NCBI GenBank assembly: GCA_035764935.1
Contig: DASTYK010000126.1
Coordinates: 1 to 63,108 of the forward strand
Direction: 5' to 3'
Source of the DNA: Longimicrobiales bacterium
GTDB lineage: Bacteria; Gemmatimonadota; Gemmatimonadetes; Longimicrobiales; RSA9
Length of the DNA: 63,108 nucleotides
Below are positions 1 to 63,108 of this stretch, in pieces (within the stretch, counting starts at the first letter, position 1; each line of letters starts with the position of its first letter). The notes under the pieces were generated by a model that had not been told where the DNA came from, did not search any database, and worked only from the letters and a program-made list of their open reading frames with translations. Made by a program: the position numbers and the translations under genes.

Positions 1-66
1 GGCGACCGTATCCGCCTCGCCGATGCACTGGCTGTCCTGCCGGTCGCTCTGCTCGAAACGGAATGA
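1..66 (+). CDS. C-terminal tail of an unidentified protein (partial)
   Basis: The window opens inside a reading frame that ends at TGA 64-66 and gives a 21-residue tail (GDRIRLADALAVLPVALLE and two more residues). The hydrophobic Leu/Ala/Val-rich end is protein-like, and 39 bases separate it from the convergent menG stop. A similar ending occurs, as I recall, in some trehalose-synthesis glycosidases such as TreY, but the fragment is too short to assign. Confidence 0.4.
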   Translation, partial: GDRIRLADALAVLPVALLETE

Positions 67-105
67 CGCGACGGCACGCCTGCGCCAGATCTGACGAGGT
101 GTGAT

Positions 106-846
106 CTACGCGCGAACGCCCGAATGGATCGCGACGATCCCGCCCGTGCGCGTCTCCCACGTCACATCGCGAAGCCCGGCCGCGCGCATTCGCCCGGCAA
201 GCTCCGGCGGCTCCGGAAACTGCAGCACACTGGCGGGCAGATAGCTGTAGGCAGTGCCGTGGCTCGAGACCATGCGGCCCACCTGCGGCAGGACATGGCG
301 GAAATAGAACAGGTAGATGCCGCGGAATGGCTGCCACGCCGGCGTCGTGAACTCCAGGATCACGAGCTTCCCACCCGGGCGCAGCACGCGGACGAGCTCG
401 CGCAACCCCGCATCGAGGTCCGCCAGGTTGCGAACGCCGAACCCGACCGTTGCTCCGTCCATGGAAGCATCGCGCAGCGGCAGTGCCAGGGTATCGCCCG
501 CGGCCGGATACATCGGCACTCCCTGCGCCTTGCTCCGCCCGCGCTCCAGCATCTCCGGCGTGAAATCAGCGGCCAGGACGCGTCCCGCGAACGCAGGGCG
601 TCGCGCGAGCTCCTGCGCGAGATCCAGCGTTCCGGCACACGCATCCAGGTACGTTCCGTCGAGGGGTGCACCCCGCAGCAGGACGTCCACTGCGCGGCGG
701 CGCCAGCGCTTGTCCCGGTTCAGGCTGAGAAGGTGATTGAGCAGGTCGTAACGCGGTGCGATCGCACCGAACATGCGGCGCACTGCAGCGGCTTTCTCGG
801 CGGGCGCAGGCAGAACGCCCGCACCATCATCCAGTCGACTCGCCAT
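106..846 (-). CDS. menG: Demethylmenaquinone/2-polyprenyl-benzoquinol methyltransferase (MenG/UbiE)
   Basis: A 246-residue class I SAM-dependent methyltransferase that adds the ring methyl group in the last step of menaquinone (or the C-methylation of ubiquinone) synthesis at the cytoplasmic membrane. The N-terminal stretch FGAIAPRYDLLNHLLS is the UbiE/MenG signature, followed by the SAM-binding loop and GFGVRNLAD, the second family signature; VLRPGGKLVILEF closes the core. The SAM loop reads DACAGTLDLA where the family usually has D-ACGTGD, a conservative but unusual variant. Length fits the family (about 230-250). It has its own promoter and is transcribed away from the sigma factor gene. 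Menaquinone is more likely than ubiquinone for a non-proteobacterium. Confidence 0.93.
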   Translation of the reverse strand: MASRLDDGAGVLPAPAEKAAAVRRMFGAIAPRYDLLNHLLSLNRDKRWRRRAVDVLLRGAPLDGTYLDACAGTLDLAQELARRPAFAGRVLAADFTPEMLERGRSKAQGVPMYPAAGDTLALPLRDASMDGATVGFGVRNLADLDAGLRELVRVLRPGGKLVILEFTTPAWQPFRGIYLFYFRHVLPQVGRMVSSHGTAYSYLPASVLQFPEPPELAGRMRAAGLRDVTWETRTGGIVAIHSGVRA

Positions 847-888
847 CGCGCCCGCTGCTCCCCGCTCTTAGATTCGGTTGGTGCGCGG

Positions 889-917
889 AACCTAGCCGAG
901 GCCGGCACCTCGATCAA
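889..917 (-). promoter_or_regulatory. Promoter of menG (-35 TTGATC, -10 TAGGTT)
   Basis: On the minus strand TTGATC (917-912) is followed by 17 bases and TAGGTT (894-889). The expected transcript start is near 882, leaving a leader of about 36 bases before the menG ATG. The -10 form TAGnTT recurs in front of several other genes in this window. Confidence 0.6.
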
Positions 918-928
918 CCCGCTGCGCG

Positions 929-956
929 TGAAACCCGCTGCGGCGCCTGAACGTAG
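929..956 (+). promoter_or_regulatory. Candidate ECF-type promoter upstream of the sigma factor gene
   Basis: TGAAAC (929-934), 17 bases, then CGTAG (952-956), about 60 bases before the sigma factor start. TGAAAC-N16/17-CGTA is the known layout of many ECF sigma promoters (for example Bacillus SigW/SigX), so this may be an autoregulatory promoter. No good housekeeping promoter is seen for this gene. This is inference from consensus resemblance only. Confidence 0.4.
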
Positions 957-1015
957 GGCGCTCCGAGTCATTCGCGCACATAAACACCAGCAACGAGGCC
1001 GCATGCTGAACAGGC

Positions 1016-1624
1016 GTGTGCCTCGATCGGCCGTTGAACTATACCGAGCTGACCGATCAGGAAGTGATCGCCCACGCTCTGGAGGGGCGTGAGGCCGCGT
1101 ATCGCGAGCTGATCGGCCGTTACCAACGGCCGGTGTTTTCCCTCATTTACCGTCTCGTCCGCGATCGGGAACGGGCCGAAGACCTGGCCCAGGACACCTT
1201 CATCAAGGTGTTGAATCACCTGGAGCGCTACGACCCGACGTACAAGTTCAGCTCCTGGATCTTCAAGATCGCTCACAACACGGCCCTCGATCACCTGCGC
1301 CGGAAGAGCCCCGTCACGCTTTCGCTGGACGGCTCACCACATGCACGCACGGCGGCCGAGATCGAGGCCACCACGCTCACGCCCGCTTCGGATGACGAGA
1401 GTCCCGAGTCGTACGCCGCGAGCAAGGAGCTGGGCGCCGAGATCGAGCGTGCGATCGGGCTGCTCCGACCCGAGTACCGCACGGCGATCGTGCTCTGCCA
1501 CGTAGAGGGGCACCCGTACGAGGAGATCGCGCGGATCATGGATGTTCCGCTGGGCACGGTGAAGACCTTTATCCACCGGGCCCGCAAGGAGTTGATGAAG
1601 GAGCTGGAGCACCTCCGGATCTGA
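1016..1624 (+). CDS. ECF (extracytoplasmic function) RNA polymerase sigma factor, RpoE-like
   Basis: A 202-residue sigma-70 family protein with only regions 2 and 4, the ECF layout. Region 2 is about residues 20-95, with EDLAQDTFIKVLNHL and FSSWIFKIAHNTALDHLRRK forming the core-binding and -10 recognition helices. Region 4 is about 135-195, ending in the helix-turn-helix GTVKTFIHRARKEL. The start is GTG at 1016; an ATG at 1003 is in another frame. The next gene encodes a zinc-finger anti-sigma factor, and the operon continues with envelope proteins, so the sigma factor probably responds to envelope stress. The regulon is unknown. Confidence 0.93.
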   Translation: MCLDRPLNYTELTDQEVIAHALEGREAAYRELIGRYQRPVFSLIYRLVRDRERAEDLAQDTFIKVLNHLERYDPTYKFSSWIFKIAHNTALDHLRRKSPVTLSLDGSPHARTAAEIEATTLTPASDDESPESYAASKELGAEIERAIGLLRPEYRTAIVLCHVEGHPYEEIARIMDVPLGTVKTFIHRARKELMKELEHLRI

Positions 1625-1676
1625 AACCCGGGCGGAGGGCCGGACGTATGGATGCCAGAACCAGGGGAACCGAGGA

Positions 1677-2354
1677 ATGAGTCACCAGAGCCTGCACCCC
1701 GAAGCGGAACAGCTCGAGGCGTACGCGGAAGGCGCGCTGGACGTTGCCGACCGCGCTGTCGTCGAGTCGCACGTGCTCGGCTGCGCCGACTGCCAGGGTG
1801 CCGTCGAGGAATGGCGGGCGCTGTTTGCCGCCCTCGAGGGGCTGCCGCAGCTCGCGCCGTCGGTCGGCTTCGCCGATCGGGTCATGGCGCGCGTCCAGGT
1901 GGAGAGCCGTGCACGGATGTGGCGGGCGCACGCTCTGGCGCAGATCCGGGCGGCCGCTCACGGCGTGGGCCGCTGGATGCCGCAGACCACGCGGGGCTGG
2001 GCGTTCGCCACGGCGATGCTCGGCCTGCCTGCAATCCTCGGCAGCGCCGTGGTCGCATGGCTGCTCTCGCGTGACTACGTCAGCGGCCAGGCGCTCTGGA
2101 TCGCCGCGCGCGACACGGTGGACCAGGGTGCACAGCGGCTCGGCGCGGCGTTCGTACAGTCGCTGATGCAGACCGATGTCATGGCCTGGCTGGTCGCCAA
2201 CACGGGCGAGTTCCTCGCCACGACCGGAATGCGCGGCGTCGGGGCGCTCATCGCACTGGCGGGCGTGACCACGATGGTCTCGATCTATGTCCTGTACCGG
2301 AACCTGTTCCGCACACCTACGCGGGAATCACACTATGTCACGTATTCGTTCTGA
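1677..2354 (+). CDS. Membrane-anchored zinc-finger anti-sigma factor
   Basis: A 225-residue protein beginning with a zf-HC2/ASD-like domain (residues 1-60) that carries the H-x3-C-x2-C motif as HVLGCADC, the fold by which anti-sigma factors hold ECF sigma factors. Two hydrophobic stretches follow, roughly residues 105-130 and 185-210, so the N-terminal domain should face the cytoplasm and the remainder the membrane and periplasm. The start follows GAGGA. It lies 52 bases after the sigma gene and overlaps the next gene by 20 bases. It presumably sequesters the sigma factor at the membrane until a signal releases it. Confidence 0.88.
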   Translation: MSHQSLHPEAEQLEAYAEGALDVADRAVVESHVLGCADCQGAVEEWRALFAALEGLPQLAPSVGFADRVMARVQVESRARMWRAHALAQIRAAAHGVGRWMPQTTRGWAFATAMLGLPAILGSAVVAWLLSRDYVSGQALWIAARDTVDQGAQRLGAAFVQSLMQTDVMAWLVANTGEFLATTGMRGVGALIALAGVTTMVSIYVLYRNLFRTPTRESHYVTYSF

Positions 2355-3585
2355 CCGCCGGATGCGGCGCAGTATCGGTGGTCTCGTGCTCGCCGTCGCG
2401 GCCGTGGTCGCGACGCCGGCGGCGGGGCAGCAGCCGGCACAGGCCGACGGCACGCATCTCATCGCCAGCGAGGTTTCGCTCTCGAGCAATGACGCTGTGC
2501 TGCGCGTCGAGCTGAGCGACGGGCGGGAGCTGACGTGGGCCCTGCGGGACGGGCAGGCACTCATCGATGGAAACACGATCGGTGCGGCCGCGCGCGGGAG
2601 CGCGCTGGACGCGGCGTGGCGCGAGCTTCTGAACCAGGCTATGGAGACGCCTGCGGCGGGGCTGCCGGCGCTGCTGGCCGGCTGGGAGGCTCCCGCCGGT
2701 GACGGCACTGCCGGTACTGCGCTGGACCGGTCGCTGGAGGAAGCATTCGCCGGAGTCGAAGCGGCTCCTGCGGATGTCGCCGGCGCAGGGCCCACGCCGC
2801 CGCTCGCACCGGCCGCGCCGGGAGCGCCGGGTTTCTCCGACGACAGCGTGTCCCGGCTCGTCGAGCGGATCACGGTGCTGCAGTCGCATATCAGTGAGCT
2901 GGAAAGCCAGGCCGCACGCGCGCAGACCCGCAACGACAACGCGTTCTCCCGCTTCTTCGGACACATCGGACGCGGCATCGCCGGGATCCTGTCCGTGCTG
3001 GTGACGTACGCGGTGCTCTTCGGCATCGGCTTCGCCACCATCGTACTGGGCGGCCGGCGCTTCATCGAGGGCGTGGGCGACACGGCCCGTCACGCGACGG
3101 TGCGATCCGGCCTGGTCGGCCTGGCCGCGTCGTTCCTCGTGGTCCCGGCATTCGTGCTCGGGATCATTGCACTCGTGATCTCGATCATCGGTATTCCGGC
3201 GCTGCTGGTGTTCGTGCCGCTCTTCCCGCTCGCGGTGGTGCTCGCGGTGCTGCTCGGGTACCTCGGTGTTGCGCACGCCGCGGGTGAGGCGTTCGCCGAG
3301 CGCCGCTTCTCGGGTGAGGAGTGGTACCGCAAGGGCAACTCGTACTACTTCCTGCTGGCTGGCCTGGGTCTGCTGCTCGCGCTGTTCCTGGGCGCACACA
3401 TTCTCGAGCTGACGGGCCCGCTGCTCGGATTCCTGCAGGGGATCCTGATGTTCCTGGGCGTCGTGCTCACGTGGGCGGTTTCGACGATCGGTCTCGGCGC
3501 CGTGCTGATCTCGCGTGCGGGCTCGCGGCCGGTCTCTTCGGATCCGTTCGCGTCCGAGCCGTCGATGGAGGAGACCCATGTCTGA
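2335..3585 (+). CDS. Secreted/membrane protein with C-terminal multi-span domain, sigma operon member
   Basis: A 416-residue protein with a twin-arginine-rich start and a hydrophobic signal segment (about residues 14-32, ending in AAGQQ), an Ala/Pro-rich periplasmic region, a short coiled-coil-like stretch (LVERITVLQSHISELESQ), and four or five membrane spans in the last 200 residues. The chosen ATG overlaps the anti-sigma stop by 20 bases. I do not recognise a named family. The position between an anti-sigma factor and a surface lipoprotein suggests a role in the envelope response; the coiled coil and spans suggest a membrane scaffold. Confidence 0.75.
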   Translation: MSRIRSDRRMRRSIGGLVLAVAAVVATPAAGQQPAQADGTHLIASEVSLSSNDAVLRVELSDGRELTWALRDGQALIDGNTIGAAARGSALDAAWRELLNQAMETPAAGLPALLAGWEAPAGDGTAGTALDRSLEEAFAGVEAAPADVAGAGPTPPLAPAAPGAPGFSDDSVSRLVERITVLQSHISELESQAARAQTRNDNAFSRFFGHIGRGIAGILSVLVTYAVLFGIGFATIVLGGRRFIEGVGDTARHATVRSGLVGLAASFLVVPAFVLGIIALVISIIGIPALLVFVPLFPLAVVLAVLLGYLGVAHAAGEAFAERRFSGEEWYRKGNSYYFLLAGLGLLLALFLGAHILELTGPLLGFLQGILMFLGVVLTWAVSTIGLGAVLISRAGSRPVSSDPFASEPSMEETHV

Positions 3586-4465
3586 GCGCAGCCGCCCGTT
3601 TCTGCTCGCGTGCATGGTCGCGCTCATCGCCGGGTGCGACGGCCCGCCCGCGGCCGTCGCGTCCGATGGTGACGACGCCGTGCAGCAGGACTGGCAGACG
3701 CTGTCACTCAGCCGCCGGGCCGCAGGCGAGCAGCGCCTCGCCGTCGAGCTGGAGTACGGCGCCGGCAAGCTGACGGTCGCGCCGGGCTCCGCCGAGCAGC
3801 TGTACCAGGCGCGCATGCGCTACGACGCGTCCGCGTTCGAACCGGTGACCGGCTACAACGACGGCAGATTGCAGATCGGTGTGGAGGATGCACAGATCCG
3901 CGGGCGCAAGCTGGAGGCCGGGTCCCTGAACCTGCAGCTCAGCCCGGACGTCGACCTCGACCTGGAGCTCGCGTTCGGCGCGGCGGAGGCCGACATCGAG
4001 CTGGGCGGGCTGCGGATCGAGCAGCTCGAGATCTCGACCGGTGCGAGCCGCACGGCGCTCGCGTTCTCGCAGCCGAACCCGATCACCGCGAACAGCCTGG
4101 TGCTGCAGGTCGGTGCCGCGCAGTTCACCGTGAAGGGCCTCGGCAATGCCAACGCTCGCCAGCTCTCGGTGGAGGGCGGCGTCGGCGACATCGATCTCGA
4201 CTTCACGGGCGCGCTCTCCAACGACATGAGCGTCACGGTCGAGATGGGGCTCGGGCATCTCACACTGCGACTGCCCCGGGGCGTCGGCGTGCGCATCGAG
4301 AAGGACGGGCTGCTCGCGTCCGTCGAGGGCGAGGGGCTCACACAGCGCGACAACGTGTACTACAGCGCTGATTATGAAAATGCTGAACGTCGACTTCAAT
4401 TCGACATCGATGCCGCGTTCAATGCAATCGACATCGTCTGGGTAGACAACGACCAGGCACGATAA
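3578..4465 (+). CDS. Lipoprotein with toast-rack/adhesin-like beta-repeat domain (DUF4097/LiaF-like)
   Basis: A 295-residue lipoprotein: the signal peptide ends in the lipobox LIAGC, giving an acylated Cys near residue 20. The mature part is rich in short beta strands of alternating pattern (ELEYGAGKLTVAPGS, LELAFGAAEADIELGG, VEGGVGDIDLDFTG), the look of the toast-rack/DUF4097 fold that also occurs in LiaF-type envelope stress proteins. The start overlaps the previous stop by eight bases and the next gene follows after 11 bases. The family call is from pattern recognition. It is probably an outer-membrane or periplasmic component of the response run by the sigma factor. Confidence 0.75.
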   Translation: MSERSRPFLLACMVALIAGCDGPPAAVASDGDDAVQQDWQTLSLSRRAAGEQRLAVELEYGAGKLTVAPGSAEQLYQARMRYDASAFEPVTGYNDGRLQIGVEDAQIRGRKLEAGSLNLQLSPDVDLDLELAFGAAEADIELGGLRIEQLEISTGASRTALAFSQPNPITANSLVLQVGAAQFTVKGLGNANARQLSVEGGVGDIDLDFTGALSNDMSVTVEMGLGHLTLRLPRGVGVRIEKDGLLASVEGEGLTQRDNVYYSADYENAERRLQFDIDAAFNAIDIVWVDNDQAR

Positions 4466-4476
4466 AGGAGGATCGG

Positions 4477-4704
4477 ATGCTCACCTCACTGCTCACACTG
4501 TTGGTCGTCGGACTCGTCGCGCTCGTCGCGGTAGGCGTCGTGCTGGCGCTGATCGGCGCGGTGCTGGGTATCGCATTCGGTCTTGCGGGCTTCCTGCTGT
4601 TCAAGGTCGCGCCCGTCGTGCTGATCGGCTACATCGTGATGCGCTTCCTCACACCCAAGCAGAAGCGGCTGTCGGCCGAGGATCGTCGCTGGCTCGAGAG
4701 CTGA
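4477..4704 (+). CDS. Small two-span membrane protein
   Basis: A 75-residue protein that is almost all hydrophobic for residues 1-60 (two spans rich in Val, Leu, Gly and Ala), followed by a basic tail KQKRLSAEDRRW in the cytoplasm. It has the strongest ribosome binding site of the operon, AAAGGAGG eight bases before the ATG. Small proteins of this shape in stress operons are sometimes compared with PspG/PspC-like proteins, but I cannot assign it. It is the last gene of the sigma operon. Confidence 0.7.
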   Translation: MLTSLLTLLVVGLVALVAVGVVLALIGAVLGIAFGLAGFLLFKVAPVVLIGYIVMRFLTPKQKRLSAEDRRWLES

Positions 4705-4730
4705 TTCGTTTCTGCCAGAGTTGTGGTTTT

Positions 4731-4790
4731 TCTACCACCGAGAGCACAGAGGACACTGAGAACGGCACGAGACGACGAGGGCGTCTCCAG
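4731..4790 (+). repeat. Dispersed CCACGGAGn element, copy A
   Basis: CCACCGAGAGCACAGAGGAC (4735-4754) and on to GAGAACGG is a run of imperfect 9-base units of the type CCACGGAGn/nACACnGAG. It is preceded by GTGGT-TTTTCT-ACCAC, a small hairpin overlapping its first unit, and followed by GAGACG (4769-4774) pairing with CGTCTC (4782-4787). Copies B (16746) and C (56725) share the same start (T-rich, then ACCACGGAG), and copy B shares the tail GGCGTCT. Copy A' lies in inverted orientation 100 bases downstream. Confidence 0.7.
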
Positions 4791-4834
4791 ATCCACCTTG
4801 TCACGCTTTCGTTGTTTGTGTTGACGTAGAAATG

Positions 4835-4873
4835 AAAGGGCCGTGTCCGCGGAAGGTGGACACGGCCTTTTTC
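4835..4873 (+). terminator. Bidirectional intrinsic terminator after the sigma operon
   Basis: GGCCGTGTCC (4839-4848) pairs perfectly with GGACACGGCC (4858-4867) around a nine-base loop, followed by TTTTTCTG; AAAG on the left extends the stem against the T-run. It lies between convergent genes and can serve both strands. Confidence 0.88.
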
Positions 4874-4879
4874 TGTTTG

Positions 4880-4909
4880 ACTCTGTGTGCTCAGTGCTCT
4901 CTGTGGTTG
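4880..4909 (-). repeat. Dispersed CCACGGAGn element, inverted copy A'
   Basis: Read on the minus strand: CAACCACAGAGAGCACTGAG, then CACACAGAG. This is the same 9-base-periodic string as copy A but inverted, so the two copies flank the terminator at 4835-4873. The last codons and the stop of the SAM hydrolase gene (VNHREH, TGA) are written by this element. Confidence 0.65.
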
Positions 4910-5739
4910 ACTGCAGTTCCCGCGACGTGGACGGTAACGACAGCGGTTCTCTCAACGCCGAGGAGCGCAGCGGCGCTGCCATTGCGGACGGCGATCTCGA
5001 GCATGCCATCGGACCCGGTAAGGGCGAGGAGACTGCCGGGCACGACGTCGGAGTAGGTCGAGCGAAGTGCGCCGATCTCGCGGCCTGCGATCGACACGCG
5101 CGCCGTGCTGTCGACCCAGTCGGCAGGAATGCTGGTGATCAGGTTGCCGAAGCGATCGATGTACTCCACGACACCTTCGATGCCTGTTCCGTCGCGGCGC
5201 GGTGCGGGCAGCTCCAGCAGGATGGGGTCCTGAATCGACGGACCAAGCTCCTCGAGCCGGACGCCGCGGGCGAGCCACGCGGCTGCGGGAGCGAAGATGT
5301 CGCGGCCGTGGAACGTGGTGGACACTTCCGTGCGCCGGTATGCGGCCGCATCCAGCTCGACGACGCGTGCGGATGCTGCGCGCTGCAGCACGCGCGTGAG
5401 CACGCCGTTGTCGGGCGCGACGTAGTGCTGCTCGTCGATCCGGGCGGCGAGGGCTCGACGTGAGCTCCCGACACCCGGATCGACGACGACGAGGTGGATG
5501 GTGCCGCGAGGCTGATAGAGCGCGTAGCGCGCAAGCACGTAGGCTGCGGCGTGGACGTCGCCTGGCGCGATGTCGTGCGTGGCGTCCTCGACACTGGCAC
5601 GCGGTGAGATGCCGGCGACGATGCCCCGCATTGCCGCGGGGTAGCCATCACGCGTGCCGAAGTCGGTGAGCAGGACGATCCGCGCCGGTGCGTCGGCCGG
5701 CTCCGGCGCGGATGGGTGCGGCTGCTCGTCCGCGGGCAT
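4891..5739 (-). CDS. SAM hydrolase / S-adenosyl-L-methionine hydroxide adenosyltransferase (DUF62)
   Basis: A 282-residue protein of the DUF62 family, which cleaves S-adenosylmethionine to adenosine and methionine using an activated water; fluorinases and chlorinases are relatives. Family motifs are LLTDFGTRDGYPAAMRG, VDPGVGSSRR, APDNGVL, TFHGRDIFAPAA, IDRFGNLIT and GSDGMLEIAVRNGSA. The core is of usual length (about 260-290), with a Pro-rich N-terminal extension of some 18 residues. The last residues come from the dispersed repeat A', so the natural C-terminus has probably been changed by it. It starts eight bases after mrp and should be in that operon. Its cellular role, as for the family, is unsettled. 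Confidence 0.88.
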   Translation of the reverse strand: MPADEQPHPSAPEPADAPARIVLLTDFGTRDGYPAAMRGIVAGISPRASVEDATHDIAPGDVHAAAYVLARYALYQPRGTIHLVVVDPGVGSSRRALAARIDEQHYVAPDNGVLTRVLQRAASARVVELDAAAYRRTEVSTTFHGRDIFAPAAAWLARGVRLEELGPSIQDPILLELPAPRRDGTGIEGVVEYIDRFGNLITSIPADWVDSTARVSIAGREIGALRSTYSDVVPGSLLALTGSDGMLEIAVRNGSAAALLGVERTAVVTVHVAGTAVNHREH

Positions 5740-5747
5740 GGCGCCGT

Positions 5748-6854
5748 TCAGCCCTGTGCTGTGACGGCGCCTTCGAGCGCGTGGATGACCTGTTCCGCGA
5801 TCGCGGTGAACGCGCGGCCGGCGTCGGAGTCCGGGGCGGAGATCGCCGTCGGCTTCCCTTCATCGCCTGCGATGCGGACTTCCGGATCGAGCGGCACGGA
5901 GCCGAGCAGCGCGAGGTGCATGTCTCTGGCGAGGACGGCGCCTCCGCCGTGACCGAAGACATCGATATGCTCGCCGCAGTGGGGGCAGTGCATGCCGGCC
6001 ATGTTTTCGACGATGCCGAGCAACGGGGTGCGCACGCGCTCGAACATGCGCACGGCACGTCGCACGTCGCCGGTGGAAACGTCCTGCGGCGTGGTGACGA
6101 GCACGGCACCCTGCACGTTGACCGTCTGCACCAGGGAAAGCTGCGCGTCACCTGTGCCGGGTGGCATGTCGACCACGAGGTAGTCGAGCTCGCCCCACTC
6201 GACCTGCTCGATGAACTGCTTGAGGATGCCCGAGATGAGCGGCCCACGCATGATCGCGGGCTGCTCCGGCTCGAGCAGGAAGCCCAGGCTCATGAGCTTG
6301 ACGCCGTGACGCTCGAGCGGGACGATCTTCTCCTCGCCCTTGGCGCCGGTCACCTTCGGCCGTCCCTCCTCGCCGAACATCAGCGGGACGTCGGGTCCGT
6401 AGACGTCCGCGTCGAGCAGGCCGACGCGCAGCCCCTTCTGTGCCAGTGCAGCGGCGAGGTTGACCGCCACGGTCGACTTGCCGACACCGCCCTTGCCGGA
6501 GCTGACCGCAATCACGTGCTCGATGTTGCGGACCAGCTGCGGGTCCGGCTGCGGCGCGGGAACCGAGTGCGGCTGCCGCTGGCGCTGCTGCGGCTGCGGC
6601 GCGTTCGGCAGTTTTACGTCGATCTTGACCTTGCTGACCCCGCCGACTGCCTCGGCCGTCGCGCGCACGTCGCGCACGAGTGTGCCGGGATCCTCGGGCT
6701 GGAGCAGGAACTGAATGCGGACCTTGCCGTCCGGGTCCGCCTCGAGCGCGGTGATGTGGCCCCCGCTGACCACGTCCTGCCCGGTCCTCGGGTTCTCCAC
6801 GCCGCTCAGTGCGTCGCGCACCGCCGCGAGCAGTGCGTCACGATCGATTGCCAT
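5748..6854 (-). CDS. mrp: Mrp/ApbC-type P-loop ATPase, iron-sulfur cluster carrier
   Basis: A 368-residue protein with an N-terminal MIP18/DUF59 domain (about 1-85), a Gln/Pro-rich linker, and a ParA-like ATPase domain with the deviant Walker A SSGKGGVGKSTVAVN near residue 120, DADVYGPD, and MPPGTGDAQLS. The pair CPHCG (about residue 280) fits the CxxC that binds a bridging [4Fe-4S] cluster in Mrp/Nbp35 proteins. It carries and transfers Fe-S clusters in the cytoplasm. ATG at 6854 is preferred over an overlapping GTG at 6857; the leader has GGGGGATT. The nfu-type scaffold lies just upstream, and a terminator separates the two. Confidence 0.93.
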   Translation of the reverse strand: MAIDRDALLAAVRDALSGVENPRTGQDVVSGGHITALEADPDGKVRIQFLLQPEDPGTLVRDVRATAEAVGGVSKVKIDVKLPNAPQPQQRQRQPHSVPAPQPDPQLVRNIEHVIAVSSGKGGVGKSTVAVNLAAALAQKGLRVGLLDADVYGPDVPLMFGEEGRPKVTGAKGEEKIVPLERHGVKLMSLGFLLEPEQPAIMRGPLISGILKQFIEQVEWGELDYLVVDMPPGTGDAQLSLVQTVNVQGAVLVTTPQDVSTGDVRRAVRMFERVRTPLLGIVENMAGMHCPHCGEHIDVFGHGGGAVLARDMHLALLGSVPLDPEVRIAGDEGKPTAISAPDSDAGRAFTAIAEQVIHALEGAVTAQG

Positions 6855-6867
6855 CACAATCCCCCAG

Positions 6868-6901
6868 TAAAAACGGCCGGCACCCCCGGGGCGCCGGCCG
6901 T
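6868..6901 (-). terminator. Intrinsic terminator between nfu and mrp
   Basis: On the minus strand ACGGCCGGC (6901-6893) pairs with GCCGGCCGT (6881-6873), followed by TTTTTAC. It follows the nfu stop by 25 bases and ends about 14 bases before the mrp start, so mrp, which has no visible promoter of its own, seems to depend on read-through or on an undetected promoter. Confidence 0.85.
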
Positions 6902-6926
6902 AACGCAGCCGTACGTCACATTGGAA

Positions 6927-7163
6927 TCAGAGGGCGACGATGCCGGTCACTTCCGGCACGGCGAGCATGATCCGCCGCTCGATGCCCTGCTTCAGCGTCA
7001 GGGTCGAGATCGGGCACGAGCCGCAGGCACCAACCAGCCGCAGCTGAACGATGCCGTCGTCTTCATCGTAGTCGATGAACTCGACGTCGCCCCCGTCGGA
7101 ACGGAGCGCGGGGCGGAGCGAATCCAGGACATCCTCGATCTTGTCGCGTGCGGTCGTGCTCAT
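6927..7163 (-). CDS. NifU C-terminal domain protein (Nfu-type Fe-S scaffold)
   Basis: A 78-residue stand-alone Nfu domain. SLRPALRSDGGDVEFIDYD and the CxxC site GACGSCPISTLTLKQGIE are the family hallmarks; the two cysteines of a dimer hold a [4Fe-4S] cluster for delivery to target enzymes. A good Shine-Dalgarno GGAGGG lies six bases before ATG, and the promoter at 7184-7213 is clear. The neighbour mrp encodes the ATPase carrier of the same pathway. Confidence 0.93.
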   Translation of the reverse strand: MSTTARDKIEDVLDSLRPALRSDGGDVEFIDYDEDDGIVQLRLVGACGSCPISTLTLKQGIERRIMLAVPEVTGIVAL

Positions 7164-7183
7164 CTACAGCCCTCCGTGAGCCG

Positions 7184-7213
7184 AATCTATCCGGCGCCTG
7201 CTACCCCGGTCAA
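7184..7213 (-). promoter_or_regulatory. Promoter of nfu (-35 TTGACC, -10 TAGATT)
   Basis: Minus strand TTGACC (7213-7208), 18 bases, TAGATT (7189-7184). The start should be near 7177, giving a 14-base leader that just contains the Shine-Dalgarno GGAGGG. Confidence 0.7.
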
Positions 7214-7223
7214 TCGGACGGGT

Positions 7224-8789
7224 TCAGACCGCGCCCGGTGTGCGGTCCGCGATCGACTTGCCCTGCATGAACAGGATCAGGTAATCGGGGCCGCCCGCCT
7301 TGGAATCCGTGCCGGACATGTTGAAACCGCCGAACGGCTGGACGCCGACCAGCGCGCCCGTGCATTTCCGGTTGAGGTACAGGTTGCCCACGTGGAACTC
7401 GTTGCGCGCGCGCTCCAGCCGCTCGGGATCCAGCGTGTACACGGCGCCCGTGAGGCCGAACTCGGTGCCGTTGGCGATGTCCAGCGCGTCGTCGTAGTCC
7501 CTGGCGCGGATGAACGCGAGCACCGGCCCGAAGATCTCCTCCTGCGCCACGCGTGCATCCGGCTTCACGTCCGCGACGATCGTCGGCCCGATGTGGAAGC
7601 CGTCCTCACCGTCGCCGGACTCGCCCCGCAGCACCATGCGGCCTTCCTTCTCGCCGAGCTCGATGTAGCTGCGGATCTTGTCGAATGCCTTGCGCTCGAT
7701 CACGGCGCCCATGTTCGTATCCGGCTCGCGCGGGTCACCGATCTTCAGCGTCTTCGTCCGCTCGGCCACCTTGTCGAGGACCTCGTCGTAGACCTTGTCG
7801 ACGATGATCGCGCGCGAGCATGCGGAGCACTTCTGCCCCTGGAACCCGAACGCGGCCGCGACGATGCCGTCGGCGGCTGCATCGAGGTCCGCCGTCTCGT
7901 CGACGACGATGGCATCCTTGCCGCCCATCTCGAGGATCGTGCGCTTCAGCCAGACCTGGCCGGGATGTACCTTCGCGGCACGCTCGAAGATGCGCATGCC
8001 GATCTCCTTGGAGCCCGTGAATGCAACGAAGCGCGTGCGCGGGTGATCGACCATCGTGTCACCCAGCAGTCCGCCCGGGCCGGTGATGTAGTTGACGACA
8101 CCCGGCGGCAGGCCGGCCTCCTCGATGAAGAGGCGCGCGAAGATCGCCGCAATGATCGGCGAGGTGTGCGCTGGCTTGAGCACAGCAGTGTTGCCGGTGA
8201 CCACGGCGGCCATGGTCATTCCGCCCATGATCGCGCCGGGGAAGTTCCAGGGCGGGATGATCGCGCCGACGCCCAGCGGGATGTAGCGCATCTGGTTGTG
8301 CTCGCCGGACACCTGGGTCACCGGCGCGCCGTCGGCGAGTCGCAGCATCTCGCGGCCATAGTACTCGGCGAAGTCGATGAGCTCGGCTACGTCCGCGTCC
8401 GCCTCGACCCAGTTCTTGCTGACCTCGTAGATCATCCACGCGGCCAGCTCGAACTTGCGCTCGCGGATCTTCGCGGCCGTCCGGAACAGACCCTCGGCGC
8501 GCTCGCGCGGGTCCGTGTGCTGCCACGCCTGGAACGCGCGGTCCGCGGCCTCGATCGCCTGGCGCGCGTGCTCGTCGGTGCCGCGCACCGTGCAGCCGAC
8601 CACGATCGAGCGATCGAACGGGCTGCGCACCTCGTCCAGCGGCCCGTCAGTGATTTCCTTGCCGTCGATGATCATCGGCCAGGTGCGACCGAGCTGGCCA
8701 CGCACCTGCTCCAGCGCCTGCTCCATCGCCTTCCGGTTTTCCGGCTTCGTGAAGTCGGTGAGCGGCTCGTTCCTGAACTCGGATACCAT
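7224..8789 (-). CDS. pruA: L-glutamate gamma-semialdehyde (1-pyrroline-5-carboxylate) dehydrogenase
   Basis: A 521-residue NAD(P)-dependent aldehyde dehydrogenase of the RocA/PruA type, oxidising glutamate semialdehyde to glutamate in proline and arginine breakdown. Recognisable parts are IPPWNFPGAIMGGMT, KPAHTSPI (cofactor Lys), FTGSKEIGMRIFE, the catalytic Glu in LEMGGKDAIVVDETAD, the catalytic Cys in GFQGQKCSACSR, and EEIFGPVL. Length matches the Bacillus RocA enzyme (about 515). The ATG at 8789 follows GGGAG; upstream in-frame codons lack this. No proline dehydrogenase gene is visible nearby. An inverted repeat about 91 bases upstream is a candidate operator. Confidence 0.95.
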   Translation of the reverse strand: MVSEFRNEPLTDFTKPENRKAMEQALEQVRGQLGRTWPMIIDGKEITDGPLDEVRSPFDRSIVVGCTVRGTDEHARQAIEAADRAFQAWQHTDPRERAEGLFRTAAKIRERKFELAAWMIYEVSKNWVEADADVAELIDFAEYYGREMLRLADGAPVTQVSGEHNQMRYIPLGVGAIIPPWNFPGAIMGGMTMAAVVTGNTAVLKPAHTSPIIAAIFARLFIEEAGLPPGVVNYITGPGGLLGDTMVDHPRTRFVAFTGSKEIGMRIFERAAKVHPGQVWLKRTILEMGGKDAIVVDETADLDAAADGIVAAAFGFQGQKCSACSRAIIVDKVYDEVLDKVAERTKTLKIGDPREPDTNMGAVIERKAFDKIRSYIELGEKEGRMVLRGESGDGEDGFHIGPTIVADVKPDARVAQEEIFGPVLAFIRARDYDDALDIANGTEFGLTGAVYTLDPERLERARNEFHVGNLYLNRKCTGALVGVQPFGGFNMSGTDSKAGGPDYLILFMQGKSIADRTPGAV

Positions 8790-8880
8790 TTGTCTCTCCC
8801 ATGGCGGCAGCGCGCCGCCCGGCTGTCGGTCTGCTGCGGGTTCACGCCGGCGTTCCTCCGGCACGCCGGAAGATAGCCCA

Positions 8881-8897
8881 TGTGTCAAATCGACACA
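8881..8897. promoter_or_regulatory. Inverted repeat TGTGTC-N5-GACACA upstream of pruA
   Basis: TGTGTCAAATCGACACA is a perfect 6-5-6 palindrome in the 142-base gap before pruA. On the minus strand it overlaps a possible promoter (TTTGTG, 17 bases, CTATCT). It has the size of a dimeric repressor or activator site; proline-responsive control would be logical but is unproven. Confidence 0.5.
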
Positions 8898-8931
8898 AAC
8901 CATTGCTGGATGCCGAGTTAAGGGCGCGGGG

Positions 8932-9939
8932 TCAGTCGGTCCGGCGCTCCGCGACACGCCGCACGATCCGCGAGCCGTGGTCGCGGCCGTTCTCGATGAA
9001 GACCTTGTTCGCGTCGTTGCCGGCGACGATCACGCCAGCCACGAACACACCCGGGACGTCGGTCTCCATCGTGTCGGGATCATGACCGGGGATGCCGGTG
9101 AGCGGATCGATGCGGACGCCGAGGCTGCGGAGAAGCGACGGGTCGGGGGTGTACCCGGTCATTGCGAGGACGAAATCGTTGCTCAGCTCCTCAGTCGCCC
9201 CGTCCTTGCTGCGGATGACCACGCTCTCGGGGCGGATCTCCATGATGCGGCTGGACCAGCGTGCGTCGATGGCGCCGGAGCGGAGGCGCCCCTCGATATC
9301 GGGTCGCACCCATGGCTTGATGTTGGCGTCCAGCTGCGGCAGGAAATGCACGATGGTCACGTGCGCACCCCAGCGATGCAGCTCGAGCGCAGCATCGACA
9401 GCCGAGTTCCCGCCCCCCACGACGACCACGTCCTGCTGAAAGAAATCGTGTCCTTCGCGGTAGTCGTGGCGCACCTTCGGGAGCTGCTCCCCTGGCACGC
9501 CGAGCAGGTTGGGGTGATCGAAATAGCCTGTGGCAACGACGATGCTGGATGCGGCGCGGAGGTGCTCCTCCCCGCTCAGCGCGCGCGAGCGCACGATGAA
9601 GCCGGCAGAGCGTTGCTCGACGGCGATCACTTCCTCGTACTGGCGGACGTTGATGCCGAAGTGCGGCACGAGCCGCTGGTAGTAGCGCAGCGCCTCGCGC
9701 CGGGTCGGCTTGTCACCGGTCGGCAGGAACGGCACACCTCCGATCTCGAGTCGATCGGCGGTGCTGAAGAAGGTCATGAACGTCGGGTAGCGCGCGATGG
9801 ACGAGGCGACGCACCCCTTGTCGATGAGCAGGCAGCGGACGCCGTGTTCGGCTGCCGCCGCACCGACCCCGATGCCGCACGGCCCCGCACCGATGACAAT
9901 GATGTCCCACGGCTCGCGCGGTTCCTGCTCAGATGTCAT
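8932..9939 (-). CDS. ypdA: YpdA-type FAD-dependent (bacillithiol) disulfide reductase
   Basis: A 335-residue flavoprotein with the FAD motif IIVIGAGPCGIGVG at residues 13-26 and the NADPH motif VVVVGGGNSAVD. The YpdA signature is the block KGCVASSIARYPTFMTFFST, plus DRLEIGGVPF. YpdA/Bdr reduces oxidised bacillithiol with NADPH in the cytoplasm. The thioredoxin reductase CxxC redox pair is absent, as in the family. The start overlaps the stop of the sugar nucleotide enzyme gene by 11 bases. Bacillithiol synthesis genes are not in the window, so the thiol used here is inferred from the family only. Confidence 0.87.
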   Translation of the reverse strand: MTSEQEPREPWDIIVIGAGPCGIGVGAAAAEHGVRCLLIDKGCVASSIARYPTFMTFFSTADRLEIGGVPFLPTGDKPTRREALRYYQRLVPHFGINVRQYEEVIAVEQRSAGFIVRSRALSGEEHLRAASSIVVATGYFDHPNLLGVPGEQLPKVRHDYREGHDFFQQDVVVVGGGNSAVDAALELHRWGAHVTIVHFLPQLDANIKPWVRPDIEGRLRSGAIDARWSSRIMEIRPESVVIRSKDGATEELSNDFVLAMTGYTPDPSLLRSLGVRIDPLTGIPGHDPDTMETDVPGVFVAGVIVAGNDANKVFIENGRDHGSRIVRRVAERRTD

Positions 9940-12436
9940 CGCGCCAGCGTTCCACGTTGCGCGTGTACTCGTCGACGAGCGCCGAGGCTCCCTCCTCGTC
10001 GGGTGCTTCCGCAGTCACGACGAAATACGGTTTGTCGGAGTGCGGTATCACCAGCGCCCAGGTCTGCTCGTCGCGCCAGATCTTGACGCCGTCGACGAGC
10101 TGCCGCTCCTCGTTCTCCGTCGATTCCATGAGGCGGCGCATGACCGCGCCCTTGCGACCCCACGGGCAGGCGACGCGTTCCTGGCGCTTGTGGATCGGCC
10201 GGTACTCGCCCGCGATCTCGCTCAACTTCCTGCCATCGAGCGCGAGTGCTTCCAGCAGCTGCACGGCGGCGAACATGCCGTCGTAGGCGGGCAGAAAATG
10301 CGAGTAGATGAACTCGCCGCGCGCGCCCGCGACCATGTCGACGCCGGTTGCCGACGCCATCATCGCGTGGTGCTCGGTCTTGGTCCAGACCACCTCACCA
10401 TTCTGCTCGCGCACGCGGTCGGCGACGGCCGCGGCGGTGGTGACCGGGAGTGCGACCTTGCGCACGCCGAGGTGACGGAGCGCGAGCTCGACCACAGCGA
10501 GCTGCGCAATGTCGGGCGTGAGCGGCCGCCCCATGTCATCGACCAGGTGGATCACCTCGCCGCCGGGATCGATCCAGAGTCCGACGTCCGCACCGATCGA
10601 GCGGACGATGCCGCCCAGGCGCTGCAGCCCGGCAACGAACTCCTCGTCGCTGCGCGAGAGGCGGCCGGGGGCGGCGTACGCATCGAGACTGACACTGTCC
10701 GCGCCGAGCGCGCCGAGGATGCCGGGCAGAACGTTGACGGTCGTGCCGTACGCGTAGTCGAGCACGAGGTTGAAGCGGCGTTCCGCAATGCGCTCGCGCG
10801 CGACATGGCTCAGGAAATCCTGCTGGTAGCGATCGACGACCCGCGTCGGGAAGTTCAGATCGCCGGTGCCGTCCGGTCCTGCGCGCGGGAAGTCCTCGCG
10901 CGCGAACAGCCGCTCGATCGATTGCGTCTTGCCGGGTGGCAGGTCGCGGCCGTCCGCATCGAAGAACAGGATATCGACGACCTTGGGATCGAAGGGGGAG
11001 CGACGCACGTGGATCCCGCCTGCCTCGTTGCCGTGATGCACCGCGTGGCGCACGACGGGGATCGGCATGACCTGCAGGTCCTCGACCGCGCAGCCGACCG
11101 ACATGAAGCCGGTCATGAGTGCGCGGTTGATCATGCGGGAGGCGCGGTCGCTGTCGCGGGACGTCGCAACGAAGGCACCACGATCGAGTGTGGCGCCGTA
11201 GGCGCCCGCGAGCCGCGCGGCGATTTCCGGTGTGAGCTCGAAGTTGGGCACGCCGCTGACGCGCGCGCCGGTGAAGAGGCTGCGCTCCCATGCCTCGCCC
11301 CAGATGAGCGAGTGCGTGAGTGCGGCGCGCTCCTCGACCACCTTGTCGGGCCAGACCTTGACGTTGGGCCCAACGACGGCGCGCGCACCGACCTCGGCAT
11401 TGTCGGAGACGATCGTGCGCTCGCGGATCGAGGCACCCGTGCCGATGCGGACACCGGTGCCGCAGACGGCCTCCGAGATGCGCGCCGAAGGTCCGACGCG
11501 GCAGTTCTCCCAGAGGACGGTGCCGCGCACATCGGCGCCGGGACCGATCTTCGTTCCCGGGCCGACGATCACGTTCTCCAGGGCTGCGCCCGCGCCAATC
11601 TCCACGTTGGCGCCGAGCAGTACGGTGCCGCGGCAGCGGACCTCGCGACCGATCATCGCACCGCGCTCACCCCAGATGGTGCAGCGTCCAGTCGCACGAC
11701 GTTCACCGCGCAGCCTGAGCTTCACGCGGCCGCGCAGGATGTCGTCATGCGCGCGGCGGTACTCCTCGATGTTGCCGATGTCGCGCCAGTAGCCTTCGGC
11801 GACGTGGCCGTAGAGCGCGGCGCGGTCGCGCAGCATCTGCGGGTACAGATCCTTGGAAAAGTCGAAGTTCGTCTTCTCCGGGATGCGCCGCAGCGCCTCG
11901 GGCTCGAGCAGATAGATGCCGGTGTTGATCGTGTCGCTGAAGACTTCGCCCCAGGTCGGCTTTTCGAGGAAGCGCTCGATGCGACCCGTCTGCTGATCGA
12001 CGATCACGATGCCGAACGCGAGGGGGTTCTCCACGGACGTGAGCAGGATCGTGGCCTCGGCGCCGCGCTGCTCGTGCGCCTGCACGGCCTCCGTCAGGTC
12101 GAAGTCCGTGAGCACGTCACCGCTGATGACCAGGACGCGCTCGTCGCCGAGCAGGTGTGCAGCGTTGCGAACCGCGCCCGCAGTGCCGTAATCCGCTTCG
12201 GCTGTCACGTACTGCATGCGCACACCGAAGTCGCTGCCGTCGCCGAAGTAGGACGTGATGTGGTCGGGCTGAAAATAGAGGATCGAGACGAGATCAGTGA
12301 CGCCGTGCGCCTTGAGCAGGTCGACGATGTGCTCCATCATCGGTCGGTTGGCGACCGGCACCATGGGTTTCGGGCGGTTGATCGTCAGCGGCTTGAGACG
12401 GGTGCCGAAGCCACCCGCCATGATCACGCCTTTCAT
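9929..12436 (-). CDS. Fused mannose-1-phosphate guanylyltransferase / (degenerate) phosphomannomutase
   Basis: An 835-residue fusion. Residues 1-230 form a nucleotidyltransferase (GGFGTRLKPLT at 8-18, VISGDVLTDFD at 103-113, FLEKPTWGEVF) that activates a sugar phosphate, most likely making GDP-mannose. Residues 250-380 are hexapeptide repeats of a left-handed beta helix. Residues 400-835 resemble an alpha-D-phosphohexomutase, but the catalytic serine loop TASHNP is replaced by GGIHVRRS (474-481), and the metal loop DGDxDR by DPGGE near 622-626. The mutase half is therefore probably inactive or regulatory. The ATG at 12436 opens exactly at the transferase motif; a promoter lies 70-100 bases upstream. 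Confidence 0.88.
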   Translation of the reverse strand: MKGVIMAGGFGTRLKPLTINRPKPMVPVANRPMMEHIVDLLKAHGVTDLVSILYFQPDHITSYFGDGSDFGVRMQYVTAEADYGTAGAVRNAAHLLGDERVLVISGDVLTDFDLTEAVQAHEQRGAEATILLTSVENPLAFGIVIVDQQTGRIERFLEKPTWGEVFSDTINTGIYLLEPEALRRIPEKTNFDFSKDLYPQMLRDRAALYGHVAEGYWRDIGNIEEYRRAHDDILRGRVKLRLRGERRATGRCTIWGERGAMIGREVRCRGTVLLGANVEIGAGAALENVIVGPGTKIGPGADVRGTVLWENCRVGPSARISEAVCGTGVRIGTGASIRERTIVSDNAEVGARAVVGPNVKVWPDKVVEERAALTHSLIWGEAWERSLFTGARVSGVPNFELTPEIAARLAGAYGATLDRGAFVATSRDSDRASRMINRALMTGFMSVGCAVEDLQVMPIPVVRHAVHHGNEAGGIHVRRSPFDPKVVDILFFDADGRDLPPGKTQSIERLFAREDFPRAGPDGTGDLNFPTRVVDRYQQDFLSHVARERIAERRFNLVLDYAYGTTVNVLPGILGALGADSVSLDAYAAPGRLSRSDEEFVAGLQRLGGIVRSIGADVGLWIDPGGEVIHLVDDMGRPLTPDIAQLAVVELALRHLGVRKVALPVTTAAAVADRVREQNGEVVWTKTEHHAMMASATGVDMVAGARGEFIYSHFLPAYDGMFAAVQLLEALALDGRKLSEIAGEYRPIHKRQERVACPWGRKGAVMRRLMESTENEERQLVDGVKIWRDEQTWALVIPHSDKPYFVVTAEAPDEEGASALVDEYTRNVERWRDDI

Positions 12437-12505
12437 GTGTTGCTTCACTCGATTCGGAAGGACCGGAAAACCGCCCGTGCAGCGAGCGCAATCGTCGTGC
12501 CCGGC

Positions 12506-12535
12506 AAGGTACCCGCGCGTTGCTGCGCCGGGCAA
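12506..12535 (-). promoter_or_regulatory. Promoter of the guanylyltransferase gene (TTGCCC, TACCTT)
   Basis: Minus strand TTGCCC (12535-12530), 18 bases, TACCTT (12511-12506); expected start near 12499 with a leader of about 63 bases. A weaker plus-strand candidate for the divergent gene (TTGACT 12543-12548, 18 bases, CATTCT) lies beside it. Confidence 0.6.
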
Positions 12536-12606
12536 ATCTCTCTTGACTGGCAGGGGGGCCGGCACGCATTCTCCACGTTCCTGCCCTACCTTCAACGTCT
12601 GCGGTG

Positions 12607-13341
12607 ATGACGCGCACCAGCACGAAAGCCGCCGCCGAAGCGGCGCTCCGCGAACTGCCTTCAGTCGTTGGCGCCTACGTTCGCGAGGACATCTTCGGCC
12701 ATCCACGGGAAGTTCACATCCTGGTAACAGCCGGCCCGACGCCCCGTGAGCTTGCGCGCGACGTGCGCGACCTGCTCGAGGAGCGGCTGGGCGTGCCGGT
12801 CGATCAGCGGGTGATCAGCATCGCGCAGCTCGCCTGCAGCCCCGTCGAGGCGCTGCCAACCCACCAGCTGCATCAGGCGGACGCCGTCGAAGCGGCGGCG
12901 TCCCAGGCGGGCGAGCCCCGGCTCCGGCTCGGGGGGCTGGACGTGGAAGCCGGCAACGGCCGTGTGTCCGTGGCGGCCCGGATGCAGCTCGGTCGCGACG
13001 AGCACGTCGGGTGGGGCTCGGAAGTCGAGACCGAACAGGGACGGTTGCGGGCGGGAGCGGCCGCCATTGCGCAGGCGGTCACCCTCGCACTCGGCGAAAG
13101 CGGCAGGCTGGAGCTCGAGGCAGCGTCGGTGGTGGAAGCCTTCGGCCGGCAGTACGGGCTGATCTGCACCAATGCCGCATCGCCACGACTGGGGCGGCAT
13201 CCCATCGCGATGTTCGGTGCGCACCCGCTCGGAAGCGATCCCGTCGAGGCGGGCGCGTATGCTGCTCTGAAATCAGCCAACCGGATCGTCGCATTGCTGC
13301 TGCGCAACGGCCGGGCGGCGCGGCGGCCGCGCAGTCGCTGA
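12607..13341 (+). CDS. Conserved protein of unknown function, paralogue of the gene at 43949
   Basis: A 244-residue soluble protein. Residues 15-75 (VVGAYVREDIFGHPREVHIL to QRVISIAQL) look like a small alpha/beta domain; residues 105-235 form a second one (VSVAARMQLG, LRAGAAAIAQAVTLALG, VVEAFGRQYGLICTN, DPVEAGAYAALKSANRIVALLL). The same two-domain order is seen in the protein at 43949-44545, so the two are paralogues. I know no function. Start codons GTG 12604 and ATG 12607 are adjacent, and no Shine-Dalgarno is evident. It ends three bases from the stop of the convergent kinase-like gene. Confidence 0.7.
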   Translation: MTRTSTKAAAEAALRELPSVVGAYVREDIFGHPREVHILVTAGPTPRELARDVRDLLEERLGVPVDQRVISIAQLACSPVEALPTHQLHQADAVEAAASQAGEPRLRLGGLDVEAGNGRVSVAARMQLGRDEHVGWGSEVETEQGRLRAGAAAIAQAVTLALGESGRLELEAASVVEAFGRQYGLICTNAASPRLGRHPIAMFGAHPLGSDPVEAGAYAALKSANRIVALLLRNGRAARRPRSR

Positions 13342-13344
13342 GTC

Positions 13345-14142
13345 TCAGGCGCTGGACGCGGCGTCGATCGGTCGCTCGGTCTGCGGGTCGGCCTGGTCGT
13401 CGAGCCGCGCAAGCGCAGACAGCTCGCCGATCACCCGCCGCACGACGTCCGCGTTCTCCACGACCATCCCGGCGAAGCGCGTGCGCTCCGCCACACCGAT
13501 CCACTCCTCCTGCAGCAACTGCCCCGCCCCGATGACGGCACCGACCCTGTTCTTCAGGTCGTGTGTGAGCCGACCCCGCACGCCGGCCAGTCGAGTCTCG
13601 CGCTCGGTGAGGCGGGTCTCCATCGCGTGCATGCGTGCCGAGGCGGTCGCCCGGGTGATCACGGCGCACGCGTGAAAAATCCGGCGCGTGGCTTCGAGCA
13701 TCGCGGTGGCGGCGATGTCGTCGCGATCGCGGGCAGTGAGGTCCACGAATTCGATGAGGACGTCGGCGAGGCAGCGCCACGCGTCGATCGCACTGATGGC
13801 ATCGACACCGCTCGCATGCAGCGAACGCGCGACGCGCAGCGCCGCAGCACCGAGCGGTGACTCACTCGTGATCGCCGTGGCGGGCGCGGCGATGAAGTCG
13901 GCTACACCGCATACTACGGGTGAAGCGTGCGGGACGAGCGCGTCGTACAGGTCGGCGAGCCCGCCGGTGGCCTGTTGCGCGTGATCGTGCGACGGCGAGG
14001 TGCCGTCCGTCGCGGCAAGGGTCAGCGGTGACGGCGTGTGTCGACGTACTGCATCGAGCCAGCGCCGCGCGAGGTCCTCGTGCGCCGCGCGGATGCGAGT
14101 GCTCAGCTCCCCGATGAACGGACTGCCTTCAGATTCGTGCAT
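13345..14142 (-). CDS. Histidine-kinase dimerisation (HisKA-like) protein lacking an ATPase domain
   Basis: A 265-residue protein. Residues 10-165 are helical and resemble the RsbRD/sensory N-terminal region found before kinase domains. Residues 170-245 form a coiled coil leading to an H-box, LTHDLKNRVGAVIGAGQLL, with the presumed phospho-accepting His at 194. The protein stops about 70 residues after the H-box, so no HATPase domain follows; the DNA beyond is the antisense of the convergent gene, with no sign of a frameshifted remainder. The operon contains a separate GHKL ATPase (14839-15750), which could act in trans. Sensor function and partner are inferred. Confidence 0.72.
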   Translation of the reverse strand: MHESEGSPFIGELSTRIRAAHEDLARRWLDAVRRHTPSPLTLAATDGTSPSHDHAQQATGGLADLYDALVPHASPVVCGVADFIAAPATAITSESPLGAAALRVARSLHASGVDAISAIDAWRCLADVLIEFVDLTARDRDDIAATAMLEATRRIFHACAVITRATASARMHAMETRLTERETRLAGVRGRLTHDLKNRVGAVIGAGQLLQEEWIGVAERTRFAGMVVENADVVRRVIGELSALARLDDQADPQTERPIDAASSA

Positions 14143-14224
14143 GGTCCTGCCTGCTCCACTCGTATGAACCGTCGTCCGGGTCGGACGGGTGTCGCGCGGA
14201 GGAAGGCAGGAACCGAGCCAGTCG

Positions 14225-14842
14225 TCAGGCGGAGGCCGGCAGCAGGGCGGGAAGTGCGCAGTAGTGGGCGCTTTCGGTGCTCGGAATCACCGTCCGACGG
14301 CGCGCCAGGGAAGCAAGGGCAGCCGATGTTTCCACCGGATCCGAGCGCAGCCGCTGCGCGATATCCTGGACGGATGCGACACCGGTCTCCTGCAGTGCGA
14401 GCCATGCGTAGCGCTCCAGTGGTGCAACCTCGCCCAGCAGCGTGAAGCCGACGTCGTCCACCTCCGCGACGAGCGCGAGGTTGTGACGCCCGAGCACCGC
14501 CTCGATCGGGTCGAGGTGGTGGTCGCTCACACCGCGGGCGACGAAGTACGCATCGGCCGGGCGATCGTCGGCCAGGTAGCGAAGCACGAGCTTGGCTACG
14601 GCCTCATCGGCGCAGGAGTAGTCGAGGATGACGACCTGTCGGAAGTCCAGGACGGAAAGGCAGCGGTCGCCGAGCTCGACGATCTGGCTCTCGATGCCGA
14701 GGCGGAGTGCGCGGCCGGTCGGGCGCGTCACCAGGTGCGAATACAGGCTGGCAACCGAGCGGCGCACGAGGGAGTGCAGGTCGATCGAGACCGGGACGAA
14801 CGACTGCTGCGGACCGTAGGTCATCCTGCTACCACTGCTCAT
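14225..14842 (-). CDS. STAS-like (DUF4325) plus winged-helix protein
   Basis: A 205-residue protein. Residues 20-100 resemble the STAS-like DUF4325 domain (GRALRLGIESQ and VVILDYSCADEAVAKLVLRYL, with Ser76 at the place where anti-anti-sigma factors are phosphorylated). Residues 140-190 look like a winged helix (YAWLALQETGVASVQDIAQR, SAALASLARRRTV). The ATG overlaps the stop of the GHKL ATPase gene in an ATGA junction, so the two are translationally coupled. The pairing with an ATPase suggests a partner-switching output protein; the DNA-binding role of the last domain is inferred. Confidence 0.7.
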   Translation of the reverse strand: MSSGSRMTYGPQQSFVPVSIDLHSLVRRSVASLYSHLVTRPTGRALRLGIESQIVELGDRCLSVLDFRQVVILDYSCADEAVAKLVLRYLADDRPADAYFVARGVSDHHLDPIEAVLGRHNLALVAEVDDVGFTLLGEVAPLERYAWLALQETGVASVQDIAQRLRSDPVETSAALASLARRRTVIPSTESAHYCALPALLPASA

Positions 14843-15750
14843 GCCTCGGTGTCGCGCGCAGGCAGAATGATGCCGATCTGCGCGCCGGGAAGATACGGCA
14901 GGCCGGTCTCGAGCGTGCGCCCGTTCTCGTCCCACGCGGGGATATCCGCGATGCGAGCCGTACCGCTGCGCACGGAAACACGACCGCCCCAGCGTGCGAC
15001 GAGCTTGCGGATCTGCTGCAGTCCCTGGCCGCGGCCCGGATCGTGGTGCCGCGTCTGGCCGTGCATGAACGCCGATTCCAGCGCCGCAGCATCCGTCCAG
15101 CCGCCTTCAGGATAACGCGTTGCGTGTGTGGACGCGAGGCTCTTGCGGAAGCCGATACCCAGGTCCATCACGGCAATCACCACCACGCGCCTGCCGCCGA
15201 GCTTTTTCGTCCAGGTGTAGGTCTGCGTGGCAACCCAGCCGGGCGCTTCCGCGTGCTCGATGATGTTCTGGCAGACCTCCGAGAGGATCACGCTGAACTG
15301 GAACGCCTCGCGCAAGGGGTAATGCAGCTGCTTCGTGAGGATCGCGATGCCACGCTCGTTGACCAGGTCGACGACGGCGTGCACGTCCTGGTGCGAGTTG
15401 ATGGGTGTCACTTCGAGCAGCACATCGGAGCCTGCTTCATGACCGCCGCGGCGCTGCGGCGCGCCTGAGAGCTCGAAGGTGCGTTCCGCATGCGGGAAGA
15501 AGTGCATGCGCGTGAGATAGCTGACGACCTCCGGACTGTCGGGCAGCTTCAGGAGCGGGCGCTCGCCATTTCGTTGCGCGGTGCTGCCGATGCAGAGCAG
15601 GCCGACCATGCCGTAGGGATCGACCCAGCGGACGTGCGTTGCGTCGAACAGGGTACGCTCGTCTGCATTCGCAGCGCTGCTGTCCGCTGCGCGTGCGACC
15701 TGTTCGAAGCTGCGCTCGTCGAGCGAAGCGGGGAGCGGTATGACGTTCAC
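14839..15750 (-). CDS. STAS-like domain fused to GHKL (HATPase) domain, signalling kinase
   Basis: A 303-residue protein. Residues 1-95 form a STAS-like domain (TLFDATHVRWVDPYGMVGLL). Residues 125-300 form a GHKL ATPase: N-box SEVCQNIIEHA (157-167), G1 box DLGIGF (196-201), G2 box GRGQGLQQI (239-247). There is no His dimerisation domain, so it resembles the anti-sigma kinases RsbW/SpoIIAB or a stand-alone CA domain. The GTG start overlaps the PfkB stop (GTGA) and its own stop overlaps the next start (ATGA). It may phosphorylate the STAS-like protein downstream or serve the HisKA-only protein at 13345. Confidence 0.75.
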   Translation of the reverse strand: MNVIPLPASLDERSFEQVARAADSSAANADERTLFDATHVRWVDPYGMVGLLCIGSTAQRNGERPLLKLPDSPEVVSYLTRMHFFPHAERTFELSGAPQRRGGHEAGSDVLLEVTPINSHQDVHAVVDLVNERGIAILTKQLHYPLREAFQFSVILSEVCQNIIEHAEAPGWVATQTYTWTKKLGGRRVVVIAVMDLGIGFRKSLASTHATRYPEGGWTDAAALESAFMHGQTRHHDPGRGQGLQQIRKLVARWGGRVSVRSGTARIADIPAWDENGRTLETGLPYLPGAQIGIILPARDTEA

Positions 15751-16742
15751 GTGCCGATCCTGCCGGAAAGGTGATGGTGCAAGCCGGATGCACCGCGATG
15801 TTCGACGTTGCGCGCGGCGGCCCGGTTCGCGGCACGCATGGCATCCTCGATCTCAGCGCCACGGAAGAGATGCAGCGCGCACGTCGCGCCCCAGACATCG
15901 CCGCAGCCGGTGGGATCGCCTTCGTCGGGTGCGCTGACGATGCCGAGACGGCCGGACCGGACGGCGCCGCCGGTGCGCACGATCGTCGGTCGGACGAGCC
16001 CGCGCTGGTACCAGCGCAGCGGGTCGGGCGTCCACGCGGGTGATGCGACGTATGCGGAGCCACGGTCACCGAGGGTCACGAGCAGCAGTCGCATCTCGTT
16101 GCCGACTGCATCTGCAGCGAAGCGCCACGGGTCCCCCTGCCACGCGTGAGCGAGCAGGTTCAGCTCGTCCTCGTTGACCTGCACGATGTCGAAGCAGCGC
16201 AGCCACTCGGGCCAGTGCTCGAGCGGTCGTGGCACACGCATGCCGTCCGGACCCACACCCAGGAAGAGGGAGTGCAGGTCCGTGTAGATGGGGCCGTGAA
16301 AGGAAAGCCGGAGCTGCTGCGCGGTCGCCAGGTCGAGCTCGAAGCCGGAGATCAGGTTGACGTAGAGCGCGTCGAGCGTGTCGACGATGGGCTCCAGCTC
16401 GGGCCACGTCCATGGCGGCACGCCACCGGTCAGCTTTTCGAAACGGCGCTGCCGGTCCTGGTAGCGCAGCTCGACGCGGTTGTTCGGCGCATCGACGATG
16501 CGCACGCCCGTGTCGAGGTCGAAGCCGGGCAGCGTGTGCAGAAAGCGCAGAGCAGGCTCGGCGAGGTCGGCTCCGACGCGAATGATGGGGACGATACGGA
16601 CATCGTCGCCGGCCGCGGCGGCCGCACCGCCGAGCGCATAGGAGATGCCGCCCCATTCCTCGATCGGCACACTCCGGCCGTCGCGGGCATAGATGCGGTC
16701 CCACACCATGCTGCCGAGCACCCCGATGCGCTTCATCGCCAT
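15747..16742 (-). CDS. PfkB/ribokinase-family kinase
   Basis: A 331-residue ribokinase-fold protein. The N-terminus IGVLGSMVWDRI and YALGGAAAAAGD form the substrate side; DPTGCGDVWGATCALHLF near residue 285 is the C-terminal PfkB signature with the catalytic Asp and anion hole. Substrate cannot be told from sequence: sugar, nucleoside or other alcohol. It heads a coupled chain (GTGA, ATGA) with two signalling genes, which is unusual for a sugar kinase. It has no Shine-Dalgarno; copy B of the dispersed element begins four bases upstream of the ATG. Confidence 0.82.
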   Translation of the reverse strand: MAMKRIGVLGSMVWDRIYARDGRSVPIEEWGGISYALGGAAAAAGDDVRIVPIIRVGADLAEPALRFLHTLPGFDLDTGVRIVDAPNNRVELRYQDRQRRFEKLTGGVPPWTWPELEPIVDTLDALYVNLISGFELDLATAQQLRLSFHGPIYTDLHSLFLGVGPDGMRVPRPLEHWPEWLRCFDIVQVNEDELNLLAHAWQGDPWRFAADAVGNEMRLLLVTLGDRGSAYVASPAWTPDPLRWYQRGLVRPTIVRTGGAVRSGRLGIVSAPDEGDPTGCGDVWGATCALHLFRGAEIEDAMRAANRAAARNVEHRGASGLHHHLSGRIGT

Positions 16743-16745
16743 TCA

Positions 16746-16822
16746 TTCAACCACGGAGAACACGGAGCGCACAGAGAACGCCTGGGACGTGCGCGCGGGA
16801 AGCAACGGCGTCTGGATGCCAC
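16746..16822 (+). repeat. Dispersed CCACGGAGn element, copy B
   Basis: TTCAACCACGGAGAACACGG (16746-16765) continues with AGCGCACAGAGAACG; after about 25 bases comes GGCGTCTGGATGCCAC, like the tail of copy A (GGCGTCTCCAGATCCAC). It fills the 96-base gap between the ROK stop and the PfkB start, both on the minus strand, so it is antisense to the leader of pfkB and covers the place of its ribosome binding site. Confidence 0.65.
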
Positions 16823-16838
16823 GACTCGAGGTTGCCTG

Positions 16839-17897
16839 TCAGACGCGGCCGTAGGTTTCCTTCTTGAACACGGCGGCGGCGCCAATGACGCCGGCTGTGC
16901 CCGGGAGGACGCCCGAGACGATTTCGCAGCACTCCTCGGCGCTGCGGAAGGCGCGACGTCGTACTTCCGCGCGCAGCGGAACGAAGAGGTGGTCACCTGC
17001 GCGGGTGACGCCGCCGGCGATCACGATCATGTCGGGGTTCAGGATGTTGATGAGGTTGGCGATGCCGGCGCCAAGCAGCTTGGCAGTCTCACGCATCACC
17101 TCGTTTGCATAGGGGTCGCCGAGAACGACCGCCTCGTAGACCGTGGCGGCCGTAATCTCTTCGAGCTTGCCGTCGACGAGTGTCGGGAGCAGCGACTCCG
17201 CGCCGGCCTCGATACCCTCGATGGCGCGCAGTGCGATGGCTGGGCCCGAGGCGTAGGCTTCGAGGCAGCCGTAGTTGCCGCACTTGCAGCGGCGGCCGGT
17301 CGAGTCGATGGTCATGTGGCCGATCTCGCCCGCCGCGTCGCTCGCGCCGTGGAAGATCTCGCCGTTCAGCACGATGCCGCCACCGATGCCGGTGCCGATG
17401 GTCAGTCCGACGAGGGAATCGACGTCGCGCCCCGCGCCGAGCCACCACTCCCCGTAGGTCGCGCAGTTCGCATCGTTGTCCAGGGTGGCGGGCAGGCCGA
17501 CGGCGTTGGAAATCAGGTCGCGCAGCGGGAAGTTGCGCCAGCCGAGGTTCGGCGTGTTGATGACGGTGCCGGTCGCGCGGTCGAGGGGACCCGGCGAGCC
17601 GATGCCGATACCGGCGAAGTCGTCGGGGCTGCCACCGTTCTGCGCAGCCACCTCGTTACGGCACTCGTTGATCAGGGAAACGATCCGGTCGACGACGTAC
17701 TTCGCGCCCCGATGTGCCTCCGTGGCCACGGAGCGCAGCCCGAGGACGTCGCCATTGCCGCCGTTCATCGGCAGTGCACCCACGGAGATGTTGGTGCCGC
17801 CGAGATCGACGCCGAGCACCCACTTCTTGTCGTCGCCGGCACTCACGGCGCCTCCGCCGGCGGCGGCAGCCTGCTTCCCCTCGTTCGGTGCCATCAT
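16839..17897 (-). CDS. ROK-family glucokinase
   Basis: A 352-residue sugar kinase of the ROK family, phosphorylating glucose (or a related hexose) with ATP in the cytoplasm. Phosphate motif VLGVDLGGTNISVG near residue 29; DNDANCATYGEWWLGAG carries the catalytic Asp; TIGTGIGGGIV binds ATP; CKCGNYGCLEAYAS is the zinc-binding ROK signature. A Gly/Ala-rich N-terminal extension of about 25 residues precedes the core. Two ATGs lie in tandem (17897 and 17894); GGGAG favours the second. The gene lies upstream of the PfkB signalling cluster on the same strand. ROK repressors have an N-terminal helix-turn-helix, absent here. Confidence 0.92.
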   Translation of the reverse strand: MMAPNEGKQAAAAGGGAVSAGDDKKWVLGVDLGGTNISVGALPMNGGNGDVLGLRSVATEAHRGAKYVVDRIVSLINECRNEVAAQNGGSPDDFAGIGIGSPGPLDRATGTVINTPNLGWRNFPLRDLISNAVGLPATLDNDANCATYGEWWLGAGRDVDSLVGLTIGTGIGGGIVLNGEIFHGASDAAGEIGHMTIDSTGRRCKCGNYGCLEAYASGPAIALRAIEGIEAGAESLLPTLVDGKLEEITAATVYEAVVLGDPYANEVMRETAKLLGAGIANLINILNPDMIVIAGGVTRAGDHLFVPLRAEVRRRAFRSAEECCEIVSGVLPGTAGVIGAAAVFKKETYGRV

Positions 17898-18023
17898 GCT
17901 CCCGGTGTGGCGGTTGTCCTCGCCGGGACGCATACCCCGGTCCTGCGGGTTTGCGCCACACGCGCCTGAGAATGCGGGGCGGCCCGGCCCGCGGCAACGG
18001 GGCCCGGTGGACAGTAAACGCGC

Positions 18024-18053
18024 CTGCCGCGGCCCGCGTGCACGTGTTATCCT
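18024..18053 (+). promoter_or_regulatory. Candidate promoter of the polysaccharide operon (CTGCCG, TATCCT)
   Basis: CTGCCG (18024-18029), 18 bases, TATCCT (18048-18053), then six bases and ATG 18060. The -35 is weak. If real, the mRNA would start at or next to the start codon. Confidence 0.4.
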
Positions 18054-18059
18054 GTGCGG

Positions 18060-18890
18060 ATGCGTTTTTCCGTGGTGATCACGACCTACAACCAGCCCGC
18101 CTGGCTCGAGCTGGTGCTGCTCGGCTACCGCGTCCAGACGTTCCGCGACTTCGAGGTCCTCGTGGCCGACGACGGCTCGGACGAACGGACCCGCGCCGTG
18201 ATCGACCGGGCGCGGTCGCAGCTCGGTGTGCCGCTCCACCACGTCTGGCACGAGGACCGCGGCTTCCGCAAGTGCACGATCCTGAACCGTGCGATCGAGG
18301 CGTCCAGCGGCCAGGCGCTGCTGTTCACGGACGGCGATTGCATCCCGCGCCCCGACCTCCTCGCCGTGCACGACGCCCAGCTCCAGCGCGGGCGGTTCCT
18401 GTCGGGCGGGTACGCCAAGCTGTCCGAGCACGTGAGCCACGCGATCACGGCCGAGGACGTGCTGTCTGGCAATGCGACGTCCTGGCGCTGGCTGCGCGCG
18501 CACGGGGCACCCGCGTCGCGCGCGCTGCTCCGGCTGCGCGTGCCTGCTGCGACCGGGCGGCTGCTCGACGCCCTCACGACCACGCGGCCGACGTTCAACG
18601 GCCACAATTCCACCGTGTGGCGGGATGACGTGATCCGCGCCAACGGCTTCGACGAGCGCATGGGCTGGGGCGGGCTGGACCGCGAGCTGGGCGAGCGGCT
18701 GGAAAACGCAGGAGTGCGCGGCAAGCAGGTCCGTCATCGCGCGCACGTGGTTCACCTGTACCACCGGCGCGGGTACCGCAGGCCGGAGATCGAGGCGGCG
18801 AACCGGGCCATCCGGAACGAGACGGCGCGGCTGAAGCGGACGCGGACGGAGCACGGGATCAATGCCCCGCGCGATGCAGTTGCCGGCTGA
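18060..18890 (+). CDS. Family 2 glycosyltransferase
   Basis: A 276-residue GT-A fold glycosyltransferase. VVITTYNQPAWLELVLLGYR opens the fold, LVADDGSDERT binds the nucleotide, and TDGDCIPRPDLL is the DxD metal site. GGLDRELGERLENAG near residue 205 resembles the C-terminal domain of galactosyltransferase-like GT2 enzymes and supplies the catalytic acid. It has no membrane span, so it acts on the cytoplasmic side. It is first in a three-gene operon for a surface polysaccharide; an overlap of 29 bases joins it to the next gene. Donor and acceptor are unknown. Confidence 0.87.
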   Translation: MRFSVVITTYNQPAWLELVLLGYRVQTFRDFEVLVADDGSDERTRAVIDRARSQLGVPLHHVWHEDRGFRKCTILNRAIEASSGQALLFTDGDCIPRPDLLAVHDAQLQRGRFLSGGYAKLSEHVSHAITAEDVLSGNATSWRWLRAHGAPASRALLRLRVPAATGRLLDALTTTRPTFNGHNSTVWRDDVIRANGFDERMGWGGLDRELGERLENAGVRGKQVRHRAHVVHLYHRRGYRRPEIEAANRAIRNETARLKRTRTEHGINAPRDAVAG

Positions 18891-20148
18891 ACGGGGAGCA
18901 CGCCGGCGCGTCACGGTGCTGAACTCGGTCGCACTGAACGCGGGCGACGCAGCGATCCTGGCGGGGCTGAGAGTGGCACTGCTCGAGGCGTTCGGAGCAG
19001 ATCTCGAACTGCAGGTGGCCGACGACGCGCCGACAGCTGCCAGTGCGCTCTACCCCGACATCGACTTCTTCACCGGGCTGCACGGGAGCGGGCTGAACGC
19101 CCGGCATGCGCTGCGGGGTGCTACACGAAGCCTGCACCGACGGCGGGTGCGAATCGCGCAACTTCTGTTAGAGCGAGCGCCCGCCGGAGGGCGGGCCCTG
19201 CTCGATCGGAGGGGACGAGAGCACCTCGCGCGCGTCGGCGGGAGCGTCGCTGCCATCTCGACCGGGGGTACGTACTTCGTCGAACACTACTCGTTCGAGC
19301 GGCGTGCGCTCGAGGTTCTCGCAGCAATCTCCACAGGTGTTCCTACGTTTCTCTATACGCAATCGCTGGGTCCCTTCACCCGCCGGGACACGCGGCACCT
19401 GATGCGGCGCGTCCTTTCGGGATGTGCGGCCGTGTTCCTGCGCGACGAGCGCTCGCGACAGCACGCACTGGAGTTGGGGGTCGACGAAGCGCGGCTGCAC
19501 GTGCGCCCCGACGCAGCGTTCGTGCTGAGTGTTCCTGGACCGACGCTGTCGACGGATCGCCCGCTGCGGATCGCCGTGTCCGTCCGCGAGTGGGGGCACT
19601 TCAGCTCGGGAACGCGCGCGGAGGGCACCGCGCGCTATACAGAGGCGGTGGCGGCGACCGTGCGTGCGCTCGCCCGCGAGCAGGACGCGCAGGTGACCTT
19701 CATGTCGACGTGCCAGGGCGTGCCAGCATACTGGACCGACGACTCACAATTTGCGGACCGGATCGTCGGCGAGTTGCTGCGTGACGTTCCGGGCGTGCAC
19801 GTGGATCACGCGTTCCGCTCGCCCGTCGCACTGCGCGATGCCTACCGCGAATTCGACCTCGTCATCGCGACGCGGATGCACGCCGCCATTCTCGCGCTCT
19901 GCGCCGGCACGCCGGTCGTGCCGATTGCATACGAGTTCAAGACGATGGAGCTGTTCAGATCGCTGGGTATGGCCGAACTCGTAGATGATATCGACCACCT
20001 GAGCCCCGAATCCCTGGTTGCACGCGTGAAGCGGGCGGTCGACGAACGTTACTTGCTGCGTGCCCGCATTGCGGCGCTGCTGCCTCAACTGCGCGAGCAG
20101 GCGGCCGAACCCGCTCATCGAATCAGGCGCTTGATCGAGGTTGCGTGA
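18862..20148 (+). CDS. Polysaccharide pyruvyl transferase family protein
   Basis: A 428-residue protein of the WcaK/CsaB type, which adds ketal-linked pyruvate to sugars using phosphoenolpyruvate. Landmarks are VTVLNSVALNAGDAAILAGL near the N-terminus (nucleotide-like loop), STGGTYFVEHY, TQSLGPF, the middle block IAVSVREWG, and the conserved RMHAAILALCAGTPVVPIAY in the C-terminal half. It overlaps both neighbours (29 bases, and a GTGA junction), so it is co-translated with the two glycosyltransferases. A pyruvylated cell wall or exopolysaccharide is the likely product. An alternative start at 18874 is possible. Confidence 0.83.
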   Translation: MPRAMQLPAERGARRRVTVLNSVALNAGDAAILAGLRVALLEAFGADLELQVADDAPTAASALYPDIDFFTGLHGSGLNARHALRGATRSLHRRRVRIAQLLLERAPAGGRALLDRRGREHLARVGGSVAAISTGGTYFVEHYSFERRALEVLAAISTGVPTFLYTQSLGPFTRRDTRHLMRRVLSGCAAVFLRDERSRQHALELGVDEARLHVRPDAAFVLSVPGPTLSTDRPLRIAVSVREWGHFSSGTRAEGTARYTEAVAATVRALAREQDAQVTFMSTCQGVPAYWTDDSQFADRIVGELLRDVPGVHVDHAFRSPVALRDAYREFDLVIATRMHAAILALCAGTPVVPIAYEFKTMELFRSLGMAELVDDIDHLSPESLVARVKRAVDERYLLRARIAALLPQLREQAAEPAHRIRRLIEVA

Positions 20149-21284
20149 AGCCCACCGTCCTGATCTTCCGGAAGCGGCTGTTGCCCTGGTCGGAGACGTT
20201 CATCGCCGCCCAGGGACGCGCGTTGAAGCGGTATCATCCGGTCTTCGTCGGGTACCAGCGCGATCCCGCCGGCGCCGCCTACCTCGACGGGTGCGAGCAG
20301 ATTCTGCTCAGTGACCACGAGCCGCTCCCCGGAGTCGCAATCGGCAAGGCATTGCTCAAGGTAGCCGGCCGGGTACCGCGATCATGGCTGCGCGCGCTCG
20401 AAGCAACGCGCCCGCGACTGGTTCACGCGCATTTCGCGACGAGCGCACAGCCGGCGCTCCGGCTCGCCGAAGCTCTCAGGCTGCCGCTCGTCATGACCTT
20501 CCACGGCCACGACATCGCCAAGACGCCCCGGAATCGTGCTCACGCAGAGCGACGACGCGCGCTGTTCACGCGGGTCGATCGCGCAATCGCAGTTTCGGAC
20601 TTCATCGCGGATCGACTGCGCGAGGCAGGCTGTCCCGAAGAGAAGATCGTGGTGCACCACATCGGCGTGGACACCGATCGGTTCGTTCCGGCCGCGGACG
20701 CTGTCACAACGCCTCGCGTGCTGTTCGTCGGGCGACTGGTCGAAAAGAAGGGGCTCGATCACCTGCTGCGTGCGTTCCCCGCGGTGCTGAAGCGCGTGCC
20801 CGGAGCGGAGCTCGTGATCGTCGGCGACGGGCCACTACGTGCCCGGCACGCGTCGCTCGCCGCATCGCTCGATGTCCCGGCGCGGTTCGTCGGCGTACAG
20901 ACACCGGACGAGGTGCATGGATGGCTCCGGGCGTCGCAGGTGCTCGCCGCGCCCAGCGTGGTCACAGGAACCGGCGACGCAGAGGGACTGCCCGTCACGA
21001 TCATGGAAGCGCTGGCGACGGGGCTGCCGGTCGTCGCGTTTCCATCCGGCGGCAGCGCCGATGGTGTGCGGGATGGCGAGACAGGATTCCTGGTCGGCCC
21101 CGGCGATGAAACGGGTCTGGCGGACGCGATCGTGCGCGTGCTGTCCGAGGCGCCGTTGCGCACGGCGATGTCGGCAGCGGCGCGTCGGCTCGCGCTCGAC
21201 CGGTTCTCGATCAGCCAGCAGACAACGGAGCTGGAGCGGATCTATGACGAGGTGCTGGGCCAGGCCGGGGTTTGCCTCTGCTGA
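20145..21284 (+). CDS. Family 4 glycosyltransferase
   Basis: A 379-residue GT-B glycosyltransferase. VHAHFATSAQPALRLAEAL and MTFHGHDI lie in the acceptor half; VLFVGRLVEKKGLDHLLRAF begins the donor half; EGLPVTIMEALATGLPVVAF is the E-x7-E nucleotide-sugar motif of family 4. GTG start overlaps the previous stop (GTGA). It completes the polysaccharide operon. A similar GT4 (BshA) makes bacillithiol in some bacteria, but the surroundings point to polysaccharide synthesis. Confidence 0.88.
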   Translation: MKPTVLIFRKRLLPWSETFIAAQGRALKRYHPVFVGYQRDPAGAAYLDGCEQILLSDHEPLPGVAIGKALLKVAGRVPRSWLRALEATRPRLVHAHFATSAQPALRLAEALRLPLVMTFHGHDIAKTPRNRAHAERRRALFTRVDRAIAVSDFIADRLREAGCPEEKIVVHHIGVDTDRFVPAADAVTTPRVLFVGRLVEKKGLDHLLRAFPAVLKRVPGAELVIVGDGPLRARHASLAASLDVPARFVGVQTPDEVHGWLRASQVLAAPSVVTGTGDAEGLPVTIMEALATGLPVVAFPSGGSADGVRDGETGFLVGPGDETGLADAIVRVLSEAPLRTAMSAAARRLALDRFSISQQTTELERIYDEVLGQAGVCLC

Positions 21285-21323
21285 TCCCGGCTTCGACCAG
21301 CAGTGCGGTGGCCGATCCGGCTA

Positions 21324-21352
21324 TTGACATGCGCAGTACATGCAAGCATGTT
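21324..21352 (+). promoter_or_regulatory. Promoter and palindromic operator of the toxin-antitoxin pair
   Basis: TTGACA (21324-21329), 17 bases, CATGTT (21347-21352). The perfect palindrome ACATGCAAGCATGT (21338-21351) overlaps the -10 box, the usual site for autorepression by an antitoxin. The -10 ends six bases before ATG 21359, so the mRNA is predicted to be leaderless. Confidence 0.6.
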
Positions 21353-21358
21353 CCCCAC

Positions 21359-21586
21359 ATGAAAATGATTCAGATCCGGAACGTCCCTGAGCAACTGCAT
21401 CGGGAGGTCAAGGCACGGGCAGCAAAGGCCGGTATGAGCCTGTCCGATTACCTGCTCGAGCTCGTGCGGCGGGACATCGAACGGCCCGATACGGAGGACC
21501 TGCGGCGGCGCCTGCGCGAGCTGCCCCCGGTATACCCTGCCGAGTCAGTGGTCGATGCGGTGCGCCGTGAGCGCGATTCCCGGTAA
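21359..21586 (+). CDS. Ribbon-helix-helix antitoxin (FitA/VapB-like)
   Basis: A 75-residue Arc-type ribbon-helix-helix protein: the strand MIQIRNVPEQL, then helices EVKARAAKAGMSLSDYLLEL, as in FitA-type antitoxins. The acidic and Pro-rich tail (PDTEDLRRRLRELPPVYPAE) would wrap the toxin. It precedes the PIN-domain gene by six bases. It should bind the palindrome at 21338-21351 as a dimer. A second ATG lies two codons further in. Confidence 0.85.
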   Translation: MKMIQIRNVPEQLHREVKARAAKAGMSLSDYLLELVRRDIERPDTEDLRRRLRELPPVYPAESVVDAVRRERDSR

Positions 21587-21592
21587 CGCGGC

Positions 21593-21982
21593 ATGCTCGT
21601 AATCGACGCATCGGCGATGGTGCAGGTACTTCTGCGAGGTGCAGGCGCGAACGCGATCGAGGAGCGGCTGTTCTCGGGCGAGTCGCTGCATGCTCCACAT
21701 CTGCTGGACCTCGAGGTCGCGCAGGTTCTCCGCCGTTATCAGCTCGCCGGCGACCTGGATGATGCGCGTGGCGAGCTTGCGTTGGACCTGCACCGCGACT
21801 TCGCGATCCAGCGTTATCCGCACCACCTGTTTCTGAGTCGGGTGTGGCAGCTCCGTCGCAATGCGACGGCGTACGACGCCGTGTACCTCGCCCTGGCGGA
21901 GGCACTCGGCGCGACGCTGCTCACGCGTGATCGTCGTCTGGCGGGGGTGCCAGGCTGTGTGGCGGAGGTGGAAGTCGTATAG
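21593..21982 (+). CDS. vapC: PIN-domain toxin ribonuclease (VapC family)
   Basis: A 129-residue PIN domain. The acidic metal-binding residues are present: Asp in VIDASAMV (residue 5), Glu in LLDLEVAQVLRR, and the pair in AYDAVYLALAEALGATLLTRDRRL. Such toxins cleave RNA (often tRNA or rRNA) when the antitoxin is lost. Length is typical. It ends 13 bases from the convergent lepA stop. Confidence 0.9.
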   Translation: MLVIDASAMVQVLLRGAGANAIEERLFSGESLHAPHLLDLEVAQVLRRYQLAGDLDDARGELALDLHRDFAIQRYPHHLFLSRVWQLRRNATAYDAVYLALAEALGATLLTRDRRLAGVPGCVAEVEVV

Positions 21983-21995
21983 CGAAGGGCGGCGT

Positions 21996-23795
<1,800 letters not shown>

Positions 23796-23843
23796 GCTGC
23801 GGCCCCCGGCACACGAACGGAAACGGTTGAATGACAGCCTTGA

Positions 23844-23849
23844 AGTATA
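23844..23849 (-). promoter_or_regulatory. Putative -10 box of lepA (TATACT)
   Basis: TATACT on the minus strand in the context GGCGCGCTATACTTCAAGG; no convincing -35 is seen 17 bases above it (TGCCCC region). It leaves a leader of about 40 bases. Confidence 0.4.
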
Positions 23850-23893
23850 GCGCGCCGGGGATTTCCGGGGCAGGGGTAGCGCTGTCCGTGGAG

Positions 23894-24259
23894 CTACGCG
23901 GCCAGGTAGCGCTGGACCTCCTGGAGCACACGGTGCGGGTCGCAGGGCTTGGAGAGGAAGCCGTCGACGCCTGCGTCACGGGCGCGGCGGCCCACGGCGC
24001 CGTAGGTGTGGGCGGTCATCATGACGATCGGGATCTTGCGCAGGACGGCATCACCCTTGAGCTCGGCGGCGATGTCCGCGCCGGTGCGACCTGGCAGCGA
24101 ATGATCCAGGAGGATGAGGTCCGGAAGCTGTCGGCGCACGACTTCGAGCGCGCGCTCTCCGCTTTCCGCCGTCAGCACGCGATAGCCGTGATTCTCGAGA
24201 TAGATGCGGTGGATTCCGAGCAGCTGGAGCTGATCGTCGACCAGGAGAATCGTCCTCAT
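23894..24259 (-). CDS. Single-domain response regulator (CheY-like receiver)
   Basis: A 121-residue stand-alone receiver. VDDQ near the N-terminus gives the acidic pocket, [10 protein letters not shown] carries the phospho-acceptor Asp near residue 53, MMTAH the conserved Thr, and FLSKPCDP the conserved Lys. No output domain follows. The ATG at 24259 starts directly at MRTILLVDD. It has no adjacent kinase gene, so its partner is unknown; it could be a phosphate shuttle. Confidence 0.88.
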
Positions 24260-24321
24260 ACTGCCAGTCCTGCCGAATGAGGCTGCGGCGATGGAATGAA
24301 CGATGTTCCGGGGCAAGTCGA

Positions 24322-24351
24322 AAAATGCCACGTGGCGACGTCGTGATGCAA
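24322..24351 (-). promoter_or_regulatory. Candidate promoter of the receiver gene (TTGCAT, CATTTT)
   Basis: Minus strand TTGCAT (24351-24346), 18 bases, CATTTT (24327-24322). Expected leader about 55 bases. Moderate consensus match only. Confidence 0.35.
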
Positions 24352-24541
24352 GGCTGCCGCGACGATCCGGAGGCGTTCGTACGCCGCGGTGCCGCAGAAA
24401 GGTCCGAGTGAGCGGACGCCGCTGAGGGTCGGGCGCGGACCGCGCGCGTGCTCGCCGCCAGCCTGTGCCCGGGGTTCGCGGGTGTGTCCGGACGGGGCGC
24501 ACGTGGGCCGGCGGGTGCCGGCCCACGCGACGCGCGCGCGG

Positions 24542-24736
24542 CTAGTGCTGCGCGGAATCGGCGTGCTGGCGCCGACGCGTCAGGAACAGCGCCAGCCCTG
24601 ACAGCACGACGAGTGCGACGATGCCGAAGATGACCGGCGTCGTATGGTGGTTCGAGAGTGCGTGCCCGAGCGAGTAGGGCACGAGCAGCAGCGCAATGGC
24701 TGCGAGCAGCACCAGAACGGAACGGATGAAGGTCAT
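24542..24736 (-). CDS. Small two-span membrane protein
   Basis: A 64-residue protein with two hydrophobic helices (residues 4-22 and 34-54), a His-rich turn SNHHTTP between them, and a basic C-terminal tail LTRRRQHADSAQH. It starts 26 bases after the M28 peptidase stop and is probably co-transcribed with it. CAGGAGAC lies upstream; a three-codon ORF (ATG GCG GCA TGA) overlaps the start. Function unknown. Confidence 0.6.
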   Translation of the reverse strand: MTFIRSVLVLLAAIALLLVPYSLGHALSNHHTTPVIFGIVALVVLSGLALFLTRRRQHADSAQH

Positions 24737-24762
24737 GCCGCCATGTCTCCTGTGTGGTACGA

Positions 24763-26298
24763 CTACTGTGTGAGCTGCCGCACGCGCTCGAGACCTTCGT
24801 CGGTCCACTGCGGCGGCTGCGCGTCGTTGGCGACCGCGCTGGTCAGCCAGTAGACGAGGCGCGCAATCCGTGCGGCCTTGTCGGTATCGATCTTCTCGAC
24901 ATGATCAGTCGGCCGGTGGTAATCCTCGTGCACGCCGGCGAAGAAGAACAGGGCCGGGATCTCCCTGCGTGCGAAATTGAAGTGATCGCTGCGGAAGAAG
25001 AAGTTCTGCTCGGGCCAGATGTCCTCGGCGACCGTGAGTCCCAGGTCGGGCTGTGCGCCGGCGATCTGCTGAATGAGCGGACCGAGCGAGGAGAACTCCT
25101 GCCCGATGACGACGATGCTGTCCGGTGCGTTGCGGCCGATCATGTCGAGGTTGACGTTCGCGACGATCTGTTCGATCGGTACGGTCGGGTGGTCCGAGTA
25201 CCAGCGCGAGCCCAGCAGCCCCTTTTCCTCGCCGCTCACGGCCAGGAACACGAGTGAGCGGCGCGGAGCGACGGGCAGTGCCGCGAACGCCTCAGCCACC
25301 TCGAGCATCCCGGCGGTTCCGGATGCGTCGTCGTCTGCCCCGTTGTAGATGGAATCACCGCTCGCGTCTGGCGCACCCACGCCGACATGATCGAAGTGCG
25401 CGCTGAGCACGATGTACGTGTCGCGCAGCAGCGAGTCGCTGCCGGGCAAAATCGCCGCGACGTTGGGCGGGCGGTGATCGGTGTCCCGGAACGGCGCCGT
25501 GATGGTTGCGGTCAGCCCGTCGATCGCAACCGGTGCCGAGGCGCTGCGGGCCTCGAGCGCGGCGAGGTCTGCGTTGGCGGCCCGGAACGCAGCAATGGCC
25601 CGCTCACGCCGAACGTATGCCACCGGCACCTCCGGCTGCAGGCCGCGGGTGCTCGCAGCGGCGCCGGCCTGCCGCGTGATGTCCTCTCCGGTCGCCGAGG
25701 GCCCAAGCACGACGAGCAGCCCGCGTGCGCCCGCCGCGCTTGCGATCGCGCGAGCGCGTGCGACCTGCGCGCGGAACGTCCGGTCGAACACGTCCGGCGC
25801 CGATATCGCCACGACATTGCCGCGCAGCGCGGCGCCGTGCTCGGGATCGAGCGTGGCTCCGCCGTAAACGACCTTGCTGGTGGCCGTCGCGGGCTGTCCG
25901 GGCGACGTGTACATGTCGGCGCCGTACGTGAGCGTCATGCGGGTGTCGCCCGCGCGCAGCTCGACGGCCGCCTGCGTCACGTCGAGGACGCGGGTGATGA
26001 AGGGGTAGCGCTGCAGGTATGTGCCGTTCTCCCCGCCCGGCTCGAGGCCCATGCGACGGAACTCGCTGGCGATGTAGGCCGCGGCCACCTCGAGCCCGGG
26101 GCTCGGCGTGTCGCGCCCGCGCAGCGCGTCGTCCGCGAGGAACGCGATGCGCGCGTAGATGTCGCCGGCCGTGATCGTCGCCTCCGCCTGATCGGCGGCG
26201 GAGGTCGGCCCGGCAGTGGGCGTCGCAGGCGCCGGCTGGCCGGCGCACGCCGCAGCGGCCGCCCCCAGCAGCAGGACTGCGAAACGTCTGACTCTCAT
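24763..26298 (-). CDS. M28-family zinc aminopeptidase lipoprotein
   Basis: A 511-residue exported peptidase: signal peptide with lipobox AAAAC (Cys 18), then a Pro/Thr linker. The M28 zinc ligands lie in LSAHFDHVGVG, NGADDDASGTAGMLEVAEAF, SGEEKGLLGSRWYS (catalytic Glu pair), NVNLDMIGRN and the final His in FFRSDHFNFA. An insert of about 150 residues between the N-terminal part and the zinc site fits a protease-associated (PA) domain. It probably removes N-terminal residues from peptides in the periplasm. Promoter at 26327-26355. Confidence 0.88.
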   Translation of the reverse strand: MRVRRFAVLLLGAAAAACAGQPAPATPTAGPTSAADQAEATITAGDIYARIAFLADDALRGRDTPSPGLEVAAAYIASEFRRMGLEPGGENGTYLQRYPFITRVLDVTQAAVELRAGDTRMTLTYGADMYTSPGQPATATSKVVYGGATLDPEHGAALRGNVVAISAPDVFDRTFRAQVARARAIASAAGARGLLVVLGPSATGEDITRQAGAAASTRGLQPEVPVAYVRRERAIAAFRAANADLAALEARSASAPVAIDGLTATITAPFRDTDHRPPNVAAILPGSDSLLRDTYIVLSAHFDHVGVGAPDASGDSIYNGADDDASGTAGMLEVAEAFAALPVAPRRSLVFLAVSGEEKGLLGSRWYSDHPTVPIEQIVANVNLDMIGRNAPDSIVVIGQEFSSLGPLIQQIAGAQPDLGLTVAEDIWPEQNFFFRSDHFNFARREIPALFFFAGVHEDYHRPTDHVEKIDTDKAARIARLVYWLTSAVANDAQPPQWTDEGLERVRQLTQ

Positions 26299-26326
26299 GA
26301 ACACTCCCGTGCGGAAAACCGGCGGG

Positions 26327-26355
26327 AAGATAGGAGGAACAGGCGGGAGTGACCA
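26327..26355 (-). promoter_or_regulatory. Promoter of the M28 peptidase gene (TGGTCA, TATCTT)
   Basis: Minus strand TGGTCA (26355-26350), 17 bases, TATCTT (26332-26327); leader about 20 bases. It is back to back with the promoter at 26374-26402. Confidence 0.5.
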
Positions 26356-26373
26356 GTCGAGGGGCGGGGCGAA

Positions 26374-26402
26374 TTGCCGCGCGTGCGGCGAGCGCCTACG
26401 TT
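26374..26402 (+). promoter_or_regulatory. Promoter of the DUF58 operon (TTGCCG, TACGTT)
   Basis: TTGCCG (26374-26379), 17 bases, TACGTT (26397-26402), then six bases and ATG 26409. The start codon lies where transcription should begin, predicting a leaderless mRNA; no Shine-Dalgarno is present. Confidence 0.55.
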
Positions 26403-26408
26403 CGCGCG

Positions 26409-27335
26409 ATGCCTGACATCCCGCTGGTTCACGCGCGCGAGCGCGCCGACCTGCTCGACCCACGCGAGCTCGCCGCACTCGGCGGGCTCGAGTTCGTGGC
26501 TCGGGCCGTGGTCGAGGGCTTCATCGCGGGACTCCATCGCTCGCCGCATCGCGGCTTCTCGGTCGAGTTCGCAGAGCACCGGATGTACCAGCCGGGTGAC
26601 GACCTGCGCTACGTCGACTGGCGGATGTTCGGCCGCTCCGACCGCTACTACATCAAGCAGTTCGAGGAGGAGACCAACCTCCGCTGCTATGTGCTGCTGG
26701 ACACGAGCGCATCGATGGGGTGGACGTCGGGGAGCGGCCTCCCGTCGAAGCTCTGGTACGCACAGCAGCTCGCGGCGTCGCTCTCGCTGCTGCTGCTGCG
26801 CCAGGGGGACGCGGTCGGGCTGATCGGGTTCGACGACCTGGCACGCGTTCACATCGCACCGCGGGGCGGACAGCGACACTGGCACGAGCTGCTGCAGGCG
26901 CTGGAGCGGCTCGGCCCGTCCGGCCGGACGGAGGCGGGCAGCGCCTTGCGCGACGTGACCGGCCGCCTGCGACGGCGGGGCCTCGTCGTCCTGATCTCGG
27001 ACCTGCTCGTCGACCAGGCAACGACGCGCCTTGCGCTGCAGTACCTGCGACATCGCGGGCACGAGGTGGTCGTCTTTCATCTCATCGATCCCGGCGAGCG
27101 CGAGCTGCCGCCTGGGATCGGCGATGCGCGCTTTGTCGATCCCGAGACCGGTGAGGAGCTGCCGGTCAGCGTCGCGGACCTGCGGCGCGAGTATCGCGAC
27201 GCGGTGCAGCACGCGATCGAGGAATGGCGTGCCACGCTGCGACCGCAGGGCATCGACTACGAGGTGATCGACACGGATGCACCGCTTGCGCACGCGCTGC
27301 GCGCCTACCTGCACAAGCGAGAGCGGCTCGGCTGA
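26409..27335 (+). CDS. DUF58 domain protein (von Willebrand A-like)
   Basis: A 308-residue DUF58 protein. GFSVEFAEHRMYQPGDDLRY and DWRMFGRSDRYYIKQFEEET are the DUF58 signature; DTSASMGW is the MIDAS-like DxSxS motif of a vWA fold. DUF58 proteins usually work with a MoxR ATPase and BatA/BatB membrane proteins in envelope quality control or chaperone-like insertion. Here the BatA-like gene follows through a TGATG junction, but no MoxR gene is in view. No membrane span or signal is seen, so it is cytoplasmic. Confidence 0.88.
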   Translation: MPDIPLVHARERADLLDPRELAALGGLEFVARAVVEGFIAGLHRSPHRGFSVEFAEHRMYQPGDDLRYVDWRMFGRSDRYYIKQFEEETNLRCYVLLDTSASMGWTSGSGLPSKLWYAQQLAASLSLLLLRQGDAVGLIGFDDLARVHIAPRGGQRHWHELLQALERLGPSGRTEAGSALRDVTGRLRRRGLVVLISDLLVDQATTRLALQYLRHRGHEVVVFHLIDPGERELPPGIGDARFVDPETGEELPVSVADLRREYRDAVQHAIEEWRATLRPQGIDYEVIDTDAPLAHALRAYLHKRERLG

Positions 27336-29289
27336 TGGGTGTCCTCGTACCCGCACTGCTGGCGCTCGCCGCGGCGGCCATTGTTCCGATCGTCCTGCAC
27401 CTGCTCCAGCGACACCAGGGGCCTCGGGTGGTCTTCCCTGCCCTGCGCTACCTGCGACGGGCGGAAAAGGAGAGCGCCCGGCAGATCCGCCTGCGCCAGC
27501 TTCTGCTGCTTCTGCTTCGGGTGGCTGCGCTCCTTCTGCTGGCCGTTGCGGCGGCGCAGCCGTTCATCCGCGGCGCGGGCGCGAGCCACGAGCCGAGCGC
27601 CGTTGCCATCATCCTGGACAACTCGCTGAGCAGCGGGACCGTGAGCAATGACCGGCGCGTGCTCGACGTGCTGAAAGCGCACGCGCTGGAGACGCTGCTG
27701 CGTGCCGGCCCGGACGATCGCTTCTGGCTGCTGCGCGCCGGTGCGCCGTGGGAACCGGCCCTGCCCGGCGACGCGGAGACGACGGCGGCGCGCGTGCGGG
27801 AAACGGAGCCGACCGCGGCAGCGAGCGACCTCGCGGCTGCCGTCGCGCACGCGGCGGCGCTGCTCGCCACGGGCGCGGAAGGCCGGGCGCGGGAGATCCA
27901 GATTCTCAGTGACGCACAGGAGAGTGCATTCCGCGGCGCGGTCGACCGACTCGACGACGAGCTCGAGGTCGTCATCCTGGCGCCGGGAAACGCGCCGCCG
28001 AACCGCGGCGTCGCGGACGTGGAGATCGGCGGCGGCCTCGCGCCCGTCGAGGGACAGCGCAGCACCGTCGCCGTCGCGATCGCAGGCAGCGGCAGCGACA
28101 CGGTCGGCGTGCGACTGTCGCTGGACGGGCGGACGATCGCTGCCGGCAGCGCGCCGGTGGGCAGCAGCGCCGTGCTGCCCCTGCCGGCGCGACGTGCCGG
28201 CGTCGCGGCGGGCCACGTGGAGATCGACGCCGACGCACTGCGCGGCGACGATCGGCGCTACATCGCGATGCACATCGAGCCGCCACCGTCCGTGCGGTAC
28301 GCGGGCACGAACGAGTTCATCCGCGACGCGCTCGATGTGCTCGCGGACGCGGGGCGGATCCGCCGCGAGGGCGGACGCGCAGACGTCTCCCTGCTGCCTT
28401 CGGCTGCTGGCATCGACGCACTCCCTGCCGCGACTGCCGCGGTCGTGCTCCCGCCGGAGTCGCCCCTGGAACTGCCGGCCCTGAACCGGCGGCTCGCAAG
28501 CGCGCAGATCCCGTGGCGCTACGAACCGCGAACGGGCAGCGGCGAGGCCCGCATTGCAGCGACGCAGGGAGCGGACGACCTGATGCGCCCGCTGGAGCGT
28601 GTCCGCATCCGCTCGTGGTACGCGCTGCAGCGCGCGGGTACCGGCGCGGACACGGTGCTGATCACGATGGCGGATGGTGCACCCTGGGCCGTGCGCGGCA
28701 TGCGCGGCGGCGGCGGCGTCTACGTGCTGCTGTCGACGCCGCTCGAGGAGACCGCGAGCACGATCCCGACCTCGCCTGCAATGCTGCCGCTGATGGATCG
28801 TGTCACCGGCACCTGGAGCGCGACCACGGCGGCATCGCCAGTGGTTGCACCGGGGGAGAGCGTGGCCCTCCCGGACGCTGCGGACGCGCTGCTGCTGCCG
28901 GACGGAACGCGCGAGCCGGTTACCGGCGGCTCGTCGTTCCGGGGCGCGAATGAACCCGGTGTGTATCACGTACTTGCAGGCCCCGACACCCTCACGGCAT
29001 TTGCCGTGAATCCGCCCCCGGCGGAATCCGATCTGACCCGGCTCGATGAGGACGAGCTGCGCGGCTGGATCGACGGCGCATCGGTTGCCGTCCCGGATGC
29101 GGACGACTGGGCGCGGACCGTGTTCCGACACCGCCTGGGCGCCGAGTCGTGGCGGCCCTTCGCGCTGCTCGCACTGCTGCTCCTGCTCGTCGAGCCGCTG
29201 CTCGCTGCGAGCGGGCGGGTGACGGGCACGCGCGGCACGGGCACTGCACGTCGCACGAGCATGAACAGACCATCCCCTGTCACTGACTG

Positions 29290-29290
<1 letters not shown>
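27335..29290 (+). CDS. BatA-like membrane protein with N-terminal double-span domain
   Basis: A 651-residue protein. Residues 1-85 hold two membrane helices of the BatA N-terminal type (PIVLHLLQRHQGPRVVFPAL between them); a vWA-like domain follows (VAIILDNSLSSG near residue 92), then a long Ala/Asp-rich periplasmic region and a final span near residues 605-625 with a basic tail. Its start overlaps the DUF58 stop and its stop overlaps the mfd start, both TGATG. Role in membrane protein or envelope homeostasis is inferred from the family. Confidence 0.82.
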
Positions 29291-32592
<3,302 letters not shown>

Positions 32593-32617
32593 CCGTCCAT
32601 TCCGCCCCGTGCCGGCG

Positions 32618-32647
32618 CTGGCGCTGATCGGCGGCTGCGACTAGGTT
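32618..32647 (+). promoter_or_regulatory. Candidate promoter of the chaperone/ftsEX operon (CTGGCG, TAGGTT)
   Basis: CTGGCG (32618-32623), 18 bases, TAGGTT (32642-32647), in the 117-base gap after mfd. The -10 is of the form common in this window; the -35 is imperfect. Leader about 55 bases. Confidence 0.4.
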
Positions 32648-32709
32648 CGACGGGCTCTGGGGGCCAGCCCGCGGCGCGGGAAAGGCCAGGCAATTCCAAG
32701 GAGACAGGA

Positions 32710-34161
32710 ATGAGGAAGCTCCTCTCGCTCGCCGCCGCGATCGTCGCGGTCGGCAGCTTCACGGCATGCGATGCACTCAACAGCGCGATGACGTCGCACA
32801 CGGACGTCCTCGCGCGCGCCGGCGGCCACGAGCTGTCGGTCGACCAGGCGGTCGAGCTGCTGTCGCGCAATCCGCGCATGCCGGTACAGGCCGAGGTCGT
32901 CGAAGCGGTCGCGAACCTGTGGGTCGATTACACGGTGTTCGCGCTCGCAGCGTCCGAGGACTCGACGCTGGCGGGTATCCAGCTGGACGCGCTGCTCGAG
33001 CCGTGGCTCAACCAGGAGCTGGTCTGGGGGCTGCGCGAGAAGGTGATCGAGGTCGATACGGTGATCAGCGACTCGGTGCTGCAGGCGGAGTTCCAGCAGC
33101 GGCAGCCGAACGCACAGGTGCGCGCGCGTCACGTCCTGTTCCGGGTGCCGGAGAACGCGACGCAACAGCAGCGCGACAGCGTGATCGCGCTGGCCCGTTC
33201 GGTTCGCGAGCAGGCGGTGACGGGGTCGGACTTCGCCGAGCTCGCGCGTCAGCACAGCCAGGATCCCGGTACGGCCGCGCAGGGGGGTGACCTCGGCTTT
33301 TTCGGGCGTGGCCAGATGGTCGGCCCGTTCGAGGAAGCGGCGTTCTCGCTGGAGCCGGGGCAGATCAGTGACCTGGTCGAAACGCCGTACGGCTTCCACA
33401 TCATCAAGGTCGAGGAGCGCCAGCTTCCGGATTTCGAGTCGAGCCGGGATGCGTTCCGCCAGCAGCTCATCATGGCGCGCACGTCGGAAGCGGAGGAGGC
33501 ATACGTCAGCCGACTGACGGACTCGCTCAACATCGAGATCGAGGACGGCGCCATCGACGTCGCCAGGGATCTGGCGGCAAAGCCCGGTGAGAGCCTGAAC
33601 CGCCGCGCCGCGAACCGGCCGCTGGCGTCGTATACGGGTGGGGCCTTCACCGCGGGCGAGTACCTCGACTTCATCCGGAGCCTGCCGTCGAACCAGCGCA
33701 GCCGGCTCGCGATGGCCGAGGACGAGGAGATCGAGAACCTGCTGCAGTTCTACACGCGCAACGAGATCCTGGTGGCAGAGGCACGCAAGCAGGGGGTCCA
33801 GACGGACTCGATGCAGGCGGACTCGCTGCAGGCCTCTGCGCGCGCACAGCTGCAGGAGGCCGCGCGCGCCGCGGGCCTGCTCGACATCCAGCCGCAGCAG
33901 GGCGAGACGATGGAGCAGGCGATCGACCGCAAGGTGATGGCGTACCTGCAGTCGATCCTCGAGGGGCAGCAGAACGTGCTCTCGCTGGGTCCACTCTCCT
34001 ACACGCTGCGTTCCGCGTATGGCGGTGAGGTGTTCGAGCGTGCGTTCCCGGTGGTAGTCCAGCGCGTCGAGGCTGCGCGCCCGGCGGTACCGCAGCTGCC
34101 GCAACAGCAGCCGCAGCAGCCTGCGACGCCGCAGCCGGACTCGCCCGCCGCTCAGCCGTGA
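32710..34161 (+). CDS. Parvulin-type peptidyl-prolyl isomerase lipoprotein
   Basis: A 483-residue lipoprotein chaperone: lipobox FTAC with Cys near residue 20, an N-terminal helical SurA-like region, and one parvulin domain about residues 135-245 (ARHVLFRVPENATQQQRD, GGDLGFFGRGQMVGPFEEAAF, PYGFHIIKVEER). The C-terminal 200 residues are helical and end in a Gln/Pro-rich tail. It should act in the periplasm on outer-membrane proteins. AAGGAG lies six bases before the ATG. The next gene is a second parvulin chaperone. Confidence 0.92.
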   Translation: MRKLLSLAAAIVAVGSFTACDALNSAMTSHTDVLARAGGHELSVDQAVELLSRNPRMPVQAEVVEAVANLWVDYTVFALAASEDSTLAGIQLDALLEPWLNQELVWGLREKVIEVDTVISDSVLQAEFQQRQPNAQVRARHVLFRVPENATQQQRDSVIALARSVREQAVTGSDFAELARQHSQDPGTAAQGGDLGFFGRGQMVGPFEEAAFSLEPGQISDLVETPYGFHIIKVEERQLPDFESSRDAFRQQLIMARTSEAEEAYVSRLTDSLNIEIEDGAIDVARDLAAKPGESLNRRAANRPLASYTGGAFTAGEYLDFIRSLPSNQRSRLAMAEDEEIENLLQFYTRNEILVAEARKQGVQTDSMQADSLQASARAQLQEAARAAGLLDIQPQQGETMEQAIDRKVMAYLQSILEGQQNVLSLGPLSYTLRSAYGGEVFERAFPVVVQRVEAARPAVPQLPQQQPQQPATPQPDSPAAQP

Positions 34162-34196
34162 GCCGGAACCCGCTTCGGCGGCGGGGATATTACCGT

Positions 34197-34223
34197 GGCC
34201 GGCGCCGCAGGACGGCGCCGGCC
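34197..34223 (+). terminator. Strong hairpin between the two chaperone genes (attenuator or terminator)
   Basis: GGCCGGCGCC (34197-34206) pairs perfectly with GGCGCCGGCC (34214-34223), loop seven bases, followed by GTTCCCGTTTTC. The T-run is interrupted, so it may terminate only partly; it lies 25 bases before the surA start. Confidence 0.6.
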
Positions 34224-34247
34224 GTTCCCGTTTTCAATGGACCACGG

Positions 34248-35567
34248 ATGTCTGCAGTTCGCACGCTCATGCGAGTACTGACCGCTGTCGCCGCACTCCT
34301 GGTGCTGCCGCTGACCGCCCACGCGCAGCAGCAGGAGCGCGTCGGCTTCGTGGTCGCGGTCGTGGGTGACAGTGTCATCCTGAATTACGACATCGAGGAA
34401 GACGTTTTCCGCACGGTGGCGCAGTCGCAGCAGCCACCGCCGCAGGGGGCAGCACTCGAGCGCCTGCGCCGCCAGCTCCTCGAGAGCCGCATCGACCAGC
34501 TCGTGATCCTGCAGGCAGCGGCTCGCGACACGTCGATCCGCGTGGACCAGAGCACGGTCGACGGCGCGGTGCAGCAGGAGGTTCAGCGGCGGCAGCGTGC
34601 GCTCGGCGGCCCGGAGCAGCTCGAGGCAGCACTCCGGCAGAGCGGCCTCTCGATGGTCGAGTTCCGCAACCAGCTCACGCAGCAGATCCGTCGCGAACGG
34701 CTGATCCAGGCGTACGTGCAGCGCCAGCAGCAGTCGCGGCGGCCGCCGCCGATCACCGAGGCGGAGATGGAGCGCTATCTCGCAGAGAACCGCGAGCGAC
34801 TGGGCGAGCGGCCGGCGACCGTGATCTTCGAGCAGGTCGTCGTGCCCGTGACGCCGTCGGACTCGGCGCTGGGGCGTGCGCGGGCCAAGGCCGACTCCAT
34901 CTATGCGCTCGTCGTGAGCGGCGATGAGGAGTTCGAGACCCTCGCACGGCGCTTCAGCGACGACCCGGGCACGCGTGAGCTGGGCGGCGATCTCGGCTAT
35001 TTCCGCGAAGGCGTGATGGTGCGGGAGTTCTCCAACGCGGCCTTCGCGATGCGGCCGGGACAGGTCAGCCCGCCGATCCGCACGAGCTTCGGCTATCACA
35101 TCATCCGGCTCGAGCGGATTCGCGGCGCAGAGCGGCAGGCGCGTCACATCCTGATCCGGCCGGAGATCACGGAAGCGGACGCCCAGCGTGCCCGCGCTCT
35201 CGCGGACAGCATTGTCGTGCAGCTGCGCAGCGGCGCCGACATCGACAGCCTGATCGCCCGGCACGGTGACCGCGACGAGCAGGCGCGCATCGGCCCCATC
35301 GTTCGCGACCAGCTGCCCGAGCCGTACCTGACCGCACTCGCGACGTCGCACACGGGTGAGATCGTCGGCCCGCTGCCGATCGGTGAGGCGACACAACAGA
35401 AATGGGCGGTCGTGCAGGTGGTGAACGTACAGCAGAGCGGGGAGTACACGCTCGACGACGCGTACGTCCGGGCCCAGATCCGGCGGCTGCTCGAGCAGGA
35501 GAAGCTGCTCGAAGAGATTGTCGAGGAATTGCGCCGTCGCACTTACATCGACGTGCGCGTGAGCTGA
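34248..35567 (+). CDS. surA: SurA-like periplasmic chaperone with two parvulin domains
   Basis: A 439-residue exported protein: signal peptide ending in LTAHAQQQ, an N-terminal chaperone region beginning GFVVAVVGDSVILNYDIEE (SurA N-domain), and two parvulin-type domains. The first (ATVIFEQVVVPV, GGDLGYFREGVMVREFSNAAF, FGYHIIRLERI) is well conserved; the second (RQARHILIRPEITEADAQRA to WAVVQVVNV) is more divergent. It helps fold outer-membrane proteins. ATG 34248 is chosen; 34269 would leave a shorter signal peptide. pdxA follows after 11 bases, the same order as surA-pdxA in Escherichia coli. Confidence 0.9.
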   Translation: MSAVRTLMRVLTAVAALLVLPLTAHAQQQERVGFVVAVVGDSVILNYDIEEDVFRTVAQSQQPPPQGAALERLRRQLLESRIDQLVILQAAARDTSIRVDQSTVDGAVQQEVQRRQRALGGPEQLEAALRQSGLSMVEFRNQLTQQIRRERLIQAYVQRQQQSRRPPPITEAEMERYLAENRERLGERPATVIFEQVVVPVTPSDSALGRARAKADSIYALVVSGDEEFETLARRFSDDPGTRELGGDLGYFREGVMVREFSNAAFAMRPGQVSPPIRTSFGYHIIRLERIRGAERQARHILIRPEITEADAQRARALADSIVVQLRSGADIDSLIARHGDRDEQARIGPIVRDQLPEPYLTALATSHTGEIVGPLPIGEATQQKWAVVQVVNVQQSGEYTLDDAYVRAQIRRLLEQEKLLEEIVEELRRRTYIDVRVS

Positions 35568-35578
35568 TTTTCGAAGAC

Positions 35579-36520
35579 ATGGCGGCGCGACGGCTTGCGG
35601 TCACTCTGGGTGATCCGCGTGGGGTCGGTCCCGAAGTCGCCCGCGCCGCACTGCTCGCACTCGCGGGAGAGCGCGACGTCCCGGAGCTGCTGCTCGTAGG
35701 TCCTTCGGGGGTTCTGCCAGATACCACTCTGCCACTGCACACGACCGGCGCATGGCGTGAGGGCGACGACGCGGCAGCGGCCGGCGCCCACGCCGGTCTC
35801 GCGATCGAAACCGCCGTGCGGCTCGTGCAGGACGGACAGGTCCACGGCATCGTAACGGCGCCGATCGACAAGAGCGCGCTGCACGCCGCGGGCTACGAGT
35901 ATCCCGGGCACACCGAGATGCTCGCCGCGCTCGCAGGGGACGTCGACGTGGCGATGATGATGGCCGCCGAGACCACAGCGCTCGGAGGAGCGCTGCGGGT
36001 GGTGCTGGCCACGACGCATCACGCGCTGCGCGATGTACCGCGCCTGTTCACCGAGGACGTGCTCGTCACGCAGACGCGAATCACGTATGTTGCGCTGCAG
36101 CGGCAGTGGGGGCTCGCATTCCCCCGTATCGCCCTGTGCGCGTTCAACCCCCACGCGTCGGACCAGGGTCTCTTCGGGGACGAAGAATCCCGCATCTATG
36201 GACCCGCGCTGCGGCGGCTGCACGCGCTGGGCATGCCGGCAGTCGGACCGATGCCCGCCGATACCGTGTTCACGCGCGCGCTGCGCGGCGAGTTCGACGC
36301 GGTGATCGCGCCGTACCATGACGTCGGCATGGCCGCGTTCAAGACTGCATCCTTCGGACACGGAGTGAACGTGACGCTGGGTTTGCCCTTTGTGCGCACA
36401 TCACCGGATCACGGCACGGCGTTCGACATCGCCGGGCGCGGTGTTGCCGACCCGTCCTCCATGATCGAGGCGATCCGGCTCGCGGCGCGGCTCGTGGCCC
36501 GGGCCGGGGCGACACGATGA
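35579..36520 (+). CDS. pdxA: 4-hydroxythreonine-4-phosphate dehydrogenase
   Basis: A 313-residue PdxA, which oxidises 4-phosphohydroxy-L-threonine on the way to pyridoxal phosphate. LTLGDPRGVGPEVA opens the protein; metal-binding His residues lie in YPGHTEMLA, FNPHASDQGLFGDEE and YHDVGMAAFK; GLPFVRTSPDHGTAFDIAG is the C-terminal signature. It overlaps ftsE in an ATGA junction. Confidence 0.95.
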   Translation: MAARRLAVTLGDPRGVGPEVARAALLALAGERDVPELLLVGPSGVLPDTTLPLHTTGAWREGDDAAAAGAHAGLAIETAVRLVQDGQVHGIVTAPIDKSALHAAGYEYPGHTEMLAALAGDVDVAMMMAAETTALGGALRVVLATTHHALRDVPRLFTEDVLVTQTRITYVALQRQWGLAFPRIALCAFNPHASDQGLFGDEESRIYGPALRRLHALGMPAVGPMPADTVFTRALRGEFDAVIAPYHDVGMAAFKTASFGHGVNVTLGLPFVRTSPDHGTAFDIAGRGVADPSSMIEAIRLAARLVARAGATR

Positions 36521-37197
36521 TCCGGGTCGAGCACGTCACGAAACAGTACCCGCGCGGCGGCGTGGCGCTGGACGAGGTCACACTGGAGATCCGCAAGGGC
36601 GAGTTCGTGTTCCTCACGGGCCACAGCGGTGCGGGCAAGTCGACGCTGCTGCGGCTGATTCACATGGCGGAGCGGCCGACGAGCGGTGAAGTCCGCGTGA
36701 GCGGCTACTCGTCGTCGTCCATCCGGCCACGCGAGATCGCGATCCTGCGCCGCAAGATCGGCTACGTCTTCCAGGACTTCCGCCTGCTTGCCGACCGCAC
36801 GGCTGCGGAGAACATCGCGTTCGCGCTGGAGGTCACGGGCGCACGGGAGAACGTGAAGCGTTCCAAGGTGGGCCGGCTCCTCGCCCAGGTCGGGCTCGCG
36901 TCCAAATCGGAGGCGATACCCGCCGAGCTCTCCGGCGGCGAGCAGCAGCGTGTGGCGGTGGCGCGCGCACTGGTCAACGATCCGCTGGTGCTGCTTGCGG
37001 ACGAAGCGACGGGGAACCTGGACGAGCGCGCGACGCGCGGCATCTTCGAGCTGTTCCGCTCCATCAACGCCAGCGGCACGGCCGTGGTGTTCGCGACGCA
37101 CGACCTGGAGCTGGTGCGCGAGAACCCCGGCACACGCGTCATCGAGCTGGACCAGGGTCGCGTTGTATTCGACAGTGCTGCGGAGCCGGTAGAGTGA
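36517..37197 (+). CDS. ftsE: Cell-division ABC-type ATPase FtsE
   Basis: A 226-residue ABC ATPase: Walker A GHSGAGKSTLL (about residues 36-46), signature LSGGEQQRVAVARAL, Walker B LVLLADEATGNLD, H-loop THD. With FtsX it forms the divisome complex that controls cell-wall hydrolase activation during septation. Start and stop overlap pdxA and ftsX. The call over a LolD-type ATPase rests on the FtsX and EnvC genes that follow. Confidence 0.95.
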   Translation: MIRVEHVTKQYPRGGVALDEVTLEIRKGEFVFLTGHSGAGKSTLLRLIHMAERPTSGEVRVSGYSSSSIRPREIAILRRKIGYVFQDFRLLADRTAAENIAFALEVTGARENVKRSKVGRLLAQVGLASKSEAIPAELSGGEQQRVAVARALVNDPLVLLADEATGNLDERATRGIFELFRSINASGTAVVFATHDLELVRENPGTRVIELDQGRVVFDSAAEPVE

Positions 37198-38054
37198 TGC
37201 CATACGCGCTGCGTGAAGCTGCCAACGCGTTCCGCCGGTCGCCTCTGCTGATCGGGCTGTCTGCGCTGATGATCGCGATTTCCCTGTTCGTCGTCGGGCT
37301 GTTCGGCCTGGCCGCCTACAATATCCGGCTCGTGATCGAGGACGTGGAGGCACGCGTCGAAATCGTCGCCTACCTACGCGACGACGCGTCGCCTGCCGAC
37401 GTCCGCCTGGCGGAGACCGACATCCGCGCGTTCCCGGAGGTCCGGGACGTACGCCACATCTCGCGCGAGCAGGCGCTGATCATTGCGCGCAACGAGCTCC
37501 CGGAGTTCGCCGCGCTGTTCGGAGACCTGGAGGGCAATCCCCTGCCCGCCTCCCTCGAGATCGCGCTCCGCCCCCATCAGCAGGGACCCGCTGCCATCGC
37601 CGCCGTCGCTGACCGCATTCGGCTCTATCCCGTGGTCGAAGACGTGACATACGGCCAGGAGTGGCTCGACACGGTGTACCTGCTGCGCCGCGTTGCGGCG
37701 GTGACCACTGCCGTCCTCGGCTCCGCCTTTGCCGCCGTCGCCGCCCTGATCATTGCATCCGCGATCCGGCTCGCGATCTTCGCGCGCCGCGACGAGATCT
37801 CGATCATGCGACTCGTCGGCGCGACCGACGGCTTCATCCGCCGTCCCTTTGTGCTGGAGGGCATGCTCACCGGCGTGCTCGGCGCCCTGCTCGCGCTGCT
37901 GCTGACCTGGGGCGCATTCCGGGTGCTCTCCCGATCGGTGTTCGACCTCGACTGGCTGCCCCCTCACTGGGTGCTTGCCGGCGTGATCGCGGGCACGATC
38001 TTCGGCGCCGCGGCGAGCATGCTCGCCGTGCGACATCACCTGCGCGACGTGTGA
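37194..38054 (+). CDS. ftsX: Cell-division protein FtsX
   Basis: A 286-residue membrane protein with four spans (about residues 20-45, 165-190, 215-240, 258-280) and a large periplasmic loop after span 1 (VEIVAYLRDDASPADVRLAE), the region that contacts EnvC-type activators. RREISIMRLVG-like sequence (RRDEISIMRLVGATDGFIRRPF) between spans 2 and 3 is the family hallmark. GTG 37194 or ATG 37197 could start it; the GTG overlaps the ftsE stop. Confidence 0.93.
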   Translation: MMPYALREAANAFRRSPLLIGLSALMIAISLFVVGLFGLAAYNIRLVIEDVEARVEIVAYLRDDASPADVRLAETDIRAFPEVRDVRHISREQALIIARNELPEFAALFGDLEGNPLPASLEIALRPHQQGPAAIAAVADRIRLYPVVEDVTYGQEWLDTVYLLRRVAAVTTAVLGSAFAAVAALIIASAIRLAIFARRDEISIMRLVGATDGFIRRPFVLEGMLTGVLGALLALLLTWGAFRVLSRSVFDLDWLPPHWVLAGVIAGTIFGAAASMLAVRHHLRDV

Positions 38055-39292
38055 TGCGGTTCGGGCGTTGCCTGCTGCTGCTCGTCGTCCTGTTGCCGGT
38101 TGCGGTGCCCCGTGCTGCGCGGGCACAGGTGCAGGAGCTGCGCGCCAGTGAAGCCAAGCTGGACTCCATCCGGCAGGAGCAGGATCGGCTGCAACAGGAG
38201 CTGCAGACGCTGCGCTCGCGCGTCCGCGATGCATCCGACGAGCTGACCAACATCGCCCGCCAGCGGGAAGCATCTGCGAGCGCACTGCTCGAGCTCGACT
38301 ACCAGACGCAGCTTCTCGACGAGAGCGCCGACAGCCTGGAACAGCAGCTCGCAAGCACGCAGGCGCAGGTGCGGCACCGCACGGGCCAGCTTGGGCGACG
38401 GCTGCGTTCGATCTACAAGCGAGGCCCGCTGCACTCGGTGCGCGTGCTGCTCACCGCTGAAAGCTTTGCGGACCTGATCAACCGCTACCGCTATCTCCAC
38501 ATACTCGCGCGGCGCGACCGTGCGATGATCGAGGAGGTGAGGGGACTCGAGCGCTCCCTCGTCGCTCAGAACCGCACACTGCAGGAGACGCTGCAGCAGA
38601 TCGAGCTGCTGCGTTCGCAGAAGGAAGCGGAGGTCGCCGAGCTGGAGCGGCTCGAACAGCAAAGCGAAAGCGCGCTCCGGCAGTACCGCAACGCGCAGAC
38701 ACGGACGGAGAGCCGGCTGGAGCGACTCGCCGAGGACGAGCGAGCCATGACATCGCTGATCGCGCGGCTCGAGCGCGAGCGCGTCGAACGGGAACGCGCA
38801 GAGGCGAACCGGAACCGCGGCGGCTCCCGGACCGGAGCTCCGGTGGCCGATGCCCCCGCATCCATCGGGACGCGCGACCTCGGCACCCTCGCCTGGCCGG
38901 TCGACGGCCGCATCATCTACCGCTTCGGCCCGGAACGGCGGCCGAATGGCGTCGTGCTGCGCAACCAGGGAATCGGCATCGCGACAGCGGCCGGCACTCC
39001 GGTGCGGGCGGTCGAGACCGGCACCGTCGTGCTCGCCCGTCCGTTCGAAGGGTATGGCCCGACCGTGATGGTGAGCCACGGCGGCGGCTACTACACGCTC
39101 TACCTGTACCTCGGCCGTATCGACGTGGCGGAAGGCCAGACGGTAGCCGCGGGAGCCACGGTGGGAACCGTCGGTGGCGAGCAGACGCCGGAAGGCGCTC
39201 ACATCGAGTTCCAGGTGCGCGCGCCGGTGCGCACCGGCGTACCGGAGGCGGTCGATCCGCTGCGCTGGCTGCGGGAGCGGGCGGGCTCATGA
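38054..39292 (+). CDS. envC: EnvC-like murein hydrolase activator (coiled coil plus degenerate LytM domain)
   Basis: A 412-residue exported protein: signal peptide (LLLLVVLLPVAVPRAARAQ), a long coiled coil (about residues 25-255) and a LytM/M23 domain (about 285-410). Two of the metal or catalytic positions look lost: the first region reads RFGPERRPNGVVLRNQG without the His-x3-Asp, and the middle reads YTLYLYL where active enzymes have Y-x-H-L; HIEFQV is kept. This matches EnvC, which does not cut peptidoglycan but activates amidases under FtsEX control. It is coupled to ftsX (TGATG). Confidence 0.88.
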   Translation: MRFGRCLLLLVVLLPVAVPRAARAQVQELRASEAKLDSIRQEQDRLQQELQTLRSRVRDASDELTNIARQREASASALLELDYQTQLLDESADSLEQQLASTQAQVRHRTGQLGRRLRSIYKRGPLHSVRVLLTAESFADLINRYRYLHILARRDRAMIEEVRGLERSLVAQNRTLQETLQQIELLRSQKEAEVAELERLEQQSESALRQYRNAQTRTESRLERLAEDERAMTSLIARLERERVERERAEANRNRGGSRTGAPVADAPASIGTRDLGTLAWPVDGRIIYRFGPERRPNGVVLRNQGIGIATAAGTPVRAVETGTVVLARPFEGYGPTVMVSHGGGYYTLYLYLGRIDVAEGQTVAAGATVGTVGGEQTPEGAHIEFQVRAPVRTGVPEAVDPLRWLRERAGS

Positions 39293-39380
39293 ACGTTTGT
39301 ACCGGGATGATGATTTTGGCTCGATACGCGCTGCGGGGCATGACGCGAGTCGGCCGCTGCGTTTCGACGGACGGGAACTG

Positions 39381-40529
39381 ATGGCACGTCCCGGGTTGCC
39401 GCCCGTGCAGGGCCACGAGGAGGTGCGGCATGCGCTGCTGCGGGCGTTCCAGGCGGGTGAGCTTGCGACGTCGCTGCTCGTGCATGGCCCGCCCGGTGTC
39501 GGCAAGCAGCGGCTGGCCCTCTGGCTCGGGCAGCTGCTGCTCTGTGCGCAGCCGACCACAGAGGGCCCCTGTGACACGTGTCAGCCATGCCGCCTGGTGC
39601 TGCGGCTGGAGCACCCCGACCTGCACTGGTTCTTTCCGCTCGTCCGCCCGAAGGGGGCGAGCGCGGACCGGCTGCAGGACGCGCTCGAGGACGCGCGCGC
39701 AGCGGAGATCGAAGCGCGACGCACGCAGCCGCTGCGCCCCCCCGCGCCCGGCGAGCCCACCGGCATCTTCCTCGCCCAGGTACAGACGCTCCGCCGACTG
39801 GTCACTGCTCGCCCGGCAATGGGCGCCCGCAAGGTCTTCGTCGTCGGCCAGGCGGAACGGCTGGTGCCGCAGGAGTCCAGCCCCGAGGCCGCGAACGCGC
39901 TGCTGAAGATCCTGGAGGAGCCGCCCGCGGATACAACCATTGTCCTGACCGCGTCGGACCCGGAAGCCCTGCTGCCGACCATCCGTTCTCGAACGCTCGG
40001 AGTGCGCCTGCGCTCGCTCCCGGAACCCGAGGTCGCAGCATTTCTCGAGCAGACGGCGGGAATCCCGGCAGACGAGGCGCGCAGGCGCGCACGCATCGCC
40101 GAGGGCAGCATCGGTCGGGCGCTGGGCTACGCTCCTGATGGTGCGCTCGAGGAGCTGCGGCAGCAGGCCCGTGACCTCCTCGCCGCAGCCCTCGACAGCG
40201 ATGAGGCAGCACGACTCCAGGCGGCGCACGGCCAGTCGCCGGCAGGCGCGCGGGGTGCTTTCAGCGACGTTCTCGAACAGCTCGCGCGTTGGATCCGCGA
40301 CCTCGCCGCCGTCGCGAGCGGCGCAGAGGACCTCGTGATCAACGTCGACGCGATCGACTGGCTTCGGCGCAGTGCCGACCCGGAGTTTGCCGGTACCCGC
40401 GCCGCGGAGGCGATTGCCGCCGTGGAAACGGCCATGGACCTGGCGCAGGGCAACGTCAACCCCCAGCTCGTGCTGGCGGACCTGCTGCGCACGCTGAGGC
40501 TGCTCAGGCCCGCCGGAGTACGCGCGTAG
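39381..40529 (+). CDS. holB: DNA polymerase III delta' subunit (clamp-loader)
   Basis: A 382-residue clamp-loader AAA protein. LLVHGPPGVGKQRLA is the P-loop, CDTCQPC with a Cys upstream (LLLCAQ) the zinc module, KVFVVGQAERL the Walker B region, NALLKILEEPP and RSRTLGVRLR the sensor/SRC region. The C-terminal part is the collar domain. It loads the sliding clamp in DNA replication. The start ATG has only a weak Shine-Dalgarno. It lies 88 bases after envC. Confidence 0.9.
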   Translation: MARPGLPPVQGHEEVRHALLRAFQAGELATSLLVHGPPGVGKQRLALWLGQLLLCAQPTTEGPCDTCQPCRLVLRLEHPDLHWFFPLVRPKGASADRLQDALEDARAAEIEARRTQPLRPPAPGEPTGIFLAQVQTLRRLVTARPAMGARKVFVVGQAERLVPQESSPEAANALLKILEEPPADTTIVLTASDPEALLPTIRSRTLGVRLRSLPEPEVAAFLEQTAGIPADEARRRARIAEGSIGRALGYAPDGALEELRQQARDLLAAALDSDEAARLQAAHGQSPAGARGAFSDVLEQLARWIRDLAAVASGAEDLVINVDAIDWLRRSADPEFAGTRAAEAIAAVETAMDLAQGNVNPQLVLADLLRTLRLLRPAGVRA

Positions 40530-40562
40530 CTCGTTCAGCAGCAACGAGATAGAAGAAAATCC

Positions 40563-40591
40563 TACCCGGGCGGTGCGGAGGGCGCTAAACT
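40563..40591 (+). promoter_or_regulatory. Candidate promoter of moaC (TACCCG, TAAACT)
   Basis: TAAACT (40586-40591) ends seven bases before GTG 40599; TACCCG (40563-40568) lies 17 bases above. The -35 is weak. If used, the transcript would be leaderless. Confidence 0.3.
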
Positions 40592-40598
40592 TCTGCCC

Positions 40599-41141
40599 GT
40601 GAGCATGTCCCGGAGCGCGGCCCGGACTCCGTCCGGAGACTCCCCGCCGCACGAACTGACGCATCTGGACGAGGCAGGCCGACCGACGATGGTCGACACA
40701 GGCGCCAAGGCGGCAACCGACCGCCGCGCCACTGCCACCGGTGCGCTCCGGATGTCCGAGGAAGCGTTTGCCGCCCTGCAGTCGGGGCGGACGCCGAAGG
40801 GTGACCCGCTGGTGGTCGCCCGGATTGCCGGGATCCAGGCAGCGAAGCGGACGTCGGACCTGATTCCGCTGTGTCATCCGCTGCCACTGAGCCATGTGTC
40901 GGTCGAGATCGAGCCCGACGCAGGGCTCCCCGGTGTGAGGGCACGGGCGACAGTGCGCGTTCACGGTCGCACCGGTGTCGAGATGGAGGCGTTGACGGCT
41001 GTTTCGGTCGCGTTGCTGACTGCCTACGACATGCTGAAGGCGGTCGACCGGACGATGCGCATCGAGGATGTGCACGTGACGGCGAAGAGCGGCGGCCGGA
41101 GCGGCGACTGGTCAGCGCAGAACAACGGAGAAACTGCATGA
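40599..41141 (+). CDS. moaC: Cyclic pyranopterin monophosphate synthase MoaC
   Basis: A 180-residue MoaC, which converts the MoaA product to cyclic pyranopterin monophosphate in molybdenum cofactor synthesis. [34 protein letters not shown] and [20 protein letters not shown] are family signatures; the catalytic Lys/Asp pair sits in DMLKAVD and AKSGG. About 20 extra N-terminal residues; ATG 40605 is an alternative start. No other cofactor genes are near. It overlaps the transglycosylase gene (ATGA). Confidence 0.95.
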
Positions 41142-41875
41142 TGCCCGGTGGCTTCTGGCGCTGGGAGTACGATGGCAGCAACGACCGGCGCGCTTCGACG
41201 CTCCGTCAGTGGGAGCACGGCAACGTCAGCCCGGCGCAGCGGTTCGGCAGTCGCGCCTGGAAGGCAGCTCGCGTCTCTGCCAAGGTGATCGCGATCGGCG
41301 CGATTGCGTTCGTGGCCGGCGCTGCGATCACGGCAGGCCCGGACAGCGCCATCGCGAACGCTCAGCTTCGCAATCAGCTCGGCCGCATCGAGAGCACGCT
41401 GCAGGCACGCGAGGGCGAGCTTTCCCTCGCCCGGCTCGAGATGAAGCGGCTGCAGGCGATCATGACGTACTCGGATCAGTACGAGATCCCCGCAGACCTG
41501 GCGGCGGCAATCTATGACGCCGCACGCGCCGAGGGCATCGAGCCCGCACTCGCGTTTTCGCTGGTGCGGGTGGAGAGTGAGTTCCGCCTGCGGGCGGTCA
41601 GCTCCGTCGGTGCCGTGGGGCTCACACAGGTGATGCCGTCGACCGCGCAGATCCTGCAGCCGGGGATCAACAGGTCACAGCTTTTCGAGCGGGATACGAA
41701 CCTGCGGCTGGGGTTCCGTTACCTGAACGACATGCTCCGTCAGTACGAGGGCGACCTGCGGCTGGCACTGCTCGCCTACAACCGGGGGCCCGGACGCGTG
41801 GATGAGATCCTGCGCGGCGGCGGCGATCCCGGAAACGGCTACGCGCGCAAGGTGCTGGGTCGGCCGACCGAGTAG
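41138..41875 (+). CDS. Membrane-anchored lytic transglycosylase (SLT domain)
   Basis: A 245-residue protein: a basic, aromatic N-terminal tail in the cytoplasm, one span (about residues 46-66), a short coiled coil ([20 protein letters not shown]), then an SLT domain with the catalytic Glu in [20 protein letters not shown], the motif [10 protein letters not shown], and [13 protein letters not shown]. It cleaves peptidoglycan glycan strands to anhydromuramic ends. The terminator at 41901 closes the unit. Confidence 0.9.
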
Positions 41876-41900
41876 CGCCATACGGGCTTCCGCAGGATCG

Positions 41901-41937
41901 ACGGGCCGCGAGCTTCTGCCTCGCGGCCCGTCTTTCG
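41901..41937 (+). terminator. Intrinsic terminator after the transglycosylase gene
   Basis: ACGGGCCGCGAG (41901-41912) pairs with CTCGCGGCCCGT (41920-41931), followed by CTTTCGTT. The T-rich tail reaches the stop codon of the convergent small gene. Confidence 0.85.
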
Positions 41938-41938
41938 T

Positions 41939-42166
41939 TCAGTCGCAGCTGCGCGGCCGTTCCCGCGGCGGTAAAGCGGGATCCTCCACCTCCTGCACCT
42001 CGTCCTCCGCAATCCCGACGATCTCGCCGTTCCCGAACTCGACGAGGTAGCCCTCGCGCGCCGTCGCGCTGTTCTCCGGCCCCCAGTGGCCCACCACCTC
42101 GCCGACCTGGCCGGCGTAGGGGCGCGACTGCTCGTATTGCGGATTCGTGACTCTGACCCAGTGCAT
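41939..42166 (-). CDS. Small conserved protein, SH3-like
   Basis: A 75-residue soluble protein starting MHWVRVTNPQYEQSRPYAG, with a beta-rich core (GQVGEVVGHWGP, GYLVEFGNGEIVGIAEDEV) that looks like an SH3/KOW-type barrel and an acidic then Pro/Arg tail. GGGAG lies six bases before the ATG at 42166, which fixes the start. It follows a very stable hairpin. No function known to me. Confidence 0.65.
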   Translation of the reverse strand: MHWVRVTNPQYEQSRPYAGQVGEVVGHWGPENSATAREGYLVEFGNGEIVGIAEDEVQEVEDPALPPRERPRSCD

Positions 42167-42203
42167 GACATGCTCCCGCTGCGGTTCGTCCACCCGCAAC
42201 GCA

Positions 42204-42239
42204 GGAGGCGCGCCAGCACTCTCGTGCCGGCGCGCCTCC
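42204..42239. other. Very stable hairpin without T-run upstream of the small gene
   Basis: GGAGGCGCGCC (42204-42214) pairs perfectly with GGCGCGCCTCC (42229-42239); inside, GCAC and GTGC close a TCTC loop after one mismatch. No T-tract follows on either strand. It lies 38 bases before the small gene and about 90 bases after mltD, so it may stabilise an mRNA end or act as a leader structure. Confidence 0.6.
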
Positions 42240-42326
42240 CGGTGCTGCATTGCGCGCGGATCAGACAGCCATGCTCCCATGCAGCGCGCACATATGGCAG
42301 CAAGACCCGTGAACGTCAGCTGAGCG

Positions 42327-43652
42327 TCATGCGGTCACGCGCAGCTTCTGACCCGGATGGATGACGCTGCGACCGCTCAGCCCGTTCCAGGCACGAAGCT
42401 GGTTCATCGATACGTCGTAGCGACGCGCGATCGTCCACAGACTCTCCCCACGACGCACCTGGTGGAACCGCGCCTCCGCAGCGCTGCTCGAGGCAACCGC
42501 AGCCCCGCCGCTCCGGCCAGGCACGCGCAGCACCTGACCCACCTGCAGCCGCCTCGGCGAGATGTTGTCGTTCGCCTGCTGCAGGGCACCCACACTGACG
42601 CCGTAACGTCGCGCAATATGACTCAACGTCTCTCCGCGCAGCACACGGTGTGTCGGCGCATTGGCGAGCGCCGCCTCGTGGCGCGCCGCCTCGGCACGCA
42701 CCTCACGGAAGATGCGCGGAAAGTTCACGGCGAACTGCTCCGCCGTACCGCTCGGAAGGCGCACCGGCCACGCACGTCCCTCCGGTGTGGCGCCCGCCAC
42801 GAGGTGCGTGTTCAGATCCCCGATCGAATCGACCGGCAGAGACACGGCGCGCGCGATCGCGTCCAGGCTCACCGCACCCGGCACCCAGGTCACATCGAAC
42901 GACAGCGGCTCCTGGTACACCAGGTCCGTGAAGCCGTACTTCTCCGGCTCCTTCGCGATGTGACCCGCAGCCAGCATGAGCGGCACATAATCACGCGTCT
43001 CACGCGGCAGCCGGTGGGCGATCTTCCAGAAGTGTTCGTCCGTGCCACGCTCCGTGCCGAACATCTCGCGCATGATGCGGCCGACGCGGTTCTCCCCCGT
43101 GTTGTACGATGCCGCTGCCAGGTACCAGCTGCCGAAGCGGTCATACAGGTCCTGCAGGTAGTCCAGCGCCGCATCCGTCGACTTGATCGGATCGCGACGC
43201 TCGTCCACCACACCAGTCACTTCCAGCCCGTAGCGCTGCCCCGTCTCCGCAATGAACTGCCAGATCCCGGACGCCGCAGCACTCGAGTACGCCTTCGGCG
43301 AAAATCCGCTTTCGATCAGCGCGAGGTACAGCAGGTCCTCGGGCATGCCACGTTCCCGCAGCTCGGCCTGGATCATCGGACCGTACCGCCCCGACCGCTC
43401 CAGCCACAGCTTCGTGCGGTCGCGGTTGCGCCCTGTCAGAAAGTCGATCCAGTCTTCCACGCGCTCGTTACGCGTGACCGTGATGTCCCACGTGACCACG
43501 TCATCCGATAGCGCTTCCGCCTCCGCCAGCACCTCCTCCATCGGCGCAGGCTCGACCGGCGGCTCCGGCCGGACCGACCACGCAGTCAGCAGTGCGGCCG
43601 ACATCGCAGCACCGCCCGTCAGCAGCATCTTCCAGTCGCGTCGATTCACCAT
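42327..43652 (-). CDS. mltD: MltD-like lytic transglycosylase with two LysM domains
   Basis: A 441-residue exported enzyme. N-terminal span (LLTGGAAMSAALLTAWS), SLT domain about residues 85-240 (ALIESGFSPKAYSSAAASGI with the catalytic Glu, WQFIAETGQRYGL, AASYNTGENRVGR), a linker domain, then LysM motifs at about 340-383 (HRVLRGETLSHIARRYGVSV) and 398-440 (HQVRRGESLWTIARRYDVSM) that bind peptidoglycan. AAGGAGG lies six bases before ATG 43652. It remodels the cell wall in the periplasm. Confidence 0.93.
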   Translation of the reverse strand: MVNRRDWKMLLTGGAAMSAALLTAWSVRPEPPVEPAPMEEVLAEAEALSDDVVTWDITVTRNERVEDWIDFLTGRNRDRTKLWLERSGRYGPMIQAELRERGMPEDLLYLALIESGFSPKAYSSAAASGIWQFIAETGQRYGLEVTGVVDERRDPIKSTDAALDYLQDLYDRFGSWYLAAASYNTGENRVGRIMREMFGTERGTDEHFWKIAHRLPRETRDYVPLMLAAGHIAKEPEKYGFTDLVYQEPLSFDVTWVPGAVSLDAIARAVSLPVDSIGDLNTHLVAGATPEGRAWPVRLPSGTAEQFAVNFPRIFREVRAEAARHEAALANAPTHRVLRGETLSHIARRYGVSVGALQQANDNISPRRLQVGQVLRVPGRSGGAAVASSSAAEARFHQVRRGESLWTIARRYDVSMNQLRAWNGLSGRSVIHPGQKLRVTA

Positions 43653-43717
43653 GGACCTCCTTCCCTGTCCGAGACCCGGACACACGACTCCCATGGCAAC
43701 TGCCGTGCTTCCAGTCA

Positions 43718-43743
43718 GCTTGTCTTGGATTCACTTCCAAGCT
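43718..43743. promoter_or_regulatory. Inverted repeat in the mltD upstream region
   Basis: CTTGGA (43724-43729) and TCCAAG (43736-43741) form a 6-6-6 palindrome, with AGCTTG/CAAGCT as an overlapping alternative pairing. It lies 70-90 bases upstream of mltD in a 296-base gap in which I see no clear promoter. Confidence 0.35.
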
Positions 43744-43948
43744 ACGGCCAGCGGACCGGGAGCGCAAGACCTAAGTCCATGTTTTGCAACGCATTAGGCT
43801 TATGCGACCGCAGTCCGCACGAGCGCTGCGGAGACGAGACACAGGGGCCAGATTCACGGGTAGAGCGATACTGGATGCAGCAGAAAGTGCACGGTGAGGG
43901 TCCTGCCGGACGGTCACTTTGCGCGGCAGACCTGGGGCCGGTGCCCGC

Positions 43949-44545
43949 CTATGTCCGGAGGAGCCGGTTGCCGAGCGTGCGGTTGAGGGCGTTCAGCACG
44001 GCGAGTGCGGCGGCGCGGCGGGGGTCCTCTCCCATGACCACGATGCCGACCAGCTTCTGACGATCCTCGGCGCGGGTGAGAGAGACGACGATCAGCTCGG
44101 CATCGAAGGCGCGCACCTGCTTGACACCGATCAGACGGACCTCGAGGGAGCTGCCGAGCGCCTGTTCCAGGGCACCGATGGTGGCGGCGGCGGCGGTCCG
44201 GATCTCGATCGCGTCACCGCGCTCGCCGGTCACGCCGCCCTCGTGGACCTGGCCGTTCCACTCGAGGTGCACCTTGACGTGGATCTGGTTGTCACGCTGC
44301 TCGATGCGCTCGATGCGATCGAAGCGAACGCGTTCGCGCTGCAGCATGGCGGCGCGGACCACGCATTCGATGGGAACTGCGGCGACGCCTGCGTGTGCGA
44401 GTGCATCGCGTGCTGCGGGCTCGATCGCAGTACGGCGGGCATCCGGGGAGCAGACGAGCCAGAGGGCACCCTCGGCGGTAGGCACGACGTCTTCGACGCC
44501 GGGAATCTCCCGGAGCCGCTCATGGAGGCCTGCGTCGGTCCACAT
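43949..44545 (-). CDS. Conserved protein of unknown function, paralogue of the gene at 12607
   Basis: A 198-residue soluble protein of two alpha/beta parts: residues 5-60 (LREIPGVEDVVPTAEGALWL) and 75-195 (VRFDRIERIEQRDNQIHVKV, RTAAAATIGALEQALG, VKQVRAFDAELIVVSL, DPRRAAALAVLNALNRTLG). The order and spacing of these segments match the 12607-13341 protein, which makes them paralogues. Function unknown. A clear promoter lies about 60 bases upstream. Confidence 0.7.
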   Translation of the reverse strand: MWTDAGLHERLREIPGVEDVVPTAEGALWLVCSPDARRTAIEPAARDALAHAGVAAVPIECVVRAAMLQRERVRFDRIERIEQRDNQIHVKVHLEWNGQVHEGGVTGERGDAIEIRTAAAATIGALEQALGSSLEVRLIGVKQVRAFDAELIVVSLTRAEDRQKLVGIVVMGEDPRRAAALAVLNALNRTLGNRLLRT

Positions 44546-44606
44546 CGGCGTCAGCTCACTCGAGACAAGGCTGTGCGAAACAGGGGAGGTAGACGGGAAT
44601 AGTGCG

Positions 44607-44636
44607 AAGGTATGCCGAGGATTGGCGCGATGTCAA
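44607..44636 (-). promoter_or_regulatory. Promoter (TTGACA, TACCTT) of the 43949 gene
   Basis: Minus strand TTGACA (44636-44631), 18 bases, TACCTT (44612-44607). Expected start near 44600 and a leader of about 55 bases. The -35 begins immediately after the T-run of the terminator of the preceding gene. Confidence 0.7.
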
Positions 44637-44638
44637 GC

Positions 44639-44680
44639 GAAAAAACAGTTGTGCCCCGGCTGAAAACGGCGGGGCACAAC
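44639..44680 (-). terminator. Intrinsic terminator of the eRF1-like gene
   Basis: Minus strand GTTGTGCCCCG (44680-44670) pairs with CGGGGCACAAC (44658-44648), closed further by CCG/CGG-type pairs around a TTTT loop, followed by TGTTTTTTCGC. Confidence 0.9.
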
Positions 44681-44702
44681 CGACTCGGCGGGCAGTGGCG
44701 GC

Positions 44703-45821
44703 TCAGAAGCGGAGCAGCGCGCCCACACCCTCGAGATCCCGCATGACGTCGCTTTCGACGAAGGCGACGTCGGCCTCCTGTGTGGTCGCGATCCGGACCA
44801 TCGACTCGGCGAGGTCGATGCCGTCGCGGACCTCGCCGCCGCAATACGGGCAGCCGCCGCTGCGGCGGGCGAGCACGAAGCCGCACTTCGTGCACTGGCC
44901 TCCGCTGGAATCGAGTCCGCGGGCGATGACGAGCGTCTCGACCTTGCCTTCCTGGAGCTGCTCGAGCGCGTCGTCGATGCCGGCAACGGCGAAGTGACCG
45001 GTGCGCACGCGCTCGCGGAGCTGATCGATGGATTCCGCTCGCGCGCGCAGGGTATGCATATCGAAGAAATCGCTCAGCCTTCCGATGATGGTTGGCGCGG
45101 GTTCGTCGACGCCGGCGGCGGCAACGTGCACGACGGCGTCTGCAATCGGCTGTGGCAGGAACTCGCGGAAGTGCGTCGTGTTCTCGTGGGTCCCGAGCAG
45201 CACCCATGCATCCGGCTTCCAGCGACGCTGATAGTCCTGCAGCTCGGCGGCGAACTCCCGGAAGAACGCGCGCGCCTCCTCTGCCTTTCGCTTCTGGTGG
45301 TCCTTTGCCGCCTCGCCCCCTGCCTGGACGTCGTGATTGGCGGGGTACTCCTCCTTTTCGATCAGCAGCTCATCCTCGACCGTGCTCATGCAAACGGTCA
45401 GAACGCGCATCCTGCGGCGATCGACGAGCACGATGGCGTGCCGCCGGCTGCTTTCCACCAGCTCGCGCAGTGGCCAGACCAGGGGCCGCTCACCGATGAC
45501 GAGCCGATTCTCCACGCGAACGGGAAACTGCAGCGCCTCGAACCACGAGCCGTCCAGCGTCGCGAAGATCGCGACGCCGCGATTACCCGGGCGGAACTCC
45601 TCGTCGATCCAGTTCTGCACGCGTGTCAGGATGCGCGCGACCGGTTCCCTGCGTCCGTTGTCGCTGTCCAGCTCGTCGAAGCGAGCGCGCTGCTGAGAAA
45701 GGAAGATTCCCCAGGTGCGTTTGTTGTCGGAATTGACGGACATATCCAGGTACAGTGACATCACGGCAGACTCGCCGGTGTCGGTGTCGATCAGTCGACG
45801 GACGTCCTTGAGAGCGATCAT
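44703..45821 (-). CDS. Bacterial archaeo-eukaryotic release-factor-like protein (baeRF/eRF1 fold)
   Basis: A 372-residue protein of the eRF1/Vms1-like superfamily found in some bacteria. Residues 1-125 resemble the bacterial N-domain (SLYLDMSVNSDNKRTW); 128-255 the eRF1 domain 2 fold (HAIVLVDRRRMRVLTV, DAWVLLGTHENTTHF); 265-372 domain 3 (QLQEGKVETLVIARGL) with a zinc ribbon CTKCG...CPYCGG at 310-328. At the position of the catalytic GGQ loop it has GGE (168-170), followed by a basic helix KDHQKRKAEEARAFF as in eRF1. Hydrolysis of peptidyl-tRNA is thus uncertain. GAGGGA precedes the ATG; it stands alone between two terminators. Superfamily call is from motif layout. Confidence 0.8.
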   Translation of the reverse strand: MIALKDVRRLIDTDTGESAVMSLYLDMSVNSDNKRTWGIFLSQQRARFDELDSDNGRREPVARILTRVQNWIDEEFRPGNRGVAIFATLDGSWFEALQFPVRVENRLVIGERPLVWPLRELVESSRRHAIVLVDRRRMRVLTVCMSTVEDELLIEKEEYPANHDVQAGGEAAKDHQKRKAEEARAFFREFAAELQDYQRRWKPDAWVLLGTHENTTHFREFLPQPIADAVVHVAAAGVDEPAPTIIGRLSDFFDMHTLRARAESIDQLRERVRTGHFAVAGIDDALEQLQEGKVETLVIARGLDSSGGQCTKCGFVLARRSGGCPYCGGEVRDGIDLAESMVRIATTQEADVAFVESDVMRDLEGVGALLRF

Positions 45822-45887
45822 CGCGTTGTTCCCTCGGTTGCCAGCGTCGTCGAGACGCCGCGCGGACAGCGCAGCGCTTCATCTGCA

Positions 45888-45909
45888 GCGCACACGTGAG
45901 CGTGTGCGC
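45888..45909. promoter_or_regulatory. Perfect 9-base inverted repeat upstream of the eRF1-like gene
   Basis: GCGCACACG (45888-45896), TGAG, CGTGTGCGC (45901-45909). It lies 67-88 bases upstream of the gene at 45821 and has no T-run, so a protein binding site or a leader hairpin is more likely than a terminator. Confidence 0.5.
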
Positions 45910-45968
45910 AACTGATGAAACGGGGCGTGCAACGCGCGTGCCCCGGTGACGACGGTGAATCGGCGAAC

Positions 45969-46008
45969 AACAAAAGAGCGGCGCGGGCCAAATCGGGCCC
46001 GGCCGCTC
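45969..46008 (-). terminator. Intrinsic terminator of guaB
   Basis: Minus strand GAGCGGC (46008-46002) pairs with GCCGCTC (45982-45976), extended inward by a GC-rich stem around GATTT, and followed by TTTTGTTGTT. Confidence 0.85.
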
Positions 46009-46031
46009 CTGTGGAGGAAACGAGGTGCGGA

Positions 46032-47516
46032 CTACAGGTGGTAGTTCGGCGCCTCGCGCGTGATGGCGACGTCGTGCGGGTGCGACTCGCGCAGCCCGCC
46101 GGGCGTGATGCGAACGAAGCGCGGCCGGGTGCGCAGCTCCGCAATGTCCGCACAGCCGACGTAGCCCATCCCGCTGCGCAGGCCGCCGACGAGCTGGTAC
46201 AGGACGTCGCCCGCGGCGCCCTTGTATGGGACTCGCCCCTCGATGCCTTCAGGCACGAGCTTGCGCGTTTCGCGCGTTTCCGCCTGGAAGTAGCGGTCGG
46301 CGCTTCCCTGCTCCATGGCGGAGAGCGAGCCCATGCCGCGCACGGTCTTGTAGCGGCGACCTTCGAGGAGGAAGCTCTCGCCCGGGCTCTCCTCGGTGCC
46401 GGCGAGGAGCGAGCCCATCATCACGGTCGAGGCACCCGCCGCGATGGCCTTCACGATGTCGCCGGAGTACCGGATGCCGCCGTCGGCGATGACCGGCACA
46501 CGATCATCGACGCCCCGTACTGCTTCGACGATCGCGGTGAACTGCGGGACGCCGATGCCTGTCACGACACGGGTCGTGCAGATGCTGCCGGGACCGATTC
46601 CCACCTTGATCGCGTCGGCGCCGCGTTCGGCCAGTGCAGCAGCGCCCTCCGCAGTGCCGATGTTGCCGGCGATGATCTGCGTGTCGGGAAACTTGGAGCG
46701 CGCGAGCTCCAGCGCACGCAGCACACCGGCGGAGTGGCCGTGCGCAGTGTCGATGACGAGCACGTCGACACCGGCCTGCACCAGCTCGGCGGCCCGGTCG
46801 AGATCGCGGGCGCTCGTGCCGATGGCAGCGCCCACGCGCAGTCGACCATGTTCGTCCTTGGCCGCGTTCGGGAACTGCCGCCGCTTGAAGATGTCCTTCA
46901 CGGTGATGAGCCCGCGCAGCCTTCCGGCGTCGTCCACCACGGGCAGCTTTTCGATCCGATTGCGGTGCAGGATCCGCTCGGCCTCGTCGAGAGACGTGCC
47001 GACGGGTGCGGTCACGAGGTTCTCGTGGGTCATGACGTCGCGGATCGGCCGGCTCGACTCCGTCTCGAACTGGAGATCGCGGTTCGTCACGATGCCGAGC
47101 AGGCGTCCTTCGTCATCGACGATGGGAACGCCGCTGATCGAGAACTGCTCCATCAACCGGTGTGCGTCGCGCAGTGGACGATCCGGCTGGAGCGTGATCG
47201 GATTCAGGATCATCCCGCTCTCGGAGCGCTTCACGCGATCCACCTCGGCGGCGTGCCGCTCGATCGGCATATTCTTGTGGATGATGCCGATGCCGCCCTC
47301 GCGCGCGATCGCCATCGCCATCCGCGACTCCGTCACGGTGTCCATTGCGGCGGCGATCAGCGGGATGGACAGGCGAATGCGAGGCGTGAGCTGGGTCGAG
47401 ATGTCGGTCTGGCTGGGGTGGGTCTCGGAGTGCGCGGGCAGCAGCAGTACGTCGTCGAAGGTCAGCCCTTCACCGAAAAAGCGGTCCTGCATGGGCGAGT
47501 TCCGGGGCTCAGTCAT
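46032..47516 (-). CDS. guaB: Inosine-5'-monophosphate dehydrogenase
   Basis: A 494-residue IMP dehydrogenase, oxidising IMP to XMP in guanine nucleotide synthesis. [13 protein letters not shown] opens the barrel; two CBS domains (about residues 100-215; [20 protein letters not shown] and [17 protein letters not shown]) regulate it; [20 protein letters not shown] holds the catalytic Cys; [14 protein letters not shown] and GMGSLSAM are typical. ATG 47516 is preferred because a 37-codon ORF ends across it (ATGACTGA), which would couple translation; ATG 47492 is an alternative. Neither has a clear Shine-Dalgarno. Confidence 0.96.
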
Positions 47517-47622
47517 CGTGGTCGAAGGGGTAGATGCGCAGAGCCCGCCGGCCGGTCGCATCCTGGATGCGCTGGCCCGCGGGCGTCAAATGGCAGCAGT
47601 GTCTGTCGTTCGGTCTTGCCAT
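47509..47622 (-). CDS. Predicted leaderless 37-residue upstream ORF coupled to guaB
   Basis: On the minus strand an ATG at 47622 lies five bases after the -10 of the guaB promoter, so transcription should begin at or next to it. The frame encodes 37 residues ([20 protein letters not shown] and on to [11 protein letters not shown]) and ends in TGA overlapping the guaB ATG by eight bases. The protein holds a CC pair, an amphipathic middle and an acidic His/Asp tail. I know no homologue. It may be a real small protein, or a leader ORF whose translation controls guaB. Confidence 0.5.
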
Positions 47623-47627
47623 GGGGG

Positions 47628-47656
47628 AAGCTATCCGCGCCCCCCACGGGCGTCAA
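47628..47656 (-). promoter_or_regulatory. Promoter of the uORF-guaB unit (TTGACG, TAGCTT)
   Basis: Minus strand TTGACG (47656-47651), 17 bases, TAGCTT (47633-47628). The predicted start falls on the ATG of the 37-codon ORF; the guaB start is about 105 bases downstream. Confidence 0.7.
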
Positions 47657-47669
47657 CCCACCGGCCGGC

Positions 47670-48119
47670 TTACGCCTCCGCGACGTTGCGACCGAGTCGC
47701 AGTCGCGCACGCCGACGCACGCGGCGCAGTGCGCTCTGCAGCTCGCCACGCACCGGGCCCGGTATGACGGTGCCGATCTCGTCGACGCCCTCGACGAGCA
47801 GCTCGAGGTCGCGCGCGTCGCCGTCCCAGTGCTCGAGCAGCACGCGCCCGCCCGCGCCCGAGAAGAGTCGGTTCAGCGCGAGGCCGAGCAGGTAGAGGTC
47901 GTCGGCGAACCCGATGCCGGCAAGAAAGTCCGGCATGAGATCGATGGGCGCGACGATGTAGGCCAGGACGGCCGCAAAGATCGCCTTGTCGACGGTCGGG
48001 ACGCGGCTGTCGCGGAGCAGCCGTGCGATGAGCGTGAGCATGCGGGGGATCTGGCGGACCAGTCGCCGGACGGTGCGACGTGCGCGCCGCTTTCTGCCCA
48101 CGCGCACCCGGTCGCTCAC
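47670..48119 (-). CDS. DUF1232 (YkvA-like) membrane protein
   Basis: A 149-residue protein with a strongly basic N-terminus ([15 protein letters not shown]) and the DUF1232 core [20 protein letters not shown], a short hydrophobic helix and loop typical of YkvA. Function of the family is not established; it is often membrane-associated. GTG start overlaps the stop of the gene before it (GTGA). Confidence 0.85.
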
Positions 48120-48523
48120 GCGTCCTCCCGACCGTTGGTCGGCGGCGCCGGCGGACGCGGGTTCGACTCACGAAGGAGCGTGGGCTCCGGCGTCGTGCGC
48201 GCGGGGGGTACCGGTGTGCTCGAGGCCGGTGGCTGGAGCGCGGCATCCAGGAACTCGCGCCCGACCCCGGTCACGTCCTGGATCACCTTGCGTGCAGAAC
48301 CGAGAACGCCGACCGTGCCGGCGATCACTCTGGGTGCGACGTTGCGGACCCGCATGCTGTCCTCCAGCCGCTCCGCAAAGCGCTGCAGGCCATCGGGCCG
48401 ACGCGCCTGCTCGGCGGCGTACCGCGCCTCCAGAAACTCGATGTAGTCGAGGGCCTGGTAGACCTGCGCCTCCGGCAGGGCCTCCAGCTTGCGCATGATG
48501 CGCTCACGAAGAATGTCGTGCAT
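48116..48523 (-). CDS. Small helical protein of unknown function, DUF2281-like N-terminus
   Basis: A 135-residue protein. Residues 1-35 (LRERIMRKLEALPEAQVYQA, LDYIEFLEARYA) resemble the short helical domain common in antitoxin-like and DUF2281 proteins; a hydrophobic stretch near 63-75 follows, and the last 40 residues are Pro-rich and disordered. A strong Shine-Dalgarno GAGAGGAG precedes the ATG. It is coupled to the DUF1232 gene. Function unknown. Confidence 0.65.
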   Translation of the reverse strand: MHDILRERIMRKLEALPEAQVYQALDYIEFLEARYAAEQARRPDGLQRFAERLEDSMRVRNVAPRVIAGTVGVLGSARKVIQDVTGVGREFLDAALQPPASSTPVPPARTTPEPTLLRESNPRPPAPPTNGREDA

Positions 48524-48593
48524 GCTCCTCTCCAGGACGCGGCAAACTAGACATGAATCCGTCGGGTGCCCTACGCCGTGGCCCGGATCGTGG

Positions 48594-48623
48594 TTGCAGG
48601 TGCCCGCAGTTCTCGCCTAGCTT
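48594..48623 (+). promoter_or_regulatory. Promoter of the acyltransferase gene (TTGCAG, TAGCTT)
   Basis: TTGCAG (48594-48599), 18 bases, TAGCTT (48618-48623); expected start near 48630, leader about 35 bases. Confidence 0.55.
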
Positions 48624-48664
48624 CCGCATCCGATCCGGGCGCATGAGCGCCGCTGAACTCGAGA

Positions 48665-49501
48665 ATGGTACGTATGGCCTTTCTGCCACTCAGGGACGTC
48701 GCGCTGCCGCGTGCAACGCTGGCCGCATACGACGACTGGCTCCGCACGATCGAGGCCCGTCTCGCGGACCCCGCCACCGACCGCAACGAGCTGTGCCGCG
48801 AGATCCTGACCGATCTGTATTACCCCGGCCTGGCCGGTGCCGATCCTGGCACGCTGCGGCCGGCGGCGCGCGTCGCGCTGCTGCAGCTCGATCCGCGCAA
48901 CGTCACGCTCGAGCCCGAGTACTACGCGGAGACCGATGTGGAGGCCTTCGCCCGCGTCAAGCCGCTGCTCTGGCTGTGGGAGATGTTCGACAAGAGCCCG
49001 CTGGGCGAGAACGTCCACGTCGGCGTCCGCTTCCGCCGCATCCTCGCGCGCCACGTCTTCCGGCGCTGCGGCGAGAACTTCAAGTGTTTCCAGTTCGTGA
49101 AGTTCTCCTTCGGTTACAACATGGAGGTCGGTGACAACGTCGTCGTGCACCGTCACGTGCTGCTCGACGATCGCGCGCCCATCGTGATCGGCAACGGCGT
49201 GTCGATCGCCGACTACGCGAACGTCTACACCCACACGCATGCCCTCGGCGACCAGCGCGACGTCGAGTGCAAGCCCGTGCACCTCGAAGACGGCGTGCGC
49301 ATCACCTATCACGCCGTGATCCTGGCCGGCGTACGGATGCATGCGAACTCGATGATCGGCACGATGGGAGTGGCGACCAGGGACATCGAATCCGACAAGG
49401 TCGCACTCGGCATCCCCGCAGTGCCCAAGCTGGACAAGCCGCCCAGGGAACAGCGGCCGGCGCATCCCGTCACGCGCGACCCGCTCGCCGATCGGACGTA
49501 G
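48665..49501 (+). CDS. Hexapeptide-repeat acyltransferase (maltose/galactoside O-acetyltransferase-like)
   Basis: A 278-residue left-handed beta-helix acyltransferase. An N-terminal helical region of about 110 residues, then repeats from GVRFRRILARHVFRRCGENF on; DNVVVHRHVLLDDRAPIVIG, YTHTHALGDQRDVE (catalytic His region), GVRMHANSMIGTMGVATRDI and a loop ending GIPAVPKL fit acetyltransferases of the LacA/NodL type. The N-terminal region is longer than in these. Substrate unknown. The gene stands alone between convergent acs and its own promoter. Confidence 0.82.
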   Translation: MVRMAFLPLRDVALPRATLAAYDDWLRTIEARLADPATDRNELCREILTDLYYPGLAGADPGTLRPAARVALLQLDPRNVTLEPEYYAETDVEAFARVKPLLWLWEMFDKSPLGENVHVGVRFRRILARHVFRRCGENFKCFQFVKFSFGYNMEVGDNVVVHRHVLLDDRAPIVIGNGVSIADYANVYTHTHALGDQRDVECKPVHLEDGVRITYHAVILAGVRMHANSMIGTMGVATRDIESDKVALGIPAVPKLDKPPREQRPAHPVTRDPLADRT

Positions 49502-49503
49502 CA

Positions 49504-49531
49504 GCGGGCGCTGTCACACGACAGCGCCCGC
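49504..49531. terminator. GC-rich hairpin between the acyltransferase gene and acs
   Basis: GCGGGCGCTGTC (49504-49515), ACAC loop, GACAGCGCCCGC (49520-49531): a perfect 12-base stem between convergent genes. There is no T-run, so it is a probable bidirectional transcript end rather than a textbook terminator. Confidence 0.65.
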
Positions 49532-49537
49532 ACCCGT

Positions 49538-51493
<1,956 letters not shown>

Positions 51494-51536
51494 TCCTTTT
51501 TCTCCTTGTCCGGGGCCGTGGTCTGGACTCCCCGGC

Positions 51537-51565
51537 AATCTATTCGCCCTGCCGGCTTCCGCCAC
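51537..51565 (-). promoter_or_regulatory. Candidate promoter of acs (GTGGCG, TAGATT)
   Basis: Minus strand TAGATT (51542-51537) matches the -10 of nfu and dksA; GTGGCG (51565-51560) lies 17 bases above and is a weak -35. Leader about 37 bases. Confidence 0.4.
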
Positions 51566-51650
51566 AAACGTCTTCACCCGGGCGCGCCGGGAGCTCACGC
51601 CCTGGCCTCGCCTCGTGCACTCCACCGGGATTGCCGGCATAGTCGCGTGA

Positions 51651-51679
51651 TTGACGCCATCTTTAGGCTGCACTAATTT
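51651..51679 (+). promoter_or_regulatory. Promoter and probable metal-regulator operator of mntR (TTGACG, TAATTT)
   Basis: TTGACG (51651-51656), 17 bases, TAATTT (51674-51679). TTAG (51663-51666) and CTAA (51673-51676) form a DtxR-like inverted repeat overlapping the -10, suitable for autorepression. ATG 51686 lies six bases after the -10, so the mRNA should be leaderless. Confidence 0.6.
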
Positions 51680-51685
51680 TACAGA

Positions 51686-52372
51686 ATGATAGAAGCTAAA
51701 CCTGCCGGCGAAACCACGGCCGCACAGGATTATCTGAAGGCGATCCACGAGCTGAATGTCGGGGGCGGCTCGGCGGCGACATCGCTGATCGCGGAGCGGC
51801 TCGGCGTGGCGGCGGGGTCGGTGACGGGGATGCTGAAGCGGCTGGCGAGCCGGGGTCTCGTGGAGCACGTCCCGTACTACGGCGCGCGGCTCACGGACGC
51901 CGGGGAAGCCGAGGCGATCCGGCTGATCCGGCGGCACCGGGTGCTGGAGCTGTTCCTGGTGCAGGTGCTGGGGTACGGGTGGGACGAGGTGCACGAGGAG
52001 GCGGAGCGGCTGGAGCACGCCGTGTCGGACCGGCTGATCGAGCGGATGGCCGCGACGCTCGGGGATCCTGCGGAGGACCCGCACGGTGCGCCGATCCCGG
52101 AGATCGGGGTGGCGTTCGAGGACCGGCAGTTCCCGTCGCTGTGGGAGTTGGAAGCCGGGGCGCGTGGTGTGTTGCGTCGCGTCCCGGACGAGGACCCGGA
52201 CGCCCTGCGCTACCTGGCCGAGCTGGACCTTCGGCCGGGGGCGGAGCTGACGGTGGTGGGGCGTGCGCCGTTCAATGGTCCGCTGAGCGTTCGGGTGGCG
52301 GAGACGGAGCACGTGATTGGCGCGGAACTGTCGCGGGCACTGCAGGTGGAGCGGATCGACGATGGCGGTTGA
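51686..52372 (+). CDS. mntR: DtxR/MntR-family metal-dependent transcription regulator
   Basis: A 228-residue repressor of the DtxR family. Winged helix at residues 10-75 ([40 protein letters not shown]), dimerisation helices with metal ligands about 80-140 ([37 protein letters not shown]), and a C-terminal FeoA/SH3-like domain ([18 protein letters not shown]). With manganese or iron bound it should repress the uptake operon it heads; its stop overlaps the substrate-binding protein start. Mn versus Fe preference cannot be settled by eye. Confidence 0.92.
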
Positions 52373-53312
52373 GCCCGGGCGGTGGTTTCGATTCGCGCTG
52401 TGCGTGTGCCTCGTGCTGTCGCTGGCCGCGTGTGCGCGGCGCGGTGGTGCGGCGGAGGATGGCCGGATCCGCATCGTCACGACGATCGGCATGATCACGG
52501 ACATCACGCAGCGCGTGGGAGGCGAGCACGTCCGTGTGCAGGGGCTGATGGGTCCCGGCGTGGACCCGCACCTGTACAAGGCGCGCGCGGGCGATGTACG
52601 GAAGCTGACGGAAGCGCAGATCATCCTGTATGGCGGGCTGCACCTCGAGGCAGCGATGGGTGAGGTGCTGGAGGAGATGTCGTCACGGACCACGAGTGTT
52701 GCGGTCACGGATTCGATTCCGCGCTCGCAGCTGTTGCGTCCTTCTGGCTATGCCGGCACGTGGGATCCGCACGTCTGGTTCGACGTCGAGCTGTGGATGC
52801 ACGCCGTGGAGGCGGTCGAGCGGACACTGAGCGGGCACGACCCGGCTCACGCGGCGGACTACCGGCGCAACGCGGGCGCCTTGCTCGCGGAGCTGGGCGC
52901 GCTGGACGCCTGGGTGCATGAGCAGGTCGCGACGCTGCCGGAAGAGCGGCGCGTCCTGGTCACCGCGCATGATGCCTTCTCCTATTTCGGGCGGGCGTAC
53001 GGCTTCCGGGTGATCGGGCTGCAGGGGATCAGCACGGCGACGGAGGCGGGCACGCGCGACGTGCAGCGGTTGGCAGAAGAAATCGCGCGGCTGCGCATTC
53101 CGGCGATCTTCGTGGAGTCTTCGATTCCGCGGCGCACGGTGGAGGCGGTGCAGGCCGCAGTCGGCGCGCGTGGCCACCGTGTCGCGATCGGTGGCGAGCT
53201 GTTCTCGGATGCACTGGGCACGGCGGGCACGCCGGAAGGCACGTACATCGGCATGGTGCGGCACAACGTGAAAACGATCGTGCAGGCACTCGGAGGGGTG
53301 GTAACGGAATGA
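52362..53312 (+). CDS. mntA: Metal (Mn/Fe/Zn) ABC transporter substrate-binding lipoprotein
   Basis: A 316-residue cluster A-I binding protein: lipobox LAAC (Cys about 24), [17 protein letters not shown], and metal ligands in [36 protein letters not shown] and FVESSI...DALG. No His-rich loop is present, which favours manganese or iron over zinc. Bound at the membrane, it delivers the metal to the permeases downstream. It overlaps mntR by 11 bases and the ATPase gene by four. Confidence 0.9.
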
Positions 53313-54079
53313 GTCGAACGCCGGCGATCGAAGTCAACGATCTGACCGTCGCGTACCGGGAGCAGCCGGTGCTGTGGGATGTCGACCTGGATGTACCGCA
53401 GGGCGTGCTGATGGCGATCGTCGGTCCGAACGGTGCGGGCAAGACGACGCTGATCAAGGCGGTGCTCGGCCTGGTGAAGCCGGTTGCAGGCCGGGTGCTG
53501 GTGCACGGCGAGCAGTACGCGGAGCAGCGGCGGCTGGTCGCGTACGTGCCGCAGCGGGGCACGGTGGACTGGGACTTCCCGACGTCCGTGCTGGACGTGG
53601 TGACGATGGGCACGTACGGCAGGCTGGGGTGGCTGCGGCGCGTCGGGAGGAGGGAGCGCGAGGCCGCGATGGATGCGCTCGACAAGGTGGGGATGCGTGA
53701 CCTGGCGCACCGGCAGATCAGTCACCTGTCCGGTGGTCAGCAGCAGCGCGTCTTCCTTGCCCGTGCGCTGGTGCAGGACGCGCGGGTGTACCTGATGGAC
53801 GAGCCGTTCCAGGGCGTGGATGCGAAGACCGAGCGTGCGATCGTGGACGTGCTGCAGGACCTGCGCGAGCGGGGCAACACCGTCGTCGCGGTGCACCACG
53901 CGCTGCAGACGGTGCCGGAATACTTCGACCACGTGCTGCTGCTGAACGTGCGCCGGATTGCTGCCGGCCCGGTCGGCGAAGTGTTCACGCAGGAGAACCT
54001 GCGCGCCGCGTACGGTGGACGGGTGCCGTACCTGTCGGACGGCAACGGCAGCGATCGTCTCGTCGCCAGTGTCGGCTGA
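53309..54079 (+). CDS. mntB: Metal ABC transporter ATP-binding protein
   Basis: A 256-residue ABC ATPase: Walker [14 protein letters not shown] (about residues 38-50), signature [15 protein letters not shown], Walker [14 protein letters not shown]-loop [23 protein letters not shown] is typical of the metal-uptake subfamily. Start overlaps mntA (ATGA) and stop overlaps the first permease (TGATG). Confidence 0.95.
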
Positions 54080-54999
54080 TGTTTCCGCAGATTTTCCACG
54101 ACCTGCTGTTCGACTACACGGTCCGCACCGTAGCGCTCGGCGCCGGCGTGCTCGGCATGGTGAGCGGTGCGCTCGGCTCGTTCGCCGTGCTGCGCCGGCA
54201 GAGCCTGCTCGGTGACGCGATCTCGCACGCCGCACTGCCCGGCATCGTCATCGCGTTCATGCTGACGGGCTCCAAGGCGCCCATCGTGCTGGTGCTCGGT
54301 GCGGCGATTGCCGGCTGGCTCGGCACGCTGCTGGTGATGACCATCGTCGCGCGCACGCGGCTGCCCGAAGATTCCGCGCTGGGAATCGTGCTGTCCGTCT
54401 TCTTCGGCTTCGGCCTGGTGCTGCTGACGTTCGTGCAGCAGCAGCCGGATGCGGCCCAGGCCGGCCTGGACCGCTTCCTCTTCGGCCAGGCGGCGACGCT
54501 GCTCGCGAGCGACGTCGTCGTGCTCGTCACGCTCGGCGCGGTGGCGCTTTTCGCGGTCTGGCTGTTCTGGAAGGAGTTCAAGCTCCTCAGCTTCGACCGG
54601 GACTTCGGCGTGTCGCTCGGCTACCGGATGCAGGTGGTCGACGTGCTGCTGACCACCTTCCTCGTGCTGGCCATCGTGATCGGACTCCAGACGGTCGGTG
54701 TGGTGCTCATGAGCGCCATGGTCGTCGCGCCCGCGGCCGCAGCGCGCCAGTGGACGGACTCGCTGCGCACCATGGTCATCGGTGCCGCGCTGTTCGGCGC
54801 GCTGGCGGGCGTGGTGGGCGCCGTCGCGAGCGCCGTGACACCGAATCTCCCGACCGGACCGAGCGTGGTGCTGACCGCGAGTGCACTGGTCCTCGTTTCG
54901 ATCACGTTTGCGCCGCACCGGGGGCTCGTCTGGAACTGGATCCGGCACCGTCGCAACACGGAGCGTATCGTCAGCAGGGCGCGGGTGGTGAGCGAATGA
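54079..54999 (+). CDS. mntC: Metal ABC transporter permease 1
   Basis: A 306-residue permease with eight or nine spans. SFAVLRRQSLLGDAISHAAL is the family start; MSAMVVAPAAAARQW lies late in the protein as in MntC/ZnuB. It is coupled on both sides (TGATG, ATGA) and probably pairs with the second permease as a heterodimer. Confidence 0.93.
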   Translation: MFPQIFHDLLFDYTVRTVALGAGVLGMVSGALGSFAVLRRQSLLGDAISHAALPGIVIAFMLTGSKAPIVLVLGAAIAGWLGTLLVMTIVARTRLPEDSALGIVLSVFFGFGLVLLTFVQQQPDAAQAGLDRFLFGQAATLLASDVVVLVTLGAVALFAVWLFWKEFKLLSFDRDFGVSLGYRMQVVDVLLTTFLVLAIVIGLQTVGVVLMSAMVVAPAAAARQWTDSLRTMVIGAALFGALAGVVGAVASAVTPNLPTGPSVVLTASALVLVSITFAPHRGLVWNWIRHRRNTERIVSRARVVSE

Positions 55000-56105
55000 G
55001 CTGGGTCGAAGTCGAGCTGCAGATGGTGGCGGTCATCGTGGCGGTCACGTGTGCCCTGCCCGGCGTGTTCCTCGTGCTCCGCCGCATGGCGCTGATGAGC
55101 GACGCCATCACGCACACGGTGCTGCTGGGGATCGTGCTGGGGTTCCTCTACACGGGCACGATCGAATCACCGGTGCTCATGATCGGCGCGGCACTCACGG
55201 GAGTGCTGACCGTGGCACTGGTCGAAGTGCTGGTGCGCACGCGGCTGGTCCGGCAGGACGCATCGATCGGCCTCGTCTTCCCCGCCCTCTTCAGCATTGC
55301 GGTGATCCTGATCAACCGTTACGCCGGCAACGTCCACCTCGACACGGATGCGGTGCTGCTCGGGGAGATCGCGTTCGCCCCGTTCCGACGACTCGAGATC
55401 GGCGGGGTCGACCTGGGGCCACGGACGCTCTACGTGATGGGCACGGTGCTGCTGCTGAACGTCGGGTTCATCACGCTCTTCTACAAGGAGCTGAAGCTCT
55501 CGACGTTCGACGCGCAGCTCGCCGCTGCGCTGGGCTTCGCGCCCGCCGCGCTCCACTACGCGTTCATGTCACTGGTCTCCGTAACGGCAGTGGGCGCTTT
55601 CGATGCGGTGGGCTCGATCCTGGTCGTCGCTCTCATGATCGCACCTCCCGCCGCGGCCTACCTGCTGTCCGATTCGCTGCGCAACGTGCTGCTGCTCAGT
55701 GTCCTGCTCGCAGCGGCCTGTGCCGTCGCGGGCTTCTGGCTGGCATGGCTCATCGACGCATCGATCGCCGGGTCCATGGCCTCCATGGCCGGCATCATGT
55801 TCGTGCTGGTCCTCCTCTTCGCCCCGGCACGGGGACTCGTCCCGATCGCGGTCCGCCGGCGGCGCCAGCAGGTCTCCTTCGCCGGGGTGATGCTCACCAT
55901 CCACCTCCTTCAGCACGAGGGCACGCCGCAGGCCGAGGAAGAGTCGCGCGAGGCACACCTGCGCCACCACCTCCGCTGGCCGGGCGCCTTCGCCCGCCGG
56001 GTCCTGCGGTATGCGGAGACCAGCCGGCTCATCCGCCGATCCGACGGCCGCCTCCTCCTGACCGACAGCGGCCGGAGCGTCGCGCGGCAGGCGCTGGGCG
56101 GCTAG
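54996..56105 (+). CDS. mntD: Metal ABC transporter permease 2 with C-terminal winged-helix extension
   Basis: A 369-residue protein. Residues 1-290 are a second family permease (VFLVLRRMALMSDAITHTVL, VVALMIAPPAAAYLLSD). Residues 297-369 are cytoplasmic and look like a small winged helix (GVMLTIHLLQHEGTPQAEEE, WPGAFARRVLRYAETSRLIR, DGRLLLTDSGRSVARQAL). This extension is not part of the standard permease; the end LLLTDSGRSVAR resembles the wing of DtxR/MarR-type domains. It may bind the ATPase, the regulator or DNA; unproven. Confidence 0.88.
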   Translation: MSWVEVELQMVAVIVAVTCALPGVFLVLRRMALMSDAITHTVLLGIVLGFLYTGTIESPVLMIGAALTGVLTVALVEVLVRTRLVRQDASIGLVFPALFSIAVILINRYAGNVHLDTDAVLLGEIAFAPFRRLEIGGVDLGPRTLYVMGTVLLLNVGFITLFYKELKLSTFDAQLAAALGFAPAALHYAFMSLVSVTAVGAFDAVGSILVVALMIAPPAAAYLLSDSLRNVLLLSVLLAAACAVAGFWLAWLIDASIAGSMASMAGIMFVLVLLFAPARGLVPIAVRRRRQQVSFAGVMLTIHLLQHEGTPQAEEESREAHLRHHLRWPGAFARRVLRYAETSRLIRRSDGRLLLTDSGRSVARQALGG

Positions 56106-56114
56106 ACAAGGCCC

Positions 56115-56143
56115 CCGCCCCCAGTTTGCCCCGCAGGGGCGGG
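56115..56143 (+). terminator. Hairpin after the metal-uptake operon
   Basis: CCCGCCCC pairs with GGGGCGGG (ending 56143) around a loop containing GTTTGCCCCGCA, followed by ATTGT. It is GC-rich with almost no T-run, and abuts the dksA promoter. Confidence 0.55.
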
Positions 56144-56144
56144 A

Positions 56145-56173
56145 TTGTCCCAACTCCCTGAAACGACTAGATT
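56145..56173 (+). promoter_or_regulatory. Promoter of dksA (TTGTCC, TAGATT)
   Basis: TTGTCC (56145-56150), 17 bases, TAGATT (56168-56173). Expected start near 56180 with a leader of about 85 bases, long compared with other genes here. Confidence 0.65.
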
Positions 56174-56264
56174 TGAAGGCTGTTGCAGCGTCCGGTGCCG
56201 GACGCGTCCGGCGAAGCGTGCCGGACAGCCTCACCGACATCCCCGCAGCAGGAGCGGTACCTCG

Positions 56265-56660
56265 ATGGCGAAGAAGCTGACGAAGAAGCAGATCGAGCAT
56301 CTCCAGCAGCGTCTCCTGCGCGAGCGTGATCGTGCACTTCGCTCTCTCGGCCAGTTCGACGAGATGGCCAAGTCGAGCGCCGACCATCAGCAGGACTCGG
56401 ACATGTACTCCTACTCGGACCACATGGCCGACCTGGGCACTGATGCGATGGAGCGGGAGAAGATGCTGCTCTTCGCGAGCAAGGAGGGTCGCTACCTCTA
56501 CCGCGTGGAGGATGCGCTGCGCAGGCTGTACAAGGACCCGGACCACTTCGGGCTCTGCCACAACTGCGGCAATCTGATTGATTTCGAGCGGCTGGACGCG
56601 CTGCCGCACGCGCGCTACTGCCTCGACTGCAAGCTCAAGGAAGAGGCCGACGCGGCCTGA
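56265..56660 (+). CDS. dksA: DksA/TraR-family RNA polymerase-binding zinc-finger protein
   Basis: A 131-residue protein: a basic start MAKKLTKKQIEHLQQRLLRE, an acidic coiled-coil tip region (SADHQQDSDMYSYSDHMADL), and a C4 zinc finger LCHNCGNLIDFERLDALPHA...YCLDCK. DksA-type proteins enter the RNA polymerase secondary channel and, with ppGpp, reset rRNA and amino-acid promoters. It is a stand-alone gene with its own promoter and terminator. Confidence 0.88.
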   Translation: MAKKLTKKQIEHLQQRLLRERDRALRSLGQFDEMAKSSADHQQDSDMYSYSDHMADLGTDAMEREKMLLFASKEGRYLYRVEDALRRLYKDPDHFGLCHNCGNLIDFERLDALPHARYCLDCKLKEEADAA

Positions 56661-56683
56661 GTCGGCGGTCTGATCCGCATTGG

Positions 56684-56722
56684 AGCGCCTCGTCACCGGT
56701 TCGGTGACGGGGCGCTTTTTTT
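56684..56722 (+). terminator. Intrinsic terminator of dksA
   Basis: GCGCCTCGTCACC (56684-56696) pairs with GGTGACGGGGCGC (56702-56714 region) around GGTTC, followed by an uninterrupted T-run to 56722. Copy C of the dispersed element starts directly after the T-run. Confidence 0.92.
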
Positions 56723-56790
56723 CTACCACGGAGGACACGGAGAGCACGGAGACCATAACCAGGGAGGGAGCCAACATTGGTCTCCCTGCA
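56723..56790 (+). repeat. Dispersed CCACGGAGn element, copy C
   Basis: CTACCACGGAGGACACGGAG (56723-56742) followed by AGCACGGAGACC: four 9-base units, the most regular copy. Downstream, GGGAG (56766-56770), CCA...TGG and CTCCC (56782-56786) form a small hairpin, echoing the hairpin after copy A. It lies between the dksA terminator and the stop of a convergent gene. Confidence 0.7.
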
Positions 56791-56846
56791 CAAACCTTCG
56801 ATGCCCTGCTCACGCCTGCTTTGCTGTGGCTGCCCCTCTCACCTGA

Positions 56847-57221
56847 TCAGGGTTGCAGCCTTACCCATTCCTGCATCTGCTGGGAGAAGGCGCTGCGGGC
56901 AAGGACGCGGTCGGCGCCGGCTTCGCGGGCTGCGCGGATCGCATCCTCCCGGACGTGCGAGACCCAGGCGATGATTTCCGTCGATGCTGCAGGTCCCTGT
57001 CGCAACTCACGGATCAGGGCGACAGGATCCCAGCCGCGGGCGTCCAGGTCGATCAGGATACGGCGGGGCGTGTCCCGCTCGACGCGGCTGTGCAGCGAGC
57101 GCGGATGGTTCACGACGTCGATGGTGGTGCCGGCGGCCCGGGCGGCTCCGCGGATCCGGCTGGCGAAGAGCAGGTCGGCGGGAAGCGCGACCACGGGTGG
57201 TTCCAATTCGTTGGCCGACAA
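56847..57221 (-). CDS. Receiver-like (pseudo-REC) protein of unknown function
   Basis: A protein of up to 124 residues with the strand/helix rhythm of a receiver domain: VVALPADLLFASRIRGAARA, RRILIDLDARGWDPVALIRE (Asp at the phospho-acceptor strand), EIIAWVSHVREDAIRAAREA, GADRVLARSAFSQQM. The usual acidic pair and the Lys are not evident, so it is probably not phosphorylated in the classical way. Start is uncertain: TTG 57221 as listed, or GTG 57194. Divergent from the Fur-type regulator. Confidence 0.65.
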   Translation of the reverse strand: MSANELEPPVVALPADLLFASRIRGAARAAGTTIDVVNHPRSLHSRVERDTPRRILIDLDARGWDPVALIRELRQGPAASTEIIAWVSHVREDAIRAAREAGADRVLARSAFSQQMQEWVRLQP

Positions 57222-57254
57222 TCAGATCCAGCCTGCTAAAGACAAGAATTACTA

Positions 57255-57284
57255 TTGACAGTGCAGCGCGGCTCCCGGTAATCT
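57255..57284 (+). promoter_or_regulatory. Promoter of the Fur-family regulator (TTGACA, TAATCT)
   Basis: TTGACA (57255-57260), 18 bases, TAATCT (57279-57284). Transcription should begin near 57291, where a TTG codon opens the regulator's frame; the region is AT-richer than its surroundings. Confidence 0.7.
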
Positions 57285-57290
57285 TAGCCG

Positions 57291-57761
57291 TTGTCCCATC
57301 GAACGCGAGCGGACGTGGAGCGGAACGCAAGCACAATCGAGGCGAGTGCGGAGCAGCGGCTGCGCGAAGCGCTGGAGGCGAGTGGCCAGCGGTTCACGGA
57401 GCAGCGGGCGGCCGTGTACCGGTACCTGGCGTCGACGGACACGCATCCGACGGCGGACGAGGTGTTCACCGCCGTGCGCGCCACGATTCCGGACATCTCG
57501 CTGGCGACCGTGTACAAGGCGCTCGAGACACTGGTCGGCTGCGGCCTGGCGACGAAACTGACCTACGGCGACGGTTCGGCGCGCTACGACGGCCGCACGG
57601 ATCCGCATCATCATGCCCGCTGCCTGGTGTGTGGGGCGGTCATCGACGTATCGGGCGATGTCGACGCGCGCGCACTGGCGGCTGTGGAGCCGCGCGAAGG
57701 GTTCCGCGTCGAAGGCTTCCGCCTGGAGGTCGTCGGTCGCTGCGTGGACTGCGCACACTGA
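57291..57761 (+). CDS. Fur-family transcriptional regulator, PerR-like
   Basis: A protein of up to 156 residues. Winged helix about 20-85 (RFTEQRAAVYRYL, HPTADEVFTAVRA, SLATVYKALETLVGCGLATK), then the metal sites: ARYDG, DPHHHARCLVCGAVIDVSGD, and CVDCAH, giving two CxxC pairs for structural zinc. Asp rather than Glu in ARYD matches PerR, the peroxide sensor, rather than Fur; this is suggestive only. Start: TTG 57291 lies six bases after the -10 (leaderless), while GTG 57315 would give a 24-base leader; neither has a Shine-Dalgarno. Confidence 0.88.
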   Translation: MSHRTRADVERNASTIEASAEQRLREALEASGQRFTEQRAAVYRYLASTDTHPTADEVFTAVRATIPDISLATVYKALETLVGCGLATKLTYGDGSARYDGRTDPHHHARCLVCGAVIDVSGDVDARALAAVEPREGFRVEGFRLEVVGRCVDCAH

Positions 57762-57789
57762 TCCGACAATCACAGCTGCCGAACACCCT

Positions 57790-57822
57790 GCGCCGCGACG
57801 ATCCCGTCGCGGCGCTTCTGTT
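57790..57822 (+). terminator. Intrinsic terminator of the Fur-family gene
   Basis: GCGCCGCGACG (57790-57800), ATCC, CGTCGCGGCGC (57805-57815), then TTCTGTTT. Confidence 0.85.
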
Positions 57823-57846
57823 TCCGGCCGGCATGCGCCGTCGTTC

Positions 57847-57876
57847 TTGACCCCTCGCAGCGCTTCCGGCTAGGCT
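57847..57876 (+). promoter_or_regulatory. Promoter of glnA (TTGACC, TAGGCT)
   Basis: TTGACC (57847-57852), 18 bases, TAGGCT (57871-57876); expected start near 57883 with a leader of about 18 bases containing GGAGG. Confidence 0.65.
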
Positions 57877-57900
57877 GTCGCGCCACTGAACGGAGGGGTG

Positions 57901-59340
57901 ATGCCGAAGAGCGGAAGACGGCGCAGTCGCGCCGATGACGAGCTGCCGTCGCGTCGTGAGCTCGTGCCGGCGCACAAGGTCCGGCCGGGCGCGGGCGGCG
58001 CCGAGCGCACGACGGGTGCGACGCGCGACGACCTGCTCGGGGTCCTGCGTGACAGGAACATCCGGTTCCTGCGGCTGCAGTTCATCGACATCATGGGCGT
58101 GCTGAAGAACGTCGAGGTGCCGGCGTCGCAGTTCGAGAAGGCACTCGAAGGCGACATCATGTTCGACGGCTCCTCGATCCAGGGGTTCGTCCGGGTCGAG
58201 GAGTCGGACATGATGCTGCGCCCCGACTACTCGACGTTCGTCGTTCTTCCGTGGGGTGATCCGGACAACGCCGTTGCGCGTGTCATCTGCGACGTCTACA
58301 CGGCGGCGGGCGCGCCGTTCGAGGGGGATCCCCGCTTCATCCTGAAGCGGCACATCGCTGAAGCGCGCGCCCTCGGTTTCGAGATGATGGCGGGAGTCGA
58401 GGCGGAGTTCTTCCTCTTCCAGCGAGCAGACGACGGCTCCGTCACGCGCAGCACGCACGATGCGGGCGGCTACTTCGACCTCACGCCGGTGGACCTGGGC
58501 GAGGTCGCGCGGCGCGACATCATCAACGTGCTGGAAATGATGGGCTTCGAGGTGGAGGCCGGTCACCACGAGGTAGCGCCCGGCCAGCACGAGATCGACT
58601 TCAAGTACGCCGACGCGCTCACCACCGCCGACGACCTCGCCACGTTCAAGTTCGTGGTCCGCAATATTGCGCTGCAGCACGGGCTGCATGCCACCTTCAT
58701 GCCGAAGCCGATCTACGGCCAGAGCGGCTCGGGCATGCACACCCACCAGTCGCTCTTCCGCGACGGCGAGAACGCGTTCCACGATGCGAAGGCGTCGGGC
58801 GAGATGTCGGACATCATGCGCTGGTACGTGGCGGGTCTGCTGCGCCACGCACGCGCGTTCTGCGCCGTCACCAATCCGCTCGTCAACAGCTACAAGCGAC
58901 TGGTGTCCGGCTACGAAGCGCCCGTGAATGTCGCGTGGTCACACCAGAACCGTTCGCCCATGGTGCGTGTGCCCGCACGTCGTGGAAAGGGCACACGCCT
59001 CGAGGTGCGCATGCCGGATCCGTCGGCGAATCCGTACCTCGCACTGGCCGTGCAGCTTGCCGCAGGGCTGGACGGCGTGCGCACGCGGCTCGAGCCGCCG
59101 GAGCCGGTGGACAAGAACATCTGGCGACTGTCGGTCCGGGATCGACGCCGCTATCGCATCCAGGAGCTGCCGCGCGACCTTGGCGAGGCGCTGGACCTGC
59201 TGCGGAAGAGCTCGTTCATGCGCGCCACGCTCGGCGAACACGCCTTCCAGCACTTCGTCACGGCGAAGAACCAGGAGTGGCGCGAGTACCTCGTGCAGGT
59301 GCACGAGTGGGAGATCGAGCAGTACCTGGCGGTGTACTGA
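57901..59340 (+). CDS. glnA: Type I glutamine synthetase
   Basis: A 479-residue GSI that makes glutamine from glutamate, ammonia and ATP. IDIMGVLKNVEVP, MFDGSSIQGF, VEAEFFLF, HHEVAPGQHEIDFKYADAL, GSGMHTHQSLF, NSYKRLVSGYEAPV and EVRMPDPSANPYLALA are the active-site blocks. The adenylylation Tyr of GSI-beta enzymes is not seen: the segment reads DKNIWRLSVRDRRRYRIQEL, as in GSI-alpha types regulated by feedback. A basic N-terminal extension of about 40 residues is longer than usual. Start ATG 57901 follows GGAGG; a GTG lies one codon before. Confidence 0.96.
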   Translation: MPKSGRRRSRADDELPSRRELVPAHKVRPGAGGAERTTGATRDDLLGVLRDRNIRFLRLQFIDIMGVLKNVEVPASQFEKALEGDIMFDGSSIQGFVRVEESDMMLRPDYSTFVVLPWGDPDNAVARVICDVYTAAGAPFEGDPRFILKRHIAEARALGFEMMAGVEAEFFLFQRADDGSVTRSTHDAGGYFDLTPVDLGEVARRDIINVLEMMGFEVEAGHHEVAPGQHEIDFKYADALTTADDLATFKFVVRNIALQHGLHATFMPKPIYGQSGSGMHTHQSLFRDGENAFHDAKASGEMSDIMRWYVAGLLRHARAFCAVTNPLVNSYKRLVSGYEAPVNVAWSHQNRSPMVRVPARRGKGTRLEVRMPDPSANPYLALAVQLAAGLDGVRTRLEPPEPVDKNIWRLSVRDRRRYRIQELPRDLGEALDLLRKSSFMRATLGEHAFQHFVTAKNQEWREYLVQVHEWEIEQYLAVY

Positions 59341-59357
59341 GCGCGTCAGCGAGAATC

Positions 59358-60494
59358 TCAGCTCGCGGGGAACTCGATCCGTACGCGCGTACCGTCACCC
59401 GACGAGTGCGTATCGATGGTGCCGCCCAGCTCGTCCTTGACCAGAGCATGGATGATGGAGCGGCCGCTGCCGACGACGTTGGTGCGCTGCGCGGCTGCGA
59501 TGCCGATGCCGTCATCACTCACATCGAGCCGGCAGTTGCCATCATCCCGCTGGAACTCGATCGTGAGCTGCCCTTCCCTGCCGCCGGGAAACGCATGGCG
59601 GAGCGCATTGGTGATCAGCTCGTTGAGCACCAGGGCGAGAGCGAACGCGTGCTTCTCGTCGAGCGTGACACGCTGGACATCGAGATGCAGGCCGATGCGC
59701 CGATCCGCGTCCCAGGCATTGCGCAGGCGCTGCGCAAGCTGCTCGAAGATCTCGCGCACGGGTACGCCATCGTAGTTCTGCCGGCGCAGTGCCTCGTGAA
59801 CGAGCAGGAACGACCGCAGCCGGTTCTCGAGGCTGGCCAGTGCTTCTCCGGGCGGCCGCGGCGGAACGCGGTTCCGCTCCATCGAAACGAGGCCCATGAT
59901 CACCGACAGGTTGTTGCGCACGCGGTGATCGAGCTCGCGCAGCAGCAGTGACCGCTCCTCCGCGGTCCGGCGCGCTTCCTCGTAGAGCTGATAGTTCTGG
60001 TTGGCCAGCTCGGACGTCTGCAGCACCGCCTTCTTGAGGGCGACCTCGGCGCGGTGCACGCGCAGTCGCGACTCGATGCGCGCCGTGAGCTCGGCCACGT
60101 GGAAGGGCTTGGACACGTAGTCGTCCGCGCCAACGGCGAAGGTGCGCACGACGTCCTCGGGCGCGGTGCGCGCCGTGACCATGATCACGGGCAGCATGCG
60201 GTCGTGGCGCTGCTTGATCTCCTGGCAGATCGTCCAGCCGTCGCGGCCGGGCAGCATCGCATCGAGCAGCACGAGGTCGACCTCGTGCAGAAACGAGAAG
60301 ACCTCTTCCCCCCGGGCGACCGAGACGACGCGGAAGCCTTTCGCTTCCAGCATGTCCGTGAACATCTGGCGCGCCATGGGCTCGTCGTCCACGACGAGGA
60401 TCGTGGCAGGCTCGGCAGACCCGCGGTAGGCGGCATCGCGCGGCGACGCTGCTTCCCGTGCTGCTTCGGCGGGGAATCCGTGTGCGGAGCTCAC
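59358..60494 (-). CDS. Hybrid sensor: receiver domain plus HisKA_2-type histidine kinase
   Basis: A 378-residue cytoplasmic protein. Receiver about residues 30-145 (TILVVDDEPMARQMFTDMLE, LVLLDAMLPGRDG with the phospho-Asp, YVSKPFHVAELTARI), a linking helix, then a HisKA_2-type dimerisation box LLRELDHRVRNNLSVIMGLV and a HATPase (VLNELITNALRHAFPGG, DVSDDGIGI). This class commonly pairs with ANTAR regulators, and one lies nine bases upstream in the same operon. GTG start. No membrane span, so the signal is cytoplasmic or arrives through the receiver. Confidence 0.9.
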   Translation of the reverse strand: MSSAHGFPAEAAREAASPRDAAYRGSAEPATILVVDDEPMARQMFTDMLEAKGFRVVSVARGEEVFSFLHEVDLVLLDAMLPGRDGWTICQEIKQRHDRMLPVIMVTARTAPEDVVRTFAVGADDYVSKPFHVAELTARIESRLRVHRAEVALKKAVLQTSELANQNYQLYEEARRTAEERSLLLRELDHRVRNNLSVIMGLVSMERNRVPPRPPGEALASLENRLRSFLLVHEALRRQNYDGVPVREIFEQLAQRLRNAWDADRRIGLHLDVQRVTLDEKHAFALALVLNELITNALRHAFPGGREGQLTIEFQRDDGNCRLDVSDDGIGIAAAQRTNVVGSGRSIIHALVKDELGGTIDTHSSGDGTRVRIEFPAS

Positions 60495-60503
60495 GCGTGC
60501 CGA

Positions 60504-61094
60504 CTACTCCTTCTGGAGCAGCGGTGCGGCGAGCAGGAGCTTGCGCGCGAGCTCGACCATGGGCGTGTTCTTGTCCTGGCTCGTCTTCTGGAGGAAACGG
60601 TAGGCCTCCTTCTCGGAGAGGCCGCGCGAGTCCATGAGCAGCCCCTTGGCGCGCTCGATGATCTTCCGCTCCTCGAGACGCATCTCGAGCATTTCCTTCT
60701 GACGGCGAGCATCGAGCCACTCCTCGAAGCGCGCCTTTGCGACCGCGATCGCCGGCGCGAGATCGTCGGGATCGACGGGCTTGACGAGGTAGTGGAAGAC
60801 CGGAGCGCGGATCGCCTCGTCGACCGTGCGTGCGTCGCTGTAGGCCGAGAGAATGATCATCGGGATCGCACGCTCGCTCGCGATCTCGTGAGCAGCCTCC
60901 GGGCCCGTCATCGTCGGCATGCGGATGTCGAGAAAGGCGAGGTCGGGCTTGGTCTGGCGCGCGAGCTCGACCGCCTCGCGGCCGTTGCTCGCTGTCGCGA
61001 CGACCTGGTGGCCGAGCGTCTCCAGCTGCGACGTCAGCGCCAGGTTGTGAAGCGCCTCGTCGTCAGCGATCAGCACTCGCAGCGATTCGGACAT
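60504..61094 (-). CDS. Response regulator with ANTAR RNA-binding antiterminator domain
   Basis: A 196-residue protein: receiver about 1-120 (VLIADDEALHNLALTSQLET, LAFLDIRMPTMTGPEAAHEI, YLVKPVDPDDL), coiled-coil linker, and an ANTAR domain about 135-185 (ERKIIERAKGLLMDSRGLSE, KEAYRFLQKTS). ANTAR proteins bind paired hairpins in nascent RNA and prevent termination when phosphorylated. AGGAG precedes the ATG. Convergent with glnA; nitrogen control is possible but I see no ANTAR target in the glnA leader. Confidence 0.93.
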   Translation of the reverse strand: MSESLRVLIADDEALHNLALTSQLETLGHQVVATASNGREAVELARQTKPDLAFLDIRMPTMTGPEAAHEIASERAIPMIILSAYSDARTVDEAIRAPVFHYLVKPVDPDDLAPAIAVAKARFEEWLDARRQKEMLEMRLEERKIIERAKGLLMDSRGLSEKEAYRFLQKTSQDKNTPMVELARKLLLAAPLLQKE

Positions 61095-61525
61095 TCGTGC
61101 TCCTGAGGAGTAGGTGTGATGCGCGGGCGGCCGCGCCCGGACCGAGCTGGTACCCGCTGCGTGCGCTGCGGTGCCCGACGCGCGAAGGGCTGACGAACCA
61201 TGCCGCGCACGCACACGTCACGGCTGCGGAACCCCCGGTCGAGGCAGGCGGTACGCAGTCGTGAACGTCATCGTTGCGCGCGAGGATGTCAGGCGGTAAC
61301 CTCTGACGTCCCCGTCAGCTCTTCCCCCTGTGAGTCGTGCACCGGAGCCACGCGAGGCGACGTGTGGGCAGACCTTGCCGTCTGCCGGCCCCCGTCGACG
61401 CGTGCTCACAGCGTGGTGTGGCTCGGATACAGCGCGAGGGCGGCGAGATGCAACGATCATTCCCCGGCCCGAAGGTGGCCTTCCTCTTGCTACGCTGATC
61501 CCGGGGAAACAGCGATTCGGTTCCA
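61095..61525. other. 431-base gap between divergent genes; no gene recognised
   Basis: This stretch separates the ANTAR regulator (minus) and dacB (plus). Reading frames in it are low-complexity and Arg-rich. CTGACG-TCCC-CGTCAG (61303-61318) is a short palindrome; TACGCT at 61491-61496 could be a -10 for dacB but has no matching -35. I see nothing else with support. Confidence 0.4.
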
Positions 61526-63108
61526 ATGAAGAGCGGCATGCGCAGACCTCTGATCCTGACGGTCCTGACAGGCCTCGCCGTTGCCGGCGCCGCGACCGCC
61601 GGCCCGGCGGACGCGCCTGTCGACGCACCCATCACCGACGCCGCCGTTCAGGAGACGTCGGGCCCGGCAGACCTGGAGCAGCCGGTCGCGGCCGCGCCGG
61701 CCGCATCGGTCTCGCCCGCGGTGGCAACGCTGCGCAGCGAGATCGACGGCCTGATCCAGGAGCCCGGCTGGCGCGACGCGGCCTGGAGCGTGATGGCGGT
61801 CTCGCTGGAGCGGGGCGACACGCTGTACGCGCACAACCCCGGGGCCGCGCTCGCCCCCGCGTCGAACATGAAGCTGTTCACGACGGCCGCGGCGCTGTAC
61901 TACCTGGGCCCGGACTTTCGGTACGGCACCTTCCTGATGACGGACGGCGTGGTCGCGAATGGCGTGCTGGACGGCGACCTGGTGCTGTACGGCACGGGCG
62001 ACCCGACACTGGCCGACCGGTTCGGCTCGCGCCGCGCCGTCTGGCAGGCGTTCGCGGACACTCTGCTCACGCTCGGGATCACCCGCATCTCGGGGGACGT
62101 GGTCGGCGACGCGTCCTACTTCGAGGGGGGCGGCACCCCGGAAGGCTGGCAGACCTCGTACATGAACGCGTCCTACGCCGCTCCGTCCAGCGCGCTCTCG
62201 TACGCCGAGAACGTGGCGACGGTGCAGGTCGCACCTGGGGCACAGGCGGGCTGGCGGCCCGAGGTGACCCTGGTGCCGGGCGGTGAAGGCATCGGCGTCG
62301 TGAACAACGCGACGACCGTGGCGAGCGGCCGCACCACGATCCGCATTCGCCGCTCTGCCTACGACGGTCCGGTGGTCGTGAGCGGGCAGATCGCCCGCAA
62401 CGCATCGCCGGTCGTGCGTGCGGTGGTGGTCTCGGATCCGGAGCGCTTCGCAGCGGCCGCGCTCCGCTACGAGCTGCAGGAGCGCGGCATCACGGTGGAC
62501 GGTGGTGTGCGTGGCGTGACCTCGGCGGCGGAATCGCCGGTCACGGGACGGTCGGTCTTCGCGCCGGGCTTCCGCGAACAGCCGCCGCTGCGCGTGCTCG
62601 CGGTGCACACGTCGCCGCCGATCATCGAGATCCTCGACATCATCAATCACAAGAGCCACAACATGATGGCCGAGCAGACGCTGCGCACGGTGGGGCGGGT
62701 GGTCGCGGGCTCGGGCTCGGTCCAGGGGGGCGCGCGCGCCGTCCAGGCGATGCTCGAGCGCGAGCTCGACCAGGGCGGTATCGACCAGCTCACGATTTAC
62801 GACGGCTCGGGACTGTCGGTGCTCAACCGCGCGAGCGCGCGCAGCTTCATCCAGCTGCTGGACGCAATGTCGGACTCCCCGATGTGGCAGGCGTTCTGGT
62901 CGACGCTGCCGGAGTCCGGTGCGCCGGGCGGGCTGCGTCGCATGTACCGGACTCCTGCCGAGGGCAACCTGCGCGCGAAGACGGGCACGATCAATCACGT
63001 TTCGGCCCTGTCGGGATACGTGCGCGCCGCCAATGGCGAGCGCATCGCGTTCTCGATCATCAGCAACAACGTCCCGTCCACCTGGCGCGCCAAGCGCATC
63101 GAGGACGG
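61526..63108 (+). CDS. dacB: D-alanyl-D-alanine carboxypeptidase/endopeptidase PBP4 (partial, runs off the window)
   Basis: The frame is open to the window end (at least 527 residues). Signal peptide (LILTVLTGLAVAGAATA), an Ala/Pro-rich linker, then the class C penicillin-binding protein motifs: SxxK as SNMK in LAPASNMKLFTTAAALYYL (about residue 114), SxN as SHN in INHKSHNMMAEQTLR, and KTG in NLRAKTGTINHVSALSGY. The large insert between the first two motifs is typical of PBP4. It trims peptidoglycan cross-links in the periplasm. Starts at 61526 or 61538 are possible. Confidence 0.92.
   Translation, partial: MKSGMRRPLILTVLTGLAVAGAATAGPADAPVDAPITDAAVQETSGPADLEQPVAAAPAASVSPAVATLRSEIDGLIQEPGWRDAAWSVMAVSLERGDTLYAHNPGAALAPASNMKLFTTAAALYYLGPDFRYGTFLMTDGVVANGVLDGDLVLYGTGDPTLADRFGSRRAVWQAFADTLLTLGITRISGDVVGDASYFEGGGTPEGWQTSYMNASYAAPSSALSYAENVATVQVAPGAQAGWRPEVTLVPGGEGIGVVNNATTVASGRTTIRIRRSAYDGPVVVSGQIARNASPVVRAVVVSDPERFAAAALRYELQERGITVDGGVRGVTSAAESPVTGRSVFAPGFREQPPLRVLAVHTSPPIIEILDIINHKSHNMMAEQTLRTVGRVVAGSGSVQGGARAVQAMLERELDQGGIDQLTIYDGSGLSVLNRASARSFIQLLDAMSDSPMWQAFWSTLPESGAPGGLRRMYRTPAEGNLRAKTGTINHVSALSGYVRAANGERIAFSIISNNVPSTWRAKRIED

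Follow-up and report, generated by a model that had tools for sequence, protein, structure and literature searches.

GHKL serine kinases such as SpoIIAB and RsbW act on STAS proteins whose acceptor serine lies at the start of a helix. A related pair, CapK and CapS, was published in June 2026 as a DNA-damage switch that controls phage-defence operons (Chambers et al., EMBO J 2026; PMC13373217). CapK is a GHKL kinase activated by single-stranded DNA (ssDNA) and phosphorylates S54 of CapS, a repressor built of a STAS and a winged-helix (wHTH) domain, upon which the CapS dimer is lost and the operon derepressed (PMC13373217). The residues of CapK in contact with ssDNA are W68, K237 and K239, the asparagine of its N-box is N218, and deletion of its helix-turn-helix (HTH) had no visible effect; in CapS, the acceptor serine is absolutely conserved and the DNA contacts are N145, K151 and a GG wing (PMC13373217). 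The CapS site lies between capK and capS, and an immune operon adjoins the two genes in 348 of the 443 published cases (PMC13373217). In a three-gene variant, VapKSC, VapS inhibits a VapC-like PIN nuclease and the output is thus a protein (PMC13373217). The main text of the paper mentions neither Gemmatimonadota nor PfkB.

We analyzed a 63,108-nucleotide stretch of DNA from a Longimicrobiales bacterium (hereafter the window) that contains a similar pair, consisting of a STAS-GHKL protein (K) and a STAS-like/wHTH protein (S; P0003). An earlier note, made from the sequence alone, had joined these with a PfkB-type kinase and a HisKA-only protein (P0004) into one cluster, a possible split kinase or partner switch. 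The four minus-strand reading frames are present (Table 1), the GTGA and ATGA overlaps linking the PfkB, K and S genes are real and a ROK gene does precede the set. The actual unit, however, is lepA–ROK–pfkB–K–S, and the four genes do not make one system. We consider it likely that K and S form a serine-phosphorylation switch of the CapK/CapS kind that has entered the core genome of the class and is inherited vertically.

Table 1. Positions of genes and predicted key residues in the window
Feature	Position	Strand	Basis or remark
lepA, upstream of the ROK gene	21996-23795	-	LepA by Pfam
ROK-family sugar kinase (glucokinase-like)	16839..17897	-	Pfam ROK 1.8e-72; first of the conserved ROK-pfkB-K-S run
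PfkB/ribokinase-superfamily kinase	15747..16742	-	Pfam PfkB E 6.7e-9
K: STAS-GHKL kinase	14839..15750	-	CapK-like without N-terminal HTH; profiles and model
K N162, ATP-site asparagine, CapK N218 equivalent	15265..15267	-	invariant in all aligned orthologs; alignment with P0008
S: STAS-like (DUF4325-related) domain and C-terminal winged helix, CapS-like	14225..14842	-	hhalign, model, Foldseek, Pfam
S Ser76, predicted phospho-acceptor, CapS S54 equivalent	14615..14617	-	invariant in 67 sequences; helix start in model
Truncated histidine kinase P0004 (sensor region and HisKA, H194; HATPase_c lost)	13345..14142	-	alignment with the G254 kinase
Convergent gene without Pfam family	12604-13341	+	conserved; 47% identical in G254

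Distribution and neighborhood of the pair

We searched for S in 249 genomes, all from Gemmatimonadota and many of them metagenome-assembled, of which 243 belonged to the class of the window and six lay outside it. S was found in 237 genomes, nearly always once and always within the class (237 of 243), and in none of the six sampled genomes outside it. For the neighborhood, we fetched 60 loci of up to 20 kb each from across the families of the class. All 60 contained both K and S, PfkB was located upstream of K in 57 (one of these merely a fragment at a contig end) and a ROK match was located upstream of PfkB in 53; the overlap between PfkB and K was exactly 4 bases at 41 of the 60 loci. The same pattern was seen in the 80 best loci from a search of the genome contigs. 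K and S were adjacent in essentially every locus, in most cases overlapping by 4, 8 or 11 bases, and the conserved neighbors of the pair were lepA, ROK, pfkB, a gene for a PLP enzyme and ftsE/ftsX-like genes. The coupling proposed in the earlier note thus holds for ROK-PfkB-K-S, far above chance across the 60 loci, but breaks down for the HisKA-only gene, which was matched in one of the 60. The HisKA-only gene was found in few genomes, within the family in 3 of 12, the window's own included.

As a side observation, family f3 (L056-L059, L115, L117, L135 and L137) has an extra gene separating K from S, which encodes a cyclophilin-type peptidyl-prolyl isomerase where its product was read.

Six genomes within the class were without S. 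In one of them (G232), K is cut off and a piece of PfkB is present, while three others (G096, G131 and G235) are missing K, S and PfkB altogether, a pattern compatible with a missing stretch of the assembly. The remaining two, from family f8, are without K and S and have a relative of PfkB. Conversely, the small genome G110 has lepA followed directly by K and S, with ROK and PfkB gone from their place and no PfkB ortholog found in the genome, and in G032 PfkB is on a different contig from K-S. Because K-S occurs without PfkB in G110 and the PfkB relative without K-S in f8, K and S are the pair, and PfkB and ROK are conserved neighbors that can be lost, PfkB being frequent but dispensable. The same genomes give no support to the metabolite input through PfkB or ROK at which the earlier note had hinted, and the idea of PfkB as an obligate target of K-S is weakened by G110, G032 and family f8. 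The PfkB protein itself retains its catalytic motif (D276-PTGCG-D282, in invariant columns of the alignment) and is single copy in the window's own genome.

Domains and conserved residues of K and S

In Pfam searches with the four reading frames, HATPase_c was matched at 2e-7, while the matches to STAS_2 (0.049) and HisKA (0.003) were weak. K starts with a STAS domain, without a preceding HTH, and continues with an intact GHKL domain carrying an N-box (E158..N162..H166) and the motifs DxGxG (G1) and GRGQG (G2). Among PDB structures, its model (pLDDT 91.9) was closest to the ATP domain of CheA (E 4.6e-4), and the front part of the model was closest to a STAS protein (E 7.9e-3). Using hhalign, K was aligned with P0008 (E 3.5e-10), an Enterobacter plasmid protein that we classified as CapK-type because its residues 68 and 218 are W and N, as published for CapK. 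The HTH columns of CapK are gaps in the K orthologs shown in the alignment, the position of W68 is occupied by S9/L10 and those of K237/K239 by T179/T181. Unlike these ssDNA contacts of CapK, residues W42, W180, R183 and R187 of K are conserved, and by their conservation they may mark another nucleic-acid site. The STAS domain of K has an invariant proline, P45, at its own acceptor position, where the helix begins.

The invariant residues of S are T39-R40-x-T42-G43, D66 and D74-x-S76-C77-A78-x-E80. In the structure model (pLDDT 85.7), S76 is the first residue of helix 76-88, and it is aligned with S53 of the CapS-type protein P0012 of Vibrio. The hhalign comparison with P0012 gave an E-value of 3.9e-5 and that with P0007 of Nostoc 2.8e-7, and the profile scores of K and S against CapK/CapS-type proteins exceeded those of all shuffled controls. 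The relationship is nevertheless remote, and both the 14% identity to P0012 over 132 columns and the lack of a PDB fold match with E below 0.001 in Foldseek count against a CapS-like reading of S. The C-terminal part was matched by MarR/MntR/Zalpha-like folds over ~60 residues with a probability near 1 and E > 0.001, a search for similar folds among viral proteins yielded wHTH proteins for the most part and some S orthologs have Pfam matches to MarR_2, TrmB or IclR. This wHTH varies more than the rest of S, with a mean pairwise identity of 0.27 vs. 0.49 in the STAS region, and by sequence comparison, neither N145 and K151 of CapS nor its GG wing is present at the corresponding positions in P0003.

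The STAS-like domain of S also resembles DUF4325 domains (PF14213), with which it has in common the motifs S/T-R-x-x-G-x-x-x-R and S-x-A-D-E (hhalign E 1.3e-7, indicating remote homology at the profile level only). P0003 had no match to the Pfam family above the gathering cut-off and 5 of the 46 orthologs had weak ones (best E 0.059), and DUF4325 was rejected as the family of S, leaving a remote relation. In Gemmatimonadota, DUF4325 differs further in being fused into a single chain and having no wHTH; such STAS-GHKL-DUF4325 proteins were seen at L092-L095, L097, L099 and L100.

Proposed mechanism and alternative readings

As in CapK/CapS, a gene for a STAS-GHKL kinase stands directly before one for a STAS-wHTH protein (family f3 excepted), the N-box asparagine and the acceptor serine are conserved and both proteins align by profile. 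Since the pair is homologous to CapK/CapS, a partner switch with S as the output is the best reading of the two offered in the earlier note, and its remark that no described system had this set has been overtaken by CapKS. We call the pair CapKS-like rather than CapK/CapS proper because it lacks the HTH and the three ssDNA contacts of CapK, the residues with which CapS touches DNA, and an immune operon next to it: the genes around K-S at these loci are housekeeping genes, and the matches of K and S in PADLOC were limited to partial domains. Rather than a defence-associated pair, K-S is a near-universal part of the core genome of the class. Moreover, there is usually no space between the genes for an operator, as their overlap in most genomes leaves no room for a site of the kind that CapS has between capK and capS. 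In the phosphorylation step, the pair probably works like CapKS.

In such a switch, a signal would cause K to phosphorylate S on S76, phosphorylation would alter the S dimer and the binding of S, and S would act through its winged helix on DNA, repressing its own operon or a different one. We regard the phosphorylation of S76 by K as quite probable. DNA seems to have an even or slightly better chance of being the output of S. The poor conservation of its wHTH is not what one would expect of a fixed DNA-binding regulator, though, and aligning the LepA–ROK, ROK–PfkB and PfkB–K junctions, which were small sets, revealed no shared palindrome. By analogy to CapK, ssDNA could be the signal of K, though this is doubtful with the key aromatic residue, W68, not kept. 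These three estimates are judgements and were not computed.

The output could instead resemble that of VapKSC, with unphosphorylated S holding a protein target, PfkB being a candidate, that K releases by phosphorylation, and the winged helix serving for protein contact. The inhibition of VapC by VapS is a published precedent (PMC13373217), and the locus shares with VapKSC a STAS-GHKL kinase that has no HTH and a STAS substrate whose target may be encoded alongside it. PfkB lies directly before K, with the 4-base overlap in most genomes, and the drift of the wHTH and its lack of the CapS contacts fit a role other than DNA binding. The pair has no VapC, however, and no PIN gene was among the conserved neighbors identified; S has a full wHTH in place of the short C-terminal region of VapS; and the persistence of K-S without ROK or PfkB in G110, the separate contig of PfkB in G032 and the PfkB-like genes without K-S in f8 argue against this target. 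We consider such an output rather unlikely.

A classical anti-sigma switch, in which K would be an anti-sigma factor of the RsbW/SpoIIAB type, S its antagonist and the sigma factor encoded elsewhere, is very improbable. It would account for the combination of a GHKL and a STAS protein with an N-box and an invariant acceptor serine at a helix start, as in SpoIIAB/SpoIIAA and RsbW/RsbV. In contrast to those systems, K has a STAS domain of its own and S a wHTH, which is the architecture of CapK/CapS, and no sigma factor gene was found among the conserved neighbors looked at.

The fourth gene of the earlier grouping, encoding P0004, starts 82 bp downstream of S. In the sister genus g6 (G254), S is followed by a 451-residue RsbRD_N–HisKA–HATPase_c protein, beyond which lies the convergent gene also present in the window. 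The alignment of P0004 with this kinase covers residues 25-255 of the latter and reaches the end of HisKA. No HATPase remnant was found at the place of P0004 in the window, and the HATPase_c domain is retained in a related kinase in G147 as well. By these alignments, P0004 is a lineage-specific truncated histidine kinase, separate from the conserved system. A real deletion is the simplest explanation for the truncation, although it may be an assembly error in the draft genome; in either case, the split-kinase arrangement is not conserved. The reading of K and P0004 as a split sensor kinase, in which K would supply the ATP for phosphorylating H194 and which the closeness of the GHKL and HisKA domains in the window had suggested, therefore fails and retains practically no credibility: the kinase is complete at the same place in g6, the gene for P0004 is patchily distributed and K is found throughout the class in genomes nearly all without the HisKA partner.

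Mobile relatives and the place of K-S in the class

We observed related genes on mobile elements. A plasmid of Nostoc linckia (L183 4902-9936) carries an HTH-less CapK-like and a CapS-like gene side by side. Next to them lie a gene that remotely matches MBL-type defence genes and a fusion gene of the Prok-E2/ThiF/JAB type, a set like the Bub-type operons described with CapKS (PMC13373217). A K/S-type gene pair on a Vibrio plasmid is near HsdR. In Gordonia phage Phishy, gp32 (L193 1878-2729) is a STAS-GHKL protein with 29% identity to K, located two genes from a tyrosine integrase and with no S-like gene recognized beside it. Searches with K using tblastn recovered only remote plasmid and phage relatives, and there was no match for S in the plasmid collection, for the Nostoc S in the phage collection or for S and K in scans of viral contigs.

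It is conceivable, if fairly unlikely, that K-S is an ancient housekeeping switch and the immune CapKS systems its mobile offshoots. The signal would then be something other than ssDNA, the winged helix would be drifting and the pair would control a protein target or a carbohydrate-linked core regulon. CapKS is known for controlling defence operons upon DNA damage, and here a related pair has become fixed among the core genes of a whole class. Its position beside a metabolic kinase and away from defence genes suggests a general signaling module that is also used by immunity, and the core pair allows a test of which function is ancestral, ssDNA sensing or DNA binding.
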